DNA of 64,000 nucleotides, taken from NCBI RefSeq assembly GCF_910589745.1, contig NZ_OU342399.1:992001-1056000 (forward strand), read 5' to 3'. The notes under the pieces are model-generated. The model did not search any database. It saw nothing but the letters and a program-made list of their open reading frames with translations, and was not told the origin of the DNA. The stretch's first letter is position 1. Each line of letters begins with the position of its first letter. Source of the stretch: Candidatus Arcticimaribacter forsetii (GTDB lineage Bacteria; Bacteroidota; Bacteroidia; Flavobacteriales; Flavobacteriaceae). This document shows positions 1-64,000 of the stretch, in pieces. Position numbers and translations under genes: made by a program.

Positions 1-18
1 CTAAAGAGATTGTGATTT

Positions 19-576
19 TTATTTTAAATCATCAGAAAAATGACCCTTGTGTTTCCCTTTTGAAAATTTCTCTTTGTTGAATTCATTTGATTTCCCTTTA
101 GGAATGGATAGGCTTTCCCATTGGCTCGCTTGAATCATTCTTCCGATATAGACTAATTGACCAATATGATAAGAATAATGCGCTAATTGTCGGTTTATAG
201 CTTCAACTATTGAGTGTTCCTGATTTCTTATGTAAATTTTTGTTTCAAAGTTATCCTCCGTAACCGAGTCTAACGCATCAAACAAACATTGCCATCCCTC
301 ATTCCATTTTTCGAGTAGTTCGTGTTTTGACTTTATAACCGCTTCAAATTCCGACTCTCTATTCCGCCATTCTTTTTCTCCGTCGGAGGTTAAAAAATTA
401 GTCCAACGTGATTTCATATTCCCCCAAAGGTGATTTACAATGATTGCAATAGAATTTGATTCTTCGTTGTATTCCCAGAACAGGTCTTTTTCATTAAGTT
501 GAAGGAATGTTTTTTCTCCTACAGTTTTATAATATTCGAATTGCTTTTTTATACTATTTAGATATTCATTTTTCAT
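19..576 (-). CDS. DinB-like DUF1572 family protein
   Basis: This 185-residue protein has the DUF1572/DinB four-helix-bundle pattern. Three histidines sit where the family binds a divalent metal: H49 in the NHLWGN segment, and H133 and H137 in HYSYHIGQ. DinB-superfamily proteins include thiol-dependent metalloenzymes, but the substrate cannot be told here. There is no signal peptide, so it is probably cytoplasmic. The C-terminal 25 residues are Lys/Gly/His-rich and look disordered. It stands alone downstream of the GH99-like gene on the same strand, with about 150 bases between them that carry only a weak hairpin at 620-634. Confidence 0.85.
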   Translation of the reverse strand: MKNEYLNSIKKQFEYYKTVGEKTFLQLNEKDLFWEYNEESNSIAIIVNHLWGNMKSRWTNFLTSDGEKEWRNRESEFEAVIKSKHELLEKWNEGWQCLFDALDSVTEDNFETKIYIRNQEHSIVEAINRQLAHYSYHIGQLVYIGRMIQASQWESLSIPKGKSNEFNKEKFSKGKHKGHFSDDLK

Positions 577-725
577 TCAGCGTTGAGTTTTAGTTGTTAC
601 GTAAGAGTTGTATTTAGCCAGCCGTTAAGCGGCTATGATTTTATATTGATTTTAACAGATACGGAGATCTCAAGTGAGGGGTGCGAACCATTTCATGTTC
701 TAATGTGTTGCTGACTTTTGCCATG

Positions 726-1943
726 CTATAGCTCCTCTAGTAATTTTCTTGCTTCATCAATTTGAAGAGATACCAGGTAATAGAATACCTGGTCGAGTAC
801 TTGATTTTCATATTGCTTCCCTTTGTGTTCTTTGCGTTTTTGGTATAGCTTTACTGCCAATTCTAAATCTTCTTTACGATATTCAACTCCGAACCATTCT
901 TGTAGTATCTCTAATCTTTGATATTCAAACTCTAATGAGGGTTCGATTATAGTTCCTTCACCCCAATCATTCCAGGTTGGAATTTGTAAGAAATCCAAAT
1001 CATTCTCAGTTGCAATTTCAAGAACATCTCTTAGTCTTTCTCCATTCCTTGGGTCTTTGGTTTCAAAACCATCTCCCCAACCGCCTTCTGTGTAATAATC
1101 TTCGAATCCAGGCATCGCTTCCCCAATACATAAATCATAACGTTCATTACAATAGCTATAAAATCCATTTAAATTTTCCACTTTATTTGCCCAGGCAAAC
1201 TCTCCTTTTGCGATATCTTCTAAATTGTTGTTCTCAATATCATAATTTAAAGTAGACAAGGCATATTCGTCTGATATTACAGATCTCCATTCTTGGGAGG
1301 TCATCCCACTTTGTGGGCCAAAGGTCAGAACCAACGGTAGGTTGTTATAATGAACATAATTCTGATCTGAGAAAAAATGCTCTGCCATATAATCAAAATG
1401 ATTTTGGGTTAAATCCACCACAGTTCCAAGTCCGTTTTCTGATGCAATTCTCGCAGCATTGTCTTCATAAACGATAACATAATCTAAACCCGCTTTTTTG
1501 AGCCACGGGATTATCTCTTTGGTATGCTCATGAAGCAGGTTCCAATCATAGAAATCGGTATTACTTAGGTAATCTATCATAACGCCATCGAGTCCTGTTA
1601 ACTTCATGATTGTTACTGCATACTCACAATAATCTGGCTCTCCGTTATCATAGGCCCCAATTAAAGGAGTATAATGTGATGCCACGCTACCCGTTTCTGG
1701 ATTGATATTAGACATTGTCCAATGGGAGCCCCAACCCTCGAAGTTGCTGTTTCCATATTCACTGAATTCAGGGGATTCAAACCAAGGCATATAGTGCGCA
1801 AATGTTGGAAGATTATTTGATTTTGAAACTACAACGGGATCAAATGGCTGCACCTCAAATAATCTTGGCTCTTGGTCTTCAGCACTACAAGAAATAAGTA
1901 GTATTGCTGCAACTATATGTAAAACTAATTTTGTTAAGCTCAT
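726..1943 (-). CDS. GH99/GH71-like glycoside hydrolase lipoprotein
   Basis: A 405-residue protein with a lipoprotein signal peptide (LLISC lipobox, Cys19), so probably anchored in an envelope membrane. The rest resembles the GH99-like (beta/alpha)8 fold. The HYMPWFESP segment near residue 50 and the TWNDWGEGTIIEPS segment at 323-336, with Glu329 and Glu334, match the GH99 WNxWxEGTxxE signature that carries the catalytic acids. GH99 members cleave internal alpha-mannosidic bonds, and distant relatives are fused to glycan-synthesis enzymes. No SusC/SusD pair or other polysaccharide-utilisation gene is adjacent, so the substrate is unknown. Confidence 0.8.
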   Translation of the reverse strand: MSLTKLVLHIVAAILLISCSAEDQEPRLFEVQPFDPVVVSKSNNLPTFAHYMPWFESPEFSEYGNSNFEGWGSHWTMSNINPETGSVASHYTPLIGAYDNGEPDYCEYAVTIMKLTGLDGVMIDYLSNTDFYDWNLLHEHTKEIIPWLKKAGLDYVIVYEDNAARIASENGLGTVVDLTQNHFDYMAEHFFSDQNYVHYNNLPLVLTFGPQSGMTSQEWRSVISDEYALSTLNYDIENNNLEDIAKGEFAWANKVENLNGFYSYCNERYDLCIGEAMPGFEDYYTEGGWGDGFETKDPRNGERLRDVLEIATENDLDFLQIPTWNDWGEGTIIEPSLEFEYQRLEILQEWFGVEYRKEDLELAVKLYQKRKEHKGKQYENQVLDQVFYYLVSLQIDEARKLLEEL

Positions 1944-2131
1944 CCTATTTGTTTCATATCGAGTAGGTAAGGGGAGCTTTAGCCCGAATCCCTCATGGAA
2001 ACGGATCTAATATAAACGCTCTAGCGGCTCGTTCCTCCAAGAGCAATAAATCTCCTTGGTTCACAATTTACTAAAAATCGTTTAGCTGTTTGGTACTTAT
2101 TAAGCTACACTCAAAACTTGGGGCAAAAAAA

Positions 2132-2151
2132 AACCAGCCCGAAGGCTGGTT
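2132..2151 (-). terminator. Rho-independent terminator of lpd
   Basis: A perfect 8-bp stem (AACCAGCC/GGCTGGTT) with a 4-base loop lies 40 bases past the lpd stop codon and is followed on the minus strand by a run of T residues. Confidence 0.9.
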
Positions 2152-2191
2152 GTATTATGTAATGAACGGTAGGTTCTATGTAATAAGTGGT

Positions 2192-3580
2192 TTATAAGTG
2201 AATCACCTCGTCGTAGGCATCAGCTACCGCTTCCATCATTGCCTCACTCATGGTCGGGTGGGGGTGTACTGCTTTCAGTACCTCATGACCGGTAGTTTCG
2301 AGCTTACGCCCCAAAACAGCTTCTGCAATCATGTCGGTAACACCTGCACCAATCATGTGGCATCCGAGCCACTCGCCGTATTTAGCGTCAAAAATAACCT
2401 TTACAAAACCGTCGGTAGTTCCTCCAGCTTGTGCTTTTCCAGAAGCAGAGAACGGGAATTTACCCACTTTAAGTTCGTATCCTTGTTCCTTCGCTTGTGC
2501 TTCGGTAAGACCAACCGAGGCAATCTCTGGAGAGGCATAGGTACATCCAGGAATGTTTCCGTAGTCAAGTGGTTCCACGTTGTGCCCTGCAATTTTCTCA
2601 ACACACAAAATCCCTTCCGCAGAAGCAACGTGTGCTAGGGCTTGCCCAGAGGTTACATCTCCGATGGCATAATATCCAGGAAGGTTGGTTTGATAAAAGT
2701 CGTTTACTAAGATCTTATCGCGGTCTACAGCGATCCCTACTTCTTGTAGGCCTATGTTTTCGATGTTTGTTTTGATCCCCACAGCCGATAATACAACATC
2801 AGCCTTAAGAGATTCTTCTCCTTGAGCTGTTTTGATGGTTGCAGTAACTCCTTTTCCTTTCGTATCTACGTGCGTTACCTCTGCATTGGTGAGGATGTTG
2901 ATCCCTGCCTTTTTGAAAGAACGCTCCAATTGCTTAGAAACTTCTTCATCTTCAACCGGAACAATACGATCTTGGAACTCAACCACGGTTACTTCCGTTC
3001 CCATAGCGTTGTAGAAGTGAGCAAATTCGATTCCGATGGCACCAGAACCCACTACAATTAGTTTCTTAGGTTGTTTTGGCAAAGTCATTGCTTCTCGGTA
3101 TCCGATTACCTTCACACCGTCCTGAGGAAGGCTAGGAAGCTCTCTAGAGCGTGCTCCAGTCGCAATGATTATGTGTTTAGCGTCGTAAATGGTTTCTTTA
3201 TCATCTAAAGTAACACTTACTTGTTTCTTAGGAAGAATTTTCCCGAAACCGCTGATAACGTCAATTTTATTCTTTTTCATTAAAAACTGAACACCTTTAC
3301 TCATTCCGGCAGCAACGTTTCTACTGCGGTTTACTACCGCGTCAAAATCTTTGTCGTAATCAGTAACTTTAAGTCCATAGTCTGAAGCGTGCTTAAGATA
3401 ATCGAACACCTGTGCAGACTTAAGTAAGGCTTTAGTTGGGATACATCCCCAGTTTAGACACACACCACCCAAGCTTTCTTTTTCAATTACAGCTGTTTTT
3501 AACCCCAATTGAGAAGCACGGATTGCAGTTACATATCCACCAGGTCCACTTCCTAAAACTATTACGTCATAATTTGTCAT
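2192..3580 (-). CDS. lpdA: Dihydrolipoyl dehydrogenase (E3)
   Basis: This FAD-dependent disulfide oxidoreductase reoxidises dihydrolipoamide for the 2-oxoacid dehydrogenase complexes and the glycine cleavage system, whose gcvT lies at 28.8-29.9 kb. The FAD-binding GSGPGG motif is at residues 10-15. The redox-active disulfide is CLNWGC, Cys41 and Cys46. The second GxGxxG, for NAD, is in the VVGSGAIGIEF segment. The C-terminal HPHPTMSE segment supplies the catalytic His-Glu pair. I start at the ATG at 3580; a TTG at 3589 is possible but lacks support. Length (462 aa) is normal. A -7 promoter lies 22 bases upstream. Confidence 0.97.
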   Translation of the reverse strand: MTNYDVIVLGSGPGGYVTAIRASQLGLKTAVIEKESLGGVCLNWGCIPTKALLKSAQVFDYLKHASDYGLKVTDYDKDFDAVVNRSRNVAAGMSKGVQFLMKKNKIDVISGFGKILPKKQVSVTLDDKETIYDAKHIIIATGARSRELPSLPQDGVKVIGYREAMTLPKQPKKLIVVGSGAIGIEFAHFYNAMGTEVTVVEFQDRIVPVEDEEVSKQLERSFKKAGINILTNAEVTHVDTKGKGVTATIKTAQGEESLKADVVLSAVGIKTNIENIGLQEVGIAVDRDKILVNDFYQTNLPGYYAIGDVTSGQALAHVASAEGILCVEKIAGHNVEPLDYGNIPGCTYASPEIASVGLTEAQAKEQGYELKVGKFPFSASGKAQAGGTTDGFVKVIFDAKYGEWLGCHMIGAGVTDMIAEAVLGRKLETTGHEVLKAVHPHPTMSEAMMEAVADAYDEVIHL

Positions 3581-3602
3581 AAAAATCAATTTTTAGATGG
3601 TG

Positions 3603-3610
3603 CAAAAGTA
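3603..3610 (-). promoter_or_regulatory. TAnnTTTG -7 promoter element for lpdA
   Basis: TACTTTTG on the minus strand matches the Bacteroidota primary sigma -7 consensus and lies 22 bases before the ATG at 3580. No clear -33 element was assigned. Confidence 0.6.
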
Positions 3611-3638
3611 CAAAAAAACTCCTTTAACAAAAAATGGG

Positions 3639-4046
3639 TTAGACTTCCTTTTTAGGTTCAAAGGTGATGCTTGCCGAATTCACGCAGTAACGTTTCCCAG
3701 AAACAGTAGGGCCGTCGTCGAAAACGTGACCTTGGTGACCGCCGCAATTGGAGCAAACAATTTCAATACGTACCATTCCCAAGCTGCAGTCTTTTCTGTA
3801 TTCAATAGCACCCTCGATGCTTTGGTCGTAGCTGGGCCAGCCGCAACCGCTATCAAATTTAGATTCGCTGCTGTATAAAGGTTGGTTGCATCCTTTACAG
3901 TTATAGGTTCCGTCTTCGTAATGGGCGTTGTATGCTCCTGTGTGAGGATATTCGGTGCCTTGCTGACGCAAAACGCGGTATTCTTCTTTAGTTAGGAGGC
4001 TGCGCCATTCTTCTTCTGATTTCTGAACAGGGTAGTGGTTATTCAT
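3639..4046 (-). CDS. msrB: Peptide-methionine (R)-S-oxide reductase, cytosolic copy
   Basis: A 135-residue MsrB that reduces methionine-R-sulfoxide in proteins. Zinc ligands are the CxxC pairs Cys50/Cys53 and Cys98/Cys101. The catalytic cysteine is Cys121 in RYCVNS, and Cys68 in SGCGWPS is at the resolving position. No signal peptide is present, so it should act in the cytoplasm. Its start overlaps the end of the upstream lipoprotein MsrB by 8 bases, which suggests translational coupling in a two-gene operon. Confidence 0.95.
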   Translation of the reverse strand: MNNHYPVQKSEEEWRSLLTKEEYRVLRQQGTEYPHTGAYNAHYEDGTYNCKGCNQPLYSSESKFDSGCGWPSYDQSIEGAIEYRKDCSLGMVRIEIVCSNCGGHQGHVFDDGPTVSGKRYCVNSASITFEPKKEV

Positions 4047-4524
4047 CGGTATCGGGTATAAAAGTTAAAGCAGCAGAGTTGATGCAGTGCCTTTTTCCGG
4101 TTGTTTTTCGGGGTCCGTCGTTAAACATATGCCCTAAATGACCGCCGCAGGTATTGCATTTGAGCTCCGTTCGGGCGTATCCAAGCTTATAATCCACATC
4201 AAACTCTAGGTTTTCGGTAACCCCTTGGTCGAAAGAAGGCCATCCTGATTTGGAATCGTATTTGTCTTTTGAGTAGTAGAGTTTTGTCTTACAAGCTGCA
4301 CAAGCATAAACCCCTGCTTCGTAAAATTTATCATACTCCCCAGTGAAAGGACTTTCAGTTCCTGCTTGACGCAATACAAAATAAGCCATTTCAGGAAGTT
4401 CTTTTTTCCATGTTGCCTCGGTTTTTTCAACCGCGTATTTTTTCTTTTCCTGGGTTTCTTTATTGGTAGTTTGACAACTCACAACAAAAGGAAGTAGGAG
4501 TAGGGTAAGAAGTGTTTTTTTCAT
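4039..4524 (-). CDS. msrB: Peptide-methionine (R)-S-oxide reductase, lipoprotein copy
   Basis: A 161-residue MsrB with an N-terminal lipoprotein signal (FVVSC, Cys17), so it should repair methionine-R-sulfoxide in envelope proteins. Zinc cysteines are Cys75, Cys78, Cys123 and Cys126. The catalytic cysteine is Cys147 in RHCINS. Unlike its neighbour it has serine (Ser93) at the usual resolving-cysteine position, so its recycling must differ: a direct thioredoxin-like donor or another cysteine. It is first in a tandem msrB-msrB pair. TACCTTTA, a near match to the -7 consensus, lies about 25 bases upstream. Confidence 0.93.
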   Translation of the reverse strand: MKKTLLTLLLLPFVVSCQTTNKETQEKKKYAVEKTEATWKKELPEMAYFVLRQAGTESPFTGEYDKFYEAGVYACAACKTKLYYSKDKYDSKSGWPSFDQGVTENLEFDVDYKLGYARTELKCNTCGGHLGHMFNDGPRKTTGKRHCINSAALTFIPDTDE

Positions 4525-4625
4525 AATTTAGGTGTTTGTGTAAAGGTATGAAACTTTAGTACACTTCGTTTTTAGTTTCATAAAATCAATCTTTATTTTT
4601 AATAAAAATGCAAATAAGATGCCAT

Positions 4626-4660
4626 AAAATAAACTTAAAGTATTACTTTAAGTTTATTTT
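4626..4660. repeat. Perfect 17-bp inverted repeat in a divergent intergenic region
   Basis: The arms 4626-4642 and 4644-4660 are exact reverse complements separated by one base. The element is AT-rich and lies between divergently transcribed msrB (start 4524) and an MFS gene (start 4871). It could be an operator for a dimeric regulator or a cruciform/hairpin element. The left part of this 346-base gap is otherwise AT-rich and featureless. Confidence 0.6.
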
Positions 4661-4747
4661 GAAACCATTTCAATTTGTCTTATTTTAAAGATTTAAATAT
4701 TGGTGTTTAATAGTCTGATTAATATATTTTTAAAATTTACTATAAAG

Positions 4748-4790
4748 AATCTCTATATTGCTAATTTCTTTAAAAAATAGAGGATTTTTT
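4748..4790 (+). terminator. Terminator-like hairpin upstream of the MFS gene
   Basis: A 9-bp stem with one bulged G (arms 4748-4756 and 4777-4786, 20-base loop) runs into six T residues at 4785-4790. It sits about 80 bases before the MFS start codon in the same orientation, with no gene upstream on that strand. It may be an attenuator in the MFS leader or a fortuitous structure. Confidence 0.35.
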
Positions 4791-4870
4791 GTTAATAAAA
4801 TCAAAAGATAAAATCATTTTTTAGGGCAACTGCTCGTAATGTTCTATATTCAAACTCTTAAAACTATTTT

Positions 4871-6196
4871 ATGATAAAGCCAAAAGTTGCCTTAGAGAAA
4901 GGAAGTAAAAAATTAATCAATGCTTGGGCTTTTTACGACTGGGCAAATTCTGTTTATCCTCTTGTAATTTCATCTGCAATTTTCCCTATTTACTACGGGT
5001 TGGTTTTTGAGTTTGACAATCAAATTGACTTCTTTGGTTACTCCGTAAAAAACACCGCCATGATCAGTTTTGTAACTGCATTTGCTTTTGTGGTGGTTGC
5101 ATTCATAACCCCTCTTTTATCTGGAATTGCCGACTACGTTGGTAACAAAAAGAAATTCATGAAGTTTTTTGTACTTATTGGATCGCTTTCTTGTGTTGGT
5201 TTGTATTGGTTTGACTTGGAAACAATCTACTTGGGCTTATTTTTTTACTTTTTGGCTATGATTGGACTTTGGTCGAGTCTTGTTTTTTATAATTCTTACT
5301 TACCCGATGTTGCTTTCGAGGAGCAACAAGACCGCGCTTCTGCCCGCGGGTATTCTATGGGGTATATTGGCAGTGTTCTTTTACTGCTCTTTAATCTTTC
5401 GATGGTTATGATGCCAGACGCATACGGGATTGTAGGTACCGAAAGGGAGGCAGCTATGTTAGCAATGAAATATTCCTTTGTTTCTGTCGGGGTTTGGTGG
5501 GCGCTTTTTAGTATGTATTCTTTCTATTATTTACCTGTTGGAACATCGGAGCATAAGGTGACGAAGAATATTGTTTGGAATGGATTTCGTGAACTTAAAA
5601 AAGTCTGGAACGATATGAGCGATAATATTCGCTTAAAGCGCTACCTCATTGCTTTTTTTATATACAGTACTTCGTTACAGACCGTAATGCTGGTTGCAGC
5701 TTACTTTGGAGAGGAAGAAATTAATTGGGGTTCTAACGCCGACAAAACGCAAGGACTTATTGTTAGTATTTTGCTCATACAGATTGTTGCAATATTAGGG
5801 GCAATATTAACAGCACGCAGTTCGGAGCGATTCGGGAATTTAAAAACCCTTTTTGTGATTAACCTCATTTGGGCAGTGATATGCGTCTATGCATTTTTTA
5901 TAGAAACACCGCAGCAGTTCTACGTTATTGCTGGTTTTGTAGGAATGGTTATGGGAGGTTTACAGTCCCTTTCTCGTTCTACTTATTCTAAGTTTTTACC
6001 AGAAACTGAAGACACTGCTTCTTATTTCAGTTTTTATGGGGTTACAGAAAAAATAGCCATCATTATTGGAATGCTTCTTTTTGGGGTGTTGGATCAAATT
6101 ACGGGAAGCATGCGTTCTTCAATTTTATTCTTCTGTTTGTTCTTCGTAATTGGGGCATTGATGTTGTTACGTGTTCCTAAAGAACAGAAGGTTTAG
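4871..6196 (+). CDS. UMF1-family MFS transporter
   Basis: A 441-residue polytopic membrane protein with about 12 hydrophobic segments. The start (NAWAFYDWANSVYPLVI) and the QQDRASARGYSMGYIGSVLL segment are characteristic of the UMF1/Atg22-like branch of the major facilitator superfamily, common in Bacteroidota. The substrate is unknown; fungal Atg22 exports amino acids from vacuoles, but bacterial members are mostly uncharacterised. It is a single gene with an AT-rich leader carrying a terminator-like hairpin, and I found no convincing TAnnTTTG element close to it. Confidence 0.88.
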   Translation: MIKPKVALEKGSKKLINAWAFYDWANSVYPLVISSAIFPIYYGLVFEFDNQIDFFGYSVKNTAMISFVTAFAFVVVAFITPLLSGIADYVGNKKKFMKFFVLIGSLSCVGLYWFDLETIYLGLFFYFLAMIGLWSSLVFYNSYLPDVAFEEQQDRASARGYSMGYIGSVLLLLFNLSMVMMPDAYGIVGTEREAAMLAMKYSFVSVGVWWALFSMYSFYYLPVGTSEHKVTKNIVWNGFRELKKVWNDMSDNIRLKRYLIAFFIYSTSLQTVMLVAAYFGEEEINWGSNADKTQGLIVSILLIQIVAILGAILTARSSERFGNLKTLFVINLIWAVICVYAFFIETPQQFYVIAGFVGMVMGGLQSLSRSTYSKFLPETEDTASYFSFYGVTEKIAIIIGMLLFGVLDQITGSMRSSILFFCLFFVIGALMLLRVPKEQKV

Positions 6197-6338
6197 TAGC
6201 TTTTTATTTCTTTGACAGAGCCCGAACCATTTACTTTGGAATAAACCCGTGTGGCAGGCGTACCGAGGTAGCGAATTGAGTAAATATTCGATCGAATTTT
6301 TCATAATACTACGTCTTTGACTGTTTGGTTTCTTGTGT

Positions 6339-6889
6339 TCATATTTCTTTAAGAGCACTGCCTTTCATTTTCAATTTCAATTGTTCTTTTGCTCGCGAAA
6401 TCAATGTTCTACAACTTCCATAGCTCAACTTTAATATTTCAGTTATTTCTTCATAATCATAACCTTCTAAATGCATTAGGCTGAGCGCATTTTTGTATCT
6501 TGGATTCAATTCATCCAAGGCATCAAGAAGTTTTTGATGAATGGTATTCTTAACTTCATTATTGTGGTCATCCTCTGTATTTGTTTTTAATTCCTCAACT
6601 AGCTTTAATTTTTTTTTATGATCCCGATGATGCTGTATGCTTTTTCTTGTAATTATTTGTTTGAGCCACCCCCGAAATTATCATTTCCTTTGTATTGATC
6701 AATCCTGTTGAATGCGATTAAAAAACTCTCTTGCATAATATCCTCAGCATCCATTGTATTGTGAACAATCTTCAAGGCAGTTACAAACATGGCTTGATGA
6801 TAGCGCTCATAAACTTCCATTTGTGCTTGCACATGCTGGAGCCTACACAATTCAAGTAGTTCGTCAACTGTATTGTCGTTCAATTTCAA
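6339..6889 (-). pseudogene. ECF sigma-70 family factor, frameshifted
   Basis: The first 75 or so codons from the ATG at 6889 encode sigma region 2 (YHQAMFVTALKIV and AEDIMQESFLIAFNRI). The frame then breaks at a run of five C at 6669-6673 (G on the coding strand) and stops at 6653. Adding one base restores GGWLKQIITRKSIQHHR and a complete region 4 (LNPRYKNALSLM, then the YEEITEIL helix-turn-helix) ending at 6339, for a 183-residue protein of normal ECF length. No anti-sigma gene is adjacent. It is either a recent one-base inactivation, a phase-variable homopolymer or a sequencing error. Confidence 0.85.
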
Positions 6890-7075
6890 TGAGGAGCATT
6901 TCTATAGATAAGATGTTTTTTTTTGAAAATGTTACACTTTTGTGAGAAATTTATTTTTTATATGAGTTGGCATAACTCTTGAACATATATTGGAAGTAAT
7001 TAACAGGTGCTTCAATTTAAGGAAAACCATTCCCTGATTTGGATGCCAAATGACACAATGACGTAAAAATATAGT

Positions 7076-9526
7076 ATGGCCAAACCAATCTTTTCAAACA
7101 TAGACAATTTGTCACTTCAAGATATCGAATCCGAAGCAGAATTAATTCCTCTTTTAACCTCAGAGGATGAAGAGGCTCTAGAGAAAGAGGACCTCCCAGC
7201 AGAGGTTGCTTTGCTTCCTCTAAGAAATACGGTACTTTTTCCGGGAGTTGTAATTCCAATTACTGTTGGGAGAGACAAATCCATTCAGCTTATTAAAGAT
7301 GCAAACCAAGGGAGTAAGGTGATTGGAGTAGTAGCTCAAAAGGATCAAGGAGTTGAGAACCCTGGAGCTCAGGATATTTATGAACTCGGAACTGTTGCTC
7401 GCATTCTTCGTGTTCTTAAAATGCCTGACGGAAATACAACCATTATTATACAGGGTAAAAAACGCTTTGAAATAGATAAAATTACTTCGGAAGATCCGTA
7501 TTTAAAAGCAACTACAAGAACTGTTGTAGATGAAGAGGAATCCAAGGATGGAACTGAATTTAAAGCCGTTGCAGAATCTATCAAAGAATTATCGCTTCAG
7601 ATCATTCAGGAGAATCCAAACCTTCCTTCTGAGGCTTCTTTTGCGATTAAAAACATACACAGTTATTCGTTTTTAATCAATTTTGTATCCTCCAACATGA
7701 ATCTTTCGGTTAACGAAAAGCAAAACATACTTTCTCTTAAAAATATTAAGGAGCGTGCTTTGTTGTGCCTGAAATACATGAATGTTGAGTACCAGAAACT
7801 GGAACTAAAAAACGACATTCAGTCGCGTGTGCGTCATGATTTAGACCAGCAGCAGCGTGAGTACTACCTGCAACAGCAAATGAAAACCATCCAAGAGGAA
7901 TTGGGTGGAATTTCGTACGAAGAGGAAATCGAGGAAATGAAAGTCCGCGCTAAGTCTAAGGTTTGGACCAAAGAAGTTGGGGCTCATTTTGATAAAGAAT
8001 TGATGAAGATGCAGCGTATGAACCCGCAGGTAGCAGAGTATTCGGTTCAGCGGAACTACCTTGATTTGTTTTTAGACCTTCCTTGGGATAATTTTTCAAA
8101 AGATAACTTTGACTTAAAGCGGGCTGAGAAAGTTCTGAATAGAGATCATTTTGGACTTGAGGAAGTAAAGAAACGGATCATAGAGTACCTAGCAGTGCTT
8201 AAACTGAGAAACGATATGAAATCGCCGATTTTATGTTTGTATGGCCCTCCGGGAGTTGGGAAAACCTCCTTAGGGAAATCCATAGCCGAAGCCTTAGGTA
8301 GATCTTATGTTAGAATATCATTAGGGGGAATGCGTGATGAAGCTGAAATACGTGGACACCGTAAAACTTATATCGGAGCCTTACCCGGAAGGATTATTCA
8401 GAGCTTAAAAAAAGCAGGTACCTCAAATCCTGTTTTTGTTCTCGATGAAATCGATAAATTAAGTAGTGGTGCACAAGGAGACCCTTCTTCTGCTTTACTA
8501 GAAGTTCTAGATCCTGAGCAAAATAAAGAGTTTTATGATAACTTCTTAGAATTAGGATACGACCTTTCTAAGGTTATGTTTGTAGCTACTGCAAATAACC
8601 TGGGAGGAATTCATCCGGCACTTCGCGATCGTATGGAGATCATTAATGTTAGTGGATATACCATCGAGGAGAAAGTAGTCATTGGAAAGCAACACCTGTT
8701 GCCAAAGCAGCTTAAGGAGCACGGTTTAGACAAAAAATCCATTCAACTTGGAAATCCTGTTTTGGAAAGAATTGTAGAAGGATACACTAGAGAATCTGGG
8801 GTTCGTGGTTTAGACAAGCAAATTGCTAAGGTTACTCGTTATGCAGCAAAGTCGATTGCTATGGAAGAAGATTATGCAGTAAAACCTGCGTTAAAAGATT
8901 TAACAGAGATCTTAGGTCCAGAAAAAGTAACCCGTGATTTATATGAAAATAATGAAGTAGCCGGGGTGGTTATTGGATTGGCATGGACTTCTGTAGGGGG
9001 AGATATTCTATTCATAGAATCTGCTCTTTCTCCAGGGAAAGGAGCACTTAATATTACCGGGAACCTCGGGAAGATTATGAAAGAGTCATTTACCATAGCT
9101 ATGGAATACATCAAAGCAAACGCTTTGCAGTTGGGGTTAGCAGATTTCAAATTCGATAAATACAACATTCATATTCACGTTCCTGAGGGAGCAACTCCAA
9201 AAGATGGTCCTAGTGCCGGGATAACAATCCTTACTTCTTTAGTTTCTCTTTTAACTCAAAAGCGAGTTAAGAAAAACCTCTCAATGACCGGAGAGATTAC
9301 GCTTCGAGGGAAAGTGCTTCCTGTTGGTGGAATTAAAGAGAAGATTTTAGCAGCAAAGCGCTCTAAGATTAAAGAGATTATTCTTTGTGAAAGTAATAGA
9401 AAAGATATTGAGGAGATTAAACCTTCTTATTTGAAAGGATTAACCTTCCATTTTGTAAAAGAAATGAAAGAAGTCTTGGACTTAGCGCTTACAGGTCAAA
9501 AGGTTAAAAATGCCAAGAAACTATAA
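7076..9526 (+). CDS. lon: ATP-dependent protease Lon
   Basis: An 816-residue LonA protease that degrades misfolded and regulatory proteins in the cytoplasm. The N-terminal substrate-binding domain starts at about residue 44 ([13 protein letters not shown]). The coiled region is at 240-300, Walker [10 protein letters not shown] at 390-398, and Walker B (VLDEIDKL) follows. The C-terminal protease domain has catalytic Ser713 in DGPSAG with the partner lysine in GGIKEK (754/756). The acidic first 40 residues are typical of Bacteroidota Lon. An NRDE gene starts 7 bases after its stop. An inverted repeat (ATTTGG/CCAAAT) lies at 7036-7050 in the leader. Confidence 0.97.
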
Positions 9527-9532
9527 CTTTTT

Positions 9533-10255
9533 ATGTGTACCGTTAGTTATATTCCGCAGGATGAAAATAGGTTTGTCTTTACATCCAATCGGGATGAAAA
9601 CCCATTGCGGGCAGCTACCGAATTACATAAACTTGAAATAAACAAGAAAACCCTCTATTTTCCTCAGGATTCCCAAGCGAAAGGGAGTTGGTTTGTGTTT
9701 TCGAACACCAATCAAATGGTCTGTATTCTCAATGGAGCATTTGAACCTCATTTGTCTGCGTCTTCCTATCGGATGAGTAGAGGGAAAATGGCACTTCAGT
9801 TTTTTGAATATCCATCGATTCAAAACTTTGTAGACTTTTTTGAGTTTAAAGGTTTGGAGCCATTTACTATGGTTGTTTTAGACGCTGGTGAATTGACAGA
9901 GCTGCGTTGGGATGAGCAGAAACTTTATAAAACATCACTGGATAGAACAAAAACCCACCTTTGGTCATCAGCTACCTTATATCCAAAATCATGGCAAGAA
10001 ACGCGTAAAAAGGAATTGGAGGACTGGTTTGGTGATGATTTAAAGGGTCAGGAAGAAGTTATGGAGTTTCACCTTTCTAAATTTCCCTTTACCCGGGAAG
10101 CTTTAGTTTCGCTGTATGGTGAACAAGTGCCCCAAGATATTCCGGTGCAAACCATAAGCGTGTCTTCAATTCAAGGGAGTAAACAAAAGTTCGTCTTTAA
10201 ATACAAGAGAGCGAAGGAGTTGTTGACTTTTGAAAAGACAGTTGATTTCGATTGA
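9533..10255 (+). CDS. NRDE (TANGO2-like) family protein
   Basis: This 240-residue protein opens with MCTVSYIP and contains FTSNRDE at residues 16-22, the Asn-Arg-Asp-Glu signature of the NRDE/TANGO2 family. The conserved cysteine directly after the initiator methionine is typical of N-terminal-nucleophile-like folds, so processing of Met1 is plausible. Eukaryotic TANGO2 is linked to heme and lipid handling; the bacterial role is unclear. It is separated from lon by 6 bases and is probably cotranscribed with it. Confidence 0.85.
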   Translation: MCTVSYIPQDENRFVFTSNRDENPLRAATELHKLEINKKTLYFPQDSQAKGSWFVFSNTNQMVCILNGAFEPHLSASSYRMSRGKMALQFFEYPSIQNFVDFFEFKGLEPFTMVVLDAGELTELRWDEQKLYKTSLDRTKTHLWSSATLYPKSWQETRKKELEDWFGDDLKGQEEVMEFHLSKFPFTREALVSLYGEQVPQDIPVQTISVSSIQGSKQKFVFKYKRAKELLTFEKTVDFD

Positions 10256-10276
10256 GATTTTATCTCAGCTCTTTCC

Positions 10277-10284
10277 TATCTTTG
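10277..10284 (+). promoter_or_regulatory. TAnnTTTG -7 element immediately before cmk
   Basis: TATCTTTG lies only four bases before the cmk ATG at 10289. This spacing would put transcription initiation at or next to the start codon, giving a leaderless cmk transcript in addition to any read-through from lon. Confidence 0.6.
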
Positions 10285-10288
10285 AACT

Positions 10289-10963
10289 ATGAAAACCACA
10301 GTAATAGCAGTTGACGGGTATGCATCTACCGGAAAGAGTACTTTGTCTAAGCGTTTAGCCTCCGAATTAAATTTCACTTATATCGATACTGGATATATGT
10401 ATCGTGTTGTCAGTTATTTTGCATTGAATAATAATCTTATAACAAACGGTGTTATTCTTGAAGATCAATTAGAAGTTGCTTTAGCTAAAACAAATTTTAC
10501 TTGGAGTGAAAATTCCGAATCAAAACAAATGATGTTTAATGGAAGGGTTTATGGGGATGAAATAAGAACCCTAGAAATCTCAACTTGGGTGAGTCGAATT
10601 GCTCAGTTGGGATTTGTTCGTGAACATCTTGTGAATCAACAGCGTATTTTGTCTCAGCTTGGAAGTGTTGTGATGGACGGAAGGGATATCGGAACAGTTG
10701 TTTTTGCCAATGCCGATTATAAATTTTTTCTAACTGCCGATCCTAAGGTTAGAGCACAAAGACGTTATGATGAACTCCAAGGAAAAGGAGAAGATGTACG
10801 TTTTGATGAAATATTAAAAAATGTAGTTGATCGGGATCACCAAGACAGTACCAGAGCTATATCTCCTCTAAAGAAAGCAGCAGATGCAATTGAAATTGAT
10901 ACGACTTTATTTTCCGTAGAAGAGGTGTTTCAAAAGATGGTTTCTACTATAAAAAGCAGTTAG
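10289..10963 (+). CDS. cmk: (d)CMP kinase
   Basis: A 224-residue cytidylate kinase that phosphorylates CMP and dCMP to the diphosphates in pyrimidine salvage. The P-loop is GYASTGKST near residues 10-18. The DTGYMYR segment and DGRDIGTVVF supply nucleotide-binding residues, and RAQRRYDEL lies in the lid. Length is normal. Its stop overlaps the convergent DUF3784 gene by four bases, with no terminator visible between them. Confidence 0.96.
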   Translation: MKTTVIAVDGYASTGKSTLSKRLASELNFTYIDTGYMYRVVSYFALNNNLITNGVILEDQLEVALAKTNFTWSENSESKQMMFNGRVYGDEIRTLEISTWVSRIAQLGFVREHLVNQQRILSQLGSVVMDGRDIGTVVFANADYKFFLTADPKVRAQRRYDELQGKGEDVRFDEILKNVVDRDHQDSTRAISPLKKAADAIEIDTTLFSVEEVFQKMVSTIKSS

Positions 10964-11700
10964 TCTCCGAATAAGGTAGGGTCTAATTTACTTCTTAGCT
11001 CCTTGTATACTGAAACGACATCTTCATTCGAGCTGTTGTAATAAACATCTTTCCCTTTAATCTTATCAATTAAAATATACTGGGTCACATTTTGGTTGAT
11101 CAGAAGTTTGATTATTTCTTTATCCGCTGTTTTAAATTTTCCTTTCTTTAATCCTGAAGAAGAAAAGCCATTGATTCTTTTGGTGAGGGTAGGGAGACCC
11201 TCTGTAAGTTGAATGGATTGAATTCGCTCGAGTGGAATTTTTTCTCCATACATCCCGCTAATAACAATTTGATTTTCTTCTATTGTTAATTGGTTTTCGA
11301 CATTTCCGTAGTAGAATAAGCCAATGATCCCTAGAAAACAAATACTCAATACTCCAACTCCTAGGTACATTTGAACTTTACTGTTTTGTTTGGGTTGAAA
11401 AGGAGCGCTTTTGATGATGAAATAAATGTATCCGATAATAGAATAGGTTCCAATGAAAATGCCCAAGAGGTTTTCATAATCTAGGAAATAGAGTGTAAAA
11501 CCAATTAAAGCTTGAGAAACTCCGAGGTTAATGTGGAATTTTTTAAAAAAAGCAAGTAACGGTTTTAGGTCAACTTGGTCTTGCTCTTCCTTACTCATAG
11601 TGTTGAATCCAGACAGGAGGTAGGGAGCGTTTTTTTCAGTGATAACGAAACCGATTCCGACAAGGAAAAAGCTGAAAACAGTAATTATTATTAAAATCAT
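10960..11700 (-). CDS. DUF3784 membrane protein with PH-like domain
   Basis: A 246-residue protein. The N-terminal half has four likely transmembrane helices, with the LSGFNTMSKEEQDQVD segment (residues 28-43) between the first two, characteristic of DUF3784. After the last helix (about 110-130) comes a 110-residue soluble beta-rich part (QIVISGMYGEKIPLERIQSI) that resembles bacterial PH domains. The function is unknown, possibly membrane-associated signalling. It converges with cmk with overlapping stop codons. Confidence 0.7.
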   Translation of the reverse strand: MILIIITVFSFFLVGIGFVITEKNAPYLLSGFNTMSKEEQDQVDLKPLLAFFKKFHINLGVSQALIGFTLYFLDYENLLGIFIGTYSIIGYIYFIIKSAPFQPKQNSKVQMYLGVGVLSICFLGIIGLFYYGNVENQLTIEENQIVISGMYGEKIPLERIQSIQLTEGLPTLTKRINGFSSSGLKKGKFKTADKEIIKLLINQNVTQYILIDKIKGKDVYYNSSNEDVVSVYKELRSKLDPTLFGD

Positions 11701-11831
11701 TAAATTTTTTTAAAGAGAATTAGATTCTAAATTAAATCCAACAGAATATAAAATTAGTAAAAAGAACTTGCTTGTAAAAGTAGGTTGCTTTTCATTCGTG
11801 TAAAAAGTGCTTAAAAATTGCTGTGGCATCC

Positions 11832-11861
11832 TTGTCTATCAATAGATTATCATTACATTTG
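11832..11861 (+). promoter_or_regulatory. rpsA promoter (-33 TTG / -7 TACATTTG)
   Basis: TTG at 11832-11834 and TACATTTG at 11854-11861 are separated by 19 bases, a full match to the Bacteroidota housekeeping promoter. Transcription from about 11866 would leave an 83-base leader. That leader contains a hairpin (AACAAC/GTTGTT, 11909-11924), a possible S1 autoregulatory structure. Confidence 0.75.
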
Positions 11862-11948
11862 CAAACTCTTATGATTAATTAGAACGAGAGTCGAAAAAAC
11901 AAATCAAGAACAACTTCTGTTGTTTTTCATTTAAAGTTCTATAAAACA

Positions 11949-13793
11949 ATGGAATACAAATATTCATCAGCAATGTCTGAAGAGAACAACACACCACAAG
12001 AGGCTAATGAGCAAGCTGCTCCACAAGAAGCCCAAGCACAACCAGCTGCAAATACTGCAGAAGATTTTCTAGCAAACTTTAACTGGCATAACTACGAAGA
12101 AGGTATCGACGTAATAGAAGATGCTCAATTATTAGAGTTTGAAACTTTAGTAAAAGAAAACTTTGTAGATACAGCAGACGAAGATTTAATTGAAGGAACT
12201 GTAGTCTTTATGACTGAGCGTGAAGCAATTATTGACATCAACGCTAAGTCAGAAGGAGTTATTTCATTAAACGAATTCCGATACAATCCAGACCTTAAGG
12301 TAGGAGATAAAGTTGAGGTTATAGTTGACGCACGTGAAGACAGAACAGGTCAATTGATTCTTTCTCACCGTAAAGCTCGTGTAATTAAGGCATGGGATCG
12401 TGTTAACAATGCAAACGCAACAGGAGAAATCGTTAATGGTTTTGTAAAGTGTAGAACAAAAGGGGGAATGATTGTAGATGTTTTCGGAATCGAAGCATTT
12501 TTACCAGGATCTCAAATCGATGTTAAGCCAATCCGTGATTACGATCAATACGTGAATAAGACCATGGAATTCAAAGTGGTTAAAATTAACCAGGAATTCA
12601 AAAACGTTGTTGTATCTCACAAAGCGTTAATCGAAGCGGATATCGAAGAACAGAAAAAAGAAATTATAGGACAACTTGAAAAAGGTCAAGTTCTTGAAGG
12701 TACCGTTAAAAACATTACTTCTTACGGAGTATTTATCGACCTTGGAGGAGTAGATGGATTAATCCACATTACAGACCTTTCTTGGAGTCGTATCAACCAC
12801 CCGAACGAGATTTTGGAATTAGACCAAAAACTAAATGTGGTAATCTTAGACTTTGATGATAACAAATCTAGAATCCAACTTGGATTAAAACAATTGAGCG
12901 CTCATCCATGGGATCAATTAGGAGATGCAATCAAAGAAGGACAAAAAGTAAAAGGTAAAGTAGTTGTAATCGCTGATTACGGTGCATTTATCGAAATTGA
13001 AGATGGTGTTGAAGGTTTAATCCACGTTTCTGAAATGTCTTGGTCTACGCACTTGCGTTCCGCTCAAGATTTCGTGAAAGTTGGAGACGAAGTAGAAGCA
13101 GTTATCTTAACCTTAGATCGTGAGACTCGTAAAATGTCTCTTGGAATCAAGCAATTGACTCAAGACCCTTGGACGGATATCACTTCTAAATACCCAGTAC
13201 AATCTAAGCATTCTGGAATCGTTAGAAACTTCACAAACTTTGGTGTATTCATCGAGTTAGAAGAAGGAATAGACGGTTTAGTATATATCTCAGATTTATC
13301 TTGGACTAAGAAAGTTAAGCACCCATCAGAAATTTTAACTGTTGGAGAAACAATTGAAGTTCAAGTACTTGAATTGGATGTTGAAGGACGTAAATTAAGT
13401 TTAGGTCACAAACAAACAATGGAGAATCCTTGGGATAAATATGAAACTGAATTCGCTGTAGATACACAACACACAGCTGAGTTAACTGAAATCGTTGACA
13501 AAGGAGCTACAATTAACTTCAACGAACATGTTGTTGCTTTTGTTCCTTCTCGTCATCTTGAAAAAGAAGATGGATCTAAACTTGGATTGGGTGAAAAGAT
13601 TGATTTCAAAATCATCGAATTTAACAAAGAATTCAAAAGAGTTGTAGCATCGCATACTGCTCTATTCAAAGAAGAAGAACGTAATAACATCCGTAAAGCA
13701 GCTAAGAAAATTGCTGCAAGTAATTCTGAAAAGACTACACTCGGAGACTTAGACGCTCTAGCTGATTTGAAGCAAAAGATGGAAGGTAAATAA
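11949..13793 (+). CDS. rpsA: 30S ribosomal protein S1
   Basis: A 614-residue S1 protein made of repeated OB-fold S1 domains. Clear repeats begin near VLEGTVKNITSYGVF, VKGKVVVIADYGAF and HSGIVRNFTNFGVF. Two degenerate domains precede them (DLIEGTVVFMTE, ATGEIVNGFVKC) and one follows. S1 binds mRNA on the small subunit and helps select start sites in genomes without Shine-Dalgarno sequences, as here. The N-terminus is Gln/Ala-rich and flexible. An alternative ATG at 11973 (MSEENN) is also reasonable; I kept 11949 because of the A-rich TAAAAC just before it. Confidence 0.95.
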   Translation: MEYKYSSAMSEENNTPQEANEQAAPQEAQAQPAANTAEDFLANFNWHNYEEGIDVIEDAQLLEFETLVKENFVDTADEDLIEGTVVFMTEREAIIDINAKSEGVISLNEFRYNPDLKVGDKVEVIVDAREDRTGQLILSHRKARVIKAWDRVNNANATGEIVNGFVKCRTKGGMIVDVFGIEAFLPGSQIDVKPIRDYDQYVNKTMEFKVVKINQEFKNVVVSHKALIEADIEEQKKEIIGQLEKGQVLEGTVKNITSYGVFIDLGGVDGLIHITDLSWSRINHPNEILELDQKLNVVILDFDDNKSRIQLGLKQLSAHPWDQLGDAIKEGQKVKGKVVVIADYGAFIEIEDGVEGLIHVSEMSWSTHLRSAQDFVKVGDEVEAVILTLDRETRKMSLGIKQLTQDPWTDITSKYPVQSKHSGIVRNFTNFGVFIELEEGIDGLVYISDLSWTKKVKHPSEILTVGETIEVQVLELDVEGRKLSLGHKQTMENPWDKYETEFAVDTQHTAELTEIVDKGATINFNEHVVAFVPSRHLEKEDGSKLGLGEKIDFKIIEFNKEFKRVVASHTALFKEEERNNIRKAAKKIAASNSEKTTLGDLDALADLKQKMEGK

Positions 13794-13812
13794 TACCGTT
13801 CTCCTCATTATT

Positions 13813-13843
13813 AAAACCCCCTTTGTGAAAAGGGGGTTTTTTT
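13813..13843 (+). terminator. Rho-independent terminator of rpsA
   Basis: A 12-bp stem (AAAACCCCCTTT/AAAGGGGGTTTT) with a 4-base loop is followed by T residues to 13843, 20 bases after the rpsA stop. Confidence 0.92.
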
Positions 13844-13878
13844 ATGTCTATAAATCAAGTGGAGTAGATAAAAAATAA

Positions 13879-13886
13879 TATTTTTG
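13879..13886 (+). promoter_or_regulatory. TAnnTTTG -7 element for the pyrR operon
   Basis: TATTTTTG lies 19 bases before the pyrR ATG and after the rpsA terminator, so it probably drives pyrR-pyrB and downstream genes with a leader of about 15 bases. That is too short for a classical PyrR attenuator. Confidence 0.6.
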
Positions 13887-13905
13887 TAAGAACAAATTAA
13901 ACGGC

Positions 13906-14451
13906 ATGCATCCTAAGTTACTTCTAAACGCACACCAGATTGATATCCTTCTGCATCGCCTTGCCTGTCAGTTAATAGAAAAACACAGAGATTTTTCTGA
14001 AACAGTGCTCATTGGTCTTCAACCAAGAGGATCTTTTGTTCTTGATCGACTGATTCAGCTTTTATCAACTCATTACGGAGTAAGTGAAATTGCTCATGGT
14101 AAACTAGATACTACTTTCTTTAGAGATGATTTTAGAAGAACCGATAAGCCACATGCTGCAAATGCAACTCAAATGAACGTTTCTATTGAAGATAAATGTA
14201 TTGTCTTCATAGACGATGTTTTATATACAGGTCGAAGTATACGAGCTGCACTAACCGCAATCGAATCCTATGGCCGCCCTAGTGAAATTGAATTATTAAC
14301 CTTTATCGATCGTCGTTTTAGTCGTCATTTGCCGATTCAACCAGATTATGTTGGAAGACAAATAGATTCGCTTCAAAATGATAAAGTTGAGGTTAAATGG
14401 AAAGAACTAACCGATGAAGATGCGGTATATTTGATTAAAGAAACCCTATGA
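13906..14451 (+). CDS. pyrR: PyrR bifunctional regulator / uracil phosphoribosyltransferase family
   Basis: A 181-residue type I phosphoribosyltransferase. The PRPP-binding loop CIVFIDDVLYTGRSIRAA lies near residues 93-110. Firmicute PyrR binds pyr leader RNA and has uracil phosphoribosyltransferase activity. Here the gene directly precedes pyrB with an ATGA overlap, supporting a pyrimidine role. Its promoter leaves almost no leader RNA, so RNA-mediated regulation at this locus is doubtful and enzymatic salvage may be the main function. Confidence 0.9.
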   Translation: MHPKLLLNAHQIDILLHRLACQLIEKHRDFSETVLIGLQPRGSFVLDRLIQLLSTHYGVSEIAHGKLDTTFFRDDFRRTDKPHAANATQMNVSIEDKCIVFIDDVLYTGRSIRAALTAIESYGRPSEIELLTFIDRRFSRHLPIQPDYVGRQIDSLQNDKVEVKWKELTDEDAVYLIKETL

Positions 14452-15383
14452 GTCAATTAAGTGTAGACCATTTATTAGGAATTAAATATCTAAAGGAAGA
14501 GGATCTTCATTTGATATTTGAAACTGCTGATCACTTTAAAGAGGTAATTAACAGGAAAATAAAGAAAGTTCCAACACTACGAGATATTACAATCGCTAAT
14601 TTGTTTTTTGAAAACAGCACACGAACTAAACTTTCTTTTGAATTAGCCGAAAAGCGATTGAGTGCTGATGTTATTAATTTCTCTGCTGCTCAGTCTTCTG
14701 TTAAAAAAGGAGAAACTCTTATTGATACCGTTAATAACATCCTGGCAATGAAAGTGGACATGGTGGTTATGCGTCATCCAAATCCGGGAGCTGCTTCCTT
14801 TTTGTCAAAGAATGTAGATGCATGCATTATCAATGCAGGCGATGGGACACATGAACATCCAACACAAGCCTTGTTGGACGCATTTTCCATTCGCGAAAAA
14901 TTTGGTGAAGTTGCCGGTAAAAAAATAGTAATTGTAGGAGACATTTTACACTCACGTGTTGCACTATCTAATATTTTTGCGCTTAAAAAATTAGGTGCCG
15001 AGGTTAAGTTATGTGGTCCTAAGAGTTTACTGCCTAAGCATTACGAATCTTTAGGGGTAGGGATTGAATTAGACCTTAAGAAAGCATTACAATGGTGTGA
15101 TGCTGCTAATATGTTACGCGTACAAAACGAGCGAATGGATAAAAGTTATTTCCCTTCGATAAGAGAATATACTCAGCTTTATGGACTTGGTTTGCCGCTT
15201 CTTAAAAGCTTAAATAAAGAAATAGTAGTCTTACATCCGGGCCCAATAAATAGAGGAGTAGAAATCAGTTCTCAAGTTGCAGATTCAGATCAAGCAATCA
15301 TCCTCGACCAGGTTGAAAATGGAGTCGCAATTCGTATGGCAGTAATTTATTTACTTGCTTCTAAAATAATGATACCTGTCTAA
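14448..15383 (+). CDS. pyrB: Aspartate carbamoyltransferase catalytic subunit
   Basis: A 311-residue enzyme condensing carbamoyl phosphate and aspartate in de novo pyrimidine synthesis. Carbamoyl-phosphate-binding STRTKLSFE follows FFEN. HPTQALLDAF and the late HPGPINRGVEI are family signatures. No pyrI regulatory gene is present nearby, so the trimer probably works alone. It overlaps pyrR by four bases, and the next small gene starts on its final base (TAATG). Confidence 0.96.
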   Translation: MSQLSVDHLLGIKYLKEEDLHLIFETADHFKEVINRKIKKVPTLRDITIANLFFENSTRTKLSFELAEKRLSADVINFSAAQSSVKKGETLIDTVNNILAMKVDMVVMRHPNPGAASFLSKNVDACIINAGDGTHEHPTQALLDAFSIREKFGEVAGKKIVIVGDILHSRVALSNIFALKKLGAEVKLCGPKSLLPKHYESLGVGIELDLKKALQWCDAANMLRVQNERMDKSYFPSIREYTQLYGLGLPLLKSLNKEIVVLHPGPINRGVEISSQVADSDQAIILDQVENGVAIRMAVIYLLASKIMIPV

Positions 15384-15709
15384 TGATTTTAAGTAACGAT
15401 AATAAAACACTTGTTTTAGAGATAAACAGTGCTATTTTAAACGATTCAGATTTTTTTTCTACTTACAGCAAAGAAGCTGTAGATCATGATGTAGTACTCA
15501 GTTGCTTGAGTATTTCTGATTTGAATGATCAGGAAACTGAGTTGACAAATTTGTATAGAAATTTCCATAAAGAAGGACATACAACACTAATGGTTGCTAC
15601 TCCAGAGCAATACAATGATTTTCCAGAAGATTTAGTTTTAGTACCTACCCTTGAAGAAGCACACGATTTTATAGAAATGGAGCGTATACAACGTGATTTA
15701 GGATTTTAA
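15383..15709 (+). CDS. Conserved small protein of unknown function, pyrB-rnz interval
   Basis: A 108-residue acidic protein that I do not assign to a function. Predicted secondary structure alternates beta and alpha (TLVLEINSAIL, TTLMVATPEQ, LVLVPTLEEAHDFIEME), reminiscent of a small STAS/CheY-like sandwich, but that is only an impression. It starts on the last base of pyrB and ends three bases before rnz, so it is translationally coupled in a pyrR-pyrB-this-rnz operon. Its fixed position suggests a role linked to RNase Z. Confidence 0.75.
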   Translation: MILSNDNKTLVLEINSAILNDSDFFSTYSKEAVDHDVVLSCLSISDLNDQETELTNLYRNFHKEGHTTLMVATPEQYNDFPEDLVLVPTLEEAHDFIEMERIQRDLGF

Positions 15710-15712
15710 AAT

Positions 15713-16618
15713 ATGAAGTTAACGATCTTAGGTTGTAATGCCGCTACTCCAAGAAAAAATGCTCAAACCACCGCACAGCTTTTAGAGATAAAAGGAAATT
15801 TGATTCTAATTGATTGCGGAGAAGGGACTCAAATACAATTACGTAAGCTGGGTATTAAATTTGCTCGGATTCAGCATATTTTTATTTCACACTTACACGG
15901 AGATCATTTTTATGGTTTAATAGGTTTAATTAGTACGTTTCGTTTGTTGGGCAGAGATGCTGACCTCCATATTTATGGACCAAAGGGGATCAAGGAAATC
16001 ATTACTTTACAGTTAAAATTAGCTAAATCTTGGACAGACTATTCGCTTTATTTTCATGAATTAGAGTCTTCTAATTCTGAGGTTGTTTTTGAAGATGAAA
16101 AAATATCAGTAACAACCATTCCATTAGATCACAGAGTATATACAAACGGATACTTGTTTAAAGAGAAAATAGGTCCACGAAAAATAAACATTACCGCTGC
16201 AAAAGAATACGGGGTTGAGGTTTGTGATATGGAAAATTTAAAGTCAGGAAAAGATTTTATTGATTCAAATGGGAATACGGTTTCCAATGCAATTCTAACC
16301 ACAGATCCAGATGCACCAAAATCATATGCTTTTTGTAGCGATACTGCTTTTAAGGAAGATATTGTTCCTTTAATTTCTGAAGCTTCTATGCTCTATCATG
16401 AATCTACTTTTTTAGATTCACACAAAGACTTGGCGGCTAAAACTAAACACAGTACTGCAGCGGAAGCAGCACAAATTGCTTCGAAAGCGAATGTGGGTGG
16501 ATTAATATTAGGTCATTATTCTACTCGATATGGTGATTTAAGTGCATTTGTATACGAGGCTAAACAGTATTTTGATCCTGTTATTTTATCGGAGGATGGG
16601 AAGGTTATTGATATTTAG
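15713..16618 (+). CDS. rnz: Ribonuclease Z (tRNA 3' endonuclease)
   Basis: A 301-residue metallo-beta-lactamase-fold RNase that trims tRNA 3' trailers. The zinc motif HLHGDH is at residues 60-65 (His60, His62, Asp64, His65). Further ligands are expected in DHRVYTNGY, CSDTAF, the H of YHESTF and LGHYSTRY. Length and motifs match the short bacterial ElaC type. CCA is not encoded in the tRNA genes of this window (for example after the discriminator bases at 51100 and 51189), which fits a need for RNase Z plus CCA addition. Confidence 0.95.
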   Translation: MKLTILGCNAATPRKNAQTTAQLLEIKGNLILIDCGEGTQIQLRKLGIKFARIQHIFISHLHGDHFYGLIGLISTFRLLGRDADLHIYGPKGIKEIITLQLKLAKSWTDYSLYFHELESSNSEVVFEDEKISVTTIPLDHRVYTNGYLFKEKIGPRKINITAAKEYGVEVCDMENLKSGKDFIDSNGNTVSNAILTTDPDAPKSYAFCSDTAFKEDIVPLISEASMLYHESTFLDSHKDLAAKTKHSTAAEAAQIASKANVGGLILGHYSTRYGDLSAFVYEAKQYFDPVILSEDGKVIDI

Positions 16619-16677
16619 AGCCTTCTTTTAATGCTTTAAAATTTAAATTTCTTTATCGGTTATCGTAACTTGCATCT

Positions 16678-17331
16678 ATGAAGCAAGAGAAAGACATTGG
16701 ACATTTAAGGAAGTCTTATGAAAAAGGATCTTTGGACGATGATAAAAAGTCAGTTAATCCATTAAGTTTATTTGAAGATTGGTTTAGTGCAGCGAATGAA
16801 AATCCTGCAATAGAAGAGGCCAATGCAATGAGTGTAGCTACTCTTGGGGTAGATGGTTTTCCAAAATCAAGAATTGTTTTGTTAAAACAATTCAGTCCAG
16901 AAGGGTTTGTGTTTTATACAAATTATAACAGTCAAAAAGGGAGGGCTATTGCGGCTTATGATAAAGTTGGTTTAACTTTTTTTTGGCCTTCAATGGAACG
17001 TCAGATTTTAATTAAAGGAATCGCAAAAAAGGTTACTGAAGAAGCCTCAGATAAATATTTTTATTCAAGACCCAAAGGAAGTCAGATAGGAGCAATTGTA
17101 TCTCCTCAAAGTCAACCTATTGAGAATCGTGATTTTTTAGAAAATCGTTTAAATGAAGTAGAGAATCAGTATGAAGAGAATTCTCCAAAAAGACCAGACC
17201 ATTGGGGTGGTTTTATTGTGCAACCTACTACAATTGAATTTTGGCAGGGTAGACCCAATCGTCTGCATGACCGAATGGAATTTTCATTGAATGAAGATAA
17301 TAGTTGGTCCGTGTCTCGATTAGCACCCTAA
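16678..17331 (+). CDS. pdxH: Pyridoxamine 5'-phosphate oxidase
   Basis: A 217-residue FMN enzyme making pyridoxal 5'-phosphate from PNP or PMP. MSVATLGVDGFPKSRIVLLK is the FMN/substrate-binding strand pair. FYTNYNSQKG and the C-terminal EFWQGRPNRLHDR are PdxH signatures. The protein ends in RLAP as expected. TAACTTG, a weak -7 match, lies a few bases upstream of the ATG, so it may have its own promoter. Confidence 0.95.
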   Translation: MKQEKDIGHLRKSYEKGSLDDDKKSVNPLSLFEDWFSAANENPAIEEANAMSVATLGVDGFPKSRIVLLKQFSPEGFVFYTNYNSQKGRAIAAYDKVGLTFFWPSMERQILIKGIAKKVTEEASDKYFYSRPKGSQIGAIVSPQSQPIENRDFLENRLNEVENQYEENSPKRPDHWGGFIVQPTTIEFWQGRPNRLHDRMEFSLNEDNSWSVSRLAP

Positions 17332-17361
17332 AATTAATAATGGATTAAATATTAGATTTTC

Positions 17362-19422
17362 ATGAAAAAAGCTAAGTATTCGTCATACATAAACAGAGAA
17401 ATCAGTTGGTTAGATTTCAACGCTCGCGTGCTTCAAGAAGCATCAGACCCGACTGTTCCTTTGATTGAACGACTTCGTTTTTTAGGAATTTTTTCTAATA
17501 ATCTGGATGAGTTTTTTCAAATTAGATTTGCTACAGTAAAGCGTATATCACAATCTGATTTAACAGGAAGAAAAGCATTGGGAGGAATAACTGCTGTTGA
17601 GCTATTAGAAGAAATTACTAGTTTAGTTATAACCCAGCAGCGTGAAAGCCTAGATATTCTTAAAGAGATTGAAAAGGAGCTAGAAAAAGAAAACATTATT
17701 TTTTTAGATGAAAAACAAGTAACCCCTGAACAAGAGAGTTATTTAAACCGCTTTTTCATAGAAAAGGTTGCACCTGCTTTGGTTACCGTTATTCTTCAAG
17801 ACGAAAAACAAGATTTATCCGATAATAAAGCGTTTTTGGTTGTTACCCTCAACATAAAAGAACAAGATGCGGATAAACCTATGTACGCATTGATTGAGTT
17901 GCCAAAAGAATTAGATCGATTTGTAGTTCTCCCTAAAGAAGGGGAGAAACAATTTGTAATGTTACTTGATGATTTAATACGATATAATTTTCACCAGATT
18001 TTTAATCTGTTCGACTATACTTCTATTGAAGCTCATATGGTAAAAATAACCCGTGATGCTGAGCTTGATTTAGAAGAAGACGTAGGTAAAAGTTATATTG
18101 AAAAAATAAGAAATAGTGTTGAAGAACGAATGATTGGAGATCCAGTTCGTTTAGTTTATGACAAGAAAATTTTAGACAGTACCCTTCAGTTTATAATGAA
18201 TAAGTTAGGTATTTCTTCGACAGACAGTCTCATCCCTGGGGGTAAATACCATCACAAGAGAGATTACATGAACTTTCCTAGCTTAGATAGAAATGATCTA
18301 CTTTACCCGAAAGTTCCTTCTTTAGAAGTCAAAGGATTGCGTTTAGACGGGAACATAATTAAGTCTACTGCTGATAAAGACTATCTTTTGTATGCTCCAT
18401 ATCACAATTACTATTATGTGATTAAATTTTTAAGAGAGGCAGCATTAGATCCAAAAGTAAAAAATATAAAAATCACTTTATATCGTTTATCTCAAAACTC
18501 CCAAGTGGTTAGCTCTCTGATTAACGCAGCTAAAAACGGAAAAAAAGTTACTGTACAAATTGAACTTCAAGCTCGTTTTGATGAGAAAAATAACATCGTA
18601 TTTGCTGAACGATTGGAAGCAGCTGGAGTAGTGTTGATTTTTGGAGTTCCGGGTTTAAAGGTTCACACAAAAATTTGTTTAATTGAACGTGAAGAATCAA
18701 AAAAAATCAAGCGGTATGGATTTATAAGTTCAGGGAATTTTAATGAAAGTACTGCAAAGGTTTATACCGACTATACTTTGTTTACTTCAAACCAAAAAAT
18801 ACTTAAAGATGTGAGTAAGGTGTTTGGTTTTTTTGAAGTTAATTATAAAGTAAAAACATACAAACACTTAATCGTTTCCCCACATTATACAGCTACGGTA
18901 TTGAATCGTCTTATTGATAAGGAAATAGAAAATGCATTCTCTGGGAAACCAGCAAAAATTAAATTAAAGTTAAACAGTATCACCAATTATAAAATCATTG
19001 ATAAACTCTATCAAGCAAGTAATGCAGGGGTAGAAGTTCATATGATAGTACGTGGGGTATGTTGTTTAATTCCAGGTGTTCCAGGAATGAGTGAAAACAT
19101 TGAAGTTATTAGTATCGTTGATAAATATTTAGAGCATCCTAGAGTTTATATTTTTGAGAATGGAGGAGATCCTCATATGTATATTTCATCTGCTGACTTA
19201 ATGACTAGAAATATTGATAATCGAGTAGAAGTTGCCTGTCCAATATATGATAAAGAGTTACAGAAACAACTGTTGGATACATTTTTGATCAGCTGGAATG
19301 ATAATGTAAAAGCCAGAAAGATAAACGGTAAAATACAAAATGAATTTAAAAAATCTTCAGGGAAACCTTATCGTTCACAATGGGAAATTCATGAATATTT
19401 TAAAGCATTATTAGAAGAATGA
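17362..19422 (+). CDS. ppk1: Polyphosphate kinase 1
   Basis: A 686-residue PPK1 that polymerises ATP gamma-phosphate into polyphosphate. The N domain opens with NREISWLDFNARVLQEA. The autophosphorylated histidine is His435 in GLKVHTKICL, the same number as in E. coli PPK1. A second conserved His605 lies in DPHMYISSADLMTRN. Its stop overlaps the start of the exopolyphosphatase gene by four bases, giving a synthesis-degradation pair. Confidence 0.96.
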   Translation: MKKAKYSSYINREISWLDFNARVLQEASDPTVPLIERLRFLGIFSNNLDEFFQIRFATVKRISQSDLTGRKALGGITAVELLEEITSLVITQQRESLDILKEIEKELEKENIIFLDEKQVTPEQESYLNRFFIEKVAPALVTVILQDEKQDLSDNKAFLVVTLNIKEQDADKPMYALIELPKELDRFVVLPKEGEKQFVMLLDDLIRYNFHQIFNLFDYTSIEAHMVKITRDAELDLEEDVGKSYIEKIRNSVEERMIGDPVRLVYDKKILDSTLQFIMNKLGISSTDSLIPGGKYHHKRDYMNFPSLDRNDLLYPKVPSLEVKGLRLDGNIIKSTADKDYLLYAPYHNYYYVIKFLREAALDPKVKNIKITLYRLSQNSQVVSSLINAAKNGKKVTVQIELQARFDEKNNIVFAERLEAAGVVLIFGVPGLKVHTKICLIEREESKKIKRYGFISSGNFNESTAKVYTDYTLFTSNQKILKDVSKVFGFFEVNYKVKTYKHLIVSPHYTATVLNRLIDKEIENAFSGKPAKIKLKLNSITNYKIIDKLYQASNAGVEVHMIVRGVCCLIPGVPGMSENIEVISIVDKYLEHPRVYIFENGGDPHMYISSADLMTRNIDNRVEVACPIYDKELQKQLLDTFLISWNDNVKARKINGKIQNEFKKSSGKPYRSQWEIHEYFKALLEE

Positions 19423-20309
19423 AAGTAAAAAAACTAGCTGCAATAGATATTGGATCCAATGCAATTAGAATGCTAATTGCAAATGTTGTTCAAACTGAAG
19501 GGGAACATCCAATTTTTATGAAAAGTGAGATGGTTCGGGTACCAATCCGTTTAGGACAAGATTCATTTACCGTAGGCGAAATTTCGAATAAAAACACAAA
19601 ACGAGTTGTTCGTGCTATGAAAGCGTTTAAATTATTAATGAAAATTAATAAAGTAAATAATTATATGGCTTGTGCTACTTCTGCACTTCGAGAATCAAAC
19701 AATGCGGTAGAGCTGGTAAAAAAAGTTAAGAAAAAAACTGGGATTAAAATTGAAATTATTGATGGTAAAAAAGAAGCTGAAATAATTTCTTACTCCAATG
19801 TTATTAGTGACCAAGGACATAACTCTAATTATTTATACATAGACGTTGGAGGGGGAAGTACCGAATTTAGTATTATTAAAAACAGAAAACGTATTAGCTC
19901 GAAATCTTTTAAAACAGGAACCGTCCGAATGATTAACGGAATGGTTAATGATGAAGTTTGGGTTAAAATAGAAGACTGGATTAAAAAAAACACAGAAGAA
20001 ATTGATAAAATTCAATTATTGGGTACAGGAGGTAATATCAATAAAGTATTTAAACTCCTTGATACCAAAGAAGGGAATCCAATTACTTATATAAAACTAA
20101 ATTCTTTTTATAATGATTTAAAAGTCCTTTCATACGAAGAAAGAATCCTTAAATATAATTTAAACTTAGATCGTGCAGATGTGATTATTCCGGCTTTAGA
20201 AATTTATCTCAAAGCCTTTAATTGGAGTGGTGCTAATAAAATATTTGTTCCAAAGATTGGACTTTCGGACGGGATGATTAAAATGATGTACAAAAAGTAT
20301 AACGCTTAA
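19419..20309 (+). CDS. ppx: Ppx/GppA-family exopolyphosphatase
   Basis: A 296-residue ASKHA-fold phosphatase. The N-terminal AAIDIGSNAIRMLIANV is phosphate motif 1 and YIDVGGGSTEFS is motif 2. At about 300 residues it is the short form with only the catalytic domains, unlike the 500-residue E. coli Ppx. It can hydrolyse polyphosphate or pppGpp; coupling to ppk1 by a four-base overlap favours polyphosphate. It converges on dnaX with a four-base stop overlap. Confidence 0.93.
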   Translation: MKVKKLAAIDIGSNAIRMLIANVVQTEGEHPIFMKSEMVRVPIRLGQDSFTVGEISNKNTKRVVRAMKAFKLLMKINKVNNYMACATSALRESNNAVELVKKVKKKTGIKIEIIDGKKEAEIISYSNVISDQGHNSNYLYIDVGGGSTEFSIIKNRKRISSKSFKTGTVRMINGMVNDEVWVKIEDWIKKNTEEIDKIQLLGTGGNINKVFKLLDTKEGNPITYIKLNSFYNDLKVLSYEERILKYNLNLDRADVIIPALEIYLKAFNWSGANKIFVPKIGLSDGMIKMMYKKYNA

Positions 20310-20953
20310 ACATCTAAATCAAATTCTTGCCTTAAAAGATCAATCATTGGGTTAATTTCTTTGAGACGTTCGTATTTTTCATCTGCGGTATAAATAAAAT
20401 TCTTTTCTGTTTTTTCGTCTACAATTACTTTAATCGATAAGTTGTGGTTTTGTAAACTAGTTCTTAGATAAGGAACGAATTCTGTAAATTCTCGTTCCAA
20501 TTCAACCTTATTCATATCCGAAGGAACACTGAATTGAATTGTAGAACCTTCCAAATGAGGTTTACTGATGTTTAGTAAGGAGGCAATGTTTTGATCTCCT
20601 GACTCAAACTTTTTATTTTTATAGGATTCCCAAAAGCCAAGTAGTTCTTCTTCTGTAAATGCATTAACCGGTTTTTCTTCTATTTCTTGAACTGGTTTTT
20701 GCTTTTGTTCCCATTCTTTTTTCTTTTTAATACTAGAAATAGAAAGACTAGAAACCTGATTGTTTTGTAGGTTAATATCTTTTATCTCCGGTTTAACAAT
20801 CGGAGGAGGTGCAGGAACTTGTTTAGGAGGCTCCTCCTTTAAAATTTCTTTGGTTTGGGATGTATTATATTCTGAATTAGTGGGAATAGGAGTCGAACCC
20901 TGTTTCGTATTGGATTCTGTATACTTTAGCTTATGAGTTGGTATTAGCGATCC
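20306..20953 (-). CDS. dnaX: DnaX tau-specific C-terminal part, in the shifted frame
   Basis: This stretch continues the dnaX reading frame only if one extra A is read in the A10 run (T10 at 20954-20963). It begins GSLIPTHKLKY, passes a Pro-rich linker (PAPPPI), then EEELLGFWESYKNKKFE and a folded C-terminal domain ending NPMIDLLRQEFDLDV. This is the normal end of Bacteroidota DnaX, where tau contacts the helicase and the polymerase alpha subunit. There is no stop codon in this frame, so the reading frame is conserved. With the upstream part it gives a 574-residue tau. Confidence 0.8.
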   Translation of the reverse strand, partial: GSLIPTHKLKYTESNTKQGSTPIPTNSEYNTSQTKEILKEEPPKQVPAPPPIVKPEIKDINLQNNQVSSLSISSIKKKKEWEQKQKPVQEIEEKPVNAFTEEELLGFWESYKNKKFESGDQNIASLLNISKPHLEGSTIQFSVPSDMNKVELEREFTEFVPYLRTSLQNHNLSIKVIVDEKTEKNFIYTADEKYERLKEINPMIDLLRQEFDLDV

Positions 20954-22029
20954 TTTTTTTTTTCTCCATCAAAGTGGAGAGAAGCGAGCTGCATGATACA
21001 AAGTTCGACATGAAGTCGTTTGTTATTACTATTCTTGAAATTTAATTCACAGGAATGAGCTAAATCAATTGCATCGAGAAGAAAATTTAGAGAGATTTGT
21101 TTTGCCTGTTCTGCATAGGCTTCTTGAAGACTTTCGCTAATCTCTAGTAAAGGAATTGTTTTAGGATTCTTACTGATCAATAGATCTCGGAAATGAACAG
21201 CAAGTCCAGACATGAATTGATGCCCTTCGATTCCTTTTTGAAGAATGGAGTCAAATTGAATTAAACTTTCGGGGATCTTATTTTCAATAAGATTATGAGT
21301 GAATTTTAAGTAAGCCCCTTTGTCGAGGATATTTAAATTTTCGGATACTGCCTCAGCAGTTAAATTTTGATTACAGAAACTACTCATTCGATCAAAAATC
21401 GACAATGCATCTCGCATTGCTCCATCTGCTTTTTGAGCGATAAGGTGTAAGGCTTCATCTTCAAAGGCTACTCCCTGATCCTGTGCAAGATCAGCAAGAT
21501 ATTTTTGCGTATCGTTTGCTGTGATTCTTTTAAACTCAAAGATTTGACAACGTGAAAGTATGGTTGGTATTATTTTGTGTTTTTCTGTCGTTGCCAAAAT
21601 AAAAATCACATGCTTGGGAGGTTCTTCAAGTGTTTTTAAAAATGCATTGAAAGCTGCAGTTGAAAGCATATGAACCTCATCAATGATATATACTTTGTGA
21701 GTTCCGGTTTGTGGAGGAATTCGAACTTGATCATTTAAATTTCTAATATCATCTACAGAGTTATTAGAGGCAGCATCAAGTTCAAAAATATTAAAAGCAA
21801 AATCTTGGTCGGGATCTATGTTTTCGTGATCCTTACTATTAATTTGTTTTGCCAGAATCCGTGCACAGGTTGTTTTTCCAACTCCTCTAGGACCGCAAAA
21901 TAACAGCGCCTGCGGAAGTTTATTATTTAATATAGCATTGCTTAGAGTCTCTGTAATAGCAGATTGTCCTACAACATCTTTGAATTGTTGTGGTCTATAT
22001 TTTAAAGCAGATACTACAAAGGGTTCCAT
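20944..22029 (-). CDS. dnaX: DNA polymerase III gamma-like subunit (0-frame dnaX product)
   Basis: The clamp-loader ATPase. Walker A is GPRGVGKTT, Walker B region YIIDEVHML, sensor 1 LATTE, followed by domain III. In the 0 frame the protein ends EKKKDR directly after the A10 run, a 361-residue gamma-like form. The usual four-cysteine zinc module after Walker A is absent, leaving only one Cys in CARILAK. I start at the ATG at 22029 (MEPFVVSALKYRP) because a TAnnTTTG element covers the alternative TTG at 22038. Position, slippery run and open downstream frame suggest programmed frameshifting. Confidence 0.9.
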   Translation of the reverse strand: MEPFVVSALKYRPQQFKDVVGQSAITETLSNAILNNKLPQALLFCGPRGVGKTTCARILAKQINSKDHENIDPDQDFAFNIFELDAASNNSVDDIRNLNDQVRIPPQTGTHKVYIIDEVHMLSTAAFNAFLKTLEEPPKHVIFILATTEKHKIIPTILSRCQIFEFKRITANDTQKYLADLAQDQGVAFEDEALHLIAQKADGAMRDALSIFDRMSSFCNQNLTAEAVSENLNILDKGAYLKFTHNLIENKIPESLIQFDSILQKGIEGHQFMSGLAVHFRDLLISKNPKTIPLLEISESLQEAYAEQAKQISLNFLLDAIDLAHSCELNFKNSNNKRLHVELCIMQLASLHFDGEKKKDR

Positions 22030-22035
22030 ATATCT

Positions 22036-22043
22036 CAAAAGTA
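22036..22043 (-). promoter_or_regulatory. TAnnTTTG -7 element just upstream of dnaX
   Basis: TACTTTTG on the minus strand ends six bases before the dnaX ATG at 22029, so the transcript would begin within a few bases of the start codon. It also rules out the upstream TTG start. Confidence 0.6.
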
Positions 22044-22108
22044 AAAAAAAGTAACTTATATTCGACTATCAGCAACTTAAATAACCGCTAAATTATTAAC
22101 ATAATATG

Positions 22109-22116
22109 TACCTTTG
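22109..22116 (+). promoter_or_regulatory. TAnnTTTG -7 element for RNase P RNA
   Basis: TACCTTTG ends a few bases before the first P1 helix strand of rnpB, the right spacing for initiation near 22120. Confidence 0.75.
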
Positions 22117-22118
22117 CG

Positions 22119-22419
22119 AAAGCAGGTCTCTTATCGCTGCTCATCTTAGATGAGGAGAGGAAAGTCCGGACACCATAGAGCAGTATAGCGGATAACATCC
22201 GTCGTTCGTTTATTCGAATAGGACAAGTGCAACAGAAAGTATGTACAGGTAATGCTGTAGTGAAATCAGGTAAACTCTATACGGTGCAACGCCAAGTAAA
22301 TTTACGTTTGAGAGCGGCTCGTTCGATGTAAAAGGGTAGGCGGTTTGAGCTTTTAAGTAATTAAAAGCCTAGATAAATGATAAGACTCGACAGAATCCGG
22401 CTTATGGCCTGCTTTTTTT
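22119..22419 (+). ncRNA. rnpB: RNase P RNA (class A)
   Basis: Catalytic RNA that trims tRNA 5' leaders. The 5' AGCAGGTC and 3' GGCCTGCT strands form P1. The universally conserved GAGGAAAGTCCGGAC follows at about 22154, ACAGAAAG and GGTAA-type conserved blocks occur in the middle, and the GACAGAATCCGGCTTA block precedes P1 closure. A T-run directly after P1 (22413-22419) acts as terminator. It overlaps the last codon of the convergent rsmD gene. Confidence 0.95.
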
Positions 22420-22951
22420 ATTCAAAAAAACTGAAGGTATTACTTCCGTAATTTCTAGAAGATTGAAATTTCGGATGGTTTTCAAATTCATATTCTTTTG
22501 AGTGTTCCAAAATAACCTGTCCATTTTTGTTGACCCAATTCCCTTCAAAAGCAAGATTAACAAGCATTTCAAAATCCGAATGTGGCATGTCATAGGGTGG
22601 GTCGGCAAAGATAATATCAAAAGATTGTTGGGGTCTTTTAAGAAAGTCAAATGCATTTTTGCAAATTACATCAATATTCAAATTTAATTCAGCACTTGTT
22701 TGTTCTATAAAACGAGCGCAAAATTTATTTTGATCAACCGATACAACATCTTCAACCCCACGAGAAACAAACTCATAACTGATATTTCCAGTTCCAGAAA
22801 AAAGATCTAAAACACGGATTTCATTAAAGTTTACCCAGTTGGTCAGAATATTAAATAAGGCTTCTTTAGAACGGTCTGTTGTTGGTCGTACAGGCAGTTT
22901 TTTGGGTGCTGTAATTCTTCTTCCTTTTAGAGTCCCTGAAATAATTCTCAT
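22418..22951 (-). CDS. rsmD: 16S rRNA (guanine966-N2)-methyltransferase RsmD
   Basis: A 177-residue class I SAM methyltransferase. MRIISGTLKGRRI and RPTTDRSKEALFNIL are RsmD signatures. The SAM motif is VLDLFSGTGNISYE, and the catalytic motif is ADPPY. It methylates N2 of G966 in 16S rRNA. Its start shares one base with the stop of the upstream DUF3822 gene (TAATG), so it is probably translationally coupled. Its stop falls inside the T-run of rnpB. Confidence 0.95.
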   Translation of the reverse strand: MRIISGTLKGRRITAPKKLPVRPTTDRSKEALFNILTNWVNFNEIRVLDLFSGTGNISYEFVSRGVEDVVSVDQNKFCARFIEQTSAELNLNIDVICKNAFDFLKRPQQSFDIIFADPPYDMPHSDFEMLVNLAFEGNWVNKNGQVILEHSKEYEFENHPKFQSSRNYGSNTFSFFE

Positions 22952-23718
22952 TAGGCAAATTTGTTTTCTATAAATGGAATTGGGTGTGTACTGGATTTAT
23001 TTTCAGAGGGCGCATCTAAATAGATGATGTCATTGTGAAATACTTGAACTCCTTCATAATATTCTTTATAACATTCATATTCTCCTAGAAAGGCTAGTTT
23101 AAAATTATCAGGATTGAGATAAAATTGTTCTGTTATGTAAAAGAGATAGTATAAAAATTCGTCTACATTGTTCTGTTCAAATGAGTTGAAAAATAATAAT
23201 TGTGACCCTTGAAAAAGGAATAAATCGAAAGCACCCTTTCTGATATTTACAAAAAGTTGCTTTTTTGGAGTTCCCATTGAATATTTAGTTATCGGGGCCA
23301 ATAACTGTGAAGCTAAATGTTTAGACTGAAGTGTAGGAAAAATTTCTTTTAAAACCTCCATAACCTTTATTGGCTCCGGATAAACAACCACTTGGCTGAA
23401 AGATTCTAATACATCATAACCTATTTGTTCTCCTTTTTTTAATGTAACCCCTTTTGATAAGTAGAATGAAGCATTATTTTCATCAAACATTTCCTGAGGA
23501 ATAATAACAGCTGAAGTATCTGAATGAATCACATGAACAAGATCCGTAGGAAGTTTTTCTTCATTTAAAAAACTAGTGATGGACTGTAGGTTGAGATCAT
23601 CGGAAGTTTTAAGACTATAAAAAACAGATCTCTCTAGAGTACAAAAAGAAAATCCATCCCTGAAAACAAGGATGGATAATTCATTAGGTTGATGTTTTTT
23701 AGTTTTTAGGAGCATCAA
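22951..23718 (-). CDS. DUF3822 family protein
   Basis: A 255-residue protein with the features of Bacteroidota DUF3822. It looks like an actin/ASKHA-type fold with repeated halves (ELSILVFRDGFSFCTLE, and later QLFVNIRKGAFDLFLFQGSQLLFFNSF). Such phosphate-loop-like strands resemble PilM/FtsA-type ATPases, but no clear nucleotide motif is visible. The function is unknown. It overlaps the upstream gene by 20 bases and touches rsmD, a conserved pairing that suggests a link to ribosome assembly. Confidence 0.85.
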   Translation of the reverse strand: MMLLKTKKHQPNELSILVFRDGFSFCTLERSVFYSLKTSDDLNLQSITSFLNEEKLPTDLVHVIHSDTSAVIIPQEMFDENNASFYLSKGVTLKKGEQIGYDVLESFSQVVVYPEPIKVMEVLKEIFPTLQSKHLASQLLAPITKYSMGTPKKQLFVNIRKGAFDLFLFQGSQLLFFNSFEQNNVDEFLYYLFYITEQFYLNPDNFKLAFLGEYECYKEYYEGVQVFHNDIIYLDAPSENKSSTHPIPFIENKFA

Positions 23719-24343
23719 ATACAGAAGGCCAGTTACCGTTTTCGCTCACGTCTACTAGTGAACCTAATATAATTGCAGGACCATTTACCCCATCAACAGA
23801 GACTGTTTCATTCTCTTGTTTTAATAAATCTTTATTTTGATCGAATAAAATAATGTTTTTGTCAACTTTTACTTCGAATACTGGAACTCTGTAATCGTTT
23901 TTGTTGATTACATCTGCTTTAATAGAGAATTCAGCATCGATTCCTGCAACAGGAACTTTGCTTAATTGACTATAGTCGTAGTCTCTAAATAAGGAGTCTT
24001 TAACAGGAATGAATCCTAGAGTATCCACTACAACAACCTCTTTAAGCATATCAATTCGATAAATTTTATCATATTCTAAGTAACTAGAATCACGTTTTTG
24101 AATTAAAGTAAAAATACCATTGTCTATGAATTTAACTAGGCTATCAAAATTATTTGCATAAAAACCTTTTACATCTTTATGCGCAATTTGAGCTTTTCTA
24201 ATTTCTTTTAAACGAGATATTACGTCAGCGTAACGTTCGTTTTTGGTTTCATTAAAGTTAATTGGTCCGTTAATAGAGTCATAAATTTTATAACTAAAAA
24301 AAACGATTAAAATCCATAGTACAGCTTGTAATGCAATCTTCAT
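23699..24343 (-). CDS. Membrane-anchored protein of unknown function
   Basis: A 214-residue protein with one N-terminal transmembrane or uncleaved signal segment (LQAVLWILIVFFSYKIY) and a periplasmic domain. After the anchor comes a helix (RYADVISRLKEIRKAQIAHK), a layout seen in pilin-like proteins with a single N-terminal helix. I do not recognise a named family. I start at the ATG at 24343; the upstream start at 24367 would overlap the promoter. It is first in the operon with DUF3822 and rsmD. Confidence 0.75.
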   Translation of the reverse strand: MKIALQAVLWILIVFFSYKIYDSINGPINFNETKNERYADVISRLKEIRKAQIAHKDVKGFYANNFDSLVKFIDNGIFTLIQKRDSSYLEYDKIYRIDMLKEVVVVDTLGFIPVKDSLFRDYDYSQLSKVPVAGIDAEFSIKADVINKNDYRVPVFEVKVDKNIILFDQNKDLLKQENETVSVDGVNGPAIILGSLVDVSENGNWPSVFDAPKN

Positions 24344-24364
24344 TTTTAAAATTTTTGTTGAAAA

Positions 24365-24372
24365 CAAATCTA
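24365..24372 (-). promoter_or_regulatory. TAnnTTTG -7 element for the DUF3822-rsmD operon
   Basis: TAGATTTG on the minus strand lies 21 bases before the ATG at 24343 and overlaps the longer alternative start. Confidence 0.55.
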
Positions 24373-24438
24373 CAATTTTTTTTTATTCATAAAAGTATTT
24401 ACGAAATGAATTATCTTCCCAAAAATTAAAATCACCTA

Positions 24439-25863
24439 ATGGATTCTCCAGAATTTAAAAACCTACTCAAAGATAAATTCCCTTTTGAGGCTACTCAGTC
24501 TCAAGAACACTGGTTAGAATCGATAGTTTCTTTTTTATTTACTAAAGAAAAGCAGGTTCTTTATTTATTGAAAGGATATGCAGGTACGGGTAAATCTACC
24601 TTAATTGGACACCTAGTTAGGTATTTAATTCACGCCAACTTTAAATCTGTTCTAATGGCTCCAACCGGACGAGCAGCAAAGGTTATTGCAGGTTATTCAT
24701 ACAAAAAGGCTTTTACAATTCACAAACAAATTTATTATACCAAAGCGGAGCAAGGTTCTGGGGTGAAGTTTGTTTTAAAGCCGAATAAATTTAAAAACAC
24801 TCTTTTTATTGTAGATGAGGCTTCTATGATTGGAGATGATCGTCAAAGTGCTAAGTTATTTGAAAACGGATCCTTATTAGATGATTTAATGCAATATGTA
24901 GATGCGGGTTTGAATTGTAAGTTATTGTTGGTGGGTGACCCTGCTCAGCTACCACCAGTTCATTTAAACATTAGTCCAGCTTTAGATGCTGATTATCTAG
25001 AAAGACAGTTTAATAAACAAATTACAGAATTAGAATTGAAGGAAGTAGTTCGACAAAGTCAAGATTCCGGAATTTTGGCTAATGCAACCCAACTAAGAAC
25101 TCAAATGGAAACGGATTATTTAGATTCATATTCTTTTGATCTTTCAATTGGGACTGATGTACTCAGGTTACAAGACGGAAATGAAATTCTTGAATTACTA
25201 GACGATGCGCTTCGAAACGATGGACTAGAAGATACTGTATTTATCGTAAGATCTAATAAGAGAGCAAATTTGTATAACCAGCAAATTCGAAGTAGAATTT
25301 TATTTCTAGAAGCAGAACTTTCCGTTGGGGATCAATTGATGGTTGTTAAGAATAATTATTTTTGGTTAGAACCAGAATCAGATCCTGGTTTTATAGCCAA
25401 TGGAGATTTAATTAAGGTTTTGAGAATTATAAGTCATCATGATCTCTATAATTTTAAATTCGCAACAGTAGAAGTTCAGTTGGTTGATTATCCAGAAGAA
25501 AAACCTTTTGAAACAGTCCTCCTGCTCGATACACTTACCTCTGAGAGTCCATCTTTAACCTATGAAGAAGGGAATGAGTTGTATCAAGCTGTTCAAGAAG
25601 ATTATATCCATTTAACTTCTAAGTATAAAAGATTTATGGCTGTTAAAAACAACCCTTATTTCAACGCTTTACAGGTAAAATATTCCTACGCAATAACATG
25701 CCATAAGTCACAGGGAGGTCAATGGAAAAATGTTTTTATTGAACAACCCTATCTTCCAGAGGGTATAGATTTAAGTTATTTTAGATGGCTCTACACCGCA
25801 ATAACTAGAGCTCAATCAAATTTATACCTCGTTGGTTTTAAGAATGATTTTTTTATCAATTAA
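24439..25863 (+). CDS. RecD/Dda-like superfamily 1B DNA helicase
   Basis: A 474-residue SF1B helicase. Walker A GYAGTGKST is at residues 46-54, motif Ia MAPTGRAAKV follows, motif II is FIVDEASM, and motif III is LLVGDPAQLPPV. The C-terminal UvrD-like part has AITCHKSQGGQW and a WLYTAITRA segment (motifs V and VI). It is a short stand-alone 5'-3' helicase without RecB/RecC partners, similar to phage Dda and common in Bacteroidota. Likely roles are removing protein blocks or processing DNA ends. Confidence 0.88.
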   Translation: MDSPEFKNLLKDKFPFEATQSQEHWLESIVSFLFTKEKQVLYLLKGYAGTGKSTLIGHLVRYLIHANFKSVLMAPTGRAAKVIAGYSYKKAFTIHKQIYYTKAEQGSGVKFVLKPNKFKNTLFIVDEASMIGDDRQSAKLFENGSLLDDLMQYVDAGLNCKLLLVGDPAQLPPVHLNISPALDADYLERQFNKQITELELKEVVRQSQDSGILANATQLRTQMETDYLDSYSFDLSIGTDVLRLQDGNEILELLDDALRNDGLEDTVFIVRSNKRANLYNQQIRSRILFLEAELSVGDQLMVVKNNYFWLEPESDPGFIANGDLIKVLRIISHHDLYNFKFATVEVQLVDYPEEKPFETVLLLDTLTSESPSLTYEEGNELYQAVQEDYIHLTSKYKRFMAVKNNPYFNALQVKYSYAITCHKSQGGQWKNVFIEQPYLPEGIDLSYFRWLYTAITRAQSNLYLVGFKNDFFIN

Positions 25864-25898
25864 TCCCCAACTTGACCCTAAGTTTAAAACGCTCTTAG

Positions 25899-25906
25899 TA
25901 TTTTTG
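25899..25906 (+). promoter_or_regulatory. TAnnTTTG -7 element for kdsB
   Basis: TATTTTTG ends 17 bases before the kdsB ATG. A TTG at 25872-25874 is 24 bases upstream, somewhat far for a -33 element. Confidence 0.5.
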
Positions 25907-25923
25907 ATAAACATCTATTCAAT

Positions 25924-26661
25924 ATGAAAGTAATAGCAGTTATTCCGGCACGATATCAAGCATCAAGATTTCCTGGAAAACTAATGCAGAAACTTGGTAG
26001 TCAAACCGTAATTGCACACACCTATCAGAATGTCCTCAATACAGAGCTTTTTTCTGAAGTAATCGTAGCAACCGACAGCGATGCAATACAGCAAGAAATT
26101 GAATCTTTGGGTGGAAAAGTATTTAGGAGTATCAAAGAACACGAATGTGGTAGTGATCGAATTGCAGAGTCTGTGTTGAATACTGACGCTGACATAGTAG
26201 TTAATATTCAAGGGGACGAACCTTTTTTAAACGAGCCAAGTCTAAGCGCTTTACTGGATGTTTTCAAAAATGACTCAAACAAAGAAATTGATTTAGCATC
26301 CTTAATGATTCCTCTTGTAGAGCAAAATGAAATTCAAAATCCAAATAATGTAAAGGTAATTGTAGATCAGAATAATTTTGCTTTATATTTTTCTAGAAGT
26401 CCAATTCCTTTTTATCGAGCTACAAATATTCCTCAATTATATCATAAGCACTTGGGTGTTTATGCCTTTAGAAAAGAAGCTTTAATTCATTTTAGTCATT
26501 CAGATATGACTCCCCTAGAACAAGCTGAAAAAATTGAATGTATTCGGTATTTAGAACAGGGAAAGAAAATGAAAATGGTCTTAACCGACCAAGCTGCAAT
26601 TGGAATTGATACACCTGAAGACCTAATAAAAGCTCAGCAATTTTTAAATAACAAATCGTAA
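25924..26661 (+). CDS. kdsB: 3-deoxy-manno-octulosonate cytidylyltransferase
   Basis: A 245-residue CMP-KDO synthetase, which activates KDO for lipopolysaccharide inner core. The CTP-binding IPARYQASRFPGKL is at the N-terminus. NIQGDEPFL, YFSRSPIPF and HLGVYAFRKEAL are family motifs. It shows that this organism makes KDO-containing LPS. The acyltransferase gene follows after 6 bases and is likely cotranscribed. Confidence 0.96.
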   Translation: MKVIAVIPARYQASRFPGKLMQKLGSQTVIAHTYQNVLNTELFSEVIVATDSDAIQQEIESLGGKVFRSIKEHECGSDRIAESVLNTDADIVVNIQGDEPFLNEPSLSALLDVFKNDSNKEIDLASLMIPLVEQNEIQNPNNVKVIVDQNNFALYFSRSPIPFYRATNIPQLYHKHLGVYAFRKEALIHFSHSDMTPLEQAEKIECIRYLEQGKKMKMVLTDQAAIGIDTPEDLIKAQQFLNNKS

Positions 26662-26667
26662 AACTAT

Positions 26668-27219
26668 ATGTTCCGTTTTTTTTCAAAACTAATTTTAATT
26701 AAGATTCTTAAATGGAAAACTGTGGGGTCATTTGCTGATTTACCAAAAGTTGTTGTTGCTGTTTATCCGCATACAAGTAATTATGATTTTGTTCTTGCAA
26801 TCATGATTCGTTCCATAATCAAAGAAGAAATTAATTACGTTGGTAAAAAAGAATTATTCAATCCCTTCACCTCCTGGTTTTTTAAGGGGTTGGGTGGAGC
26901 ACCATTAAATAGAGCTGGGAATCAAAATGTTGTAGAAGGAATTGTAAAGATCTATAACGAACGAGATACATTCAGATTAGCAATTGCTCCAGAAGGGACC
27001 AGGAAACGAGTTGACGACTGGAAGACAGGTTTTTATTATATAGCAAAAGGAGCAAATGTACCCATTCAGTTAGTAGCATTTGATTATTCGAAAAGAGAAG
27101 TAGTCTTTTATCCTGTATTTACACCAACAGAGGATATCGAAAAAGATTTTCATAAAATGAAATCTTATTTTAAAGGGGTAGTGGGAAAAAACTCAGAAAA
27201 TGCTACGCTTGGTCCGTAA
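26668..27219 (+). CDS. PlsC-type acyltransferase
   Basis: A 183-residue member of the 1-acyl-glycerol-3-phosphate acyltransferase fold. The catalytic HX4D motif is His35-Asp40 (HTSNYD). Motif III PEGTR is at 108-112, and motif II lies in GGAPLNRAGNQN. It is shorter than typical PlsC and lacks extended N-terminal helices, so it may acylate another lipid. Cotranscription with kdsB hints at lipid A or LPS metabolism. Its 3' end overlaps the convergent yebC by 17 bases. Confidence 0.85.
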   Translation: MFRFFSKLILIKILKWKTVGSFADLPKVVVAVYPHTSNYDFVLAIMIRSIIKEEINYVGKKELFNPFTSWFFKGLGGAPLNRAGNQNVVEGIVKIYNERDTFRLAIAPEGTRKRVDDWKTGFYYIAKGANVPIQLVAFDYSKREVVFYPVFTPTEDIEKDFHKMKSYFKGVVGKNSENATLGP

Positions 27220-27925
27220 GGTCAAGATTATGATAAACATTCATTACATCATCATCTTCTTCAATTTTTTCAATTAGTTTTTCAACTTCTTCGATTTGTT
27301 CAGCACTTAATTTAGTAAGTGTCTGAGGGATCCTTTCGAATCCGGAAGATAGAATTTCTAAAGATCGATTTTCTAATTCTTTTTGAATAGCACCAAAGTT
27401 CTCAAAGGGTCCATACAAGAGAACACCATCTTCATCTGCAAAAACTTCTTCGACCCCTACATCAATGAACTCAAGTTCTAGTTCTTCTGGATCAATGTTT
27501 TCAGGATTAATTCTAAAGTTACAAGTACGGTCAAACATAAATTCTACCGAACCAGAAGTCCCTAAGTTTCCGTTTGCTTTGTTAAAATAACTTCTGATGT
27601 TAGCAACGGTTCTATTGTTGTTGTCTGTTGCTGTTTCAACCAAAACTGCAATCCCAAAAGGAGCATATCCCTCAAACAAAACTTCTTTATAGTTTTCGGT
27701 ATTCTTATCAGAAGCTTTTTTAATGGCGCGTTCAACATTGTCCTTAGGCATGTTGGCAGCTTTAGCATTTTGAATTACTGCTCTTAATCGAGCATTATTG
27801 GCAGCATCTGGTCCTCCTTCTTTTACTGCAATAACAATATCTTTACCAATTCGAGTAAAGGTTTTAGCCATTGCCGACCAACGTTTCATTTTTCTTGCTT
27901 TCCTAAATTCAAATGCTCTACCCAT
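27203..27925 (-). CDS. yebC: YebC/PmpR-family regulator
   Basis: A 240-residue YebC. The start MGRAFEFRKARKMKRWSAMAK is typical and sits at 27925; the longer open frame would begin upstream of the promoter element. Later motifs DNNNRTVANIRSYF and NLGTSGSVEFMF are family signatures. The family was named for DNA-binding regulation, and members also act in translation, relieving ribosome stalling at proline stretches. The acidic C-terminus is normal. Confidence 0.94.
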   Translation of the reverse strand: MGRAFEFRKARKMKRWSAMAKTFTRIGKDIVIAVKEGGPDAANNARLRAVIQNAKAANMPKDNVERAIKKASDKNTENYKEVLFEGYAPFGIAVLVETATDNNNRTVANIRSYFNKANGNLGTSGSVEFMFDRTCNFRINPENIDPEELELEFIDVGVEEVFADEDGVLLYGPFENFGAIQKELENRSLEILSSGFERIPQTLTKLSAEQIEEVEKLIEKIEEDDDVMNVYHNLDLTDQA

Positions 27926-27945
27926 TTCCGTTTTTTTGTTATTTA

Positions 27946-27953
27946 CAAATATA
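27946..27953 (-). promoter_or_regulatory. TAnnTTTG -7 element for yebC
   Basis: TATATTTG on the minus strand lies 20 bases before the ATG at 27925 and supports that start. Confidence 0.6.
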
Positions 27954-27981
27954 AAAAAGTATTGTTCTACATAAAACACCT

Positions 27982-28794
27982 TTAGGGTAAATATAAATCT
28001 TCAAGTATAGATTCATAAGAAACATGAAGATGTTCAGGAAGTTTGTTGTTTTTTGGGAGTGCTACAAGATATCTCATATCATTTCTTGTATAAATTTGTT
28101 TATAAATAGCTCCTTCTAATTTTCTTCTCGCTATAATTCGTTTTATAAAATCGAAGTGTGTAATTAAATCAGAACTTCCTAAATGAAAAACTCCAGTTAG
28201 TTTCTGATTAATGATATAATGTATTTGCTGACTTAATCTACGATCACTGTTTACATTAATAATTGTATTAGGAAATACTTCTATGGGTATTCCATTTTTA
28301 ACTTGATTATCGATCTCTTTAACTCTGGGTGCATTTGTTCCGAAAACCATCGGTAGCCTTCCTATTACATATTTACTTGGGGGGAGTTTTAGTAAGCTGT
28401 TTTCAATTTTAATCTGATACTTCCCATAAGGGCTTTCAGATAAAGTTTTATCAAATTCGTAAGAGGGGTAGTGCTCAAATGCATCGAAAACATTTGCTGA
28501 AGAGAAGAACATTAATCTACAATCAAAATGATTTATATAATCTACTAGTTTTTCGTGACAAGCAACTTGAGACGCAAAAGACCCTCTTAAACATGAAATA
28601 ATAAGCTGTGGTTTTACTTTTTTAACAACGGATAGAATTTGATCTTCTTCCAGATCATAATGAAAGAAGTTATGTTGTTTAGAAAAACGATTGGAGCTAT
28701 TATAAGTACCGTATAGGTCAAAATAAGGGTGTAATTCTCTATAAAGGCAATTGCCAATAAAGCCACTTGCTCCAAGAATTAGAATTTTTTTCAA
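27982..28794 (-). CDS. RmlD-like sugar-nucleotide reductase
   Basis: A 270-residue extended SDR with the NAD(P)-binding GASGFIG at residues 8-14, similar to dTDP-4-dehydrorhamnose reductase. The SSANVFD segment supplies the expected serine. The YGKYQIKIE segment aligns with the RmlD YGxxK helix but the lysine position is altered, so catalysis is uncertain. No rml genes are nearby. It lies 8 bases downstream of gcvT and is probably cotranscribed with it. Confidence 0.72.
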   Translation of the reverse strand: MKKILILGASGFIGNCLYRELHPYFDLYGTYNSSNRFSKQHNFFHYDLEEDQILSVVKKVKPQLIISCLRGSFASQVACHEKLVDYINHFDCRLMFFSSANVFDAFEHYPSYEFDKTLSESPYGKYQIKIENSLLKLPPSKYVIGRLPMVFGTNAPRVKEIDNQVKNGIPIEVFPNTIINVNSDRRLSQQIHYIINQKLTGVFHLGSSDLITHFDFIKRIIARRKLEGAIYKQIYTRNDMRYLVALPKNNKLPEHLHVSYESILEDLYLP

Positions 28795-28802
28795 TAGAAA
28801 CC

Positions 28803-29891
28803 TTATTTATCTTTATAAAAGGGAAGGGAAACTACAGTTGCATTTAACATTTTGTTTCTTACTTGCAGTTTTATTTTAGAACCAACAGAACTAAACTCCG
28901 CTATAACATATCCTAGTCCGATTCCTTTTCCAAGACTCGGAGCTTGTGTTCCAGAAGTTACTGTCCCAATTTGATTTCCATTCAGATCAAATAAGAAATG
29001 ACCTGATCTAGGAATCCCTCTTTCCTCTAACTGAAAACCAATTAATTTTTTTGGGGTTCCTTCCTTTTTTTCAATACCAATTTTATCTGAATTAATGAAG
29101 TTAGTATCAGGACGAGTTACCCAACCTAGTCCAGCTTCAATTGGAGATTGTGTTTCCGATATTTCATTTCCATAGAGGCAATATCCCATTTCAAGGCGTA
29201 AGGTATCTCGGGCTGCAAGACCAATTGGAGTAATTCCGTAAGATGCTCCAGCTTCAAATACTTCATCCCAAACCTGTTTAACGTTTTCATTCGGAATATA
29301 TAGTTCTAATCCTCCTGAACCGGTATATCCCGTGGTAGCGATTAAAACTCCCTCAACACCCGCAAAAGTTCCTGTTTTATGTGCATAAAATGGAAGCACA
29401 CTTAAGTCAACATCCGAAAGAGATTGCATGGCTTCAATTGCTTTAGGCCCTTGAATTGCCAACAACGAATAAGCGTCAGATTCATTTTTGATATCTGCAT
29501 TAAACTCTTCATTTTGTTTTCTAATCCATTCCCAATCTTTTTCAATGTTAGAGGCATTAACTACGAGCAGGTATTTTGAATCATTTATTTTATATACGAT
29601 TAGATCATCAACAACTCCACCGGAACTGTTCGGTAAATAATTATACTGAGCTTTTCCAGGAATTAATTTTGAAATATCGTTACTGCAAATATGCTGAAGT
29701 AAGGAAAGTGCGTTAGGACCTTCAATAAAAAATTCTCCCATATGAGAAACGTCAAAAACCCCTAGATTTTCTCTTACACAAAGATGCTCTTTAGTGACTC
29801 CTTCATACTGAACCGGCATAAGAAAACCTCCAAAAGAAACCATTTTAGCTCCAAGAGCAATATGCGTATCATAAAGCGATGTTTTTAACAT
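28803..29891 (-). CDS. gcvT: Aminomethyltransferase (glycine cleavage T protein)
   Basis: A 362-residue T protein that transfers the aminomethyl carbon from the H protein to tetrahydrofolate. MVSFGGFLMPVQYEG and VFDVSHMGEF are N-terminal signatures. The catalytic aspartate lies in the AARDTLRLE segment region, and GYTGSGGLELY binds folate. The other glycine cleavage genes (gcvH, gcvP) are not in this window; the shared E3 subunit lpdA is at 2.2 kb. Confidence 0.95.
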   Translation of the reverse strand: MLKTSLYDTHIALGAKMVSFGGFLMPVQYEGVTKEHLCVRENLGVFDVSHMGEFFIEGPNALSLLQHICSNDISKLIPGKAQYNYLPNSSGGVVDDLIVYKINDSKYLLVVNASNIEKDWEWIRKQNEEFNADIKNESDAYSLLAIQGPKAIEAMQSLSDVDLSVLPFYAHKTGTFAGVEGVLIATTGYTGSGGLELYIPNENVKQVWDEVFEAGASYGITPIGLAARDTLRLEMGYCLYGNEISETQSPIEAGLGWVTRPDTNFINSDKIGIEKKEGTPKKLIGFQLEERGIPRSGHFLFDLNGNQIGTVTSGTQAPSLGKGIGLGYVIAEFSSVGSKIKLQVRNKMLNATVVSLPFYKDK

Positions 29892-29912
29892 TTAAATCTT
29901 TTTATTAATTGG

Positions 29913-29920
29913 TATATTTG
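29913..29920 (+). promoter_or_regulatory. TAnnTTTG element 1 upstream of the aminopeptidase gene
   Basis: TATATTTG lies 47 bases before the ATG at 29968, one of two identical copies in this leader. Confidence 0.5.
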
Positions 29921-29949
29921 AAGGTAAAGATAAGTTGTTTTTACTTATT

Positions 29950-29957
29950 TATATTTG
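29950..29957 (+). promoter_or_regulatory. TAnnTTTG element 2 upstream of the aminopeptidase gene
   Basis: A second TATATTTG ends 10 bases before the ATG, suggesting tandem promoters or a duplicated binding site. Confidence 0.5.
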
Positions 29958-29967
29958 ATTAAATAAA

Positions 29968-31581
29968 ATGTATATGCCAAAATTATCAACTAGTTTAATA
30001 TTCCTTTTTTTATCTTTTTTTAGTGTAACTGCTCAAGAATCAGTTTTAAAACCTGAGTTTCATAAATCTAAAAGAGAAGCTCTTCGATCAAAAATGCCAG
30101 CAAATAGCGTAGCTGTTTTGTTTGCAAATCCGGTGCGAAATAGAGCGAATGATGTAGACTATGTTTATCATCAAGATCCGAACTTTTATTATTTAACAGG
30201 GTTTAAAGAACCCCACGCCGTTTTGGTAGTATATAAAAACTCTCAAATTGATGAACAAGGTAGTTATACAGAGCAACTTTATGTTCAAGAAAGAGACCCT
30301 TTTAAAGAACAATGGAATGGATATAGATTGGGATTAGAGGGAGCGTCAAAGCTTGGTATAGATCGGGTTTTACTGCGATCAGACTTTATTGAAAGTCAAA
30401 GTAATTTCACAGCTTTTGAAGAAGTTTTAATTTTTGATTTTCAGAATGATGTTCGAGATAATAAGAACGATCCTTATGATTTATATGATTTACAAAGAAC
30501 TTTTAAAGAGAATGTAAACTACCCTCAAAATTTTAATCGATTACGTCATCGATTACTAAGGAGTATACGTACTGTTGCTGAGGAAGATCTAGCATCTTTA
30601 AAGAAAGAAATTGAATGGTATTCGAGTCGAAATGAATCTATTGGTAACGATCCTGCAATTCAAAATTTCTTAAAATCATCTTCACTTGCTGTTCCAGATG
30701 ATTTAAAAATGCAAGTTGCCTTTTTATTAAAGGATCAGTATTTTGATGTTGAGTTATTGAGTCAACTATTAGGAGATCAACGAGAAGTAAAAACAGAGGA
30801 GGAGCTTATATTGCTTAAAAAGGCAATTAATATTTCAGTGGTAGGACAACGTGAAGTTATGAAGGCAATGCGTCCAAATATGTCTGAAAGAGAAATTCAA
30901 GGAATTCATGAATTTGTATTCAAAAAATATGGGGCTGCTTATGAAGGTTATCCCTCGATTGTAGGAGCCGGTTCAAATGCTTGTGTTTTGCATTATATAG
31001 AAAATGATGATGTTGGTTTAGATTCCGATTTGATATTAATGGATTTGGGAGCTGAGTACGAAGGCTACACCGCAGATATTACCCGAACAATCCCTAAAGA
31101 TGGTTCTTTTTCCGAATTACAAAAACAAGTATACCAAATTGTTTATGATGCTCAAAATGCAGGGATTGAAGCCTCTAAAGTTGGTAGTACCTTAGGTTCA
31201 ATAACAAAAGCAACCCAAGAAGTAGTTAAAGCGGGTTTAATGCGACTCGGAATTATTAAATCAGAGGCAGATTTTAGAACCTATTATCCTCACGGAGCCT
31301 CCCATCATATTGGTCTTGATGTTCATGATTTAACCAATTTTGGCTCTTTAAAAGCAAATGCTGTAATTACTGTAGAACCTGGGATATATATCCCTAAAAA
31401 TAGTCCCTGCGACCCAAAGTGGTGGGGAATAGGAATTCGAATTGAAGATGACATAATGATTACAGAAAACGGACCGATTAATCTTTCTTCAAATGCACCC
31501 AGGTCTTGGCAAGCAATTGAAGAACTCATGAAAGAATCAAGTCCATTAGATCAATTTCTACTCCCTAATATTGATGAATAG
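29968..31581 (+). CDS. pepP: Exported Xaa-Pro aminopeptidase (M24B)
   Basis: A 537-residue aminopeptidase P with a cleavable signal peptide (SLIFLFLSFFSVTAQ), so it acts outside the cytoplasm. An N-terminal AMP_N domain is followed by the pita-bread catalytic domain. Metal ligands lie in LMDLGAEYEGYTADITRT, HGASHHIGLDVHD, VEPGIY and IRIEDD. It releases N-terminal residues that precede proline. The start could be the second ATG (residue 3), as MPKLSTS. Its stop adjoins thrC, which converges without a visible terminator. Confidence 0.93.
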   Translation: MYMPKLSTSLIFLFLSFFSVTAQESVLKPEFHKSKREALRSKMPANSVAVLFANPVRNRANDVDYVYHQDPNFYYLTGFKEPHAVLVVYKNSQIDEQGSYTEQLYVQERDPFKEQWNGYRLGLEGASKLGIDRVLLRSDFIESQSNFTAFEEVLIFDFQNDVRDNKNDPYDLYDLQRTFKENVNYPQNFNRLRHRLLRSIRTVAEEDLASLKKEIEWYSSRNESIGNDPAIQNFLKSSSLAVPDDLKMQVAFLLKDQYFDVELLSQLLGDQREVKTEEELILLKKAINISVVGQREVMKAMRPNMSEREIQGIHEFVFKKYGAAYEGYPSIVGAGSNACVLHYIENDDVGLDSDLILMDLGAEYEGYTADITRTIPKDGSFSELQKQVYQIVYDAQNAGIEASKVGSTLGSITKATQEVVKAGLMRLGIIKSEADFRTYYPHGASHHIGLDVHDLTNFGSLKANAVITVEPGIYIPKNSPCDPKWWGIGIRIEDDIMITENGPINLSSNAPRSWQAIEELMKESSPLDQFLLPNIDE

Positions 31582-32877
31582 TTAGTGGATTAAAAATTTT
31601 TTTAAACCTTGGTAATCATTTATCTCAATACTTTTTTTGGTTTTAGATAAGGTTTCTTGTAGTCTTTCAGGAACTTCAACCTTGATGTCCAAAGTTTCTT
31701 CAACAGTATCTAAGAATTTAACAGGATGAGCAGTTTCTAAAAATATACCATATTTATTTGGATGATTTTTTAAATAATCCTTTAATCCTAAATATCCAAC
31801 AGCTCCATGCGGATCTGCAACATATCCCGAGGTTTGGTGTATTTCTTTTAATGCCACTCTTGTTTCTTCATCAGTATATCGATATCCTGATAACATTTCT
31901 TTGAGGTTTTCAAAGTTATTCCCAAAAATCTTTAAGATTCTTATGAAATTCGAAGGATCACCAACATCCATTGCATTTGAAATAGTCGGTGAAGATTTAA
32001 TAGGTTTGTATACTCCTGTTTTTAAATAATCAGGAACAACATCATTAATGTTAGTGCTTGCCACAAAATGATCAATAGGAAGTCCTATTTGATGCGCCAT
32101 TAAACCTGCGCAAATATTCCCAAAATTACCACTGGGAACTGATATGACAAGTGGTTTATTGTGTTTCTTAAGTTCTCTGTAAGCAATAAAATAGTAGAAC
32201 ATTTGAGGTAACCAACGAGCTACATTAATTGAATTAGCTGACGTTAGTTGTTTTTGAGTTGTTATTTCTTGGTCTAAAAAAGCAGTTTTAACCATGTCTT
32301 GACAATCGTCAAAGGTTCCGTTCACTTCAAGAGCGGTAATGTTTTGTCCTAAGGTAGTTAGCTGTTGTTCTTGTACTTTACTTACTTTTCCTTTAGGGTA
32401 GAGGATAACAACTTCAATACCAGAAACGCCTAAAAAACCGTTAGCAACAGCACCTCCTGTATCTCCAGAAGTTGCTACAAGTACGGTTACTTTTTGACTT
32501 GAATTTTCTTTATTAAAATACCCTAAACAACGCGCCATAAAGCGAGCTCCGACATCCTTAAAAGCTAGTGTTGGTCCTTGAAATAATTCTAGAGTTCCTA
32601 TATTGTCATGGATGGGTATGACAGGAAATTCAAAGTCAAGAGTTTCAGAGATTATTTTTTTAAGTTCTAATTCAGGTATACTTCCCTCAAGAAAAGGAGC
32701 AATTGCATCATATGCAATATCAGGAATAGATTTCGATTCAATATTTTCAAAAAATGAATCAGGTAATCGATGTATTTTTTCGGGAAAATATAATCCTCTA
32801 TCTGGAGCGATACCTCGAACTACTGCTTCCTCAAATTTAGCAGGTTCTGATTTGTTATTTAAGCTGTTGTAAATCAT
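31582..32877 (-). CDS. thrC: Threonine synthase
   Basis: A 431-residue PLP enzyme converting O-phosphohomoserine to threonine. The PLP lysine is in PTLAFKDVGARFMAR, VATSGDTGGAVANGFLG binds phosphate, and SVPSGNFGNICAG is the later glycine loop. It is the last gene of thrABC and overlaps thrB by four bases (ATGA type), indicating coupled translation. Confidence 0.96.
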   Translation of the reverse strand: MIYNSLNNKSEPAKFEEAVVRGIAPDRGLYFPEKIHRLPDSFFENIESKSIPDIAYDAIAPFLEGSIPELELKKIISETLDFEFPVIPIHDNIGTLELFQGPTLAFKDVGARFMARCLGYFNKENSSQKVTVLVATSGDTGGAVANGFLGVSGIEVVILYPKGKVSKVQEQQLTTLGQNITALEVNGTFDDCQDMVKTAFLDQEITTQKQLTSANSINVARWLPQMFYYFIAYRELKKHNKPLVISVPSGNFGNICAGLMAHQIGLPIDHFVASTNINDVVPDYLKTGVYKPIKSSPTISNAMDVGDPSNFIRILKIFGNNFENLKEMLSGYRYTDEETRVALKEIHQTSGYVADPHGAVGYLGLKDYLKNHPNKYGIFLETAHPVKFLDTVEETLDIKVEVPERLQETLSKTKKSIEINDYQGLKKFLIH

Positions 32878-33803
32878 TTTGATGAAATAATATGAATACC
32901 CTTAGGGTTAATCTTTGAAATGTGTATTTCAAAATCAATATCCAAAGATTTGAATTCTTTTGACATTGATTTTCCAACTATTTGGGCAGTATTTTCCCCT
33001 TTGCTCAAGGCAAAAATTGAGGGTCCTGATCCAGAAATCCCACTACCTAAAGCACCGTTTTGTATTGCTGCTTCTTTTAAGTTTTTAAAACCTGGAATTA
33101 ATGCTGATCTGTGAGGCTCTATTACTACATCGACTAAAGATCTTCCGATTAACTCATAGTCTTCCGAATATAAACCACTTACCAAAGCTGCAAGATTACC
33201 CCATTGTTCTATTGCTTTTTCAAGTAAAATATTTTTCTTTAAAACTGCTCTTGCATCCGATGTTTTAAGTTCAATTTTAGGATGTAAAACAGTAGCGTAT
33301 AATTCAGAAGGACTCGGCAACGCAATAACATCGGCTTGCTTAGCAGATCGAACCAATGTAAAGCCCCCTAGTAATACAGGGGAAACATTATCTGCATGAG
33401 CAGAACCACTCGCTAGTTCTTCACCCTTCATTGCAAATTTTATTAATTCTTTATTCGTGAAAGGTCTTCCTAGGAGTTCATTTATTCCAAAAACAGCTCC
33501 TGCTGAACTTGCTGCACTGCTTCCAATACCGCTTCCTGCTTTAATTTTCTTGTAAATTTCAATTTCAAAACCACAAGGAGCTTCATGTTCTTCTAAAAGA
33601 GCTAAAGCAGCGACTCCAGCTACATTTTTGTGAGTTTCCAAGGGTAAATCTTGTCCTTCAATTTTTAGGATATGAATTCCTTTTTTGTCTGTTTTTCGGA
33701 TAATCATTTCGTCTCCAACTTGATCTAGGCAAAAACCAAGAACATCAAAGCCGCAAGAAACGTTCGCTACGCTGGCAGGACAAAATATTTTAATTTCATT
33801 CAT
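32874..33803 (-). CDS. thrB: Homoserine kinase
   Basis: A 309-residue GHMP kinase phosphorylating homoserine. The GHMP ATP-binding motif is in IKAGSGIGSSAASSAGAV. GSGISGSGPSIFAL is the C-terminal GHMP motif. It starts three bases after thrA and overlaps thrC by four, so the three enzymes form one translationally coupled unit. Confidence 0.96.
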   Translation of the reverse strand: MNEIKIFCPASVANVSCGFDVLGFCLDQVGDEMIIRKTDKKGIHILKIEGQDLPLETHKNVAGVAALALLEEHEAPCGFEIEIYKKIKAGSGIGSSAASSAGAVFGINELLGRPFTNKELIKFAMKGEELASGSAHADNVSPVLLGGFTLVRSAKQADVIALPSPSELYATVLHPKIELKTSDARAVLKKNILLEKAIEQWGNLAALVSGLYSEDYELIGRSLVDVVIEPHRSALIPGFKNLKEAAIQNGALGSGISGSGPSIFALSKGENTAQIVGKSMSKEFKSLDIDFEIHISKINPKGIHIISSK

Positions 33804-33806
33804 GAC

Positions 33807-36251
33807 CTATCGTTTACCAATTCTAATAATATCTGCAAAAATACCAGATGCAGTAACTTCAGCACCAGCACCAGCGCCCTTAACAATTAAAGGCTGATTA
33901 ATATAACGGTTGGTGTAGAATAAGATAATGTTATCACTTCCTTCAAGATTATAAAAATCATGACCTTCAGGGATTTCTTGAAGACCTACTTTAGCGATTC
34001 CATTTTCTAATTGCGCAACGTATTTCAAACGCGCATCTTTAGCATCTGCTTTTGATAATAAACCATCAAAGTGGTCCTTATGAGTAATCAAGGATTCAAA
34101 GAAGCTATCGTTGTCCGGTGTATCTAAGCATTCTTTTGGAAGAAAAGGAACATTTTCTATTTGATCTAGTTCTATTTCCATTCCACTTTCTCTTGCTAAA
34201 ATCAAAATTTTCCGAGCAACATCAATACCACTTAGATCTATTTTTGGATCGGGTTCTGTATACCCTTCTTTTTGAGCTTGAACAACAACATCTTTGAACT
34301 CAGTTCCTTCTTTGAAGTTGTTAAATACAAAATTTAAACTACCAGAAAGTACAGCTTGAATTTTAACGATTTGATCCCCAGATGCAATTAAATTATTTAA
34401 GGTATCAATTATTGGAAGGCCAGCTCCTACATTTGTTTCGAATAAAAAAGGACTTCCGTATTTTCTTGAAGATCTTTTTAAGTTTTTATAATTCTCTAAG
34501 CTATCTGCACACGCAATCTTGTTACATGTTACAACACCAATGTTATTATTCAGGTAACGCTCATATTCATAAGCAATAGAGGCGTTTGCAGTATTGTCTA
34601 CAAATATGCTATTCCTTAAGTTCAATCCTTTGGCATGATTAAAAAAGGCATTCACATCTGCTTGTACACCGTTTTCAAGATTTTTTTCCCAATTGTTTAG
34701 ATCAAGAGATTCATTCCCTAGGATCATCTTTCTTGAATTAGAGATCGCAATAACTCTGATTCTTAAAAGTAAATTATCCTCAAGATATTTTTTCTGTTTT
34801 TCAATTTGCTCAAGAAGTTTACTCCCTACATTACCAACACCTATTATGAATAGGTTAAGCTCTTTAATATCATTTTCAAAAAAGGTTTCATGTAAGGTAT
34901 TTAAAGCCTTTTGTGTATCCTTTTTGTTTATCATGATCGAAATGTTTCGTTCTGACGCACCCTGAGCAATCGCTCTAATATTCACATTATTCGCTCCAAG
35001 AGAACTAAACATTTTGCCACTTATTCCTTGGTGATTTTTCATGTTGTCACCAACTATAGCAACATTTACAAGATTATTTTCAATACTTGCAGGAGCTACC
35101 TTTTGTAAAGAAATTTCAAAAGCAAACTCTGTATCAATTACTTCTTTAGCTTTTAAATCATCTTCACTTCTTACCGCAATACAAATCGAATGCTCGGAAG
35201 AAGCTTGAGTGATCATGATTACATTAATATTTGAAACTGAAAGAACTTCAAAAAGTCTCTTAGAAAATCCTGGAATTCCTACCATTCCACTTCCTTCAAG
35301 ACTGATTAAACTAATTTCACCGATATGACTGATTCCTTTAACCACACCATTACTTGAGTCATTAGCTGAATTGTCTATTCTAGTTCCAAGATCTTCTGGA
35401 GCAAATGTGTTTTTTATTAAAACCGGGATTTGTTTTTCTACAAGTGGCTGAAGAGTAGGAGGGAAAATTACCTTGGCACCAAAATGTGAAAGTTCCATAG
35501 CCTCGAAATACGATAATTTATTTATCGGTGTGGCTTGTTTTACAAGTTTGGGATTAGAAGTATACATTCCACTAACATCTGTCCAAATTTCAAGTATATC
35601 TGCATTTAAAGCATAGGCTAAAATAGCAGCAGTAAAATCTGAACCACCACGTCCAAGTGTCGAAGAGTTTCCATCGGCATCTCTAGCAACAAACCCTGGT
35701 ACTAAGGTAGTTTTTGAATTGTTACTTTCAAAAAAGGCATCAATTTTATTCTGGGTAGAACTCCAATTAACAATAGATTTATTTCCTTGAATTTGAGTTT
35801 CAATTAAATCTCTACCATCTTTTAAAGCAACATCTATATTGTTAACCTTGAATATTTCATTGATAATGTTACTTGATAAAATTTCTCCATAGGAACTAAC
35901 TTTTGCAATCGTCCTAGGAGTAGTTTCCTTAAGCATCATAACCCCCTCTAAGATGGTTTCTAAATGGTTGAGCTCTGATTTTAAAAAGCTAATTGAACTG
36001 CTTTGGCTTTGAGCAGGGATAGAGGCTCTAATGGGCTCTAGATGACGTTCTTCAATTTTTTTCAGTGTATCAACAAAGTTAGAGTCACCAGACGCCGCTA
36101 TATAGAGAGCTTCTAGTAGAAGATCGGTAACTCCACCTAATGCGGAGACTACAACTACATTTTTTTCATTAACATTTGAAACAATTGAGGCAACTTGAGC
36201 TATATTTTTAGAATTGGCGACAGATGTACCACCAAATTTTAGAATTTTCAT
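33807..36251 (-). CDS. thrA: Bifunctional aspartokinase / homoserine dehydrogenase
   Basis: An 814-residue fusion. The aspartokinase domain starts MKILKFGGTSVANSKNI and has FGRGGSDFTA-like GRGGSDFTAA near 205-214. Two ACT domains around 310-460 bind threonine for feedback inhibition. Homoserine dehydrogenase follows from about 465, with NAD motif FIIGVGNVGSKLL. It catalyses the first and third steps of the threonine/methionine branch. A 120-base leader between the threonine-rich leader peptide and its ATG contains competing stem-loops. Confidence 0.96.
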   Translation of the reverse strand: MKILKFGGTSVANSKNIAQVASIVSNVNEKNVVVVSALGGVTDLLLEALYIAASGDSNFVDTLKKIEERHLEPIRASIPAQSQSSSISFLKSELNHLETILEGVMMLKETTPRTIAKVSSYGEILSSNIINEIFKVNNIDVALKDGRDLIETQIQGNKSIVNWSSTQNKIDAFFESNNSKTTLVPGFVARDADGNSSTLGRGGSDFTAAILAYALNADILEIWTDVSGMYTSNPKLVKQATPINKLSYFEAMELSHFGAKVIFPPTLQPLVEKQIPVLIKNTFAPEDLGTRIDNSANDSSNGVVKGISHIGEISLISLEGSGMVGIPGFSKRLFEVLSVSNINVIMITQASSEHSICIAVRSEDDLKAKEVIDTEFAFEISLQKVAPASIENNLVNVAIVGDNMKNHQGISGKMFSSLGANNVNIRAIAQGASERNISIMINKKDTQKALNTLHETFFENDIKELNLFIIGVGNVGSKLLEQIEKQKKYLEDNLLLRIRVIAISNSRKMILGNESLDLNNWEKNLENGVQADVNAFFNHAKGLNLRNSIFVDNTANASIAYEYERYLNNNIGVVTCNKIACADSLENYKNLKRSSRKYGSPFLFETNVGAGLPIIDTLNNLIASGDQIVKIQAVLSGSLNFVFNNFKEGTEFKDVVVQAQKEGYTEPDPKIDLSGIDVARKILILARESGMEIELDQIENVPFLPKECLDTPDNDSFFESLITHKDHFDGLLSKADAKDARLKYVAQLENGIAKVGLQEIPEGHDFYNLEGSDNIILFYTNRYINQPLIVKGAGAGAEVTASGIFADIIRIGKR

Positions 36252-36348
36252 TTTACGAAATTTTGTTTAGGTTTAAATAGGTTCATATATCTAAACCTTT
36301 TGAGTGTATGAGTGTATTTTTTATGTTTTTGTGAAATAAATTCAAGAT

Positions 36349-36394
36349 CTACAGATATATGATTATAACCCCTAAGGGGTTGTTGTAACTGTAG
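36349..36394 (-). promoter_or_regulatory. Nested stem-loop over the threonine codons of the thr leader
   Basis: In the minus-strand RNA, CUACAG (36389-36394) pairs with CUGUAG (36349-36354). Inside it AACCCC pairs with GGGGUU (palindrome 36367-36381). The 5' arms coincide with the Thr codon run and stop codon of the leader peptide. A ribosome stalled there would block the fold, as in amino-acid attenuators. The following U-run is weak, so a classical terminator is not shown. Confidence 0.45.
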
Positions 36395-36476
36395 TTGAAT
36401 TAAAATTAGGGGCAGTGCTCAACATTAGAGTGTTGAGGGTATTTTCGGTCAATAAAATGTTAATTTTATTATTCAT
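36372..36476 (-). CDS. thrL: Threonine-rich leader peptide of the thr operon
   Basis: A 34-codon ORF from ATG 36476 to TAG, upstream of thrA. It contains nine threonines, with five of the last seven residues being Thr in the order TTVTTTP. This density is far above background and directly upstream of threonine biosynthesis, the hallmark of a regulatory leader peptide. The -7 element TATTTTTG ends four bases before its ATG. A perfect 7-bp hairpin (CTCAACA/TGTTGAG, 36418-36437) lies inside the ORF. I infer translation-coupled attenuation; the gene is too short for standard annotation. Confidence 0.7.
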   Translation of the reverse strand: MNNKINILLTENTLNTLMLSTAPNFNSTTVTTTP

Positions 36477-36480
36477 AGTG

Positions 36481-36488
36481 CAAAAATA
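36481..36488 (-). promoter_or_regulatory. TAnnTTTG -7 element for the thr leader/operon
   Basis: TATTTTTG on the minus strand is followed by four bases and the leader-peptide ATG, so the mRNA would be leaderless or nearly so. Confidence 0.55.
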
Positions 36489-36534
36489 ATTCAAATGCAT
36501 CTGATTTGAAACATTTTAGCCTTTTATTTTAAGC

Positions 36535-36576
36535 AAAAAATAACCCTTAAAAACGAATTATTCGTAAAAAAGGGTT
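36535..36576 (-). terminator. Rho-independent terminator of clpC
   Basis: Arms 36542-36548 and 36570-36576 (AACCCTT/AAGGGTT) with an inner ACGAAT/ATTCGT stem are followed by a T-run on the minus strand, 12 bases past the clpC stop. It insulates clpC from the thr promoter. Confidence 0.85.
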
Positions 36577-36587
36577 TTGGTATTATT

Positions 36588-39119
36588 TTAAGCGTTTATT
36601 TCTAAAGATAATTTTTCTGATTTTCCGTCCCAATCCAGTTTAAAAACATCACCTTCTTTGGTTCTACTGTTAACAATTTCTTCAGCAATTATATCTTCAA
36701 TGTACTTTTGAATTGCTCTGGAAAGCGGTCTGGCGCCATACTTCTTGTCAAAACCGTTGTCTCCAATAAACTCTTTCGCTTTCTTAGAAAGTTTGAATTT
36801 ATATCCTAGTTTATTTACTCTAGTTTCAAGCTTCTTCAATTCTAAATCTACAATCTTCATGATATCCTCTTTTTCAAGACTGTTGAAGATTACAATATCG
36901 TCAACTCTGTTTAGAAATTCAGGAGCAAAAGTCTTTTTTAAGGCACCTTCAATAACTCCTCGCTCAATATCATCTGTTTGTGCCTTTTGTGCAGCAGTCG
37001 AAAATCCTACACCTGTACCAAAGTCTTTAAGCTTACGAGCTCCGATGTTTGAAGTCATTATAATGATTGTATTTTGGAAGTTTATTTTTCTTCCTAAACT
37101 GTCTGTCAAAAAACCATCATCTAGAACCTGAAGGAGCATATTAAATACATCCGGGTGTGCTTTTTCAACTTCATCAAGTAAAATAACAGAGTAGGGTTTA
37201 CGTCTAACTTTCTCACTTAACTGTCCACCTTCTTCATATCCCACATAACCTGGAGGAGCACCAATTAATCTAGATATGGCGAATTTCTCCATGTATTCGC
37301 TCATGTCAATACGGATCAAATTTTCTTCAGATTCAAACATTTCACTTGCGAGAATTTTTGCAAGTTGAGTTTTTCCTACTCCTGTTTGACCTAGGAATAT
37401 AAAAGAACCGATGGGTTTATCAGCAGCTTTTAGACCTGCACGATTACGTTGAATTGCTTTTACAACTTTTTCAACTGCATCTTGTTGGCCAATTAATTTA
37501 GACCCAATAGTATCTCCTAGCTTAGAGAGTTTGTTTTTCTCAGATTTTACAATTTTGTTAACCGGAATACCTGTCATCATTGAAACTACATCAGATATAT
37601 GAGTTTCTGTAACAACAACTCGGTTTAATTTAGATTCTTCATGCCATTTTTCCTGAGCGGATAAAAGGTTTTTTTCAACCCTCTTTTCATCATCTCTTAG
37701 CTTAGCTGCTTCCTCGTATTTTTGCTTTTTAACAACTTCATTTTTGTGTTCTTTAACACGTTCGAGTTCTTCCTCTAAATCAATTACATCTTGTGGAACA
37801 TTCATATTGTTTATATGAACTCGAGAACCTGCTTCATCTAAAGCGTCAATTGCTTTGTCTGGCAGAAAACGATCGGATACATAACGGCTGGTTAGTTCTA
37901 CGCAAGCAACAATTGCTTCATCTGTGAATGAAACATTATGATGACTTTCATATTTTTCTTTTATGTTTTTCAGAATCTCAATAGTTTCTTCTTCGCTCGT
38001 TTGTTCAACGACTACTTTTTGGAAACGTCTTTCTAGAGCTCCATCTTTTTCGATACTTTGTCTGTATTCATCCAAAGTAGTTGCTCCAATGCATTGAATT
38101 TCCCCACGGGCAAGGGCAGGTTTAAACATATTAGAAGCATCAAGGCTTCCGGTAGCCCCACCGGCTCCGACAATCGTGTGGATTTCATCTATAAAAAGAA
38201 TGATGTCATCGTTTTTTTCTAACTCATTCATGACCGCTTTCATTCGTTCTTCGAATTGTCCTCTATATTTTGTTCCAGCGACTAAGCTGGCAAGATCAAG
38301 TGACACTAATCTCTTACCATAAAGTACTCGAGAAACTTTTTTCTCAACAATTCTCAAAGCCAAACCTTCTGCAATTGCAGATTTCCCAACACCTGGTTCT
38401 CCAATTAACAAAGGGTTGTTTTTTTTACGTCTACTTAAAATCTGAGAAACTCGTTCAATTTCTTTTTCACGGCCAACAACAGGATCAAGCTTATCTTCTC
38501 GTGCTAAAGCTGTAATGTCTTTTCCAAAATTATCTAGAACTGGAGTTTTAGATTTTTTCCCTTTTGCTGTTTCTAAAGTAGGAACGAAAGGATTTTCTTT
38601 GTTTTCCTCTGCATCATCTTCCTTTTCGTCGGAGAAAGAGGCCGATGGATTGAAGTCATTGTATTCGTTGTCGGAAGTTAGTAAAAGCTTAAATTGTTCT
38701 TTTGCTAAATCGTAGTTAATGTCTAGTTTTTCAAGGAGTTTAGTGGTAGGGTCATTTTCATTCCTCAAAATGCACAACAACAAGTGTGCTGTGTTAATTA
38801 GATCACTTTGAAACAATTTTGCTTCAAGAAAGGTTGTTTTTAAAGCTCGTTCAGCTTGACGAGTTAAGTGTAAGTTTTTCTTTGAGTTACCAATTCCAGA
38901 ACTGTCTAAAAGAGCTGGATTTAATATCTCTACTTTTCTTCTTAGATTGTCTAAATCTACATCAATTGCATTCAGTATTGAAATTGCTTTCCCTTCGCCA
39001 TCTCTGAGTATACCAAGCATAAGGTGCTCGGTTCCAATATGGTCATGACCTAATCGCAAAGCTTCTTCCTTACTGAAGGAAATAACATCTTTTACTCTTG
39101 GTGAAAAATTATCGTCCAT
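36588..39119 (-). CDS. clpC: ATP-dependent Clp protease ATPase subunit ClpC
   Basis: An 843-residue HSP100 unfoldase. Two ClpN repeats occupy residues 1-150. D1 Walker A GEPGVGKS is near 239-246, a UVR/coiled-coil middle domain with KYEEAAKLRD follows, and D2 Walker A GQTGVGKT is near 577-584. ClpC feeds substrates to ClpP and controls stress responses. In Firmicutes it partners with MecA or McsB, but no such adaptor is adjacent here. It is monocistronic, with a strong terminator after it. Confidence 0.95.
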   Translation of the reverse strand: MDDNFSPRVKDVISFSKEEALRLGHDHIGTEHLMLGILRDGEGKAISILNAIDVDLDNLRRKVEILNPALLDSSGIGNSKKNLHLTRQAERALKTTFLEAKLFQSDLINTAHLLLCILRNENDPTTKLLEKLDINYDLAKEQFKLLLTSDNEYNDFNPSASFSDEKEDDAEENKENPFVPTLETAKGKKSKTPVLDNFGKDITALAREDKLDPVVGREKEIERVSQILSRRKKNNPLLIGEPGVGKSAIAEGLALRIVEKKVSRVLYGKRLVSLDLASLVAGTKYRGQFEERMKAVMNELEKNDDIILFIDEIHTIVGAGGATGSLDASNMFKPALARGEIQCIGATTLDEYRQSIEKDGALERRFQKVVVEQTSEEETIEILKNIKEKYESHHNVSFTDEAIVACVELTSRYVSDRFLPDKAIDALDEAGSRVHINNMNVPQDVIDLEEELERVKEHKNEVVKKQKYEEAAKLRDDEKRVEKNLLSAQEKWHEESKLNRVVVTETHISDVVSMMTGIPVNKIVKSEKNKLSKLGDTIGSKLIGQQDAVEKVVKAIQRNRAGLKAADKPIGSFIFLGQTGVGKTQLAKILASEMFESEENLIRIDMSEYMEKFAISRLIGAPPGYVGYEEGGQLSEKVRRKPYSVILLDEVEKAHPDVFNMLLQVLDDGFLTDSLGRKINFQNTIIIMTSNIGARKLKDFGTGVGFSTAAQKAQTDDIERGVIEGALKKTFAPEFLNRVDDIVIFNSLEKEDIMKIVDLELKKLETRVNKLGYKFKLSKKAKEFIGDNGFDKKYGARPLSRAIQKYIEDIIAEEIVNSRTKEGDVFKLDWDGKSEKLSLEINA

Positions 39120-39347
39120 ATCTATTCTATTTCATTATCATTAAATAATTCAAAAACTATTCCATTTGAATGTATACTATAGCTAATAGACAAAATATTT
39201 TTGAAATACCAAAGAAGGAAGGCGTTAATTTTTCCATATTATTGTCCAAAAAAATGTTGATAAATTCAAGCACAAAAACTATCAAATCAATTAGTATTTA
39301 TAGTTTAAATACATATTTTAGCAGATAGTATTAAAAATTACAAATTT

Positions 39348-41864
39348 ATGGCTGAAGGCGAAAAACTGATTCCAATCAACATTGAAGATGAAATGAAATC
39401 GGCTTACATTGATTATTCAATGTCTGTCATTGTGTCACGTGCTCTTCCCGATGTGAGGGATGGTTTAAAACCAGTACACCGACGCGTTTTATTTGGAATG
39501 CATGAACTAGGAATTCGATCCTCCACTGCTTATAAGAAGTCTGCAAGGATTGTTGGAGAAGTACTTGGAAAGTATCATCCCCATGGAGATACTTCTGTTT
39601 ATGATGCAATGGTACGAATGGCTCAAGAGTGGAGCTTACGTTATTTATTGGTAGACGGTCAAGGTAACTTTGGTTCTGTTGATGGGGATAGCCCAGCAGC
39701 AATGCGATATACAGAAGCCCGCATGCGTAAGATGTCAGAAGATTTACTCGCTGACATTGATAAAGACACTGTGGATCACCAATTAAATTTTGATGATACT
39801 TTAAAAGAGCCCAAAGTACTTCCAACTAGAGTTCCAACACTTTTAATAAACGGTGCTTCAGGAATTGCTGTTGGAATGGCAACTAACATGCCGCCTCATA
39901 ACATAACAGAAGTTATTGATGGTACTATTCAATACATTAACGATAACGATATTTCTATCGATGAGTTAATCCAAACAATCAAAGCTCCAGATTTTCCAAC
40001 CGGTGGAACTATATATGGTTACGATGGAGTTAAGGAAGCTTTCCATACAGGAAGAGGTAAGATTGTAATGCGCGCTAAAGCAATTATCGAAGAGGTTAAC
40101 GGTCGTGAGTGTATCATTGTAACCGAAATACCATATCAGGTTAACAAAGCGGAGATGATTAGAAAAACCGCTGAATTAATAAACGATAAAAAAATAGAAG
40201 GTATTTCTAATATCCGGGACGAATCGGATCGAAATGGAATGCGAATTGTTTATATCTTGAAACGTGATGCAGTTCCTAATATTGTTTTAAATAAACTATT
40301 TAAGTACACCTCACTTCAATCTTCTTTCAGCGTTAACAATATTGCACTTGTAAACGGACGTCCGCAGTTATTGAACTTGAAAGAAATGATTCATTACTTT
40401 GTTGAACATCGTCACGAAGTAGTTGTAAGAAGAACTAAGTTTGAACTTAAAAAAGCAGAAGAAAGAGCTCATGTTTTAGAGGGTCTTATTATTGCTTCAG
40501 ACAATATTGATAAAGTAATCGCTTTAATTCGATCTTCTTCTAATGCAGATGAAGCAAGAGCAAAATTAATAGAAAACTTTAAGTTATCTGAAATTCAAGC
40601 CAAAGCAATCGTTGAAATGCGATTGAGACAACTTACAGGTCTTGAGCAAGACAAACTACGTGCAGAGTATGATGCTTTAATGAAAACGATCGAAGATCTT
40701 AAAGATATTCTTGACAAAAAAGATCGTAGAATGCAAATCATAACAGACGAGTTGGTTGTGATTAAAGAAAAGTACGGTGATGAGCGAAGATCAGTTATAG
40801 AATTTGCAGGAGGAAACTTCAGTATAGAAGATATGATTCCAGATGAAAAGGTAGTCATTACAATTTCTCATGCAGGATATATCAAACGTACTCCTTTGTC
40901 TGAATACAAAACACAAAATAGAGGAGGTGTTGGACAAAAAGCTTCAACAACAAGAAACGAAGACTTTTTAGAGCATTTATTTGTTGGAACTAACCATCAA
41001 TATATGTTGTTCTTTACACAAAAAGGGAAGTGTTTCTGGATGCGTGTATATGAAATCCCTGAAGGATCTAAAACTGCAAAAGGTAGAGCGATCCAAAACT
41101 TAATTAACATTGAGCAAGACGATAAGGTAAAAGCCTTCATTAACACACAAGATCTTAAGGACGAAGATTATATCAACAGTCACTATGTGATTATGGCAAC
41201 CAAAAAAGGTCAAGTTAAAAAGACTTTGCTGGAACAATATTCTCGCCCTAGAGCTAATGGTATTAATGCCATTACAATTAAAGACGACGACGAATTGTTA
41301 GAAGCTAAACTAACAACTGGAAACAGTCAAATTTTATTAGCTGTTAAGTCTGGAAAAGCAATTCGTTTTGAGGAAGATAAAACCCGTCCTATGGGTCGAA
41401 ATGCATCTGGAGTAAGAGGAATTACTTTAAACGGAGCAAACGACGAGCTAGTAGGAATGGTTTCTGTTAGCGACCCTAAAACTGAAATACTCGTTGTATC
41501 CGAAAACGGATACGGGAAGCGATCAAGCTTAGACGATTACAGAACAACAAATCGTGGAGGAAAAGGAGTGAAAACCCTCTCAATTACCGAAAAAACAGGT
41601 GAGCTAGTATCGATCAAAAACGTTTCTGACCTAGATGATCTTATGATTATTAATAAGTCAGGAATTGCAATTAGAATGGATGTTGCCGACTTAAGAGTAA
41701 TGGGGAGAGCAACACAAGGAGTTAAGTTGATTAACCTTAAAGGATCTGATACCATTGCTGCAGTTGCGAAAGTAATGAAAGATGATGAAGAGATTCCTGA
41801 AGTAACTGATGGAGAGGATCAACCTGCGACGGATTTAAACACGGAAGAAAATAATAACCAATAA
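39348..41864 (+). CDS. gyrA: DNA gyrase subunit A
   Basis: An 838-residue type IIA topoisomerase subunit. The catalytic tyrosine is Tyr121 in RYTEARM. The quinolone-determining region reads [10 protein letters not shown], with Thr82 and Asp86, the wild-type residues numbered the same way in Flavobacterium psychrophilum. The C-terminal beta-pinwheel blades follow from about 500, with [12 protein letters not shown] as the GyrA box, which distinguishes it from ParC. The tail is acidic. The TPR gene 26 bases downstream is probably cotranscribed. Confidence 0.96.
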
Positions 41865-41890
41865 ATTAGAAAACCAAACAATACCCTTAA

Positions 41891-43123
41891 ATGAAACATT
41901 TATTTACATTTTTATTTACGCTTTTAGTCTCCTTTAGTTGGGCTCAAAAAAAGGAGTTGAAACAAGCCCAGAAATTATATAAAGCAGGAAAAACTGCAGA
42001 AGCATCTGCTTTTCTTGACACTAATCAAACAATTTTAGAAAGCTCTGAGTTAAAGTATGCATCTGAATATAATTTTTTACGTTCCCAGATTGCTCTTGAT
42101 AACAGTGAGTTTCAACTGGCTTATGACTATCTTCTTTTAGCAAAGAAAAATTCTAAGTTAAAGATTCAAATAGCTGACTTGCAGCAAAATATAGTTTCTG
42201 AGGTCGTAAATGCATCCATTCAACAGTCTGAAGAGAAGCAATATGTTTTATCTGCAAAGAATTTACACTTAGCTTATACCATTGATCCTGTTGTTAATAT
42301 TGATTATCTTTATTACGCAGCGAGTAATGCTGTTAATGCTCCAGACTATGAGTTAGCAATTGAGTATTATTCTATTTTAAGAGACGTCAAATACACAGGA
42401 GTTAAGAAGCAGTATTTTGTAACAGAAATAGCTAATAATACGGAAAAAGAAGTTTCTGAGTCTGAATTTAACATCTTTAAGAAAACTAAAGATTACACTA
42501 ATTTCAGAGAAGCTGAAACAGAATCTAAGTTCCCTGAAATTGTAAAAAACATAGCATTGATTTACAATAAACTGGGTCTAAAAGATAAGGCTATTTCAGC
42601 AGTTAAAGATGCTCGTGCCGAGAGTCCAACAGACTTAGGTTTGATTTTAACGGAAGCTAATATTTATATTGAACTGGGAGAAAAAGGAAAATTTAAGGAT
42701 TTAATGGGAGAGGCAATAGCTCAAGATCCTAATAATGGGAACTTATATTATAACCTTGCTGTTGTAACGAATGACCTAGGCGATAAGGAAAAAGCAAGAA
42801 GCTATTACGAAAAAGCTATAGCGCTTCAACCCGAGATGGAAAATGCATATCTAAACCTAGTAGCATTAATCCTTGAAGAAGAAAGTTCAATCGTAGAAGA
42901 GATGAATTCTTTAGGAAATTCAAGAGCAGATAATGCCAAATATGACGTATTGACAAATAAAAGAGAAGCTTTGTACAAAGAATGTATTCCGATCTTAAGA
43001 GATTTTCTTAAAGTTTCTGAAAACAACAATGAAGCGATTCGTACGCTTAAAAACATCTATGGAACTATCGGAGATAATGAAGGATTCATGGAAATGAAAA
43101 GACTTTTAGACGCACAGGAATAG
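41891..43123 (+). CDS. Exported tetratricopeptide-repeat protein
   Basis: A 410-residue protein with a signal peptide (TFLFTLLVSFSWAQ) followed by TPR-like helical repeats. The clearest are GNLYYNLAVVTNDLGDKEKARSYYEKAIALQP-like repeats around residues 300-330 and an N-terminal KAGKTAEASAFLD unit. It should scaffold protein interactions in the periplasm. The function is unknown. It follows gyrA by 26 bases and ends at a bidirectional terminator. Confidence 0.85.
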   Translation: MKHLFTFLFTLLVSFSWAQKKELKQAQKLYKAGKTAEASAFLDTNQTILESSELKYASEYNFLRSQIALDNSEFQLAYDYLLLAKKNSKLKIQIADLQQNIVSEVVNASIQQSEEKQYVLSAKNLHLAYTIDPVVNIDYLYYAASNAVNAPDYELAIEYYSILRDVKYTGVKKQYFVTEIANNTEKEVSESEFNIFKKTKDYTNFREAETESKFPEIVKNIALIYNKLGLKDKAISAVKDARAESPTDLGLILTEANIYIELGEKGKFKDLMGEAIAQDPNNGNLYYNLAVVTNDLGDKEKARSYYEKAIALQPEMENAYLNLVALILEEESSIVEEMNSLGNSRADNAKYDVLTNKREALYKECIPILRDFLKVSENNNEAIRTLKNIYGTIGDNEGFMEMKRLLDAQE

Positions 43124-43150
43124 ATAAAGTATTTATTTATAGAATAAAAA

Positions 43151-43172
43151 AAACCTTCAATTTTGAAGGTTT
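43151..43172. terminator. Bidirectional terminator between TPR and NlpC/P60 genes
   Basis: A 10-bp stem (AAACCTTCAA/TTGAAGGTTT) with a 2-base gap has T-runs on both sides (A-run left, T-run right) and lies between convergent genes. Confidence 0.88.
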
Positions 43173-43179
43173 TTTTATT

Positions 43180-43926
43180 TTAAATAATCTTTTTAATCAT
43201 TCGTAATTTGTGCGAATGCGTTTGTAATTCTTTATTAAAAATACCGGTTTGGTCAATAGGATCTATCCTAACCTTTCCATGAGCATGAATAATTCTGTGG
43301 TCTTGAAGTAAAATTCCAACATGAGTAATATTCCCATCTCTGTCATCAAAAAAAGCCAAATCACCAGGTTCACTTTCTTCGATAAAACTGAGTGTAGTTC
43401 CTTGCTCAGCCTGTTGATAAGCATCTCTTTTAAGTACTATCCCATTGAGTTTATATACCATCTGCGTGAATCCAGAGCAGTCGATTCCCATTGGCGATTT
43501 CCCACCCCACAAATAAGGGGTATGTAAGTATGCATAAGCATTTTTAATTAATTGCTCCTTAGTCTTAATAGTAGTAGTTTCTCCTTCAAAACTGTGATTT
43601 AAAAAATCAAGGAGTCTCAAGTCGCTCCCTAAAGGAATTGGGACTAATTCTGAATTGGATAAACATACATAATCCATAAGATTAGTAGCATGTTTAATTT
43701 CCAAATCAGCTTGATTTTTATAAATTTCTTCAGGAATTTCAAGACCTTGGTTTTGAGTAATCCAACCTTCATAACCATCCCATTGATTTCTTATTTTAAA
43801 CCAGTCCTTTCTTTGATCTATAATCTTAAAGCAATCCCCATACAATAGTTGAGAAACTTGCTCGCTTCTGTGATTAAAATCATTTCTAAGGGGAATAATT
43901 CCTAAAGGACAAATACCGTACTTCAA
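43180..43926 (-). CDS. NlpC/P60 (C40) cell-wall peptidase with SH3 domains
   Basis: A 248-residue protein. An SH3b-like N-terminal domain (residues 1-70, WFKIRNQWDGYEGWI) precedes the C40 catalytic domain. The catalytic triad is Cys150 in GIDCSGF, His202 in ITHVGIL and His214 in IIHAHG. It should cleave gamma-D-Glu-diaminopimelate bonds in peptidoglycan, perhaps on recycled muropeptides. No signal peptide is visible, as in the related cytoplasmic or non-classically exported Bacteroides enzymes. Confidence 0.9.
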   Translation of the reverse strand: MKYGICPLGIIPLRNDFNHRSEQVSQLLYGDCFKIIDQRKDWFKIRNQWDGYEGWITQNQGLEIPEEIYKNQADLEIKHATNLMDYVCLSNSELVPIPLGSDLRLLDFLNHSFEGETTTIKTKEQLIKNAYAYLHTPYLWGGKSPMGIDCSGFTQMVYKLNGIVLKRDAYQQAEQGTTLSFIEESEPGDLAFFDDRDGNITHVGILLQDHRIIHAHGKVRIDPIDQTGIFNKELQTHSHKLRMIKKII

Positions 43927-44036
43927 ATCAAAAAAGTATAAATAATGTGAAAACGTTTAAAACTAAAGCTAAAATAATCAATTTTAATAAGCAGCATAGA
44001 TGAACTTTTAAAATAAGTTTGAAGAAATCATTTTAT

Positions 44037-44044
44037 TACCTTTG
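44037..44044 (+). promoter_or_regulatory. TAnnTTTG -7 element for the HD-domain gene
   Basis: TACCTTTG ends 22 bases before the ATG at 44067, a normal distance for a short leader. Confidence 0.6.
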
Positions 44045-44066
44045 AAGATATCTTGTTTTAAATTAT

Positions 44067-46112
44067 ATGAAAAAATTACTTCAGGCGTTTTTTAATTATC
44101 AATCAATACTATACAAGGCCTTCTTGTTTATATTTTCTTGTTTATTCATTGTGTATGTTTTTCCAAAGAAAGGACAATTTAAATATGAATACAGAAAAGG
44201 ACAGGCTTGGGAGTATGAAAACCTTAGAGCGCCTTTTGATTTCGCAATCTTAAAAACAGAAAAAGAACTTTCAATTGAGAAAAAACAACTCAAAAAAGAG
44301 TTGCCTACTTATTTTAATGTTAATTCCTCTATTCAGAAAAAGGTAGAATCTACCTATACTCAAAATTTTGCTACATATTTTACTTTTCCAGTAAACTCAA
44401 AACGTTACAAAAGACATTTTGAGTATGGACTAAACTTAATTGATGAAATTTACTCAAAAGGAATTTTACCACTAAACTATAAGCATGAGGGAGGTAAAAA
44501 AGTGAGTTTAATTAAAGATCATGCTGAAACAGAATATAATTTTGATCAGCTTTTAAGACCAGAGGATTTATTAGAATTTTTAAATAAAAACATCAATTCA
44601 ACTAGTTTCGCTAGTTACACAAGTTTGTATTACAAAATTTTATTTGAAAGTATTGAGCCTAATTTGAAGTATGATATTCGATTTAATGAGCAGCAATTAG
44701 AAGCAGCATATTCTAAACTATCTATCTCTAGAGACCTAATTCCTGCAGGGAATATAATTATTACCAAAGGAGAGCTTATTGATGCAACAAACTTTCAAGA
44801 GTTAGAATCATTAAAACTCCAGTACGACACTCGTTTATATACAGTTGCTAATATCTATTGGATTCTTCTGGGGCATATTATTTTGGTAGGATTAGCATTG
44901 TTAATGTTAATGCTATTTATATATAAATACCGTCCTGTGATTTTTAATAATAACACGAAGCTAACCTTTATTTTTAGTAATGTAATTTTAGTTGTTTTTT
45001 TCACGGTAACAGTTCTTAATTTCGACAGTTCATACTTATATATTGTTCCAATATGTATTTTACCTTTACTTTTAAAAGCTTTCTTTGATGCAAGAGTAGG
45101 ATTGTTTGTTCATGTTTTAACTGTTTTAATTCTTGGATTTATAGTTCCTAACAGCTTTGAGTATATGTTTCTTCAAATCATGGCAGGAATAGTCACTATT
45201 CTTTCAGTTTCAGAATTATATAAAAGAGCTAATTTATTCATATCAATCGGGCAAATTATTTTCATTTACCTAATTGGCTATTTTGCATTTTTTATAATCC
45301 ATGAGGGAGGAATAGAAGGTATTTCCTTAAATATTCTTGGTCTTTTTGTTCTTAATGGGGTGTTTACATTATTTGTTCAACCTCTTATTTACCTATTCGA
45401 AAAGCTCTTTAATTTAGTTTCAGATGTTTCTTTATTGGAATTATCAGATACTAATTCAGCATTTTTCAAAGAATTTTCAGATAAAGCTCCGGGAACATTT
45501 CATCATTCACTTCAGGTTGCAAACCTTTCGGAATCTGCAGCTAGTGCAATTGGGGCAAACGCATTGCTCACTAGAGTAGGCGCTTTGTATCATGATATCG
45601 GAAAAATCAATAATCCGGTTTATTTTACTGAAAATCAGCGTGGAACTATTTCTCCACATAATGAAATATCACCCAAAGAAAGTGCACAAATCATAATTGA
45701 TCATGTAATAAAAGGTGTTGAGGTAGCAAAAAAAATTAAACTTCCAGATCGAGTAGTTGATTTCATAAGAACACACCACGGTACTTCCAAAGTTTATTAT
45801 TTCTATAAAAAACATGAAGAATTAACCGGTGAAATCAATGAAGATGATTTTGTCTATTCAGGCCCGAAACCTTTTTCAAAAGAAACAGCTATTTTAATGA
45901 TGGCCGATGGGGTGGAAGCTGCTTCTAAGAGTATTAAAGAACCTACTGTAGAGATTCTTAAGGAATTCGTTAATAAGATCATCAATATGCTATTAGAAGA
46001 AAAGCAATTTATGAATTCTAATATTACATTAGCTGAAATCGAAATTGTTAAAAAAGTTTTTATTGATAAGCTGATAAACATTTATCACTTGAGAATAGAA
46101 TATCCTGAATAA
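44067..46112 (+). CDS. 7TM-HD phosphohydrolase (PgpH-type c-di-AMP phosphodiesterase family)
   Basis: A 681-residue membrane protein. One N-terminal helix is followed by an extracytoplasmic 7TMR-HDED domain (about 50-260), seven transmembrane helices (about 265-450) and a C-terminal HD domain. HD motifs are FHHSLQVANL, ALYHDIGKI (the HD pair), HNEISPKESAQII and IRTHHGT. Listeria PgpH with this layout hydrolyses cyclic di-AMP, so a c-di-AMP role is inferred. It lies directly upstream of tRNA-Ser. Confidence 0.9.
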   Translation: MKKLLQAFFNYQSILYKAFLFIFSCLFIVYVFPKKGQFKYEYRKGQAWEYENLRAPFDFAILKTEKELSIEKKQLKKELPTYFNVNSSIQKKVESTYTQNFATYFTFPVNSKRYKRHFEYGLNLIDEIYSKGILPLNYKHEGGKKVSLIKDHAETEYNFDQLLRPEDLLEFLNKNINSTSFASYTSLYYKILFESIEPNLKYDIRFNEQQLEAAYSKLSISRDLIPAGNIIITKGELIDATNFQELESLKLQYDTRLYTVANIYWILLGHIILVGLALLMLMLFIYKYRPVIFNNNTKLTFIFSNVILVVFFTVTVLNFDSSYLYIVPICILPLLLKAFFDARVGLFVHVLTVLILGFIVPNSFEYMFLQIMAGIVTILSVSELYKRANLFISIGQIIFIYLIGYFAFFIIHEGGIEGISLNILGLFVLNGVFTLFVQPLIYLFEKLFNLVSDVSLLELSDTNSAFFKEFSDKAPGTFHHSLQVANLSESAASAIGANALLTRVGALYHDIGKINNPVYFTENQRGTISPHNEISPKESAQIIIDHVIKGVEVAKKIKLPDRVVDFIRTHHGTSKVYYFYKKHEELTGEINEDDFVYSGPKPFSKETAILMMADGVEAASKSIKEPTVEILKEFVNKIINMLLEEKQFMNSNITLAEIEIVKKVFIDKLINIYHLRIEYPE

Positions 46113-46139
46113 AATATCTTGTAATTTTTCAGAAAAGGA

Positions 46140-46170
46140 TTGTTTAATATTATTTAAAAATTTACATTTG
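46140..46170 (+). promoter_or_regulatory. tRNA-Ser promoter (-33 TTG / -7 TACATTTG)
   Basis: TTG at 46140-46142 and TACATTTG at 46163-46170 are 20 bases apart, ending 23 bases before the mature tRNA. Confidence 0.72.
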
Positions 46171-46193
46171 CACCTCTGTTATCAGAAACCTAA

Positions 46194-46277
46194 GGAGAGG
46201 TGCCAGAGTGGTAATGGAGCAGATTGCTAATCTGTCGACGGGTGACTGTCGCCAGGGTTCGAGTCCCTGTCTCTCCG
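46194..46277 (+). tRNA. tRNA-Ser (anticodon GCU)
   Basis: An 84-base class II tRNA. The acceptor GGAGAGG pairs with TCTCTCC, with G discriminator. The anticodon loop TTGCTAA gives GCT on the DNA strand. A long variable arm and the GGTTCGAGTCC T-arm are present. CCA is not encoded. It marks the left edge of the accessory island. Confidence 0.96.
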
Positions 46278-46284
46278 CAATATA

Positions 46285-46321
46285 AATCCGTAAGGCGTTA
46301 ATTTATAACACTTTACGGATT
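46285..46321 (+). terminator. Hairpin downstream of tRNA-Ser
   Basis: A perfect 9-bp outer stem (AATCCGTAA/TTACGGATT), extended by mostly paired inner bases, begins eight bases after the tRNA. There is no strong T-run, so it may be a processing or attachment-site structure instead of a terminator. Confidence 0.45.
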
Positions 46322-46817
46322 CTATGTTTTAAATGGGGGTCGTAAGGGGGGTCGAAATTAAATTTTATATTAAAAAAGGAGCTAAAAAAGACTGTACCTT
46401 TTTAAATGGTGAGGATTTTAATTAAACTAAATATAGTAATTATAATTCCATTGAAATATTTAAAGCATAATTACCAAAAAAAATATAAGCACATCCATAA
46501 TCTAGCTTATTTATAATTCAATAAGTCTCCCTATTTAGTTCATAACTTTTTTATCCTTCTTGAACCCCTGTATTTATTAATACACATCCGGTTTCATGTT
46601 TTATTTGTTGATGCTTTTTTGTGTTTAATGATAACAAAAGAATTTTTTCTTGTTATATATATAAGCAAAATCAATTACAGAAAATATAGCACTTTCAGGA
46701 CAATTCTATTGAATTAATACAATGTTATAAATTTTCCTTTTTTTGAAGCGATTTTTAACACAAAAGTGCATTATCCCCGCTGTATCATAACACTAACTCT
46801 AAACTCCTGACAAACAA
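46322..46817. other. Non-coding left arm of the island
   Basis: About 500 very AT-rich bases with no convincing gene. It contains a direct repeat of GGGGGTCG near 46335-46354 and a 30-codon open frame (46333-46425) encoding GVEIKFYIKKGAKKD, which may be a relic of an integrase N-terminus. Otherwise I see nothing recognisable. As the leader of the Rep-like gene it could hold a replication origin. Confidence 0.4.
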
Positions 46818-47198
46818 ATGATTAACATTAAACAGTATGCCGACTCAATCTCCAAGATGTTCAAATGGAACTACACCACAGTCATCAGGACACATTACAA
46901 GCTTAAAGACCATCTAATGGATAAGAAAGTTAGTAAAATGGTCAAAACAAACAACGTAAATGCAGTCTTCTACACTCTAGAAAATGATAGGGATAAGTGG
47001 TCAAATACTTCAACTATAAATCACGCACATTTACTTATTCAGGGAAGAAATTTAACTAGAGAGGACGTAGCTAAATCATTAAACATCAATCCCAAAGCTG
47101 TTATTGATGTAGAGAAAATAAAAGGGGTCAAGAAAATAACAAACTACATCACTAAATCAATGTGGTGTCAAGACTCACATCATAACATATTTTATTAA
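46818..47198 (+). CDS. Small HUH-endonuclease Rep-like protein
   Basis: A 126-residue protein. FYTLE (51-55) sits at the motif 1 position. His69-Ala70-His71 in INHAHLLI resembles the HUH metal motif. Tyr110-Ile-Thr-Lys113 in NYITKSM resembles the Y-xx-K catalytic motif of rolling-circle Rep proteins. The order and spacing fit a minimal Y1 HUH nickase. The N-terminal WNYTTVIRTHYKL is basic and could bind DNA. Similar small proteins occur in phage- and plasmid-like elements. The assignment rests on motifs only. Confidence 0.5.
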   Translation: MINIKQYADSISKMFKWNYTTVIRTHYKLKDHLMDKKVSKMVKTNNVNAVFYTLENDRDKWSNTSTINHAHLLIQGRNLTREDVAKSLNINPKAVIDVEKIKGVKKITNYITKSMWCQDSHHNIFY

Positions 47199-47234
47199 AA
47201 TTAAAAACAGGCAATAACAAAGAAACAACAGAGA

Positions 47235-47561
47235 ATGAGTAGAGATAATTTAAACAGGTTTAAGAAGGGGGAATCAGGTAATCCTAGTGGACGACCAAAA
47301 GGTTCTAAAAACAGAAAAACAATAGCTAGAGAATGGCTTGCATTTCTTCAGGAAGAAACAAACCCTATAAGCGGCCAGATAGAGACTTTAAGTATGGAAG
47401 ATATAATTACACTATCAACTATATTTAAAGCCAAACAAGGGGACGTAAGCGCCTATAAAGCTTTAATGGATTCAGCTTATGGATCAGTCAAACAAAGCTT
47501 AGAATTAACAGATGCAGAAACCCCAATATTTAAGCAATTAGATATAGACGTTATTGATTAA
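47235..47561 (+). CDS. DUF5681 protein, phage small-terminase-like
   Basis: A 108-residue protein opening with FKKGESGNPSGRPKGSKNRKT, the signature of DUF5681. Such proteins are common in prophages and are often placed where a small terminase subunit would be. A helical C-terminal part (SMEDIITLSTIFKAKQGDVSAYKAL) follows. No large terminase, portal or capsid gene is present. Its stop codon is the first three bases of an exact 25-bp repeat that recurs at 49672. Confidence 0.8.
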   Translation: MSRDNLNRFKKGESGNPSGRPKGSKNRKTIAREWLAFLQEETNPISGQIETLSMEDIITLSTIFKAKQGDVSAYKALMDSAYGSVKQSLELTDAETPIFKQLDIDVID

Positions 47562-47583
47562 ATAAAGGTCAAGTGGTAATGAT
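47559..47583 (+). repeat. 25-bp direct repeat, left copy (repeat A edge)
   Basis: Exact match to 49672-49696. The two copies bracket the three exported-protein genes. It begins on the stop codon of the DUF5681 gene. Confidence 0.85.
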
Positions 47584-47723
47584 GCGCCTCCAATATGTTA
47601 AATTTTGATGTTCAGGTAAGAAACAGTGCAAACAACTTATCGGTATTGAACACAAAAACCTTTATCCAACCTCGATTTAATACTCTTAGAGGGGTTTATA
47701 ATTTATAAGCCTTCATCAAAACA

Positions 47724-47748
47724 AAAAACCCTCCATCGGAGGGTTTTT
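47724..47748. terminator. Bidirectional terminator at the cassette start
   Basis: An 11-bp perfect stem (AAAAACCCTCC/GGAGGGTTTTT) with a 3-base loop, 25 bases past the minus-strand lipoprotein gene. Confidence 0.9.
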
Positions 47749-47773
47749 GTTTTCATTTTTTTACAGAGACTCT

Positions 47774-48283
47774 TTACTCCTCGCTAGACTCCTCAGTAGC
47801 ATCTGGCTGAACAGCCATAACCATTCCTGTAGCATCAAAATAATCTCCTGAAGCAACTACCTTTCCGTTTTCTACCATAAAATAATGGTAAGCGTCAACT
47901 GAAAACTCCTTACCTGAAGCAATATTATTTCCAGACCATGTTCCATAAACACGTACGCTTCCATCAACTAATAAAGTTTCCTCATTAACTCCAGGCAACC
48001 AAGCATCTGCTTTGAACGAAACATTTTCAAAACCATTCATATAAAACTCTCCCTGAGCTAAAACCTCTTCATATCCAACTTTTCCAGCTCCATACATTGG
48101 AGATTGGTGCTCAATATTTTCGGCAGTCATCGAATTGAATAGCTCAAAATCTGTTGGTGACTCATAAGTTGAAATGTATTTTTTAGCGACCTCCAGATTC
48201 ACTTTGTAAAGCGTCATATCCTGTGTGTTTGAACAAGAAAATATTACAAGGGTAACAGAAATTAATAAAATAAATTTTTTCAT
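47774..48283 (-). CDS. SnoaL/NTF2-like lipoprotein
   Basis: A 169-residue protein with a lipoprotein signal (LVIFSC, Cys17). The mature part has the cone-like NTF2/SnoaL pattern: helices (VAKKYISTYESPTDFELFNSM) then strands (FENVSFKADAWLP, SVRVYGTWSG, VDAYHYFMVENGKVVASGDYFD). The last strand, in which the conserved Asp/Tyr line a cavity, is typical of these small-ligand-binding folds. It has no recognised catalytic set. It is the first cargo gene of the island. Confidence 0.8.
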   Translation of the reverse strand: MKKFILLISVTLVIFSCSNTQDMTLYKVNLEVAKKYISTYESPTDFELFNSMTAENIEHQSPMYGAGKVGYEEVLAQGEFYMNGFENVSFKADAWLPGVNEETLLVDGSVRVYGTWSGNNIASGKEFSVDAYHYFMVENGKVVASGDYFDATGMVMAVQPDATEESSEE

Positions 48284-48499
48284 AATACAGTAGTTTAATT
48301 ATTGTTAATCAGTAATATACATAAATAATAAGATTAAAAAAAATTCAACATATTGAACAAGTTCGTTTTGCACGCTATTGAGATAAATTATTATACTTCT
48401 GATTAATAAGAAATTTCACATAATCCACACCAAAGTTTTTGTTTAGTGGAACTTTATAATCATGTCCATAAATTTATTTATCAATGACAACTTTTAATA

Positions 48500-48558
48500 C
48501 AAGTGGTAATGACTCTTTGAAGCCCTCACTTAGCAGTTGCTTTCGGTGGGGTTTTTTT
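48500..48558. repeat. Repeat A, copy 1 (terminator-bearing)
   Basis: About 60 bases, roughly 90% identical to 49683-49742. It contains a CCCTCAC/GTGGGG hairpin ending in seven T, and lies directly past the stop of the AhpD-like gene. Confidence 0.85.
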
Positions 48559-48976
48559 ATTCTCCTTTTAGCATTTTTTTAAATGCTTCTAAATCAAATT
48601 CATTACCATAAAATAAAGTGCTCATTTTCATTATATCAGCAGCAATAAGAACCGCAGTTTTTATTTCATCTTCAGACGCTCCTAGCCTCTTTAATTCAGA
48701 AATATGATAAGGAATACAGTATTGACATTTGGTAGCTGCAGAAGTCCCAAGTGCTATTAAATGAGCTTCTTTTTCAGCTATTACACCTTCTTTATACAGA
48801 CCCAGCTGAGCTTTAAAATATGTATCAGCACTTTTCAGAATTGATGAAGGATAAACTGAATTAAATGGACTTGCCTGTAAAAGCTCTTGCTTCTCTTCAG
48901 CTGTAAGAGTAGCGTCTTGTGAATATACCGTCGAGCATATTCCTGCAAATAGAAAAATAAATAATAATTGTTTCAT
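48557..48976 (-). CDS. Exported AhpD/carboxymuconolactone-decarboxylase-like protein
   Basis: A 139-residue protein with a signal peptide (FIFLFAGICSTVYSQ) and an AhpD-like fold. The active-site pattern is Glu70, Cys84-x-x-Cys87 and His91 (KCQYCIPYH), as in AhpD alkylhydroperoxidases. Export is unusual, since characterised AhpD and CMD enzymes are cytoplasmic. It could be a periplasmic peroxide or thiol-redox enzyme. It lies between repeats A and B. Confidence 0.85.
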   Translation of the reverse strand: MKQLLFIFLFAGICSTVYSQDATLTAEEKQELLQASPFNSVYPSSILKSADTYFKAQLGLYKEGVIAEKEAHLIALGTSAATKCQYCIPYHISELKRLGASEDEIKTAVLIAADIMKMSTLFYGNEFDLEAFKKMLKGE

Positions 48977-48995
48977 TTAATTTTTTTAAATTTAA

Positions 48996-49032
48996 TATCA
49001 ATACAATGTACAAAATTGTTTTTAAAGCTTGT
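48996..49032. repeat. Repeat B, copy 1
   Basis: 37 bases with two mismatches to 49636-49672. It is 20 bases upstream of the minus-strand AhpD-like start, so it may carry its promoter. Confidence 0.8.
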
Positions 49033-49041
49033 TTTCGTTAT

Positions 49042-49069
49042 CTGAACTTACTGAAGAGGTTATGGCTGT
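49042..49069. repeat. Repeat C, copy 1
   Basis: 28 bases matching 49774-49801 with two differences. On the plus strand both copies read as short C-terminal tails (SELTEEVMAVV-stop and TELTEEDMPVIEL-stop), so they may be remnants of a duplicated, deleted gene. Confidence 0.65.
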
Positions 49070-49108
49070 GGTTTAGTTGCCAAGCAGGAAAATAATATGT
49101 TTTATTGT

Positions 49109-49624
49109 TTAAGTTTTCTCTTTTGTTGAATTAATTCTAAGTAATGATTTTCCACTCTTATCTTTCATAATAATTCTGGTTTTAATCATTTCATCCGACT
49201 TAAAATTTTCAATTATTTTACCGCTAATACCAGAGTTTGAAAAATCTATAAAGCTCCAGGTCATTGTATTCTCACTTTTATTCCATTTTCCTGTCCAAAA
49301 AGTATTACTGCCGTCGCTTTTAAATTCCCAGCGATTGAATTGACTTGACATTTGGTCATAACAAATAATATATTTACTCGCATTATCATTATAAACCATT
49401 ATTTCAAGGTAATTGTTGGAAAGAATTAAATTTGCCTCTGTTGTACCCCGAATTTCAACACTTTCAGTGATCCAAACGGATTCTTCAAAAACTGCATTAT
49501 TTTTCCATTTGCCTTCCCATTTCATCAATATATCAAATGCACTATTTTTAGATAATTTCTGAGCGTTTAGATAACCTGTCCCTAAAACAGGCATTATCAG
49601 TAAAAGAAGAAGTAGCTTTTTCAT
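49109..49624 (-). CDS. Exported DUF1579-like lipocalin-type protein
   Basis: A 171-residue protein with a signal peptide (LLLLLLIMPVLGTGYLNAQ). The FDILMKWEGKWKNNAVF start and repeating strand pattern (WITESVEIRGTTEANLI, KYIICYDQMSSQFNRWEF, TMTWSFIDFS) resemble DUF1579/lipocalin-like beta-barrels that estimate ligand-dependent responses in secreted proteins. No catalytic residues are evident. It is the third exported cargo gene of the island. Confidence 0.75.
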   Translation of the reverse strand: MKKLLLLLLIMPVLGTGYLNAQKLSKNSAFDILMKWEGKWKNNAVFEESVWITESVEIRGTTEANLILSNNYLEIMVYNDNASKYIICYDQMSSQFNRWEFKSDGSNTFWTGKWNKSENTMTWSFIDFSNSGISGKIIENFKSDEMIKTRIIMKDKSGKSLLRINSTKEKT

Positions 49625-49635
49625 AATATCGAATT

Positions 49636-49672
49636 TATCAATACAATATACAAAACTGTTTTTAAAGCTTGT
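49636..49672. repeat. Repeat B, copy 2
   Basis: Second copy of the 37-base element, 12 bases upstream of the DUF1579-like start; a partial third copy (TTTTTAAAGCTTG) is at 49823-49835. Confidence 0.8.
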
Positions 49673-49742
49673 AAATAAAGGTCAAGTGGTAATGATTCTT
49701 TGTAACCCTCACTTTAGCTGTTGCTTTTGGTGGGGTTTTTTT
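49672..49742. repeat. 25-bp repeat right copy plus repeat A, copy 2
   Basis: 49672-49696 equals 47559-47583 exactly, and 49683-49742 matches the terminator-bearing repeat at 48500-48558. No gene ends here now, which suggests a lost cassette to the right. Confidence 0.85.
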
Positions 49743-49773
49743 GTTTTCTTGTCTACTTAAAAAAAATCCTTAA

Positions 49774-49801
49774 CTGAACTTACTGAAGAGGATATGCCTG
49801 T
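49774..49801. repeat. Repeat C, copy 2
   Basis: Second copy of the 28-base element, 30 bases beyond repeat A copy 2 and just before the partial repeat B. Confidence 0.65.
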
Positions 49802-49915
49802 TATTGAACTGTAATTGTTCCATTTTTAAAGCTTGATATAATAAACTGATGAATCAATAATTCAGCATTTATCTAATTGGAAAAAACCTCCTCCGAAAGT
49901 TGATAATTTTATTTA

Positions 49916-50871
49916 CTAATCAAAAACATCAAAAGCGGATTCCATAATAGAGTCTTTATTTACTTTTTTATATTTCTTTAAAGTCTTAGGGTCTCTAATA
50001 CCAGTTATAGACATAATTATATGGTCGGGCATCATTTTTTCGGCCGCTATAGTTATAAAAGTTCTTCGGGCCGTGTGAGATGCTACCATTTGCCAACGTT
50101 GCTTTATTTCTACAACCTTTTTAGACCCTATGTAACTTGTATTTTTTATTTCTTCTGTAAAGCCCGCTAGCTTGCAGATTTTTTGAATGTTTTGGTTAAA
50201 TTTTTGACTAGATATTTTACCAAGTTCCCAATTATATTTATCTAACAAAGCTTTAAGCTTTGGGTGTAATGGAATAAAAGAATGGGTTTCCGTTTTTTCA
50301 GCTCTTTTTATAATTAAGTCGCCTTGTATATCCGCTTTTTCAAAAACTGAATAGTCCGAAAACCTTTGGCCGGAATAACAACCTATTAAGAATAAGTCTC
50401 TATGTCTTTCTAGCCTTGGTTCAAGTTCAAGTCCCGCTAGGGTATCTAAATCTTGGGTCGTTAAAGAAATATCGTCGGTATCAAAAGGGCTTAGTTTAAT
50501 ATTTTTAAAGTCATTTGGAACTTCAACTCCTTTTTTAATACACCAGTTTAAAAACGTTTTAAAGTAGCCAAAGTTTCTATATAGTGTATTGTCATTTAAC
50601 CCATAATTATCCCTTAAAAAGACTATAAAGCCTACGTAAACATTATCCTTTAAGTCTTTTAAATAAACCTTTTTACCGTTTTCAAATTCTTTAAACTTAT
50701 TAAATATCCTTGCATAATGTTTTATAGATTTATGCTCTACAGAACCAAGGCCCTTTAATTCTTCATAATACAGCCTAAAGTAATTGTCTACCGTTTCAAC
50801 TTCTTTTATAACTTCTACTTCGTTAACCTTAAAATAAGAATCTAGAGATTTTTTTTATTTATCTGCAGTTA
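49916..50871 (-). pseudogene. Tyrosine recombinase (integrase), 5'-truncated relic
   Basis: The frame is open for about 313 codons to 49916 but has no ATG upstream of 50248 and an in-frame TAA at 50855-50857 right after ALTADK. The SAM-like core-binding domain is recognisable (YYEELKGLGSVEHKSIKHYA). Catalytic residues seen are Arg in CYSGQRFSDYS, Lys in AEKTETHSF, and His/Arg in SHTARRTF. The second histidine is replaced in ITGIRDPKTLKKYKK, but the tyrosine remains. The arm-binding N-terminus is lost. It is a decayed Bacteroidota phage/ICE-type integrase. Confidence 0.85.
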
Positions 50872-50981
50872 AAGCTTTTGTTTCTCACTGATAATTAGGG
50901 TAGTTAGATTCTCATGAGTTTAGATTCTATTTTTTTTTGTAATTAGGTGGTATTCGACATAGAAAATTATAAATTTTGAGA

Positions 50982-50989
50982 TATATTTG
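50982..50989 (+). promoter_or_regulatory. TAnnTTTG -7 element for tRNA-Pro/tRNA-Arg
   Basis: TATATTTG lies 36 bases before tRNA-Pro. No clear TTG -33 element was seen. Confidence 0.55.
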
Positions 50990-51025
50990 CGCATCGTTTT
51001 GCAAAAAGCGATGTGGTTGTTCAAT

Positions 51026-51100
51026 CGGGGTGTAGCGTAGCCCGGTCATCGCGCCTGCTTTGGGAGCAGGAGGTCGCAGGTTCGAATCCTGCCACCCCGA
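51026..51100 (+). tRNA. tRNA-Pro (anticodon UGG)
   Basis: The acceptor CGGGGTG/CACCCCG is perfect with A discriminator. The anticodon loop TTTGGGA contains TGG. GGTTCGAATCC forms the T-arm. CCA is not encoded. It is 15 bases upstream of tRNA-Arg, in the same transcript. Confidence 0.96.
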
Positions 51101-51115
51101 CTAAAACAACACTAC

Positions 51116-51189
51116 GGGCCAGTAGCTCAGCTGGATAGAGCATCTCCCTTCTAAGGAGACGGTCAGGGGTTCGAATCCCTTCTGGCTCA
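51116..51189 (+). tRNA. tRNA-Arg (anticodon UCU)
   Basis: The acceptor GGGCCAG/CTGGCTC has one G-U pair. The anticodon stem TCTCC/GGAGA encloses CTTCTAA, giving TCT. The T-arm is GGTTCGAATCC. CCA is not encoded. It marks the right core edge of the island. Confidence 0.96.
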
Positions 51190-51193
51190 CGTA

Positions 51194-51221
51194 AAGCTCC
51201 ACATGCATGTGGGGCTTTTTT
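51194..51221 (+). terminator. Terminator of the tRNA-Pro/tRNA-Arg operon
   Basis: An AAAGCTCCACATG/CATGTGGGGCTTTT stem with one imperfect pair ends in a T-run, five bases after tRNA-Arg. Confidence 0.88.
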
Positions 51222-51270
51222 GTTGTTTTAAAGTATATGAAATAAAGTACCTATTCCAATTACTTCAAGC

Positions 51271-51633
51271 TTAACTTTTAAAAGCAAATGATTCTAAAAC
51301 TTCCATTGAAGTATAGTCTAAAGCTTTTTGGTGGGTTGCCTCTAAAACGATTGATGGTGCTTTCCTTTCTTTAACAGCTTCTAACCATCTTGAAATACAC
51401 AAACACCATTTGTCCCCAGGCTTTAAACCCGGAAAATTCCACTGAGGTATTGGTGTAATCAAATCATTACCTCGAGACGCAGAAAACTCTAGAAACTCTT
51501 TTGTTACAACTGCGCAAACTAAATGCTTTCCACTATCTTCTGAAATGGTTCTACAATATCCATCTCTAAAGTAACCCGTTAATGGGTCATTGCAGCATGA
51601 TATTATTGGACTACCAAAAACATTAAGTTCCAT
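51271..51633 (-). CDS. DUF2237 family protein
   Basis: A 120-residue cytoplasmic protein. It has NVFGSPIISCCNDPLTGYFRDGYC near the N-terminus (key elements: the CC pair, PLTGY and DGYC) and GDKWCLCISRWLEA in the middle, both DUF2237 signatures. Its conserved cysteines and tryptophan suggest ligand binding, but the function is unknown. A small Lacal_2735-type gene lies just upstream on the same strand. Confidence 0.9.
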   Translation of the reverse strand: MELNVFGSPIISCCNDPLTGYFRDGYCRTISEDSGKHLVCAVVTKEFLEFSASRGNDLITPIPQWNFPGLKPGDKWCLCISRWLEAVKERKAPSIVLEATHQKALDYTSMEVLESFAFKS

Positions 51634-51639
51634 ATCAAT

Positions 51640-51810
51640 TTATTTTTGACTTATCGCTTCAATTTTTTTAGCTATTTCTTCAGCTTCGTATGTTTTTTGA
51701 TCACTCTTACTTCTGTTTGTTTTTGAAAGCTCAAATGCTTCTTTTAATAAAGTTTTGTATTTGATTTGTAGCTTTTCTAACTCTGTTTTCTTTTTGAATA
51801 ATCCGAACAT
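51640..51810 (-). CDS. Lacal_2735 family small protein
   Basis: A 56-residue charged helical protein beginning MFGLFKKKTELEKLQIKYKT and continuing LLKEAFELSKTNRSKSDQ, then ending KKIEAISQK. This length, the MFGLFKKK start and the SKTNRSKSD segment match the Lacal_2735 family of small Flavobacteriaceae proteins of unknown function. It is probably a coiled coil. The stop is 6 bases before the DUF2237 start at 51633, so the two form a unit. Confidence 0.85.
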   Translation of the reverse strand: MFGLFKKKTELEKLQIKYKTLLKEAFELSKTNRSKSDQKTYEAEEIAKKIEAISQK

Positions 51811-51999
51811 ATAGTGTACTTAGTAAATTGATAATAATTATACTTAAAATTACGAAATAAGACCCACTTTATGATTATAATAACTAAATGTATTTTATTA
51901 ATTACTCTCTTTATTTTTCAATTTATTTAAAAGTGTTTTTTACATTTTGCTATCCTATTAAATTTTGTATATTTAAATCATAATTTAATTAAATCCATC

Positions 52000-52443
52000 T
52001 TGTTTAAATATACACTCTTTACGTTCCTTAAATTACCTTCAGTTTTTTGGACTGGAATTAGAACAACTAAAGTAGATTCTGAATGTTGTGAGGTTAGTGT
52101 TAAGCATCGATGGATCAATCAAAATCCATTTAAATCAATGTTTTGGGCAGTTCAAGGAATGGCTGCTGAACTAACTACAGGAACTCTAGTTATGAATGCT
52201 ATACGCGATTCAAATCGTAAGGTGTCGATGTTGGTACTTAATAACAAGGCAAACTTTTCGAAGAAAGCAACCGGAAGAATAACTTTTTCTTGTACACAAG
52301 GAGCAGAGATATCTGTACTTATGAATGAATTAATAAAAACAGAAACACCAAAAACCATTTGGATGGAATCGGTAGGAATTGATGAAGCGGGTGATGTTGT
52401 ATCTCGTTTCAATTTTGAATGGACTTTAAATATTAAAAAATAA
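52000..52443 (+). CDS. DUF4442 hotdog-fold protein
   Basis: A 147-residue protein with the features of DUF4442 (hotdog, thioesterase-like). LPSVFWTGIRTTKVDSECCEVSVKHRW, HRWINQNPFKSMFWAVQGMAAEL and FSKKATGRITFSC mark the family. It probably handles an acyl-CoA or acyl-ACP, but activity is unproven. No ATG precedes the homologous part; TTG at 52000 is the best start. It is followed after five bases by the nitronate monooxygenase gene. Confidence 0.78.
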   Translation: MFKYTLFTFLKLPSVFWTGIRTTKVDSECCEVSVKHRWINQNPFKSMFWAVQGMAAELTTGTLVMNAIRDSNRKVSMLVLNNKANFSKKATGRITFSCTQGAEISVLMNELIKTETPKTIWMESVGIDEAGDVVSRFNFEWTLNIKK

Positions 52444-52448
52444 ATTTT

Positions 52449-53423
52449 ATGAAAGCATCTTTTATTGATGGTTTGTCTCTGCCTGCTGTTGCAGCGCCCA
52501 TGTTTTTAATTTCTGGACCTAAGTTGGTTATTGAATGTTGTAAAAATGGAATTGTTGGAACATTTCCTGCTTTAAACCAGAGAGACACTGCAGGTTTTGA
52601 AGCTTGGGTTATAGAAATTAAAGAGGCTTTGGCAGCTTTTGAAGCTGAAACAGGTAAGAAAGCAGCTCCTTTTGGAGTTAACTTAATTGTTCATCCCACC
52701 AATTCAAGAGTTCAAGCTGATCTTGAAATTTGTATTAAACACAAAGTTCCTTTAATAATTACTTCGCTTGGAGCAGTTTCACAGTTAGTAGACGCAGTAC
52801 ACAGTTATGGTGGACTTGTTTTTCATGATGTAATAAAAAAACGACATGCAGAGAAAGCTGCAGAAGCTGGAGTAGATGGACTAATCTTAGTTGCTGCTGG
52901 TGCAGGAGGTCATGCAGGAATCACCAACCCAATGTCTTTAATTACTGAAATTAAATCTTTTTACGATAAAACAATTTTACTTTCAGGTTGTATTAGTACA
53001 GGTACTGATATAGCAAGCGCACTTCAAATGGGTGCTGACCTAGCTTATATGGGAACTCGTTTTATTAATGTAGATGAAAGTCTGGCAGAAGAAGAGTATA
53101 AGCAAATGATTATCGAAAGTAAAGCGAGTGATATTGTCTATACTGCTGCTGTATCTGGAGTCAATGCAAACTTTTTAAGACCAAGCCTAGAGTCTATGGG
53201 GATAACCGAGGATATGTGGTCTAAATCTAAAAAGATTGATTTCGGAGAGGAGCTTGATGCTGCTAAAGCAGAAGCGAAGGCTTGGAAGACTATCTGGTCT
53301 GCTGGACAAGGGGTTACCTCAATTGAAGATAGTGTTTCTACTAAAACTCTTGTTGATCGTCTTAAATCTCAATTTATAGACGCCTTAAAACGCCAGCAAC
53401 AGGTACTTAATAAGTACCTCTAA
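52449..53423 (+). CDS. Nitronate monooxygenase family protein
   Basis: A 324-residue FMN-dependent TIM-barrel enzyme of the nitronate monooxygenase/2-nitropropane dioxygenase family. AAPMFLISGPKLVIECCKNG opens the barrel. GLILVAAGAGGHAG binds FMN phosphate and MGADLAYMGTRFI follows. The pairing with a hotdog-like protein may point to lipid- or acid-related detoxification; the substrate is not known. Confidence 0.9.
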   Translation: MKASFIDGLSLPAVAAPMFLISGPKLVIECCKNGIVGTFPALNQRDTAGFEAWVIEIKEALAAFEAETGKKAAPFGVNLIVHPTNSRVQADLEICIKHKVPLIITSLGAVSQLVDAVHSYGGLVFHDVIKKRHAEKAAEAGVDGLILVAAGAGGHAGITNPMSLITEIKSFYDKTILLSGCISTGTDIASALQMGADLAYMGTRFINVDESLAEEEYKQMIIESKASDIVYTAAVSGVNANFLRPSLESMGITEDMWSKSKKIDFGEELDAAKAEAKAWKTIWSAGQGVTSIEDSVSTKTLVDRLKSQFIDALKRQQQVLNKYL

Positions 53424-53460
53424 ATGGCTAAATGGAGCATTAATAACAATTAAGTGAGAA

Positions 53461-54549
53461 TTAGAGGTCTTTTGTAAGCGATTGTACAATTTTATATTGT
53501 GCAAAAAATTCCTTAAAAATTACTTTTATTGCAGTGTATATGGGGATAGCAAAAATTAACCCAGTGGTCCCGAATAATATTCCAGCAATTAATATGACGA
53601 TGAAAATTTCTAAGGGATGTGACTTTACACTTTTTGAAAAAATAATCGGTTGACTAATAAAATTATCTATGAGTTGTCCTATCACAAAACCAAGGAAAAC
53701 ATAAATTGATTTTGGAAGTATTACTGTGCTGAAATCTTCAGTAATATTAGAGGACATAGATAAAGCGACCATCATAAAAGCAGCTATTAATGGCCCTACA
53801 TAGGGGATTAAATTTAATAACGCGCAAATGAAGGCTATAATAAACGCATTTTCTATGCCAAAAATCAACAGAACAATACTGTATATTAAAAGTAGAATAG
53901 TAACTTGAAGTAATAGACCAATAAAATATCTTGAGAGTAGTTTTCTTATCTTTGCAAGCGACTTTTTGAGTTTGTTTTCGTACTTGTTTTTCACAAAAGA
54001 GAAGGTTATGTTTTGAAGTAGCGCCTCATCTTTAAGTAAGAAAAAACTAATGAATAAAACAGAAAACAACCCGATCGTAAAACTACTTAACCAACCTATA
54101 AGTGTATTAAGGAAATTTGGAATTACGCTTAGATTTAACTTACTGCTTAAGTCTTGGTTTGAAATCCAATTTTTCCAATACTCCTCATTTAGAGAAAAGT
54201 ATTCCGATATTTGATTTATTAATAGGAGGGTGTTTTTCTCTAATTCGGTAGTATTTAATAAGGATAGATTTTCGCCCTGCTGAGCAATTATTGGGATGAA
54301 TAAAGCGAAAAGCCCAAAAATTAACAAACCAAAAACAAACATAGTTATCAATGTAGCTACGGAATTGTTGAATTTTAATTTGACTTTCAGAAAGTCTAAA
54401 ATTGGACGCCCCATTAATGATATAATCGCTGCGATTACAATATAAACTATGAGTGCTTGTAACAGGTAAGTGATGTAGGTTAAAAGCAGAACAGAGGCTA
54501 GAATTAATATAGACCTTAATATTCCTTGTGATATAATTTTAGAATTCAT
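53461..54549 (-). CDS. AI-2E family transporter
   Basis: A 362-residue membrane protein with seven or eight hydrophobic segments in the AI-2E/PerM/YdiK arrangement. An N-terminal helix block is followed by a 100-residue extracytoplasmic loop (about 95-150), and the C-terminal half carries GPLIAAFMMVA and the LLNLIPYVGP motif. Members export diverse solutes, including Na+(Li+)/H+ exchange; autoinducer-2 export is only one example. Confidence 0.88.
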   Translation of the reverse strand: MNSKIISQGILRSILILASVLLLTYITYLLQALIVYIVIAAIISLMGRPILDFLKVKLKFNNSVATLITMFVFGLLIFGLFALFIPIIAQQGENLSLLNTTELEKNTLLLINQISEYFSLNEEYWKNWISNQDLSSKLNLSVIPNFLNTLIGWLSSFTIGLFSVLFISFFLLKDEALLQNITFSFVKNKYENKLKKSLAKIRKLLSRYFIGLLLQVTILLLIYSIVLLIFGIENAFIIAFICALLNLIPYVGPLIAAFMMVALSMSSNITEDFSTVILPKSIYVFLGFVIGQLIDNFISQPIIFSKSVKSHPLEIFIVILIAGILFGTTGLIFAIPIYTAIKVIFKEFFAQYKIVQSLTKDL

Positions 54550-54582
54550 TTTTTAAAGATAACAATAAATTAAAATAAGCTT

Positions 54583-55287
54583 TTAAAGATTTCTATGAAT
54601 CAAAGCTAATGTATGACAAGCGACTATAGCAGCAGTTTCAGTTCTAAGTCTTTGTTTACCTAAACTAACAGGTTTGAAGTTGTTTTTTTCTGCAAATGTC
54701 ACTTCATCAACACTGAAATCTCCTTCCGGACCTATTAAAATACAGGTAGAATTTTCTATTGATTTTAGATCTGCTAATTCTTGTTTTGTACCCGGATTAC
54801 AATGTGCTATATAACCTCCATTTTGTTCTTCGATAAAAGATTCTAAAGTTCTCAATTCATCGAGTTTGGGAAGATGAAATTGTTGTGATTGTTTTAAAGC
54901 AGCTTGAATTATTTTATTCAGCCGTTCGTTTTTTATCATTTTACGTTCGGAGTGTTTACAGAGAATGGGCGTAATTCTATGAATGCCTATCTCAGTAGCT
55001 TTTTCTAAAAACCATTCCAAACGGACAATGTTTTTGGTCGGAGCTATTGCAATATGTGTTTTATGTTTTGGGGAAGGATGAAGTATAGTTTCTGTAATTA
55101 ATCCACTCGATTTTCTAGGACTAATATTTTGAATTTCAACGCGCACTTCAGTACCTTTTCCGTCAGTAACAGCAACAACATCTCCAGGTTGTTTTCTCAA
55201 AACTTTTGATAGGTGGCGACTTTCTTCATCGCTGAAGGAAAGCAAAGAATCTTTTGTATCTATACTAGTATGAAAAAATAAATCCAT
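54583..55287 (-). CDS. rsmE: 16S rRNA (uracil1498-N3)-methyltransferase RsmE
   Basis: A 234-residue SPOUT methyltransferase. The N-terminal PUA-like domain carries HLSKVLRKQPGD. The C-terminal knot has CILIGPEGDFSVDEV and LGKQRLRTETAAIVACHTL, which bind SAM. It methylates U1498 of 16S rRNA. It follows tsaD with two bases between stop and start, so it is cotranscribed. Confidence 0.95.
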   Translation of the reverse strand: MDLFFHTSIDTKDSLLSFSDEESRHLSKVLRKQPGDVVAVTDGKGTEVRVEIQNISPRKSSGLITETILHPSPKHKTHIAIAPTKNIVRLEWFLEKATEIGIHRITPILCKHSERKMIKNERLNKIIQAALKQSQQFHLPKLDELRTLESFIEEQNGGYIAHCNPGTKQELADLKSIENSTCILIGPEGDFSVDEVTFAEKNNFKPVSLGKQRLRTETAAIVACHTLALIHRNL

Positions 55288-55289
55288 TT

Positions 55290-56309
55290 TTAAAATTTTA
55301 AGCGAGCAGAAGCAGCTTCTTTAATACTTCCATAATCTTTTTGTAAATACTTAAGATACCCAACAATACCTATCATAGCAGCATTGTCTGTTGTAAGGGC
55401 GAAAGGAGGAAGGAATACTTCCCAACTTTTTTCAGATTCTTTATTTTTTAATTTATTTCTCAATCCAGAATTAGCAGAGACCCCACCACCTAATACAATT
55501 CGTGGCACTTGGTATAAATCAACTGCTTTTTCAATTTTCTGATATATTATTTCGATTAACGTATGTTGGATTGACGCACATAAATCATTTAAGTTTGAAT
55601 CAAGAAAATGCGCATCTTTTTGCGTATTCTTGTGTATGAAGTTAATTACATTAGTTTTAAAACCACTGTAACTTACATTCAAACCAGGAGCTTTAGGAAT
55701 AGGAAAACTAAAAGCTAAGGGATTTCCATTTTGTGCATTTTTATCAATAATTGGTCCAGCTGGATATCCTAGTCCTAAGATTTTCCCACACTTATCAAAA
55801 GCCTCACCTATAGCATCATCTAGTGTAGTTCCAATCAGTTCGAAGTCAAAATAATCTTTAACAAGAACAAGTTGAGTGTGTCCACCAGAAACAGTAACTC
55901 CAAGAAATGGAAACTCTGGAATTGGATTTTCATCCTTTATAAAATGAGCTAGTAAATGAGCTTGCATGTGGTTCACATCAATTAGAGGGATCTGAAGTCC
56001 CATACTCAAAGATTTTGCAAAAGAAGTGCCTACTAGTAAGGATCCTAAGAGACCGGGACCTCGAGTGTATGCAATAGCATTGAGTTCTTTTTTATAAACA
56101 CCTGCTTTTTTTAAAGCCTGATCTACTACAGGGATTATGTTTTGCTGATGTGCTCGAGACGCTAGCTCAGGAACAACTCCTCCGTAAGATTTATGTATAT
56201 CTTGAGTAGCTATGATGTTTGATAAGACCTCGTCATTTCGTAATATTGCAGCTGCAGTATCGTCACAAGAAGATTCAATTGCTAATATATAGCATGATTT
56301 TTGTTTCAT
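55290..56309 (-). CDS. tsaD: tRNA threonylcarbamoyladenosine transferase TsaD
   Basis: A 339-residue ASKHA protein making t6A at position 37 of ANN-decoding tRNAs. The start ILAIESSCDDTAAAIL is typical. The iron ligands His114 and His118 lie in NHMQAHLLAH. Further motifs are VSGGHTQL and GGVSANSGLR. The gene is divergent from tamB with 34 bases between starts, and its promoter TATTTTTG (56335-56342) almost touches the tamB start. Confidence 0.96.
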   Translation of the reverse strand: MKQKSCYILAIESSCDDTAAAILRNDEVLSNIIATQDIHKSYGGVVPELASRAHQQNIIPVVDQALKKAGVYKKELNAIAYTRGPGLLGSLLVGTSFAKSLSMGLQIPLIDVNHMQAHLLAHFIKDENPIPEFPFLGVTVSGGHTQLVLVKDYFDFELIGTTLDDAIGEAFDKCGKILGLGYPAGPIIDKNAQNGNPLAFSFPIPKAPGLNVSYSGFKTNVINFIHKNTQKDAHFLDSNLNDLCASIQHTLIEIIYQKIEKAVDLYQVPRIVLGGGVSANSGLRNKLKNKESEKSWEVFLPPFALTTDNAAMIGIVGYLKYLQKDYGSIKEAASARLKF

Positions 56310-56334
56310 TAATTGCTAACTTTAATTAATAATT

Positions 56335-56342
56335 CAAAAATA
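56335..56342 (-). promoter_or_regulatory. TAnnTTTG -7 element for tsaD-rsmE
   Basis: TATTTTTG on the minus strand is 25 bases before the tsaD ATG and one base short of the divergent tamB GTG. Confidence 0.55.
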
Positions 56343-56343
56343 A

Positions 56344-59300
56344 GTGTTTCCAACCAATAAGTTTAAGAAAATTTTAATCCTTTCTGTATCTGTATTGATG
56401 CTTTTAGGGGGTGTATTTTTTTTCTTATTGTCTTTGGATAGCGTTCAAACTAAATTTGCCCAACGAATTACTCAAAATGTTAATGATAATTTTGAAACAA
56501 ATATTTCTGTCGAAAAAGCATCGATTAAATTGAATGGTGACGTAATCGTTAGAAAAATTTTAGTTCAAGATCATCACCGAGATACACTTTTGTTTGTGGA
56601 TGAGCTGAAGACTTCATTAAACGGATTGGATCGTTTCTTGAATGGAAATTATGACTTTAATTCAATTAGACTCGATGGTGTTCAATTATTTTTAACTCAA
56701 TATGAAGGAGAAAATAAATCTTCTCTTCAGAAATTTATTTCTAAACTTAGAGATTCTACTAAAACCAACAGAAAACCTTTCAATTTTAAATCAAACACAT
56801 TAGAAATATATTCCTCCGTAGTTGTTGTTGAAGATTTAAACTCTAAAAATTCCAAAAATATTTTTTCAGATATTGATTTGAAAACTTCAGATTTTAATTT
56901 TGAATCAAGAGTCTTGGAAGTTACGATTGAATCATTTACTGGGTCCTCAAGAAAATTTGGTAAAATTGATTCCTTTAAATCAAAACTTCTGTATTCATCC
57001 GATAGTTTAATTGCTAATGATTTTAACCTCCATCTGAACAAAAATATTCTGCAAGGAAGTGGGGCAGTAGCCTTTTTAGGGGGTAGTTTAGCTAATTTGA
57101 AACCAGCATTTTTTAACATTAATATATATAATTCTAAAATTCATCTCAATGAAATAAAGTCAATTGAAAACTATTTCAGAAAGGATGCATACATAAATTC
57201 TAACTTAAAAGTCAAGGGTACCTTAGATAATCTTCTAGTTGATTTTAATCTACAAAACAAAAATGAAATCTCAATAACGGCTTCTTTACGAGTATTGAAT
57301 GGTTTTGATAGAAAGCAATTGGCTTTTAATTCAGATAATTTTAAAATAAAAACTTCAGATCTTGGAATTAAAAATTTATTAAGCCCAACCGAATATAGTA
57401 AGTTAAACAGGTATTTGGCTAAAATGAAATTTTTAAACATAGATTCCAACCTGTCAGGGTCTTCTGAAAAAATTACATTAAACTCTGTTTTAGATACCTC
57501 TATAGGAAAATTTAGACCTTCCATTAATTTAATTAATAAATCAGAGTTGAATGAATGGGAGTATATTGGATCAATAGAAATAGAAGAGCTCAATCTTTCT
57601 ACTCTGCTCGATCGTTCATCTGTAATAAAGAGTGATGCAACATTAAGCTTTGAGGGTGAGATAGTGAATGGTAAAAATAAATTTCTTAATTCATCCGGCC
57701 TAATCAGTAAACTTCAGGTTAATTCAAATTTATTACAAAACATTAGATTCAACATCAGTCAATCGGGAGACAAAACAAAGGGTTCTATTGTTTCGAATGA
57801 AATCATGCATGATTTCGATTTAAAGTTATTTCATGATGCAGAGGATAAAAGCCTTGAGGTTATAGGAGATCTAAATGAAATTAATTTATCGAAACTGAAT
57901 TTTGCAGAACGCTTAAATGATGTAAAATTATCATCGAAAATTAAAATCTTAACACAGAATGAATCCAATTTCACCTCTACTTTTGGAATTGTTTTAGAAG
58001 TGCCAACAATTACAAATAAAAGCGGAAAAGTTGAATTCCAGGATTTTAAGCTAAAAGCAAATTCAAAAGGATTAAGTAAATCAATCAAAATTCAAGATTC
58101 AGATGCTATAAATGTAAGTTTGGATGGTGATTTTGAGTATAAAAACTTTTCTAAACACATATCTAGACTTTTCGATAACCTCTTTTTTTTAAGAAATTAT
58201 AATTCCGTTTATCCCAAAGAATCATTTGATTTTGATATTCATTTAAAATCAAAACTTACAGAAGCTTTGTTCCCGAGTTTATCGACTCCAGATGATTTTT
58301 TCTTATCAGGTTTTATAAGTTCAGATGTCAAAGAATCTGCTGTAGCTTTTGATATACCAATTCTATTATACAAGGATTATGAGTTTAAAGGCTTGAACTA
58401 TGAATATGATTCCAGCAATACAATTTATACTAGTTTCTTATCTGCAGATGAAATTAGGGTAAATTCTTTAGTAGCGAATGAGATATTTATGATTTCAACA
58501 CCGTTCAATAATGAAAGCAAGGTCAGAATTGAGGGGGTTTTAAATAATAAAAAATCTAATTCTTTCGAAGCAAATTTGAGTTACACTCTTAAAGACAAAA
58601 AAACAATAGTTGACTTAAGTAAATTTAAGATAAACAACCAAAAAGTGTCCTGGGAATTAAATTCAGAAAATTCAGGTAAATTCATTTTTAATTCTCTTAC
58701 AAACTCTTTCAATTTAGAACAAGTTTTAATTAATAACGCAGATCAAAATGTTAGTTTATCAGGTAATTATAAGTCAAAAAATGATTATGATTTTCAGATT
58801 AAAACAAATAATGTGTTGCTTCAAGATGTTCTTCCTGAAATTGAAAATTTTGAACTAAAAGCAAAATTAGATTCAGAAATAAGCTTTTATAAAACTCCCT
58901 TGCGAAATGATTCTGAAGTTAAAATGAAATTTTCAAATCTTAATGTAAATGATATTGAATTAGGGGATTTGTTAGTTAATTCTGAAGGGAACACCGGATT
59001 AAGCTCCTATAGAGCTAATGCTTCACTTCAGAAAGGAGCAGAAGAGCAGATGAATTTAAGTGGAGGAATTCTTGTACATGACAAAAGAACGACTCTAGAT
59101 CTTGATTTAAAGTTGAACAAAATGGACATGTCCTTTCTTTCAAAATTAGGAAAGGGAAAGATTACAGAAATCACTTCTTTGTTAACGGGCTCATTTAATT
59201 TATGGGGTCCTATAAATAATTTATCTCATTCTGGAAATCTAACCTTAGATAATTTCAATATGACAGTACCCTATACAAATGCGTCATATGGTTTGTCAGA

Positions 59301-60699
59301 ATCAACGAAGCTTACATTATTTGATCAGGTAATTAAATTTGAAACTTCAAATTTTTTCGATCAACATCAAAATACTTCAGGTGTTTTAAAAGGAGAAATT
59401 AGTCATTTAAACTTTAAAGACTGGGAAATAAATTTTGATATACTTACTAATCGGTTGTTGTTGATGGATCGTCCTGAAGTAGAAAACACCTTATTTTACG
59501 GCTCTGGCTATCTAAATGGTGGCATTCATATTCATGGCCCCACAAAAAATTTAATCATTGATGTGGATGGAGCAACTGCAGCTGGAACTTCCATTGTAAT
59601 CCCTTGGGAGGAAAATACTAGTTTAGCAGATATTTCATTCATAGATTTTATTCCGAAATCAGATTTAAATAAAATAAATATCGATGAAGAACAAGTTTCT
59701 AAAGGGATAACAATATCTAGGGGTTTAGAAATGACCTTTGACTTAGATGTTAATAATAACGCTAAAGTTGAGATAGTGGTCGATCAAATCTCTGGTAGTA
59801 CATTGACTGGAAGAGGGTCTGGGAATATTTTAATGGAAACGAATATTGATGGAAAGTTCAATATGTGGGGTGATTTTATCGCATATGATGGTATTTACAA
59901 TTTTAAGAATTTTGGTTTAATCGATAAGAAGTTTAATGTTAAACAAGGAGGGACTATAGTGTGGGAAGGAGATCCATTAGACGCTCAAATGAACCTTGAA
60001 GCTATTTATGAGGTCCCAGGTGGAGCTAATCCTGCTCTTTTGGTTGATAACCCCAATTTTAATAAAAAGATCCCTACAAATGTTTTAATAAAACTTGAGG
60101 GGAATTTATTGAAACCAGACAACCCTAAATTCGAAATAAATTTTCCGAATACGAGTGGTATAGTAGCTTCTGAAATAAACTATCGTCTTGCAGATCAACA
60201 AAGAAGACAATTACAAGCAATTTCATTATTGTCTCAAGGGATATTTGTGAGTGATGTTTCTTTTTCGACTCAAGGGATTGCAAATAATTTATATGAAAAA
60301 GCATCCGATGTATTGAGTTCATTTCTTGGTGAAAGTGATGGTAAATTAGATTTTGGATTAAACTATTTAAAAGGGGATAGTCGTCCTGATTTAGATATAA
60401 GATCACAAGATCGAATTGGTATTACTTTTGTTACTCAAATTAGCGATAAAGTTCTTCTTAATGGTAAAATTGGTGTACCGGTAGGTGGAGTAGAAGAAAC
60501 ATTGATTGTTGGTGATGTTCAGATCGATTTTATATTGAATGAAGAAGGGACACTTAAGGCTAAAGTTTTCAATAGAGAAAATGAATTTCGCTACATTAGT
60601 GACGATTTAGGTTACACCCAAGGCATTGGACTTTCTTATCAGGTTGATTTTGAAACCTTTGAAGGTTTAATTCAAAAGATAATTTCAGCTAAAAAGTAA
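56344..60699 (+). CDS. tamB: TamB-type envelope translocation/assembly protein
   Basis: A 1451-residue AsmA-like/TamB (DUF490) protein. An N-terminal transmembrane segment (KKILILSVSVLMLLGGVFFFLL) is followed by a long beta-taco repeat body. The C-terminal TamB domain ends with LDFGLNYLKGD, DIRSQDRIGITFVTQISDKV and a terminal beta strand. Such proteins form periplasmic lipid-transport bridges and aid outer-membrane protein insertion. TamA is not adjacent. The GTG start is the only option, since TAA precedes it. Confidence 0.9.
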   Translation: MFPTNKFKKILILSVSVLMLLGGVFFFLLSLDSVQTKFAQRITQNVNDNFETNISVEKASIKLNGDVIVRKILVQDHHRDTLLFVDELKTSLNGLDRFLNGNYDFNSIRLDGVQLFLTQYEGENKSSLQKFISKLRDSTKTNRKPFNFKSNTLEIYSSVVVVEDLNSKNSKNIFSDIDLKTSDFNFESRVLEVTIESFTGSSRKFGKIDSFKSKLLYSSDSLIANDFNLHLNKNILQGSGAVAFLGGSLANLKPAFFNINIYNSKIHLNEIKSIENYFRKDAYINSNLKVKGTLDNLLVDFNLQNKNEISITASLRVLNGFDRKQLAFNSDNFKIKTSDLGIKNLLSPTEYSKLNRYLAKMKFLNIDSNLSGSSEKITLNSVLDTSIGKFRPSINLINKSELNEWEYIGSIEIEELNLSTLLDRSSVIKSDATLSFEGEIVNGKNKFLNSSGLISKLQVNSNLLQNIRFNISQSGDKTKGSIVSNEIMHDFDLKLFHDAEDKSLEVIGDLNEINLSKLNFAERLNDVKLSSKIKILTQNESNFTSTFGIVLEVPTITNKSGKVEFQDFKLKANSKGLSKSIKIQDSDAINVSLDGDFEYKNFSKHISRLFDNLFFLRNYNSVYPKESFDFDIHLKSKLTEALFPSLSTPDDFFLSGFISSDVKESAVAFDIPILLYKDYEFKGLNYEYDSSNTIYTSFLSADEIRVNSLVANEIFMISTPFNNESKVRIEGVLNNKKSNSFEANLSYTLKDKKTIVDLSKFKINNQKVSWELNSENSGKFIFNSLTNSFNLEQVLINNADQNVSLSGNYKSKNDYDFQIKTNNVLLQDVLPEIENFELKAKLDSEISFYKTPLRNDSEVKMKFSNLNVNDIELGDLLVNSEGNTGLSSYRANASLQKGAEEQMNLSGGILVHDKRTTLDLDLKLNKMDMSFLSKLGKGKITEITSLLTGSFNLWGPINNLSHSGNLTLDNFNMTVPYTNASYGLSESTKLTLFDQVIKFETSNFFDQHQNTSGVLKGEISHLNFKDWEINFDILTNRLLLMDRPEVENTLFYGSGYLNGGIHIHGPTKNLIIDVDGATAAGTSIVIPWEENTSLADISFIDFIPKSDLNKINIDEEQVSKGITISRGLEMTFDLDVNNNAKVEIVVDQISGSTLTGRGSGNILMETNIDGKFNMWGDFIAYDGIYNFKNFGLIDKKFNVKQGGTIVWEGDPLDAQMNLEAIYEVPGGANPALLVDNPNFNKKIPTNVLIKLEGNLLKPDNPKFEINFPNTSGIVASEINYRLADQQRRQLQAISLLSQGIFVSDVSFSTQGIANNLYEKASDVLSSFLGESDGKLDFGLNYLKGDSRPDLDIRSQDRIGITFVTQISDKVLLNGKIGVPVGGVEETLIVGDVQIDFILNEEGTLKAKVFNRENEFRYISDDLGYTQGIGLSYQVDFETFEGLIQKIISAKK

Positions 60700-60836
60700 T
60701 TGTTTACTAAATAATAATCAAATACAATGTTATTTATAAAATCACCTAAATCGATTTTGTTACAAAAATAAGATGAAGTTGAATTAAACTTAAAAAAGTA
60801 AAGGGTTTTCCCTAAATTTACATTTTTAAATTATTT

Positions 60837-61823
60837 ATGAAAAATCAACCTAAAAAAATAGCCGTACTAACATCTGGGGGAGATGCTCCAGGAATGAATG
60901 CTGCATTACGCGCAGTAGTTCGAGCATCTGTTTTTTATGGTATTGAATGTTTCGCTATCCATCAAGGTTACCAGGGGCTTATAGATAATGAGTTCGAGTT
61001 AATGAATGCTAGAAGTGTGAATAACATTATTAACAAAGGTGGAACTATTATTAAATCTGCTCGGTGTCTTGAATTTAGAACACCAGAAGGAAGAAAAAAA
61101 GCCTATAACAACATTAAAAATGGAGGAATTGAAGCATTGGTTGTTATCGGTGGAGATGGTTCCTTTACAGGGGCTATGATTTTTCAAAATGAATTTAATT
61201 TCCCAGTAATTGGAATACCAGGAACAATTGACAACGATATATACGGAACTCGATATACTCTAGGCTACGATACTGCAATTAATACAGTAGTAGAGGCAAT
61301 AGATAAAATTCGGGACACTGCAAGTTCTCACAATCGATTGTTTTTTGTTGAAGTAATGGGACGTGATGCAGGTCATATAGCATTGAACTCAGGAATTGGA
61401 GCTGGAGCTGAAGAGATCTTAATACCAGAAGAAAATCTTGGTTTAGAGCGTTTATTGGAATCTTTAAAGAAAAGTGAAAAATCTGGAAAATCTTCTAGTA
61501 TTGTTGTAATTGCAGAAGGAGATAAAACAGGGAAGAATGTATTTGAAATTGCTTCTTATGTAGAAAAGAATTTACCTTACTATGAAGTACGAGTATCTGT
61601 TTTAGGACACATGCAACGAGGTGGAGCTCCAAGTTGTTTTGATCGAGTATTAGCTTCTAGAATGGGGGTATTTGCAATTGAATCTATTATCGAAGGTAAA
61701 TCAAATTCGATGGTTGGGGTAATTGATGACAAAATGGTTCTTACTCCACTCAAAAAAGCTATAAAAGGTAAATCGAAGATTAACACAAATCTGATTAAAG
61801 TTTCAGATATTTTATCAATATAA
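60837..61823 (+). CDS. pfkA: ATP-dependent 6-phosphofructokinase
   Basis: A 328-residue PfkA committing fructose 6-phosphate to glycolysis. GGDGS (105-109) marks ATP use instead of pyrophosphate. The catalytic TIDND segment is at 130-134 (Asp132). EVMGRDAGHIAL binds fructose 6-phosphate. It precedes gap by 36 bases, and the pair forms a small glycolytic cluster. Confidence 0.96.
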   Translation: MKNQPKKIAVLTSGGDAPGMNAALRAVVRASVFYGIECFAIHQGYQGLIDNEFELMNARSVNNIINKGGTIIKSARCLEFRTPEGRKKAYNNIKNGGIEALVVIGGDGSFTGAMIFQNEFNFPVIGIPGTIDNDIYGTRYTLGYDTAINTVVEAIDKIRDTASSHNRLFFVEVMGRDAGHIALNSGIGAGAEEILIPEENLGLERLLESLKKSEKSGKSSSIVVIAEGDKTGKNVFEIASYVEKNLPYYEVRVSVLGHMQRGGAPSCFDRVLASRMGVFAIESIIEGKSNSMVGVIDDKMVLTPLKKAIKGKSKINTNLIKVSDILSI

Positions 61824-61856
61824 AACATAAACAATAATCAAAACTATAATAATTAA

Positions 61857-62858
<1,002 letters not shown>

Positions 62859-62859
62859 A

Positions 62860-63735
62860 ATGTATTTAATTGTTGATAGTGGATCTACAAAAACTGATTG
62901 GTTTGCGATAGACGAAAAAGGAACAATCCTTTTTTCTACTCAAACCTTAGGTTTAAATCCACAAGTTTTATCCTCCGCAATTCTGAAAGAACGAATCATT
63001 AATAATTTTGATTTGTTTCAAAATAGAAATAATGTTACTAAATTATTTTTCTATGGAGCAGGCTGTGGTATTAAGTCAACAATTTCGAGAATTGAAAAAG
63101 TCTTTGAAGAGATTTTTGAAAATTGCTCATTTACAATAAAAGAAGACACCTACGCTGCAGTATATGCATCTGCAGCGCAAGGTGTACCTTCTATTGTATG
63201 TATCCTAGGTACTGGCTCAAATTGTAGTTATTTCGACGGTGCTAAAGTTCACCAACACATCACGTCTTTAGGTTATATACTTATGGATGAGGCTAGTGGG
63301 AACTTTTTTGGAAAGCAACTTATTAGAGGATATTACTTTAATGAAATGCCCAAAAAATTATCGGAGTTATTCGAATCAGAATTTGATCTTTCGGCAAATA
63401 CTCTCAAAGAGAATTTATACCGTAGAGAAAATCCTAATACCTATTTGGCGCGTTTTGCAAAATTTATGATTGTTCATAAGGAAGATCCATATATGCAGGA
63501 TATGATCCAAGAAGGGTTAAGAAGATTTTTTAAACATCAGTTATTACAGTTCGATAATGCAAAAGAAGTTCCAATTCACTTTGTAGGATCAATTTCATTT
63601 TTCCTTAAGGAAGAAATTAATATGGTTCTAAAAGAATTTGGATTGACAATGGGTGAAATTGTTAAACGTCCTATAGATCAATTAGTAAAATATCATGTAA
63701 ATCTTCTAGAAAAAGAAGATTATGATTTTGATTAA
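62860..63735 (+). CDS. BadF/BadG-type N-acetylglucosamine kinase
   Basis: A 291-residue ASKHA kinase. DSGSTKTDWFAI is phosphate motif 1. GTGSNC is motif 2, followed by GYILMDEASGNFFGKQL. It resembles bacterial and human N-acetylglucosamine kinases and likely recycles amino sugars, joining GlcNAc metabolism to the glycolytic pair upstream. Its stop overlaps the convergent RidA gene by four bases. Confidence 0.85.
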   Translation: MYLIVDSGSTKTDWFAIDEKGTILFSTQTLGLNPQVLSSAILKERIINNFDLFQNRNNVTKLFFYGAGCGIKSTISRIEKVFEEIFENCSFTIKEDTYAAVYASAAQGVPSIVCILGTGSNCSYFDGAKVHQHITSLGYILMDEASGNFFGKQLIRGYYFNEMPKKLSELFESEFDLSANTLKENLYRRENPNTYLARFAKFMIVHKEDPYMQDMIQEGLRRFFKHQLLQFDNAKEVPIHFVGSISFFLKEEINMVLKEFGLTMGEIVKRPIDQLVKYHVNLLEKEDYDFD

Positions 63736-64000
63736 ACTACTGCAATCATAGAGATTTCAATTCGAACAAATTTAGGTAGGTTTGCAACCTCTACTGTTTC
63801 TCTTGCAGGTGCAGTATCTTCATTAAAATAAGCTCCATACACTTTATTCACTTCGGTAAAGTTATTCATGTCGCTTAAAAAAATAGAGCTTTTAACCACA
63901 TTTTCAAAGTCCATATTTGCAGCCAATAGAATGGATTTTAGATTTTCCATTACTTGAATGGTTTCTTTATTTAAATCCCCTTCTACGAGCTCCATGGTCG
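63732..64000 (-). CDS. ridA: RidA family protein, cut by the window end
   Basis: Only the C-terminal 90 or so residues are in the window. The family region KSSIFLSDMNNFTEVN leads to APARETVEVANLPKFVRIEI, with the conserved Arg of the PARET motif that binds the substrate carboxylate. RidA deaminates reactive 2-aminoacrylate from PLP enzymes, such as those of threonine metabolism. The true start lies beyond base 64000; the leading MEL in the frame is internal. Confidence 0.93.
   Translation of the reverse strand, partial: TMELVEGDLNKETIQVMENLKSILLAANMDFENVVKSSIFLSDMNNFTEVNKVYGAYFNEDTAPARETVEVANLPKFVRIEISMIAVV

Follow-up and report, generated by a model that had tools for sequence, protein, structure and literature searches.

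The threonine operon thrABC in the window (the whole stretch of DNA that was analysed, 64,000 nucleotides) is very probably preceded by a threonine-sensing leader peptide, as judged from comparison of thrA upstream regions. Taken as a whole, the leader is probably a threonine-responsive, ribosome-mediated attenuator of thrABC that works without an intrinsic terminator. The original prediction had read the region as a threonine leader upstream of thrABC, and sequence comparison strongly supports that reading.

A threonine-rich leader ORF upstream of thrABC

The genes and the elements around the start of the leader are as follows.

31582..32877, minus strand: thrC, threonine synthase (TIGR00260)
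32874..33803, minus strand: thrB, homoserine kinase (NCBIfam thrB)
33807..36251, minus strand: thrA, bifunctional aspartate kinase/homoserine dehydrogenase I (NCBIfam PRK09436, 1014 bits)
36372..36476, minus strand: Thr-rich leader peptide ORF of 34 codons with 9 Thr (from sequence and conservation)
36481..36488, minus strand: sigma-A -7 box TATTTTTG, a perfect match to the TAnnTTTG consensus (from sequence and the box position in F. psychrophilum)
36535..36576, minus strand: inverted repeat with a U-run, following the Clp ATPase gene that lies upstream (from sequence)

The NCBIfam equivalogs PRK09436, thrB and TIGR00260 confirmed the three genes as those of the threonine pathway. The leader region lies between thrA and its upstream neighbour, the Clp ATPase gene (36588-39119, minus strand), and the repeat with its U-run at 36535..36576 is an example of how an intrinsic terminator looks in the genome of the window. 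An RNase P RNA of bacterial class A is also present in the window (22119-22419, plus strand, 207 bits).

The leader ORF encodes MNNKINILLTENTLNTLMLSTAPNFNSTTVTTTP followed by the stop codon and ends in TTVTTTP, the last six sense codons being T-V-T-T-T-P. Exactly 120 nt separate its stop from the thrA ATG at 36251. The predicted length, position, nine threonines, threonine-rich end and distance to thrA were all confirmed on the sequence. When the thrA upstream region in the window was subjected to dinucleotide shuffling, 0.05% of the shuffles contained an ORF that matches the leader in the number of Thr among the last 18 codons, and 0.1% contained one that ends on a hairpin like that at the leader stop codon (H1, below).

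Four bases separate the TATTTTTG box from the ATG of the leader ORF (36476). The TAnnTTTG box occupies -12..-5 in F. psychrophilum (PMC9723704). Because this position would place +1 on the ATG, a leaderless start is predicted for the leader ORF, with transcription beginning at 36476. Leaderless mRNAs make up only 5.5% in F. psychrophilum (PMC9723704). Among the conserved leaders, 78 of 92 have a TAnnTTTG box in the 60 nt that precede their ATG, and over all leaders the gap between box and ATG has a median of 18 nt. The nearly leaderless start originally proposed thus stands as a prediction for the window, where the box is four bases before the ATG, but it is a trait of the subclade.

Conservation of the leader ORF and its threonine codons

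The comparison covered thrA upstream regions of relatives, of the family and of the phylum. Of 112 Flavobacteriaceae-level loci, 92 have a leader ORF before thrA that ends on a small hairpin, compared with 0.4% of dinucleotide shuffles, and an equivalent ORF is present in 69 of 79 named thrA loci, a second set that partly overlaps with the first. The Thr-rich ORF, whose absence from close relatives had been named as grounds for giving up the prediction, is thus conserved. When the hairpin was disregarded and an ORF was required to have five or more Thr among its last 18 codons, 52% of the loci, 0% of reverse complements and 0.27% of shuffles contained one. Threonine accounts for 29% and isoleucine for 11% of the last 18 leader residues, compared with 10.5% Thr in the N-terminal part. 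The leader lies at a median distance of 82 nt upstream of thrA; a Flavobacterium leader of the same type encodes, for example, MKSNSTKYQSTMTTPTRVAIAATIISTTTTTTP, and Kordia algicida OT-1 also has a leader of this type.

Conservation among close relatives holds for most loci, but in the subclade L010-L018 of the window's genus most leaders are shorter and contain 1-4 Thr. Four of these same-genus relatives (L010, L013, L014 and L017) have short leaders with only 1-3 Thr, and the sensor is therefore likely to be weak or decaying in them.

The possibility that the leader peptide is conserved as a functional protein was ruled out, since a codon-substitution test gave only a slight synonymous excess (0.38 vs 0.27 in Flavobacterium and 0.28 vs 0.24 in clade D). 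Outside the threonines the peptide is under slight constraint and drifts nearly freely, as expected of a leader that is read for its codons.

A stop-codon hairpin and a downstream box

The 231-nt leader of the window folds with -39 kcal/mol (z = -4.9), and none of 200 shuffles was equally stable. The predicted elements of this RNA are listed in the order of transcription.

36418..36437, minus strand: H0, a hairpin within the leader ORF, CTCAACA-CTCTAA-TGTTGAG, 36 nt upstream of H1 (from folding)
36389..36401, minus strand: 5' arm of P1, AATTCAACTACAG, overlapping Thr codons 28-29, with 36339-36354 as its partner (from folding)
36367..36381, minus strand: H1, a mini-hairpin AACCCC-TTA-GGGGTT containing the last Thr codon, the Pro codon and the stop TAG
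36353..36361, minus strand: conserved box CATATATCT, family consensus ACATATC/A-A-TCC (from hexamer enrichment and alignment)
36339..36354, minus strand: 3' arm of P1, CTGTAGATCTTGAATT; both arms are nearly invariant in the window's subclade (from folding)
36269..36298, minus strand: H2, a weak AT-rich hairpin between leader and thrA, -9.3 kcal/mol

The nested inverted repeats of the original prediction are therefore real. However, the part that is conserved is the stop-codon hairpin, which that prediction had not singled out, together with the box after it, and not the repeats as a whole. In the family, H1 takes the form ACCC(C)-loop-(G)GGGT (ACCCC-NNN-GGGGT) and is nearly always located at the end of the leader ORF, usually with the stop codon within its loop or 3' side. 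In 89 of 92 leaders H1 opens, in frame, with the last Thr codon as its first three bases, and all four Thr codons are in use across the leaders; the reading frame therefore matters, beyond the nucleotides themselves. An ATAT follows H1 within 35 nt in 87 of 104 leaders. In distant Bacteroidota the hairpin is kept with changed letters, as in CCCGG-TAA-CCGGG (L072) and ACGGG-GTAA-CCCGT (L128).

A general hairpin pattern, searched for genome-wide, lacked specificity (77 matches per strand vs 51 in the control), a problem solved by a covariance model, R1, a 50-position element built around H1 as its core. Matches to R1 were placed by comparison with the thrA coordinates. The 198 Bacteroidota genomes gave 26 matches, one per genome and all directly upstream of thrA, and 60 relatives gave 19, of which 18 are directly upstream of thrA and the odd one has E = 0.04; recovery at thrA is partly by construction, because some of the searched genomes supplied sequences of the model, and the absence of matches elsewhere is not. 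No Rfam family matched the leader at the gathering score, and the sub-threshold matches of a permissive search were unrelated.

It is highly improbable that the Thr-rich ORF arose merely by chance from AC-rich RNA and regulates nothing. The small number of threonines in some same-genus relatives would fit such an origin, but the shuffle and reverse-complement controls, the fixed frame relative to H1 and the restriction of R1 to thrA all argue against it.

The other helices have a narrower distribution. In clade D (23 sequences) the equivalents of H0 and H2 covary: 7 of 8 pairs of the H0 equivalent have changes on both sides, as do 12 of the 22 pairs in the combined H0, H1 and H2 structure. None of 500 shuffles reached this three-helix structure in pairing, in covariation or in both-sided changes, and the values of slid controls were far lower. 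In the window's own subclade H0 shows 87.5% pairing, and shuffles give no support there. Because P1 is almost invariant in this subclade, it is without covariation support. Complementarity between the Thr run and the spacer nevertheless exceeds that of shuffles in the window's genus, with summed z/sqrt(n) of -4.0 and -3.6 for its two subclades; complementarity of the P1 type was not above shuffles in other clades. In five members of clade C (L021, L040, L043, L047 and L051), a stretch of codons around ACGGACATA, early in the leader, pairs with the GTCCGT that follows H1, and L044 and L046 of the same clade carry matching changes, which suggests a clade-specific long-range stem. Pairings of the spacer with the Thr run or with the early ORF are thus significant only within single clades (the window's genus and clade C, respectively) and do not constitute a common mechanism.

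In trp and his leaders the 1:2 hairpin is a pause hairpin. H1 might likewise be a pause hairpin that keeps ribosome and polymerase in step; the polymerase would then pause at the ACATATC box, and the on/off step would lie elsewhere. The overlap of H1 with the stop codon is consistent with this, as is the spacing of the box, which follows H1 by mostly 7-13 nt in relatives and by about 6 nt in the window (CATATATCT). The spacing differs between clades, however, and we regard this role as somewhat unlikely. It is compatible with the attenuator proposed here, and the two are not mutually exclusive.

Terminator, antiterminator and translational gating

The proposal that the leader acts without a U-run holds family-wide. 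A stem with a U-run between leader and thrA is present in 2 of 92 thr loci, and the window is not among them: on the thr strand of this locus no U-run follows the leader structures, including H2, the tail of which is AAACAAAATT. His leaders served as the positive control for the detection of intrinsic terminators. The best spacer hairpin of the thr loci (H2) has a median of -4.0 kcal/mol in the family, compared with -12.8 to -22.9 kcal/mol for the his-leader terminators in relatives, with the genome of the window included.

The genome of the window itself (G000) has such a his leader on C1, at about 1189411-1189467 (minus strand; locus L193). Its peptide MIKTNLHTHHHTSDSSEI begins just after TATATTTG and is followed by the textbook U-run terminator AACCCGTTTGAATATTCAAGCGGGTTTTTTT. 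His-rich leaders with strong terminators are present in 17-18 of 25 his loci of relatives (L180-L204). The original prediction had considered attenuation itself to be notable for this lineage, an assessment that is overturned by these his leaders and by the F. psychrophilum study (PMC9723704). Upstream of ilvD, convincing leaders were limited to three genomes at a greater distance (L225, L230 and L231), other Flavobacteriales in which Ile/Val/Leu-rich leaders followed by U-run terminators precede ilvD-type operons; none was seen in the ilvD loci of the window's genus.

Under classical attenuation of the E. coli type, stalling would shift 1:2/3:4 pairing to 2:3, and H2 would be a weak or degenerate intrinsic terminator. 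When the Thr run of the window locus is blocked in constrained folding, the 3' arm of P1 becomes available for pairing with the 5' arm of H2 (CATATATCT/AGATATATG), and P(H2) falls from 0.97 to 0.52. T-runs stand beside H2 in L002 and L005, and two Thr leaders from another family, which belongs to the same class but to a different order (L132 and L135), have strong U-run terminators of -16 and -21 kcal/mol. The pairing was nevertheless rejected as a conserved mechanism, because even the sister sequences L003-L008 of the window's subclade remain unchanged in constrained folding. A second candidate, a switch in clade D in which the Thr run would pair with the 5' arm of H2 (ATTACAA twice), was not above shuffles (mean z 0.15) and was also rejected. 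No conserved, mutually exclusive antiterminator was found by constrained folding, in which P(H2) is indifferent to ribosome position except in the window sequence and a few others. Since blocking the ribosome footprint does not generally switch H2, no conserved on/off RNA switch was found. Together with the lack of a U-run in 90 of 92 loci and an H2 far weaker than the his terminators, this makes classical attenuation an unlikely description of the thr leader. The terminators of L132 and L135 imply that both thr-leader designs occur within the phylum, and a change of mechanism between these loci and the Flavobacteriaceae is possible.

Control could also be post-transcriptional, the position of the leader ribosome altering the thrA translation start or the stability of the mRNA and not transcription. 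In favour of this reading, intrinsic terminators are absent, and the conserved H0, H1 and H2 could serve as processing or stability elements. Translational gating of the ermC type was not seen in the four loci folded, however: the predicted openness of the thrA start is nearly constant across ribosome states (0.49 to 0.54 in the window). The median distance of 82 nt between leader and thrA further disfavours reinitiation, and post-transcriptional control is quite improbable.

The spacer is rich in C and poor in G. C exceeds G in 83 of 86 loci, with a mean C-G of +0.098 compared with -0.006 in the window controls (p = 3e-9), which are 27 upstream regions from one genome; a skew of this kind is weak evidence for Rho and by itself no proof of a rut site. 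A rho gene is present in the genome. Rho may thus be the off-switch of the thr leader and is the likeliest candidate, although we put this at somewhat under an even chance.

Proposed mode of action

In the preferred reading, a ribosome-mediated attenuator without intrinsic terminator, transcription would begin at or beside the leader ATG and a ribosome would translate the 34-codon peptide. If charged Thr-tRNA is scarce, this ribosome would stall on the Thr codons at the end of the ORF, between H0 and H1; if threonine is plentiful, it would reach the stop codon within H1 and depart. The Thr codons occupy the approximately 20-37 nt that separate H0 from H1, roughly one ribosome footprint, and H1 is positioned where the front of a ribosome stalled there would be. 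The arrangement of H0, Thr codons and H1 has the anatomy of ribosome-mediated sensing of the threonine supply. Stalling or release would therefore determine whether H1 (and in the window's genus also P1) folds and whether the C-rich, G-poor spacer is exposed. In the threonine-replete state the freed RNA would be terminated by Rho and not by a U-run hairpin, and a stalled ribosome would prevent this by a TnaC-like occlusion. Expression of thrABC would accordingly be expected to rise upon threonine starvation.

A broader suggestion, which we make tentatively, is that the Thr leader, the stop-codon hairpin and the ACATATC box define a Bacteroidota-wide, thr-specific RNA class that is terminator-free and acts via Rho occlusion or a ribosome-controlled pause. 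If so, a thr-specific class would have replaced, or arisen apart from, the classical attenuator that serves his in the same cells.

Comparison with known leader systems

The closest functional counterpart is E. coli thrL (the Rfam Thr leader), and the thr leader probably works in a similar way. Both have a Thr-rich ORF directly upstream of thrABC, with Thr codons clustered towards its 3' end and overlapped by hairpins. Unlike thrL, the window leader has no Rfam match, no U-run terminator and no conserved antiterminator; a fixed ACCCC/GGGGT hairpin closes its ORF and is followed by an ACATATC box, and it is SD-less, with a predicted leaderless start and fewer Ile codons. It is not classed as a classical thrL-type leader, because an intrinsic terminator and a conserved antiterminator were tested for and not found.

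A termination step by Rho has been shown for E. coli tnaC, where the tna operon also senses free tryptophan via the nascent peptide. The mycobacterial cys operons have Cys-rich leaders without a conserved terminator hairpin, for which a Rho step was proposed (PMC1262725). Like the thr leader, both the cys leaders (PMC1262725) and tnaC have their regulatory codons near the stop and lack a conserved terminator hairpin; they differ from it in amino acid, phylum and RNA structure.

The his leader L193 resembles the thr leader of the same genome in being short, in adjoining a TAnnTTTG box and in its richness in the amino acid of its pathway, and differs from it in ending on the terminator AACCCGTTTGAATATTCAAGCGGGTTTTTTT. 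One genome thus contains both a textbook terminator attenuator (his) and a leader without terminator (thr). This internal contrast permits a direct test of translation-termination coupling in SD-less Bacteroidota, and of whether Rho serves amino-acid sensing. The thr element is a regulatory RNA that is specific to thr, not yet listed, and conserved in several families of Bacteroidota; annotators could use it to call thr leaders that are missed by Rfam.

In the phylum, Vitreschak et al. are also said to have reported attenuators in Bacteroidetes, in 2004. B. thetaiotaomicron has small ORFs that were noted to resemble attenuating leaders (PMC7366714), and a 2021 study of F. psychrophilum reported strong indications that amino-acid operons are preceded by leader-peptide attenuators (PMC9723704). 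The leaders of the latter study are likewise Flavobacteriaceae leader peptides that precede amino-acid biosynthesis operons and have TAnnTTTG promoters; its main text, in contrast, names neither a thr element nor a terminator-less class (PMC9723704). Leader-peptide attenuation had thus already been proposed for flavobacterial amino-acid operons, and what is new here is its terminator-less thr variant.
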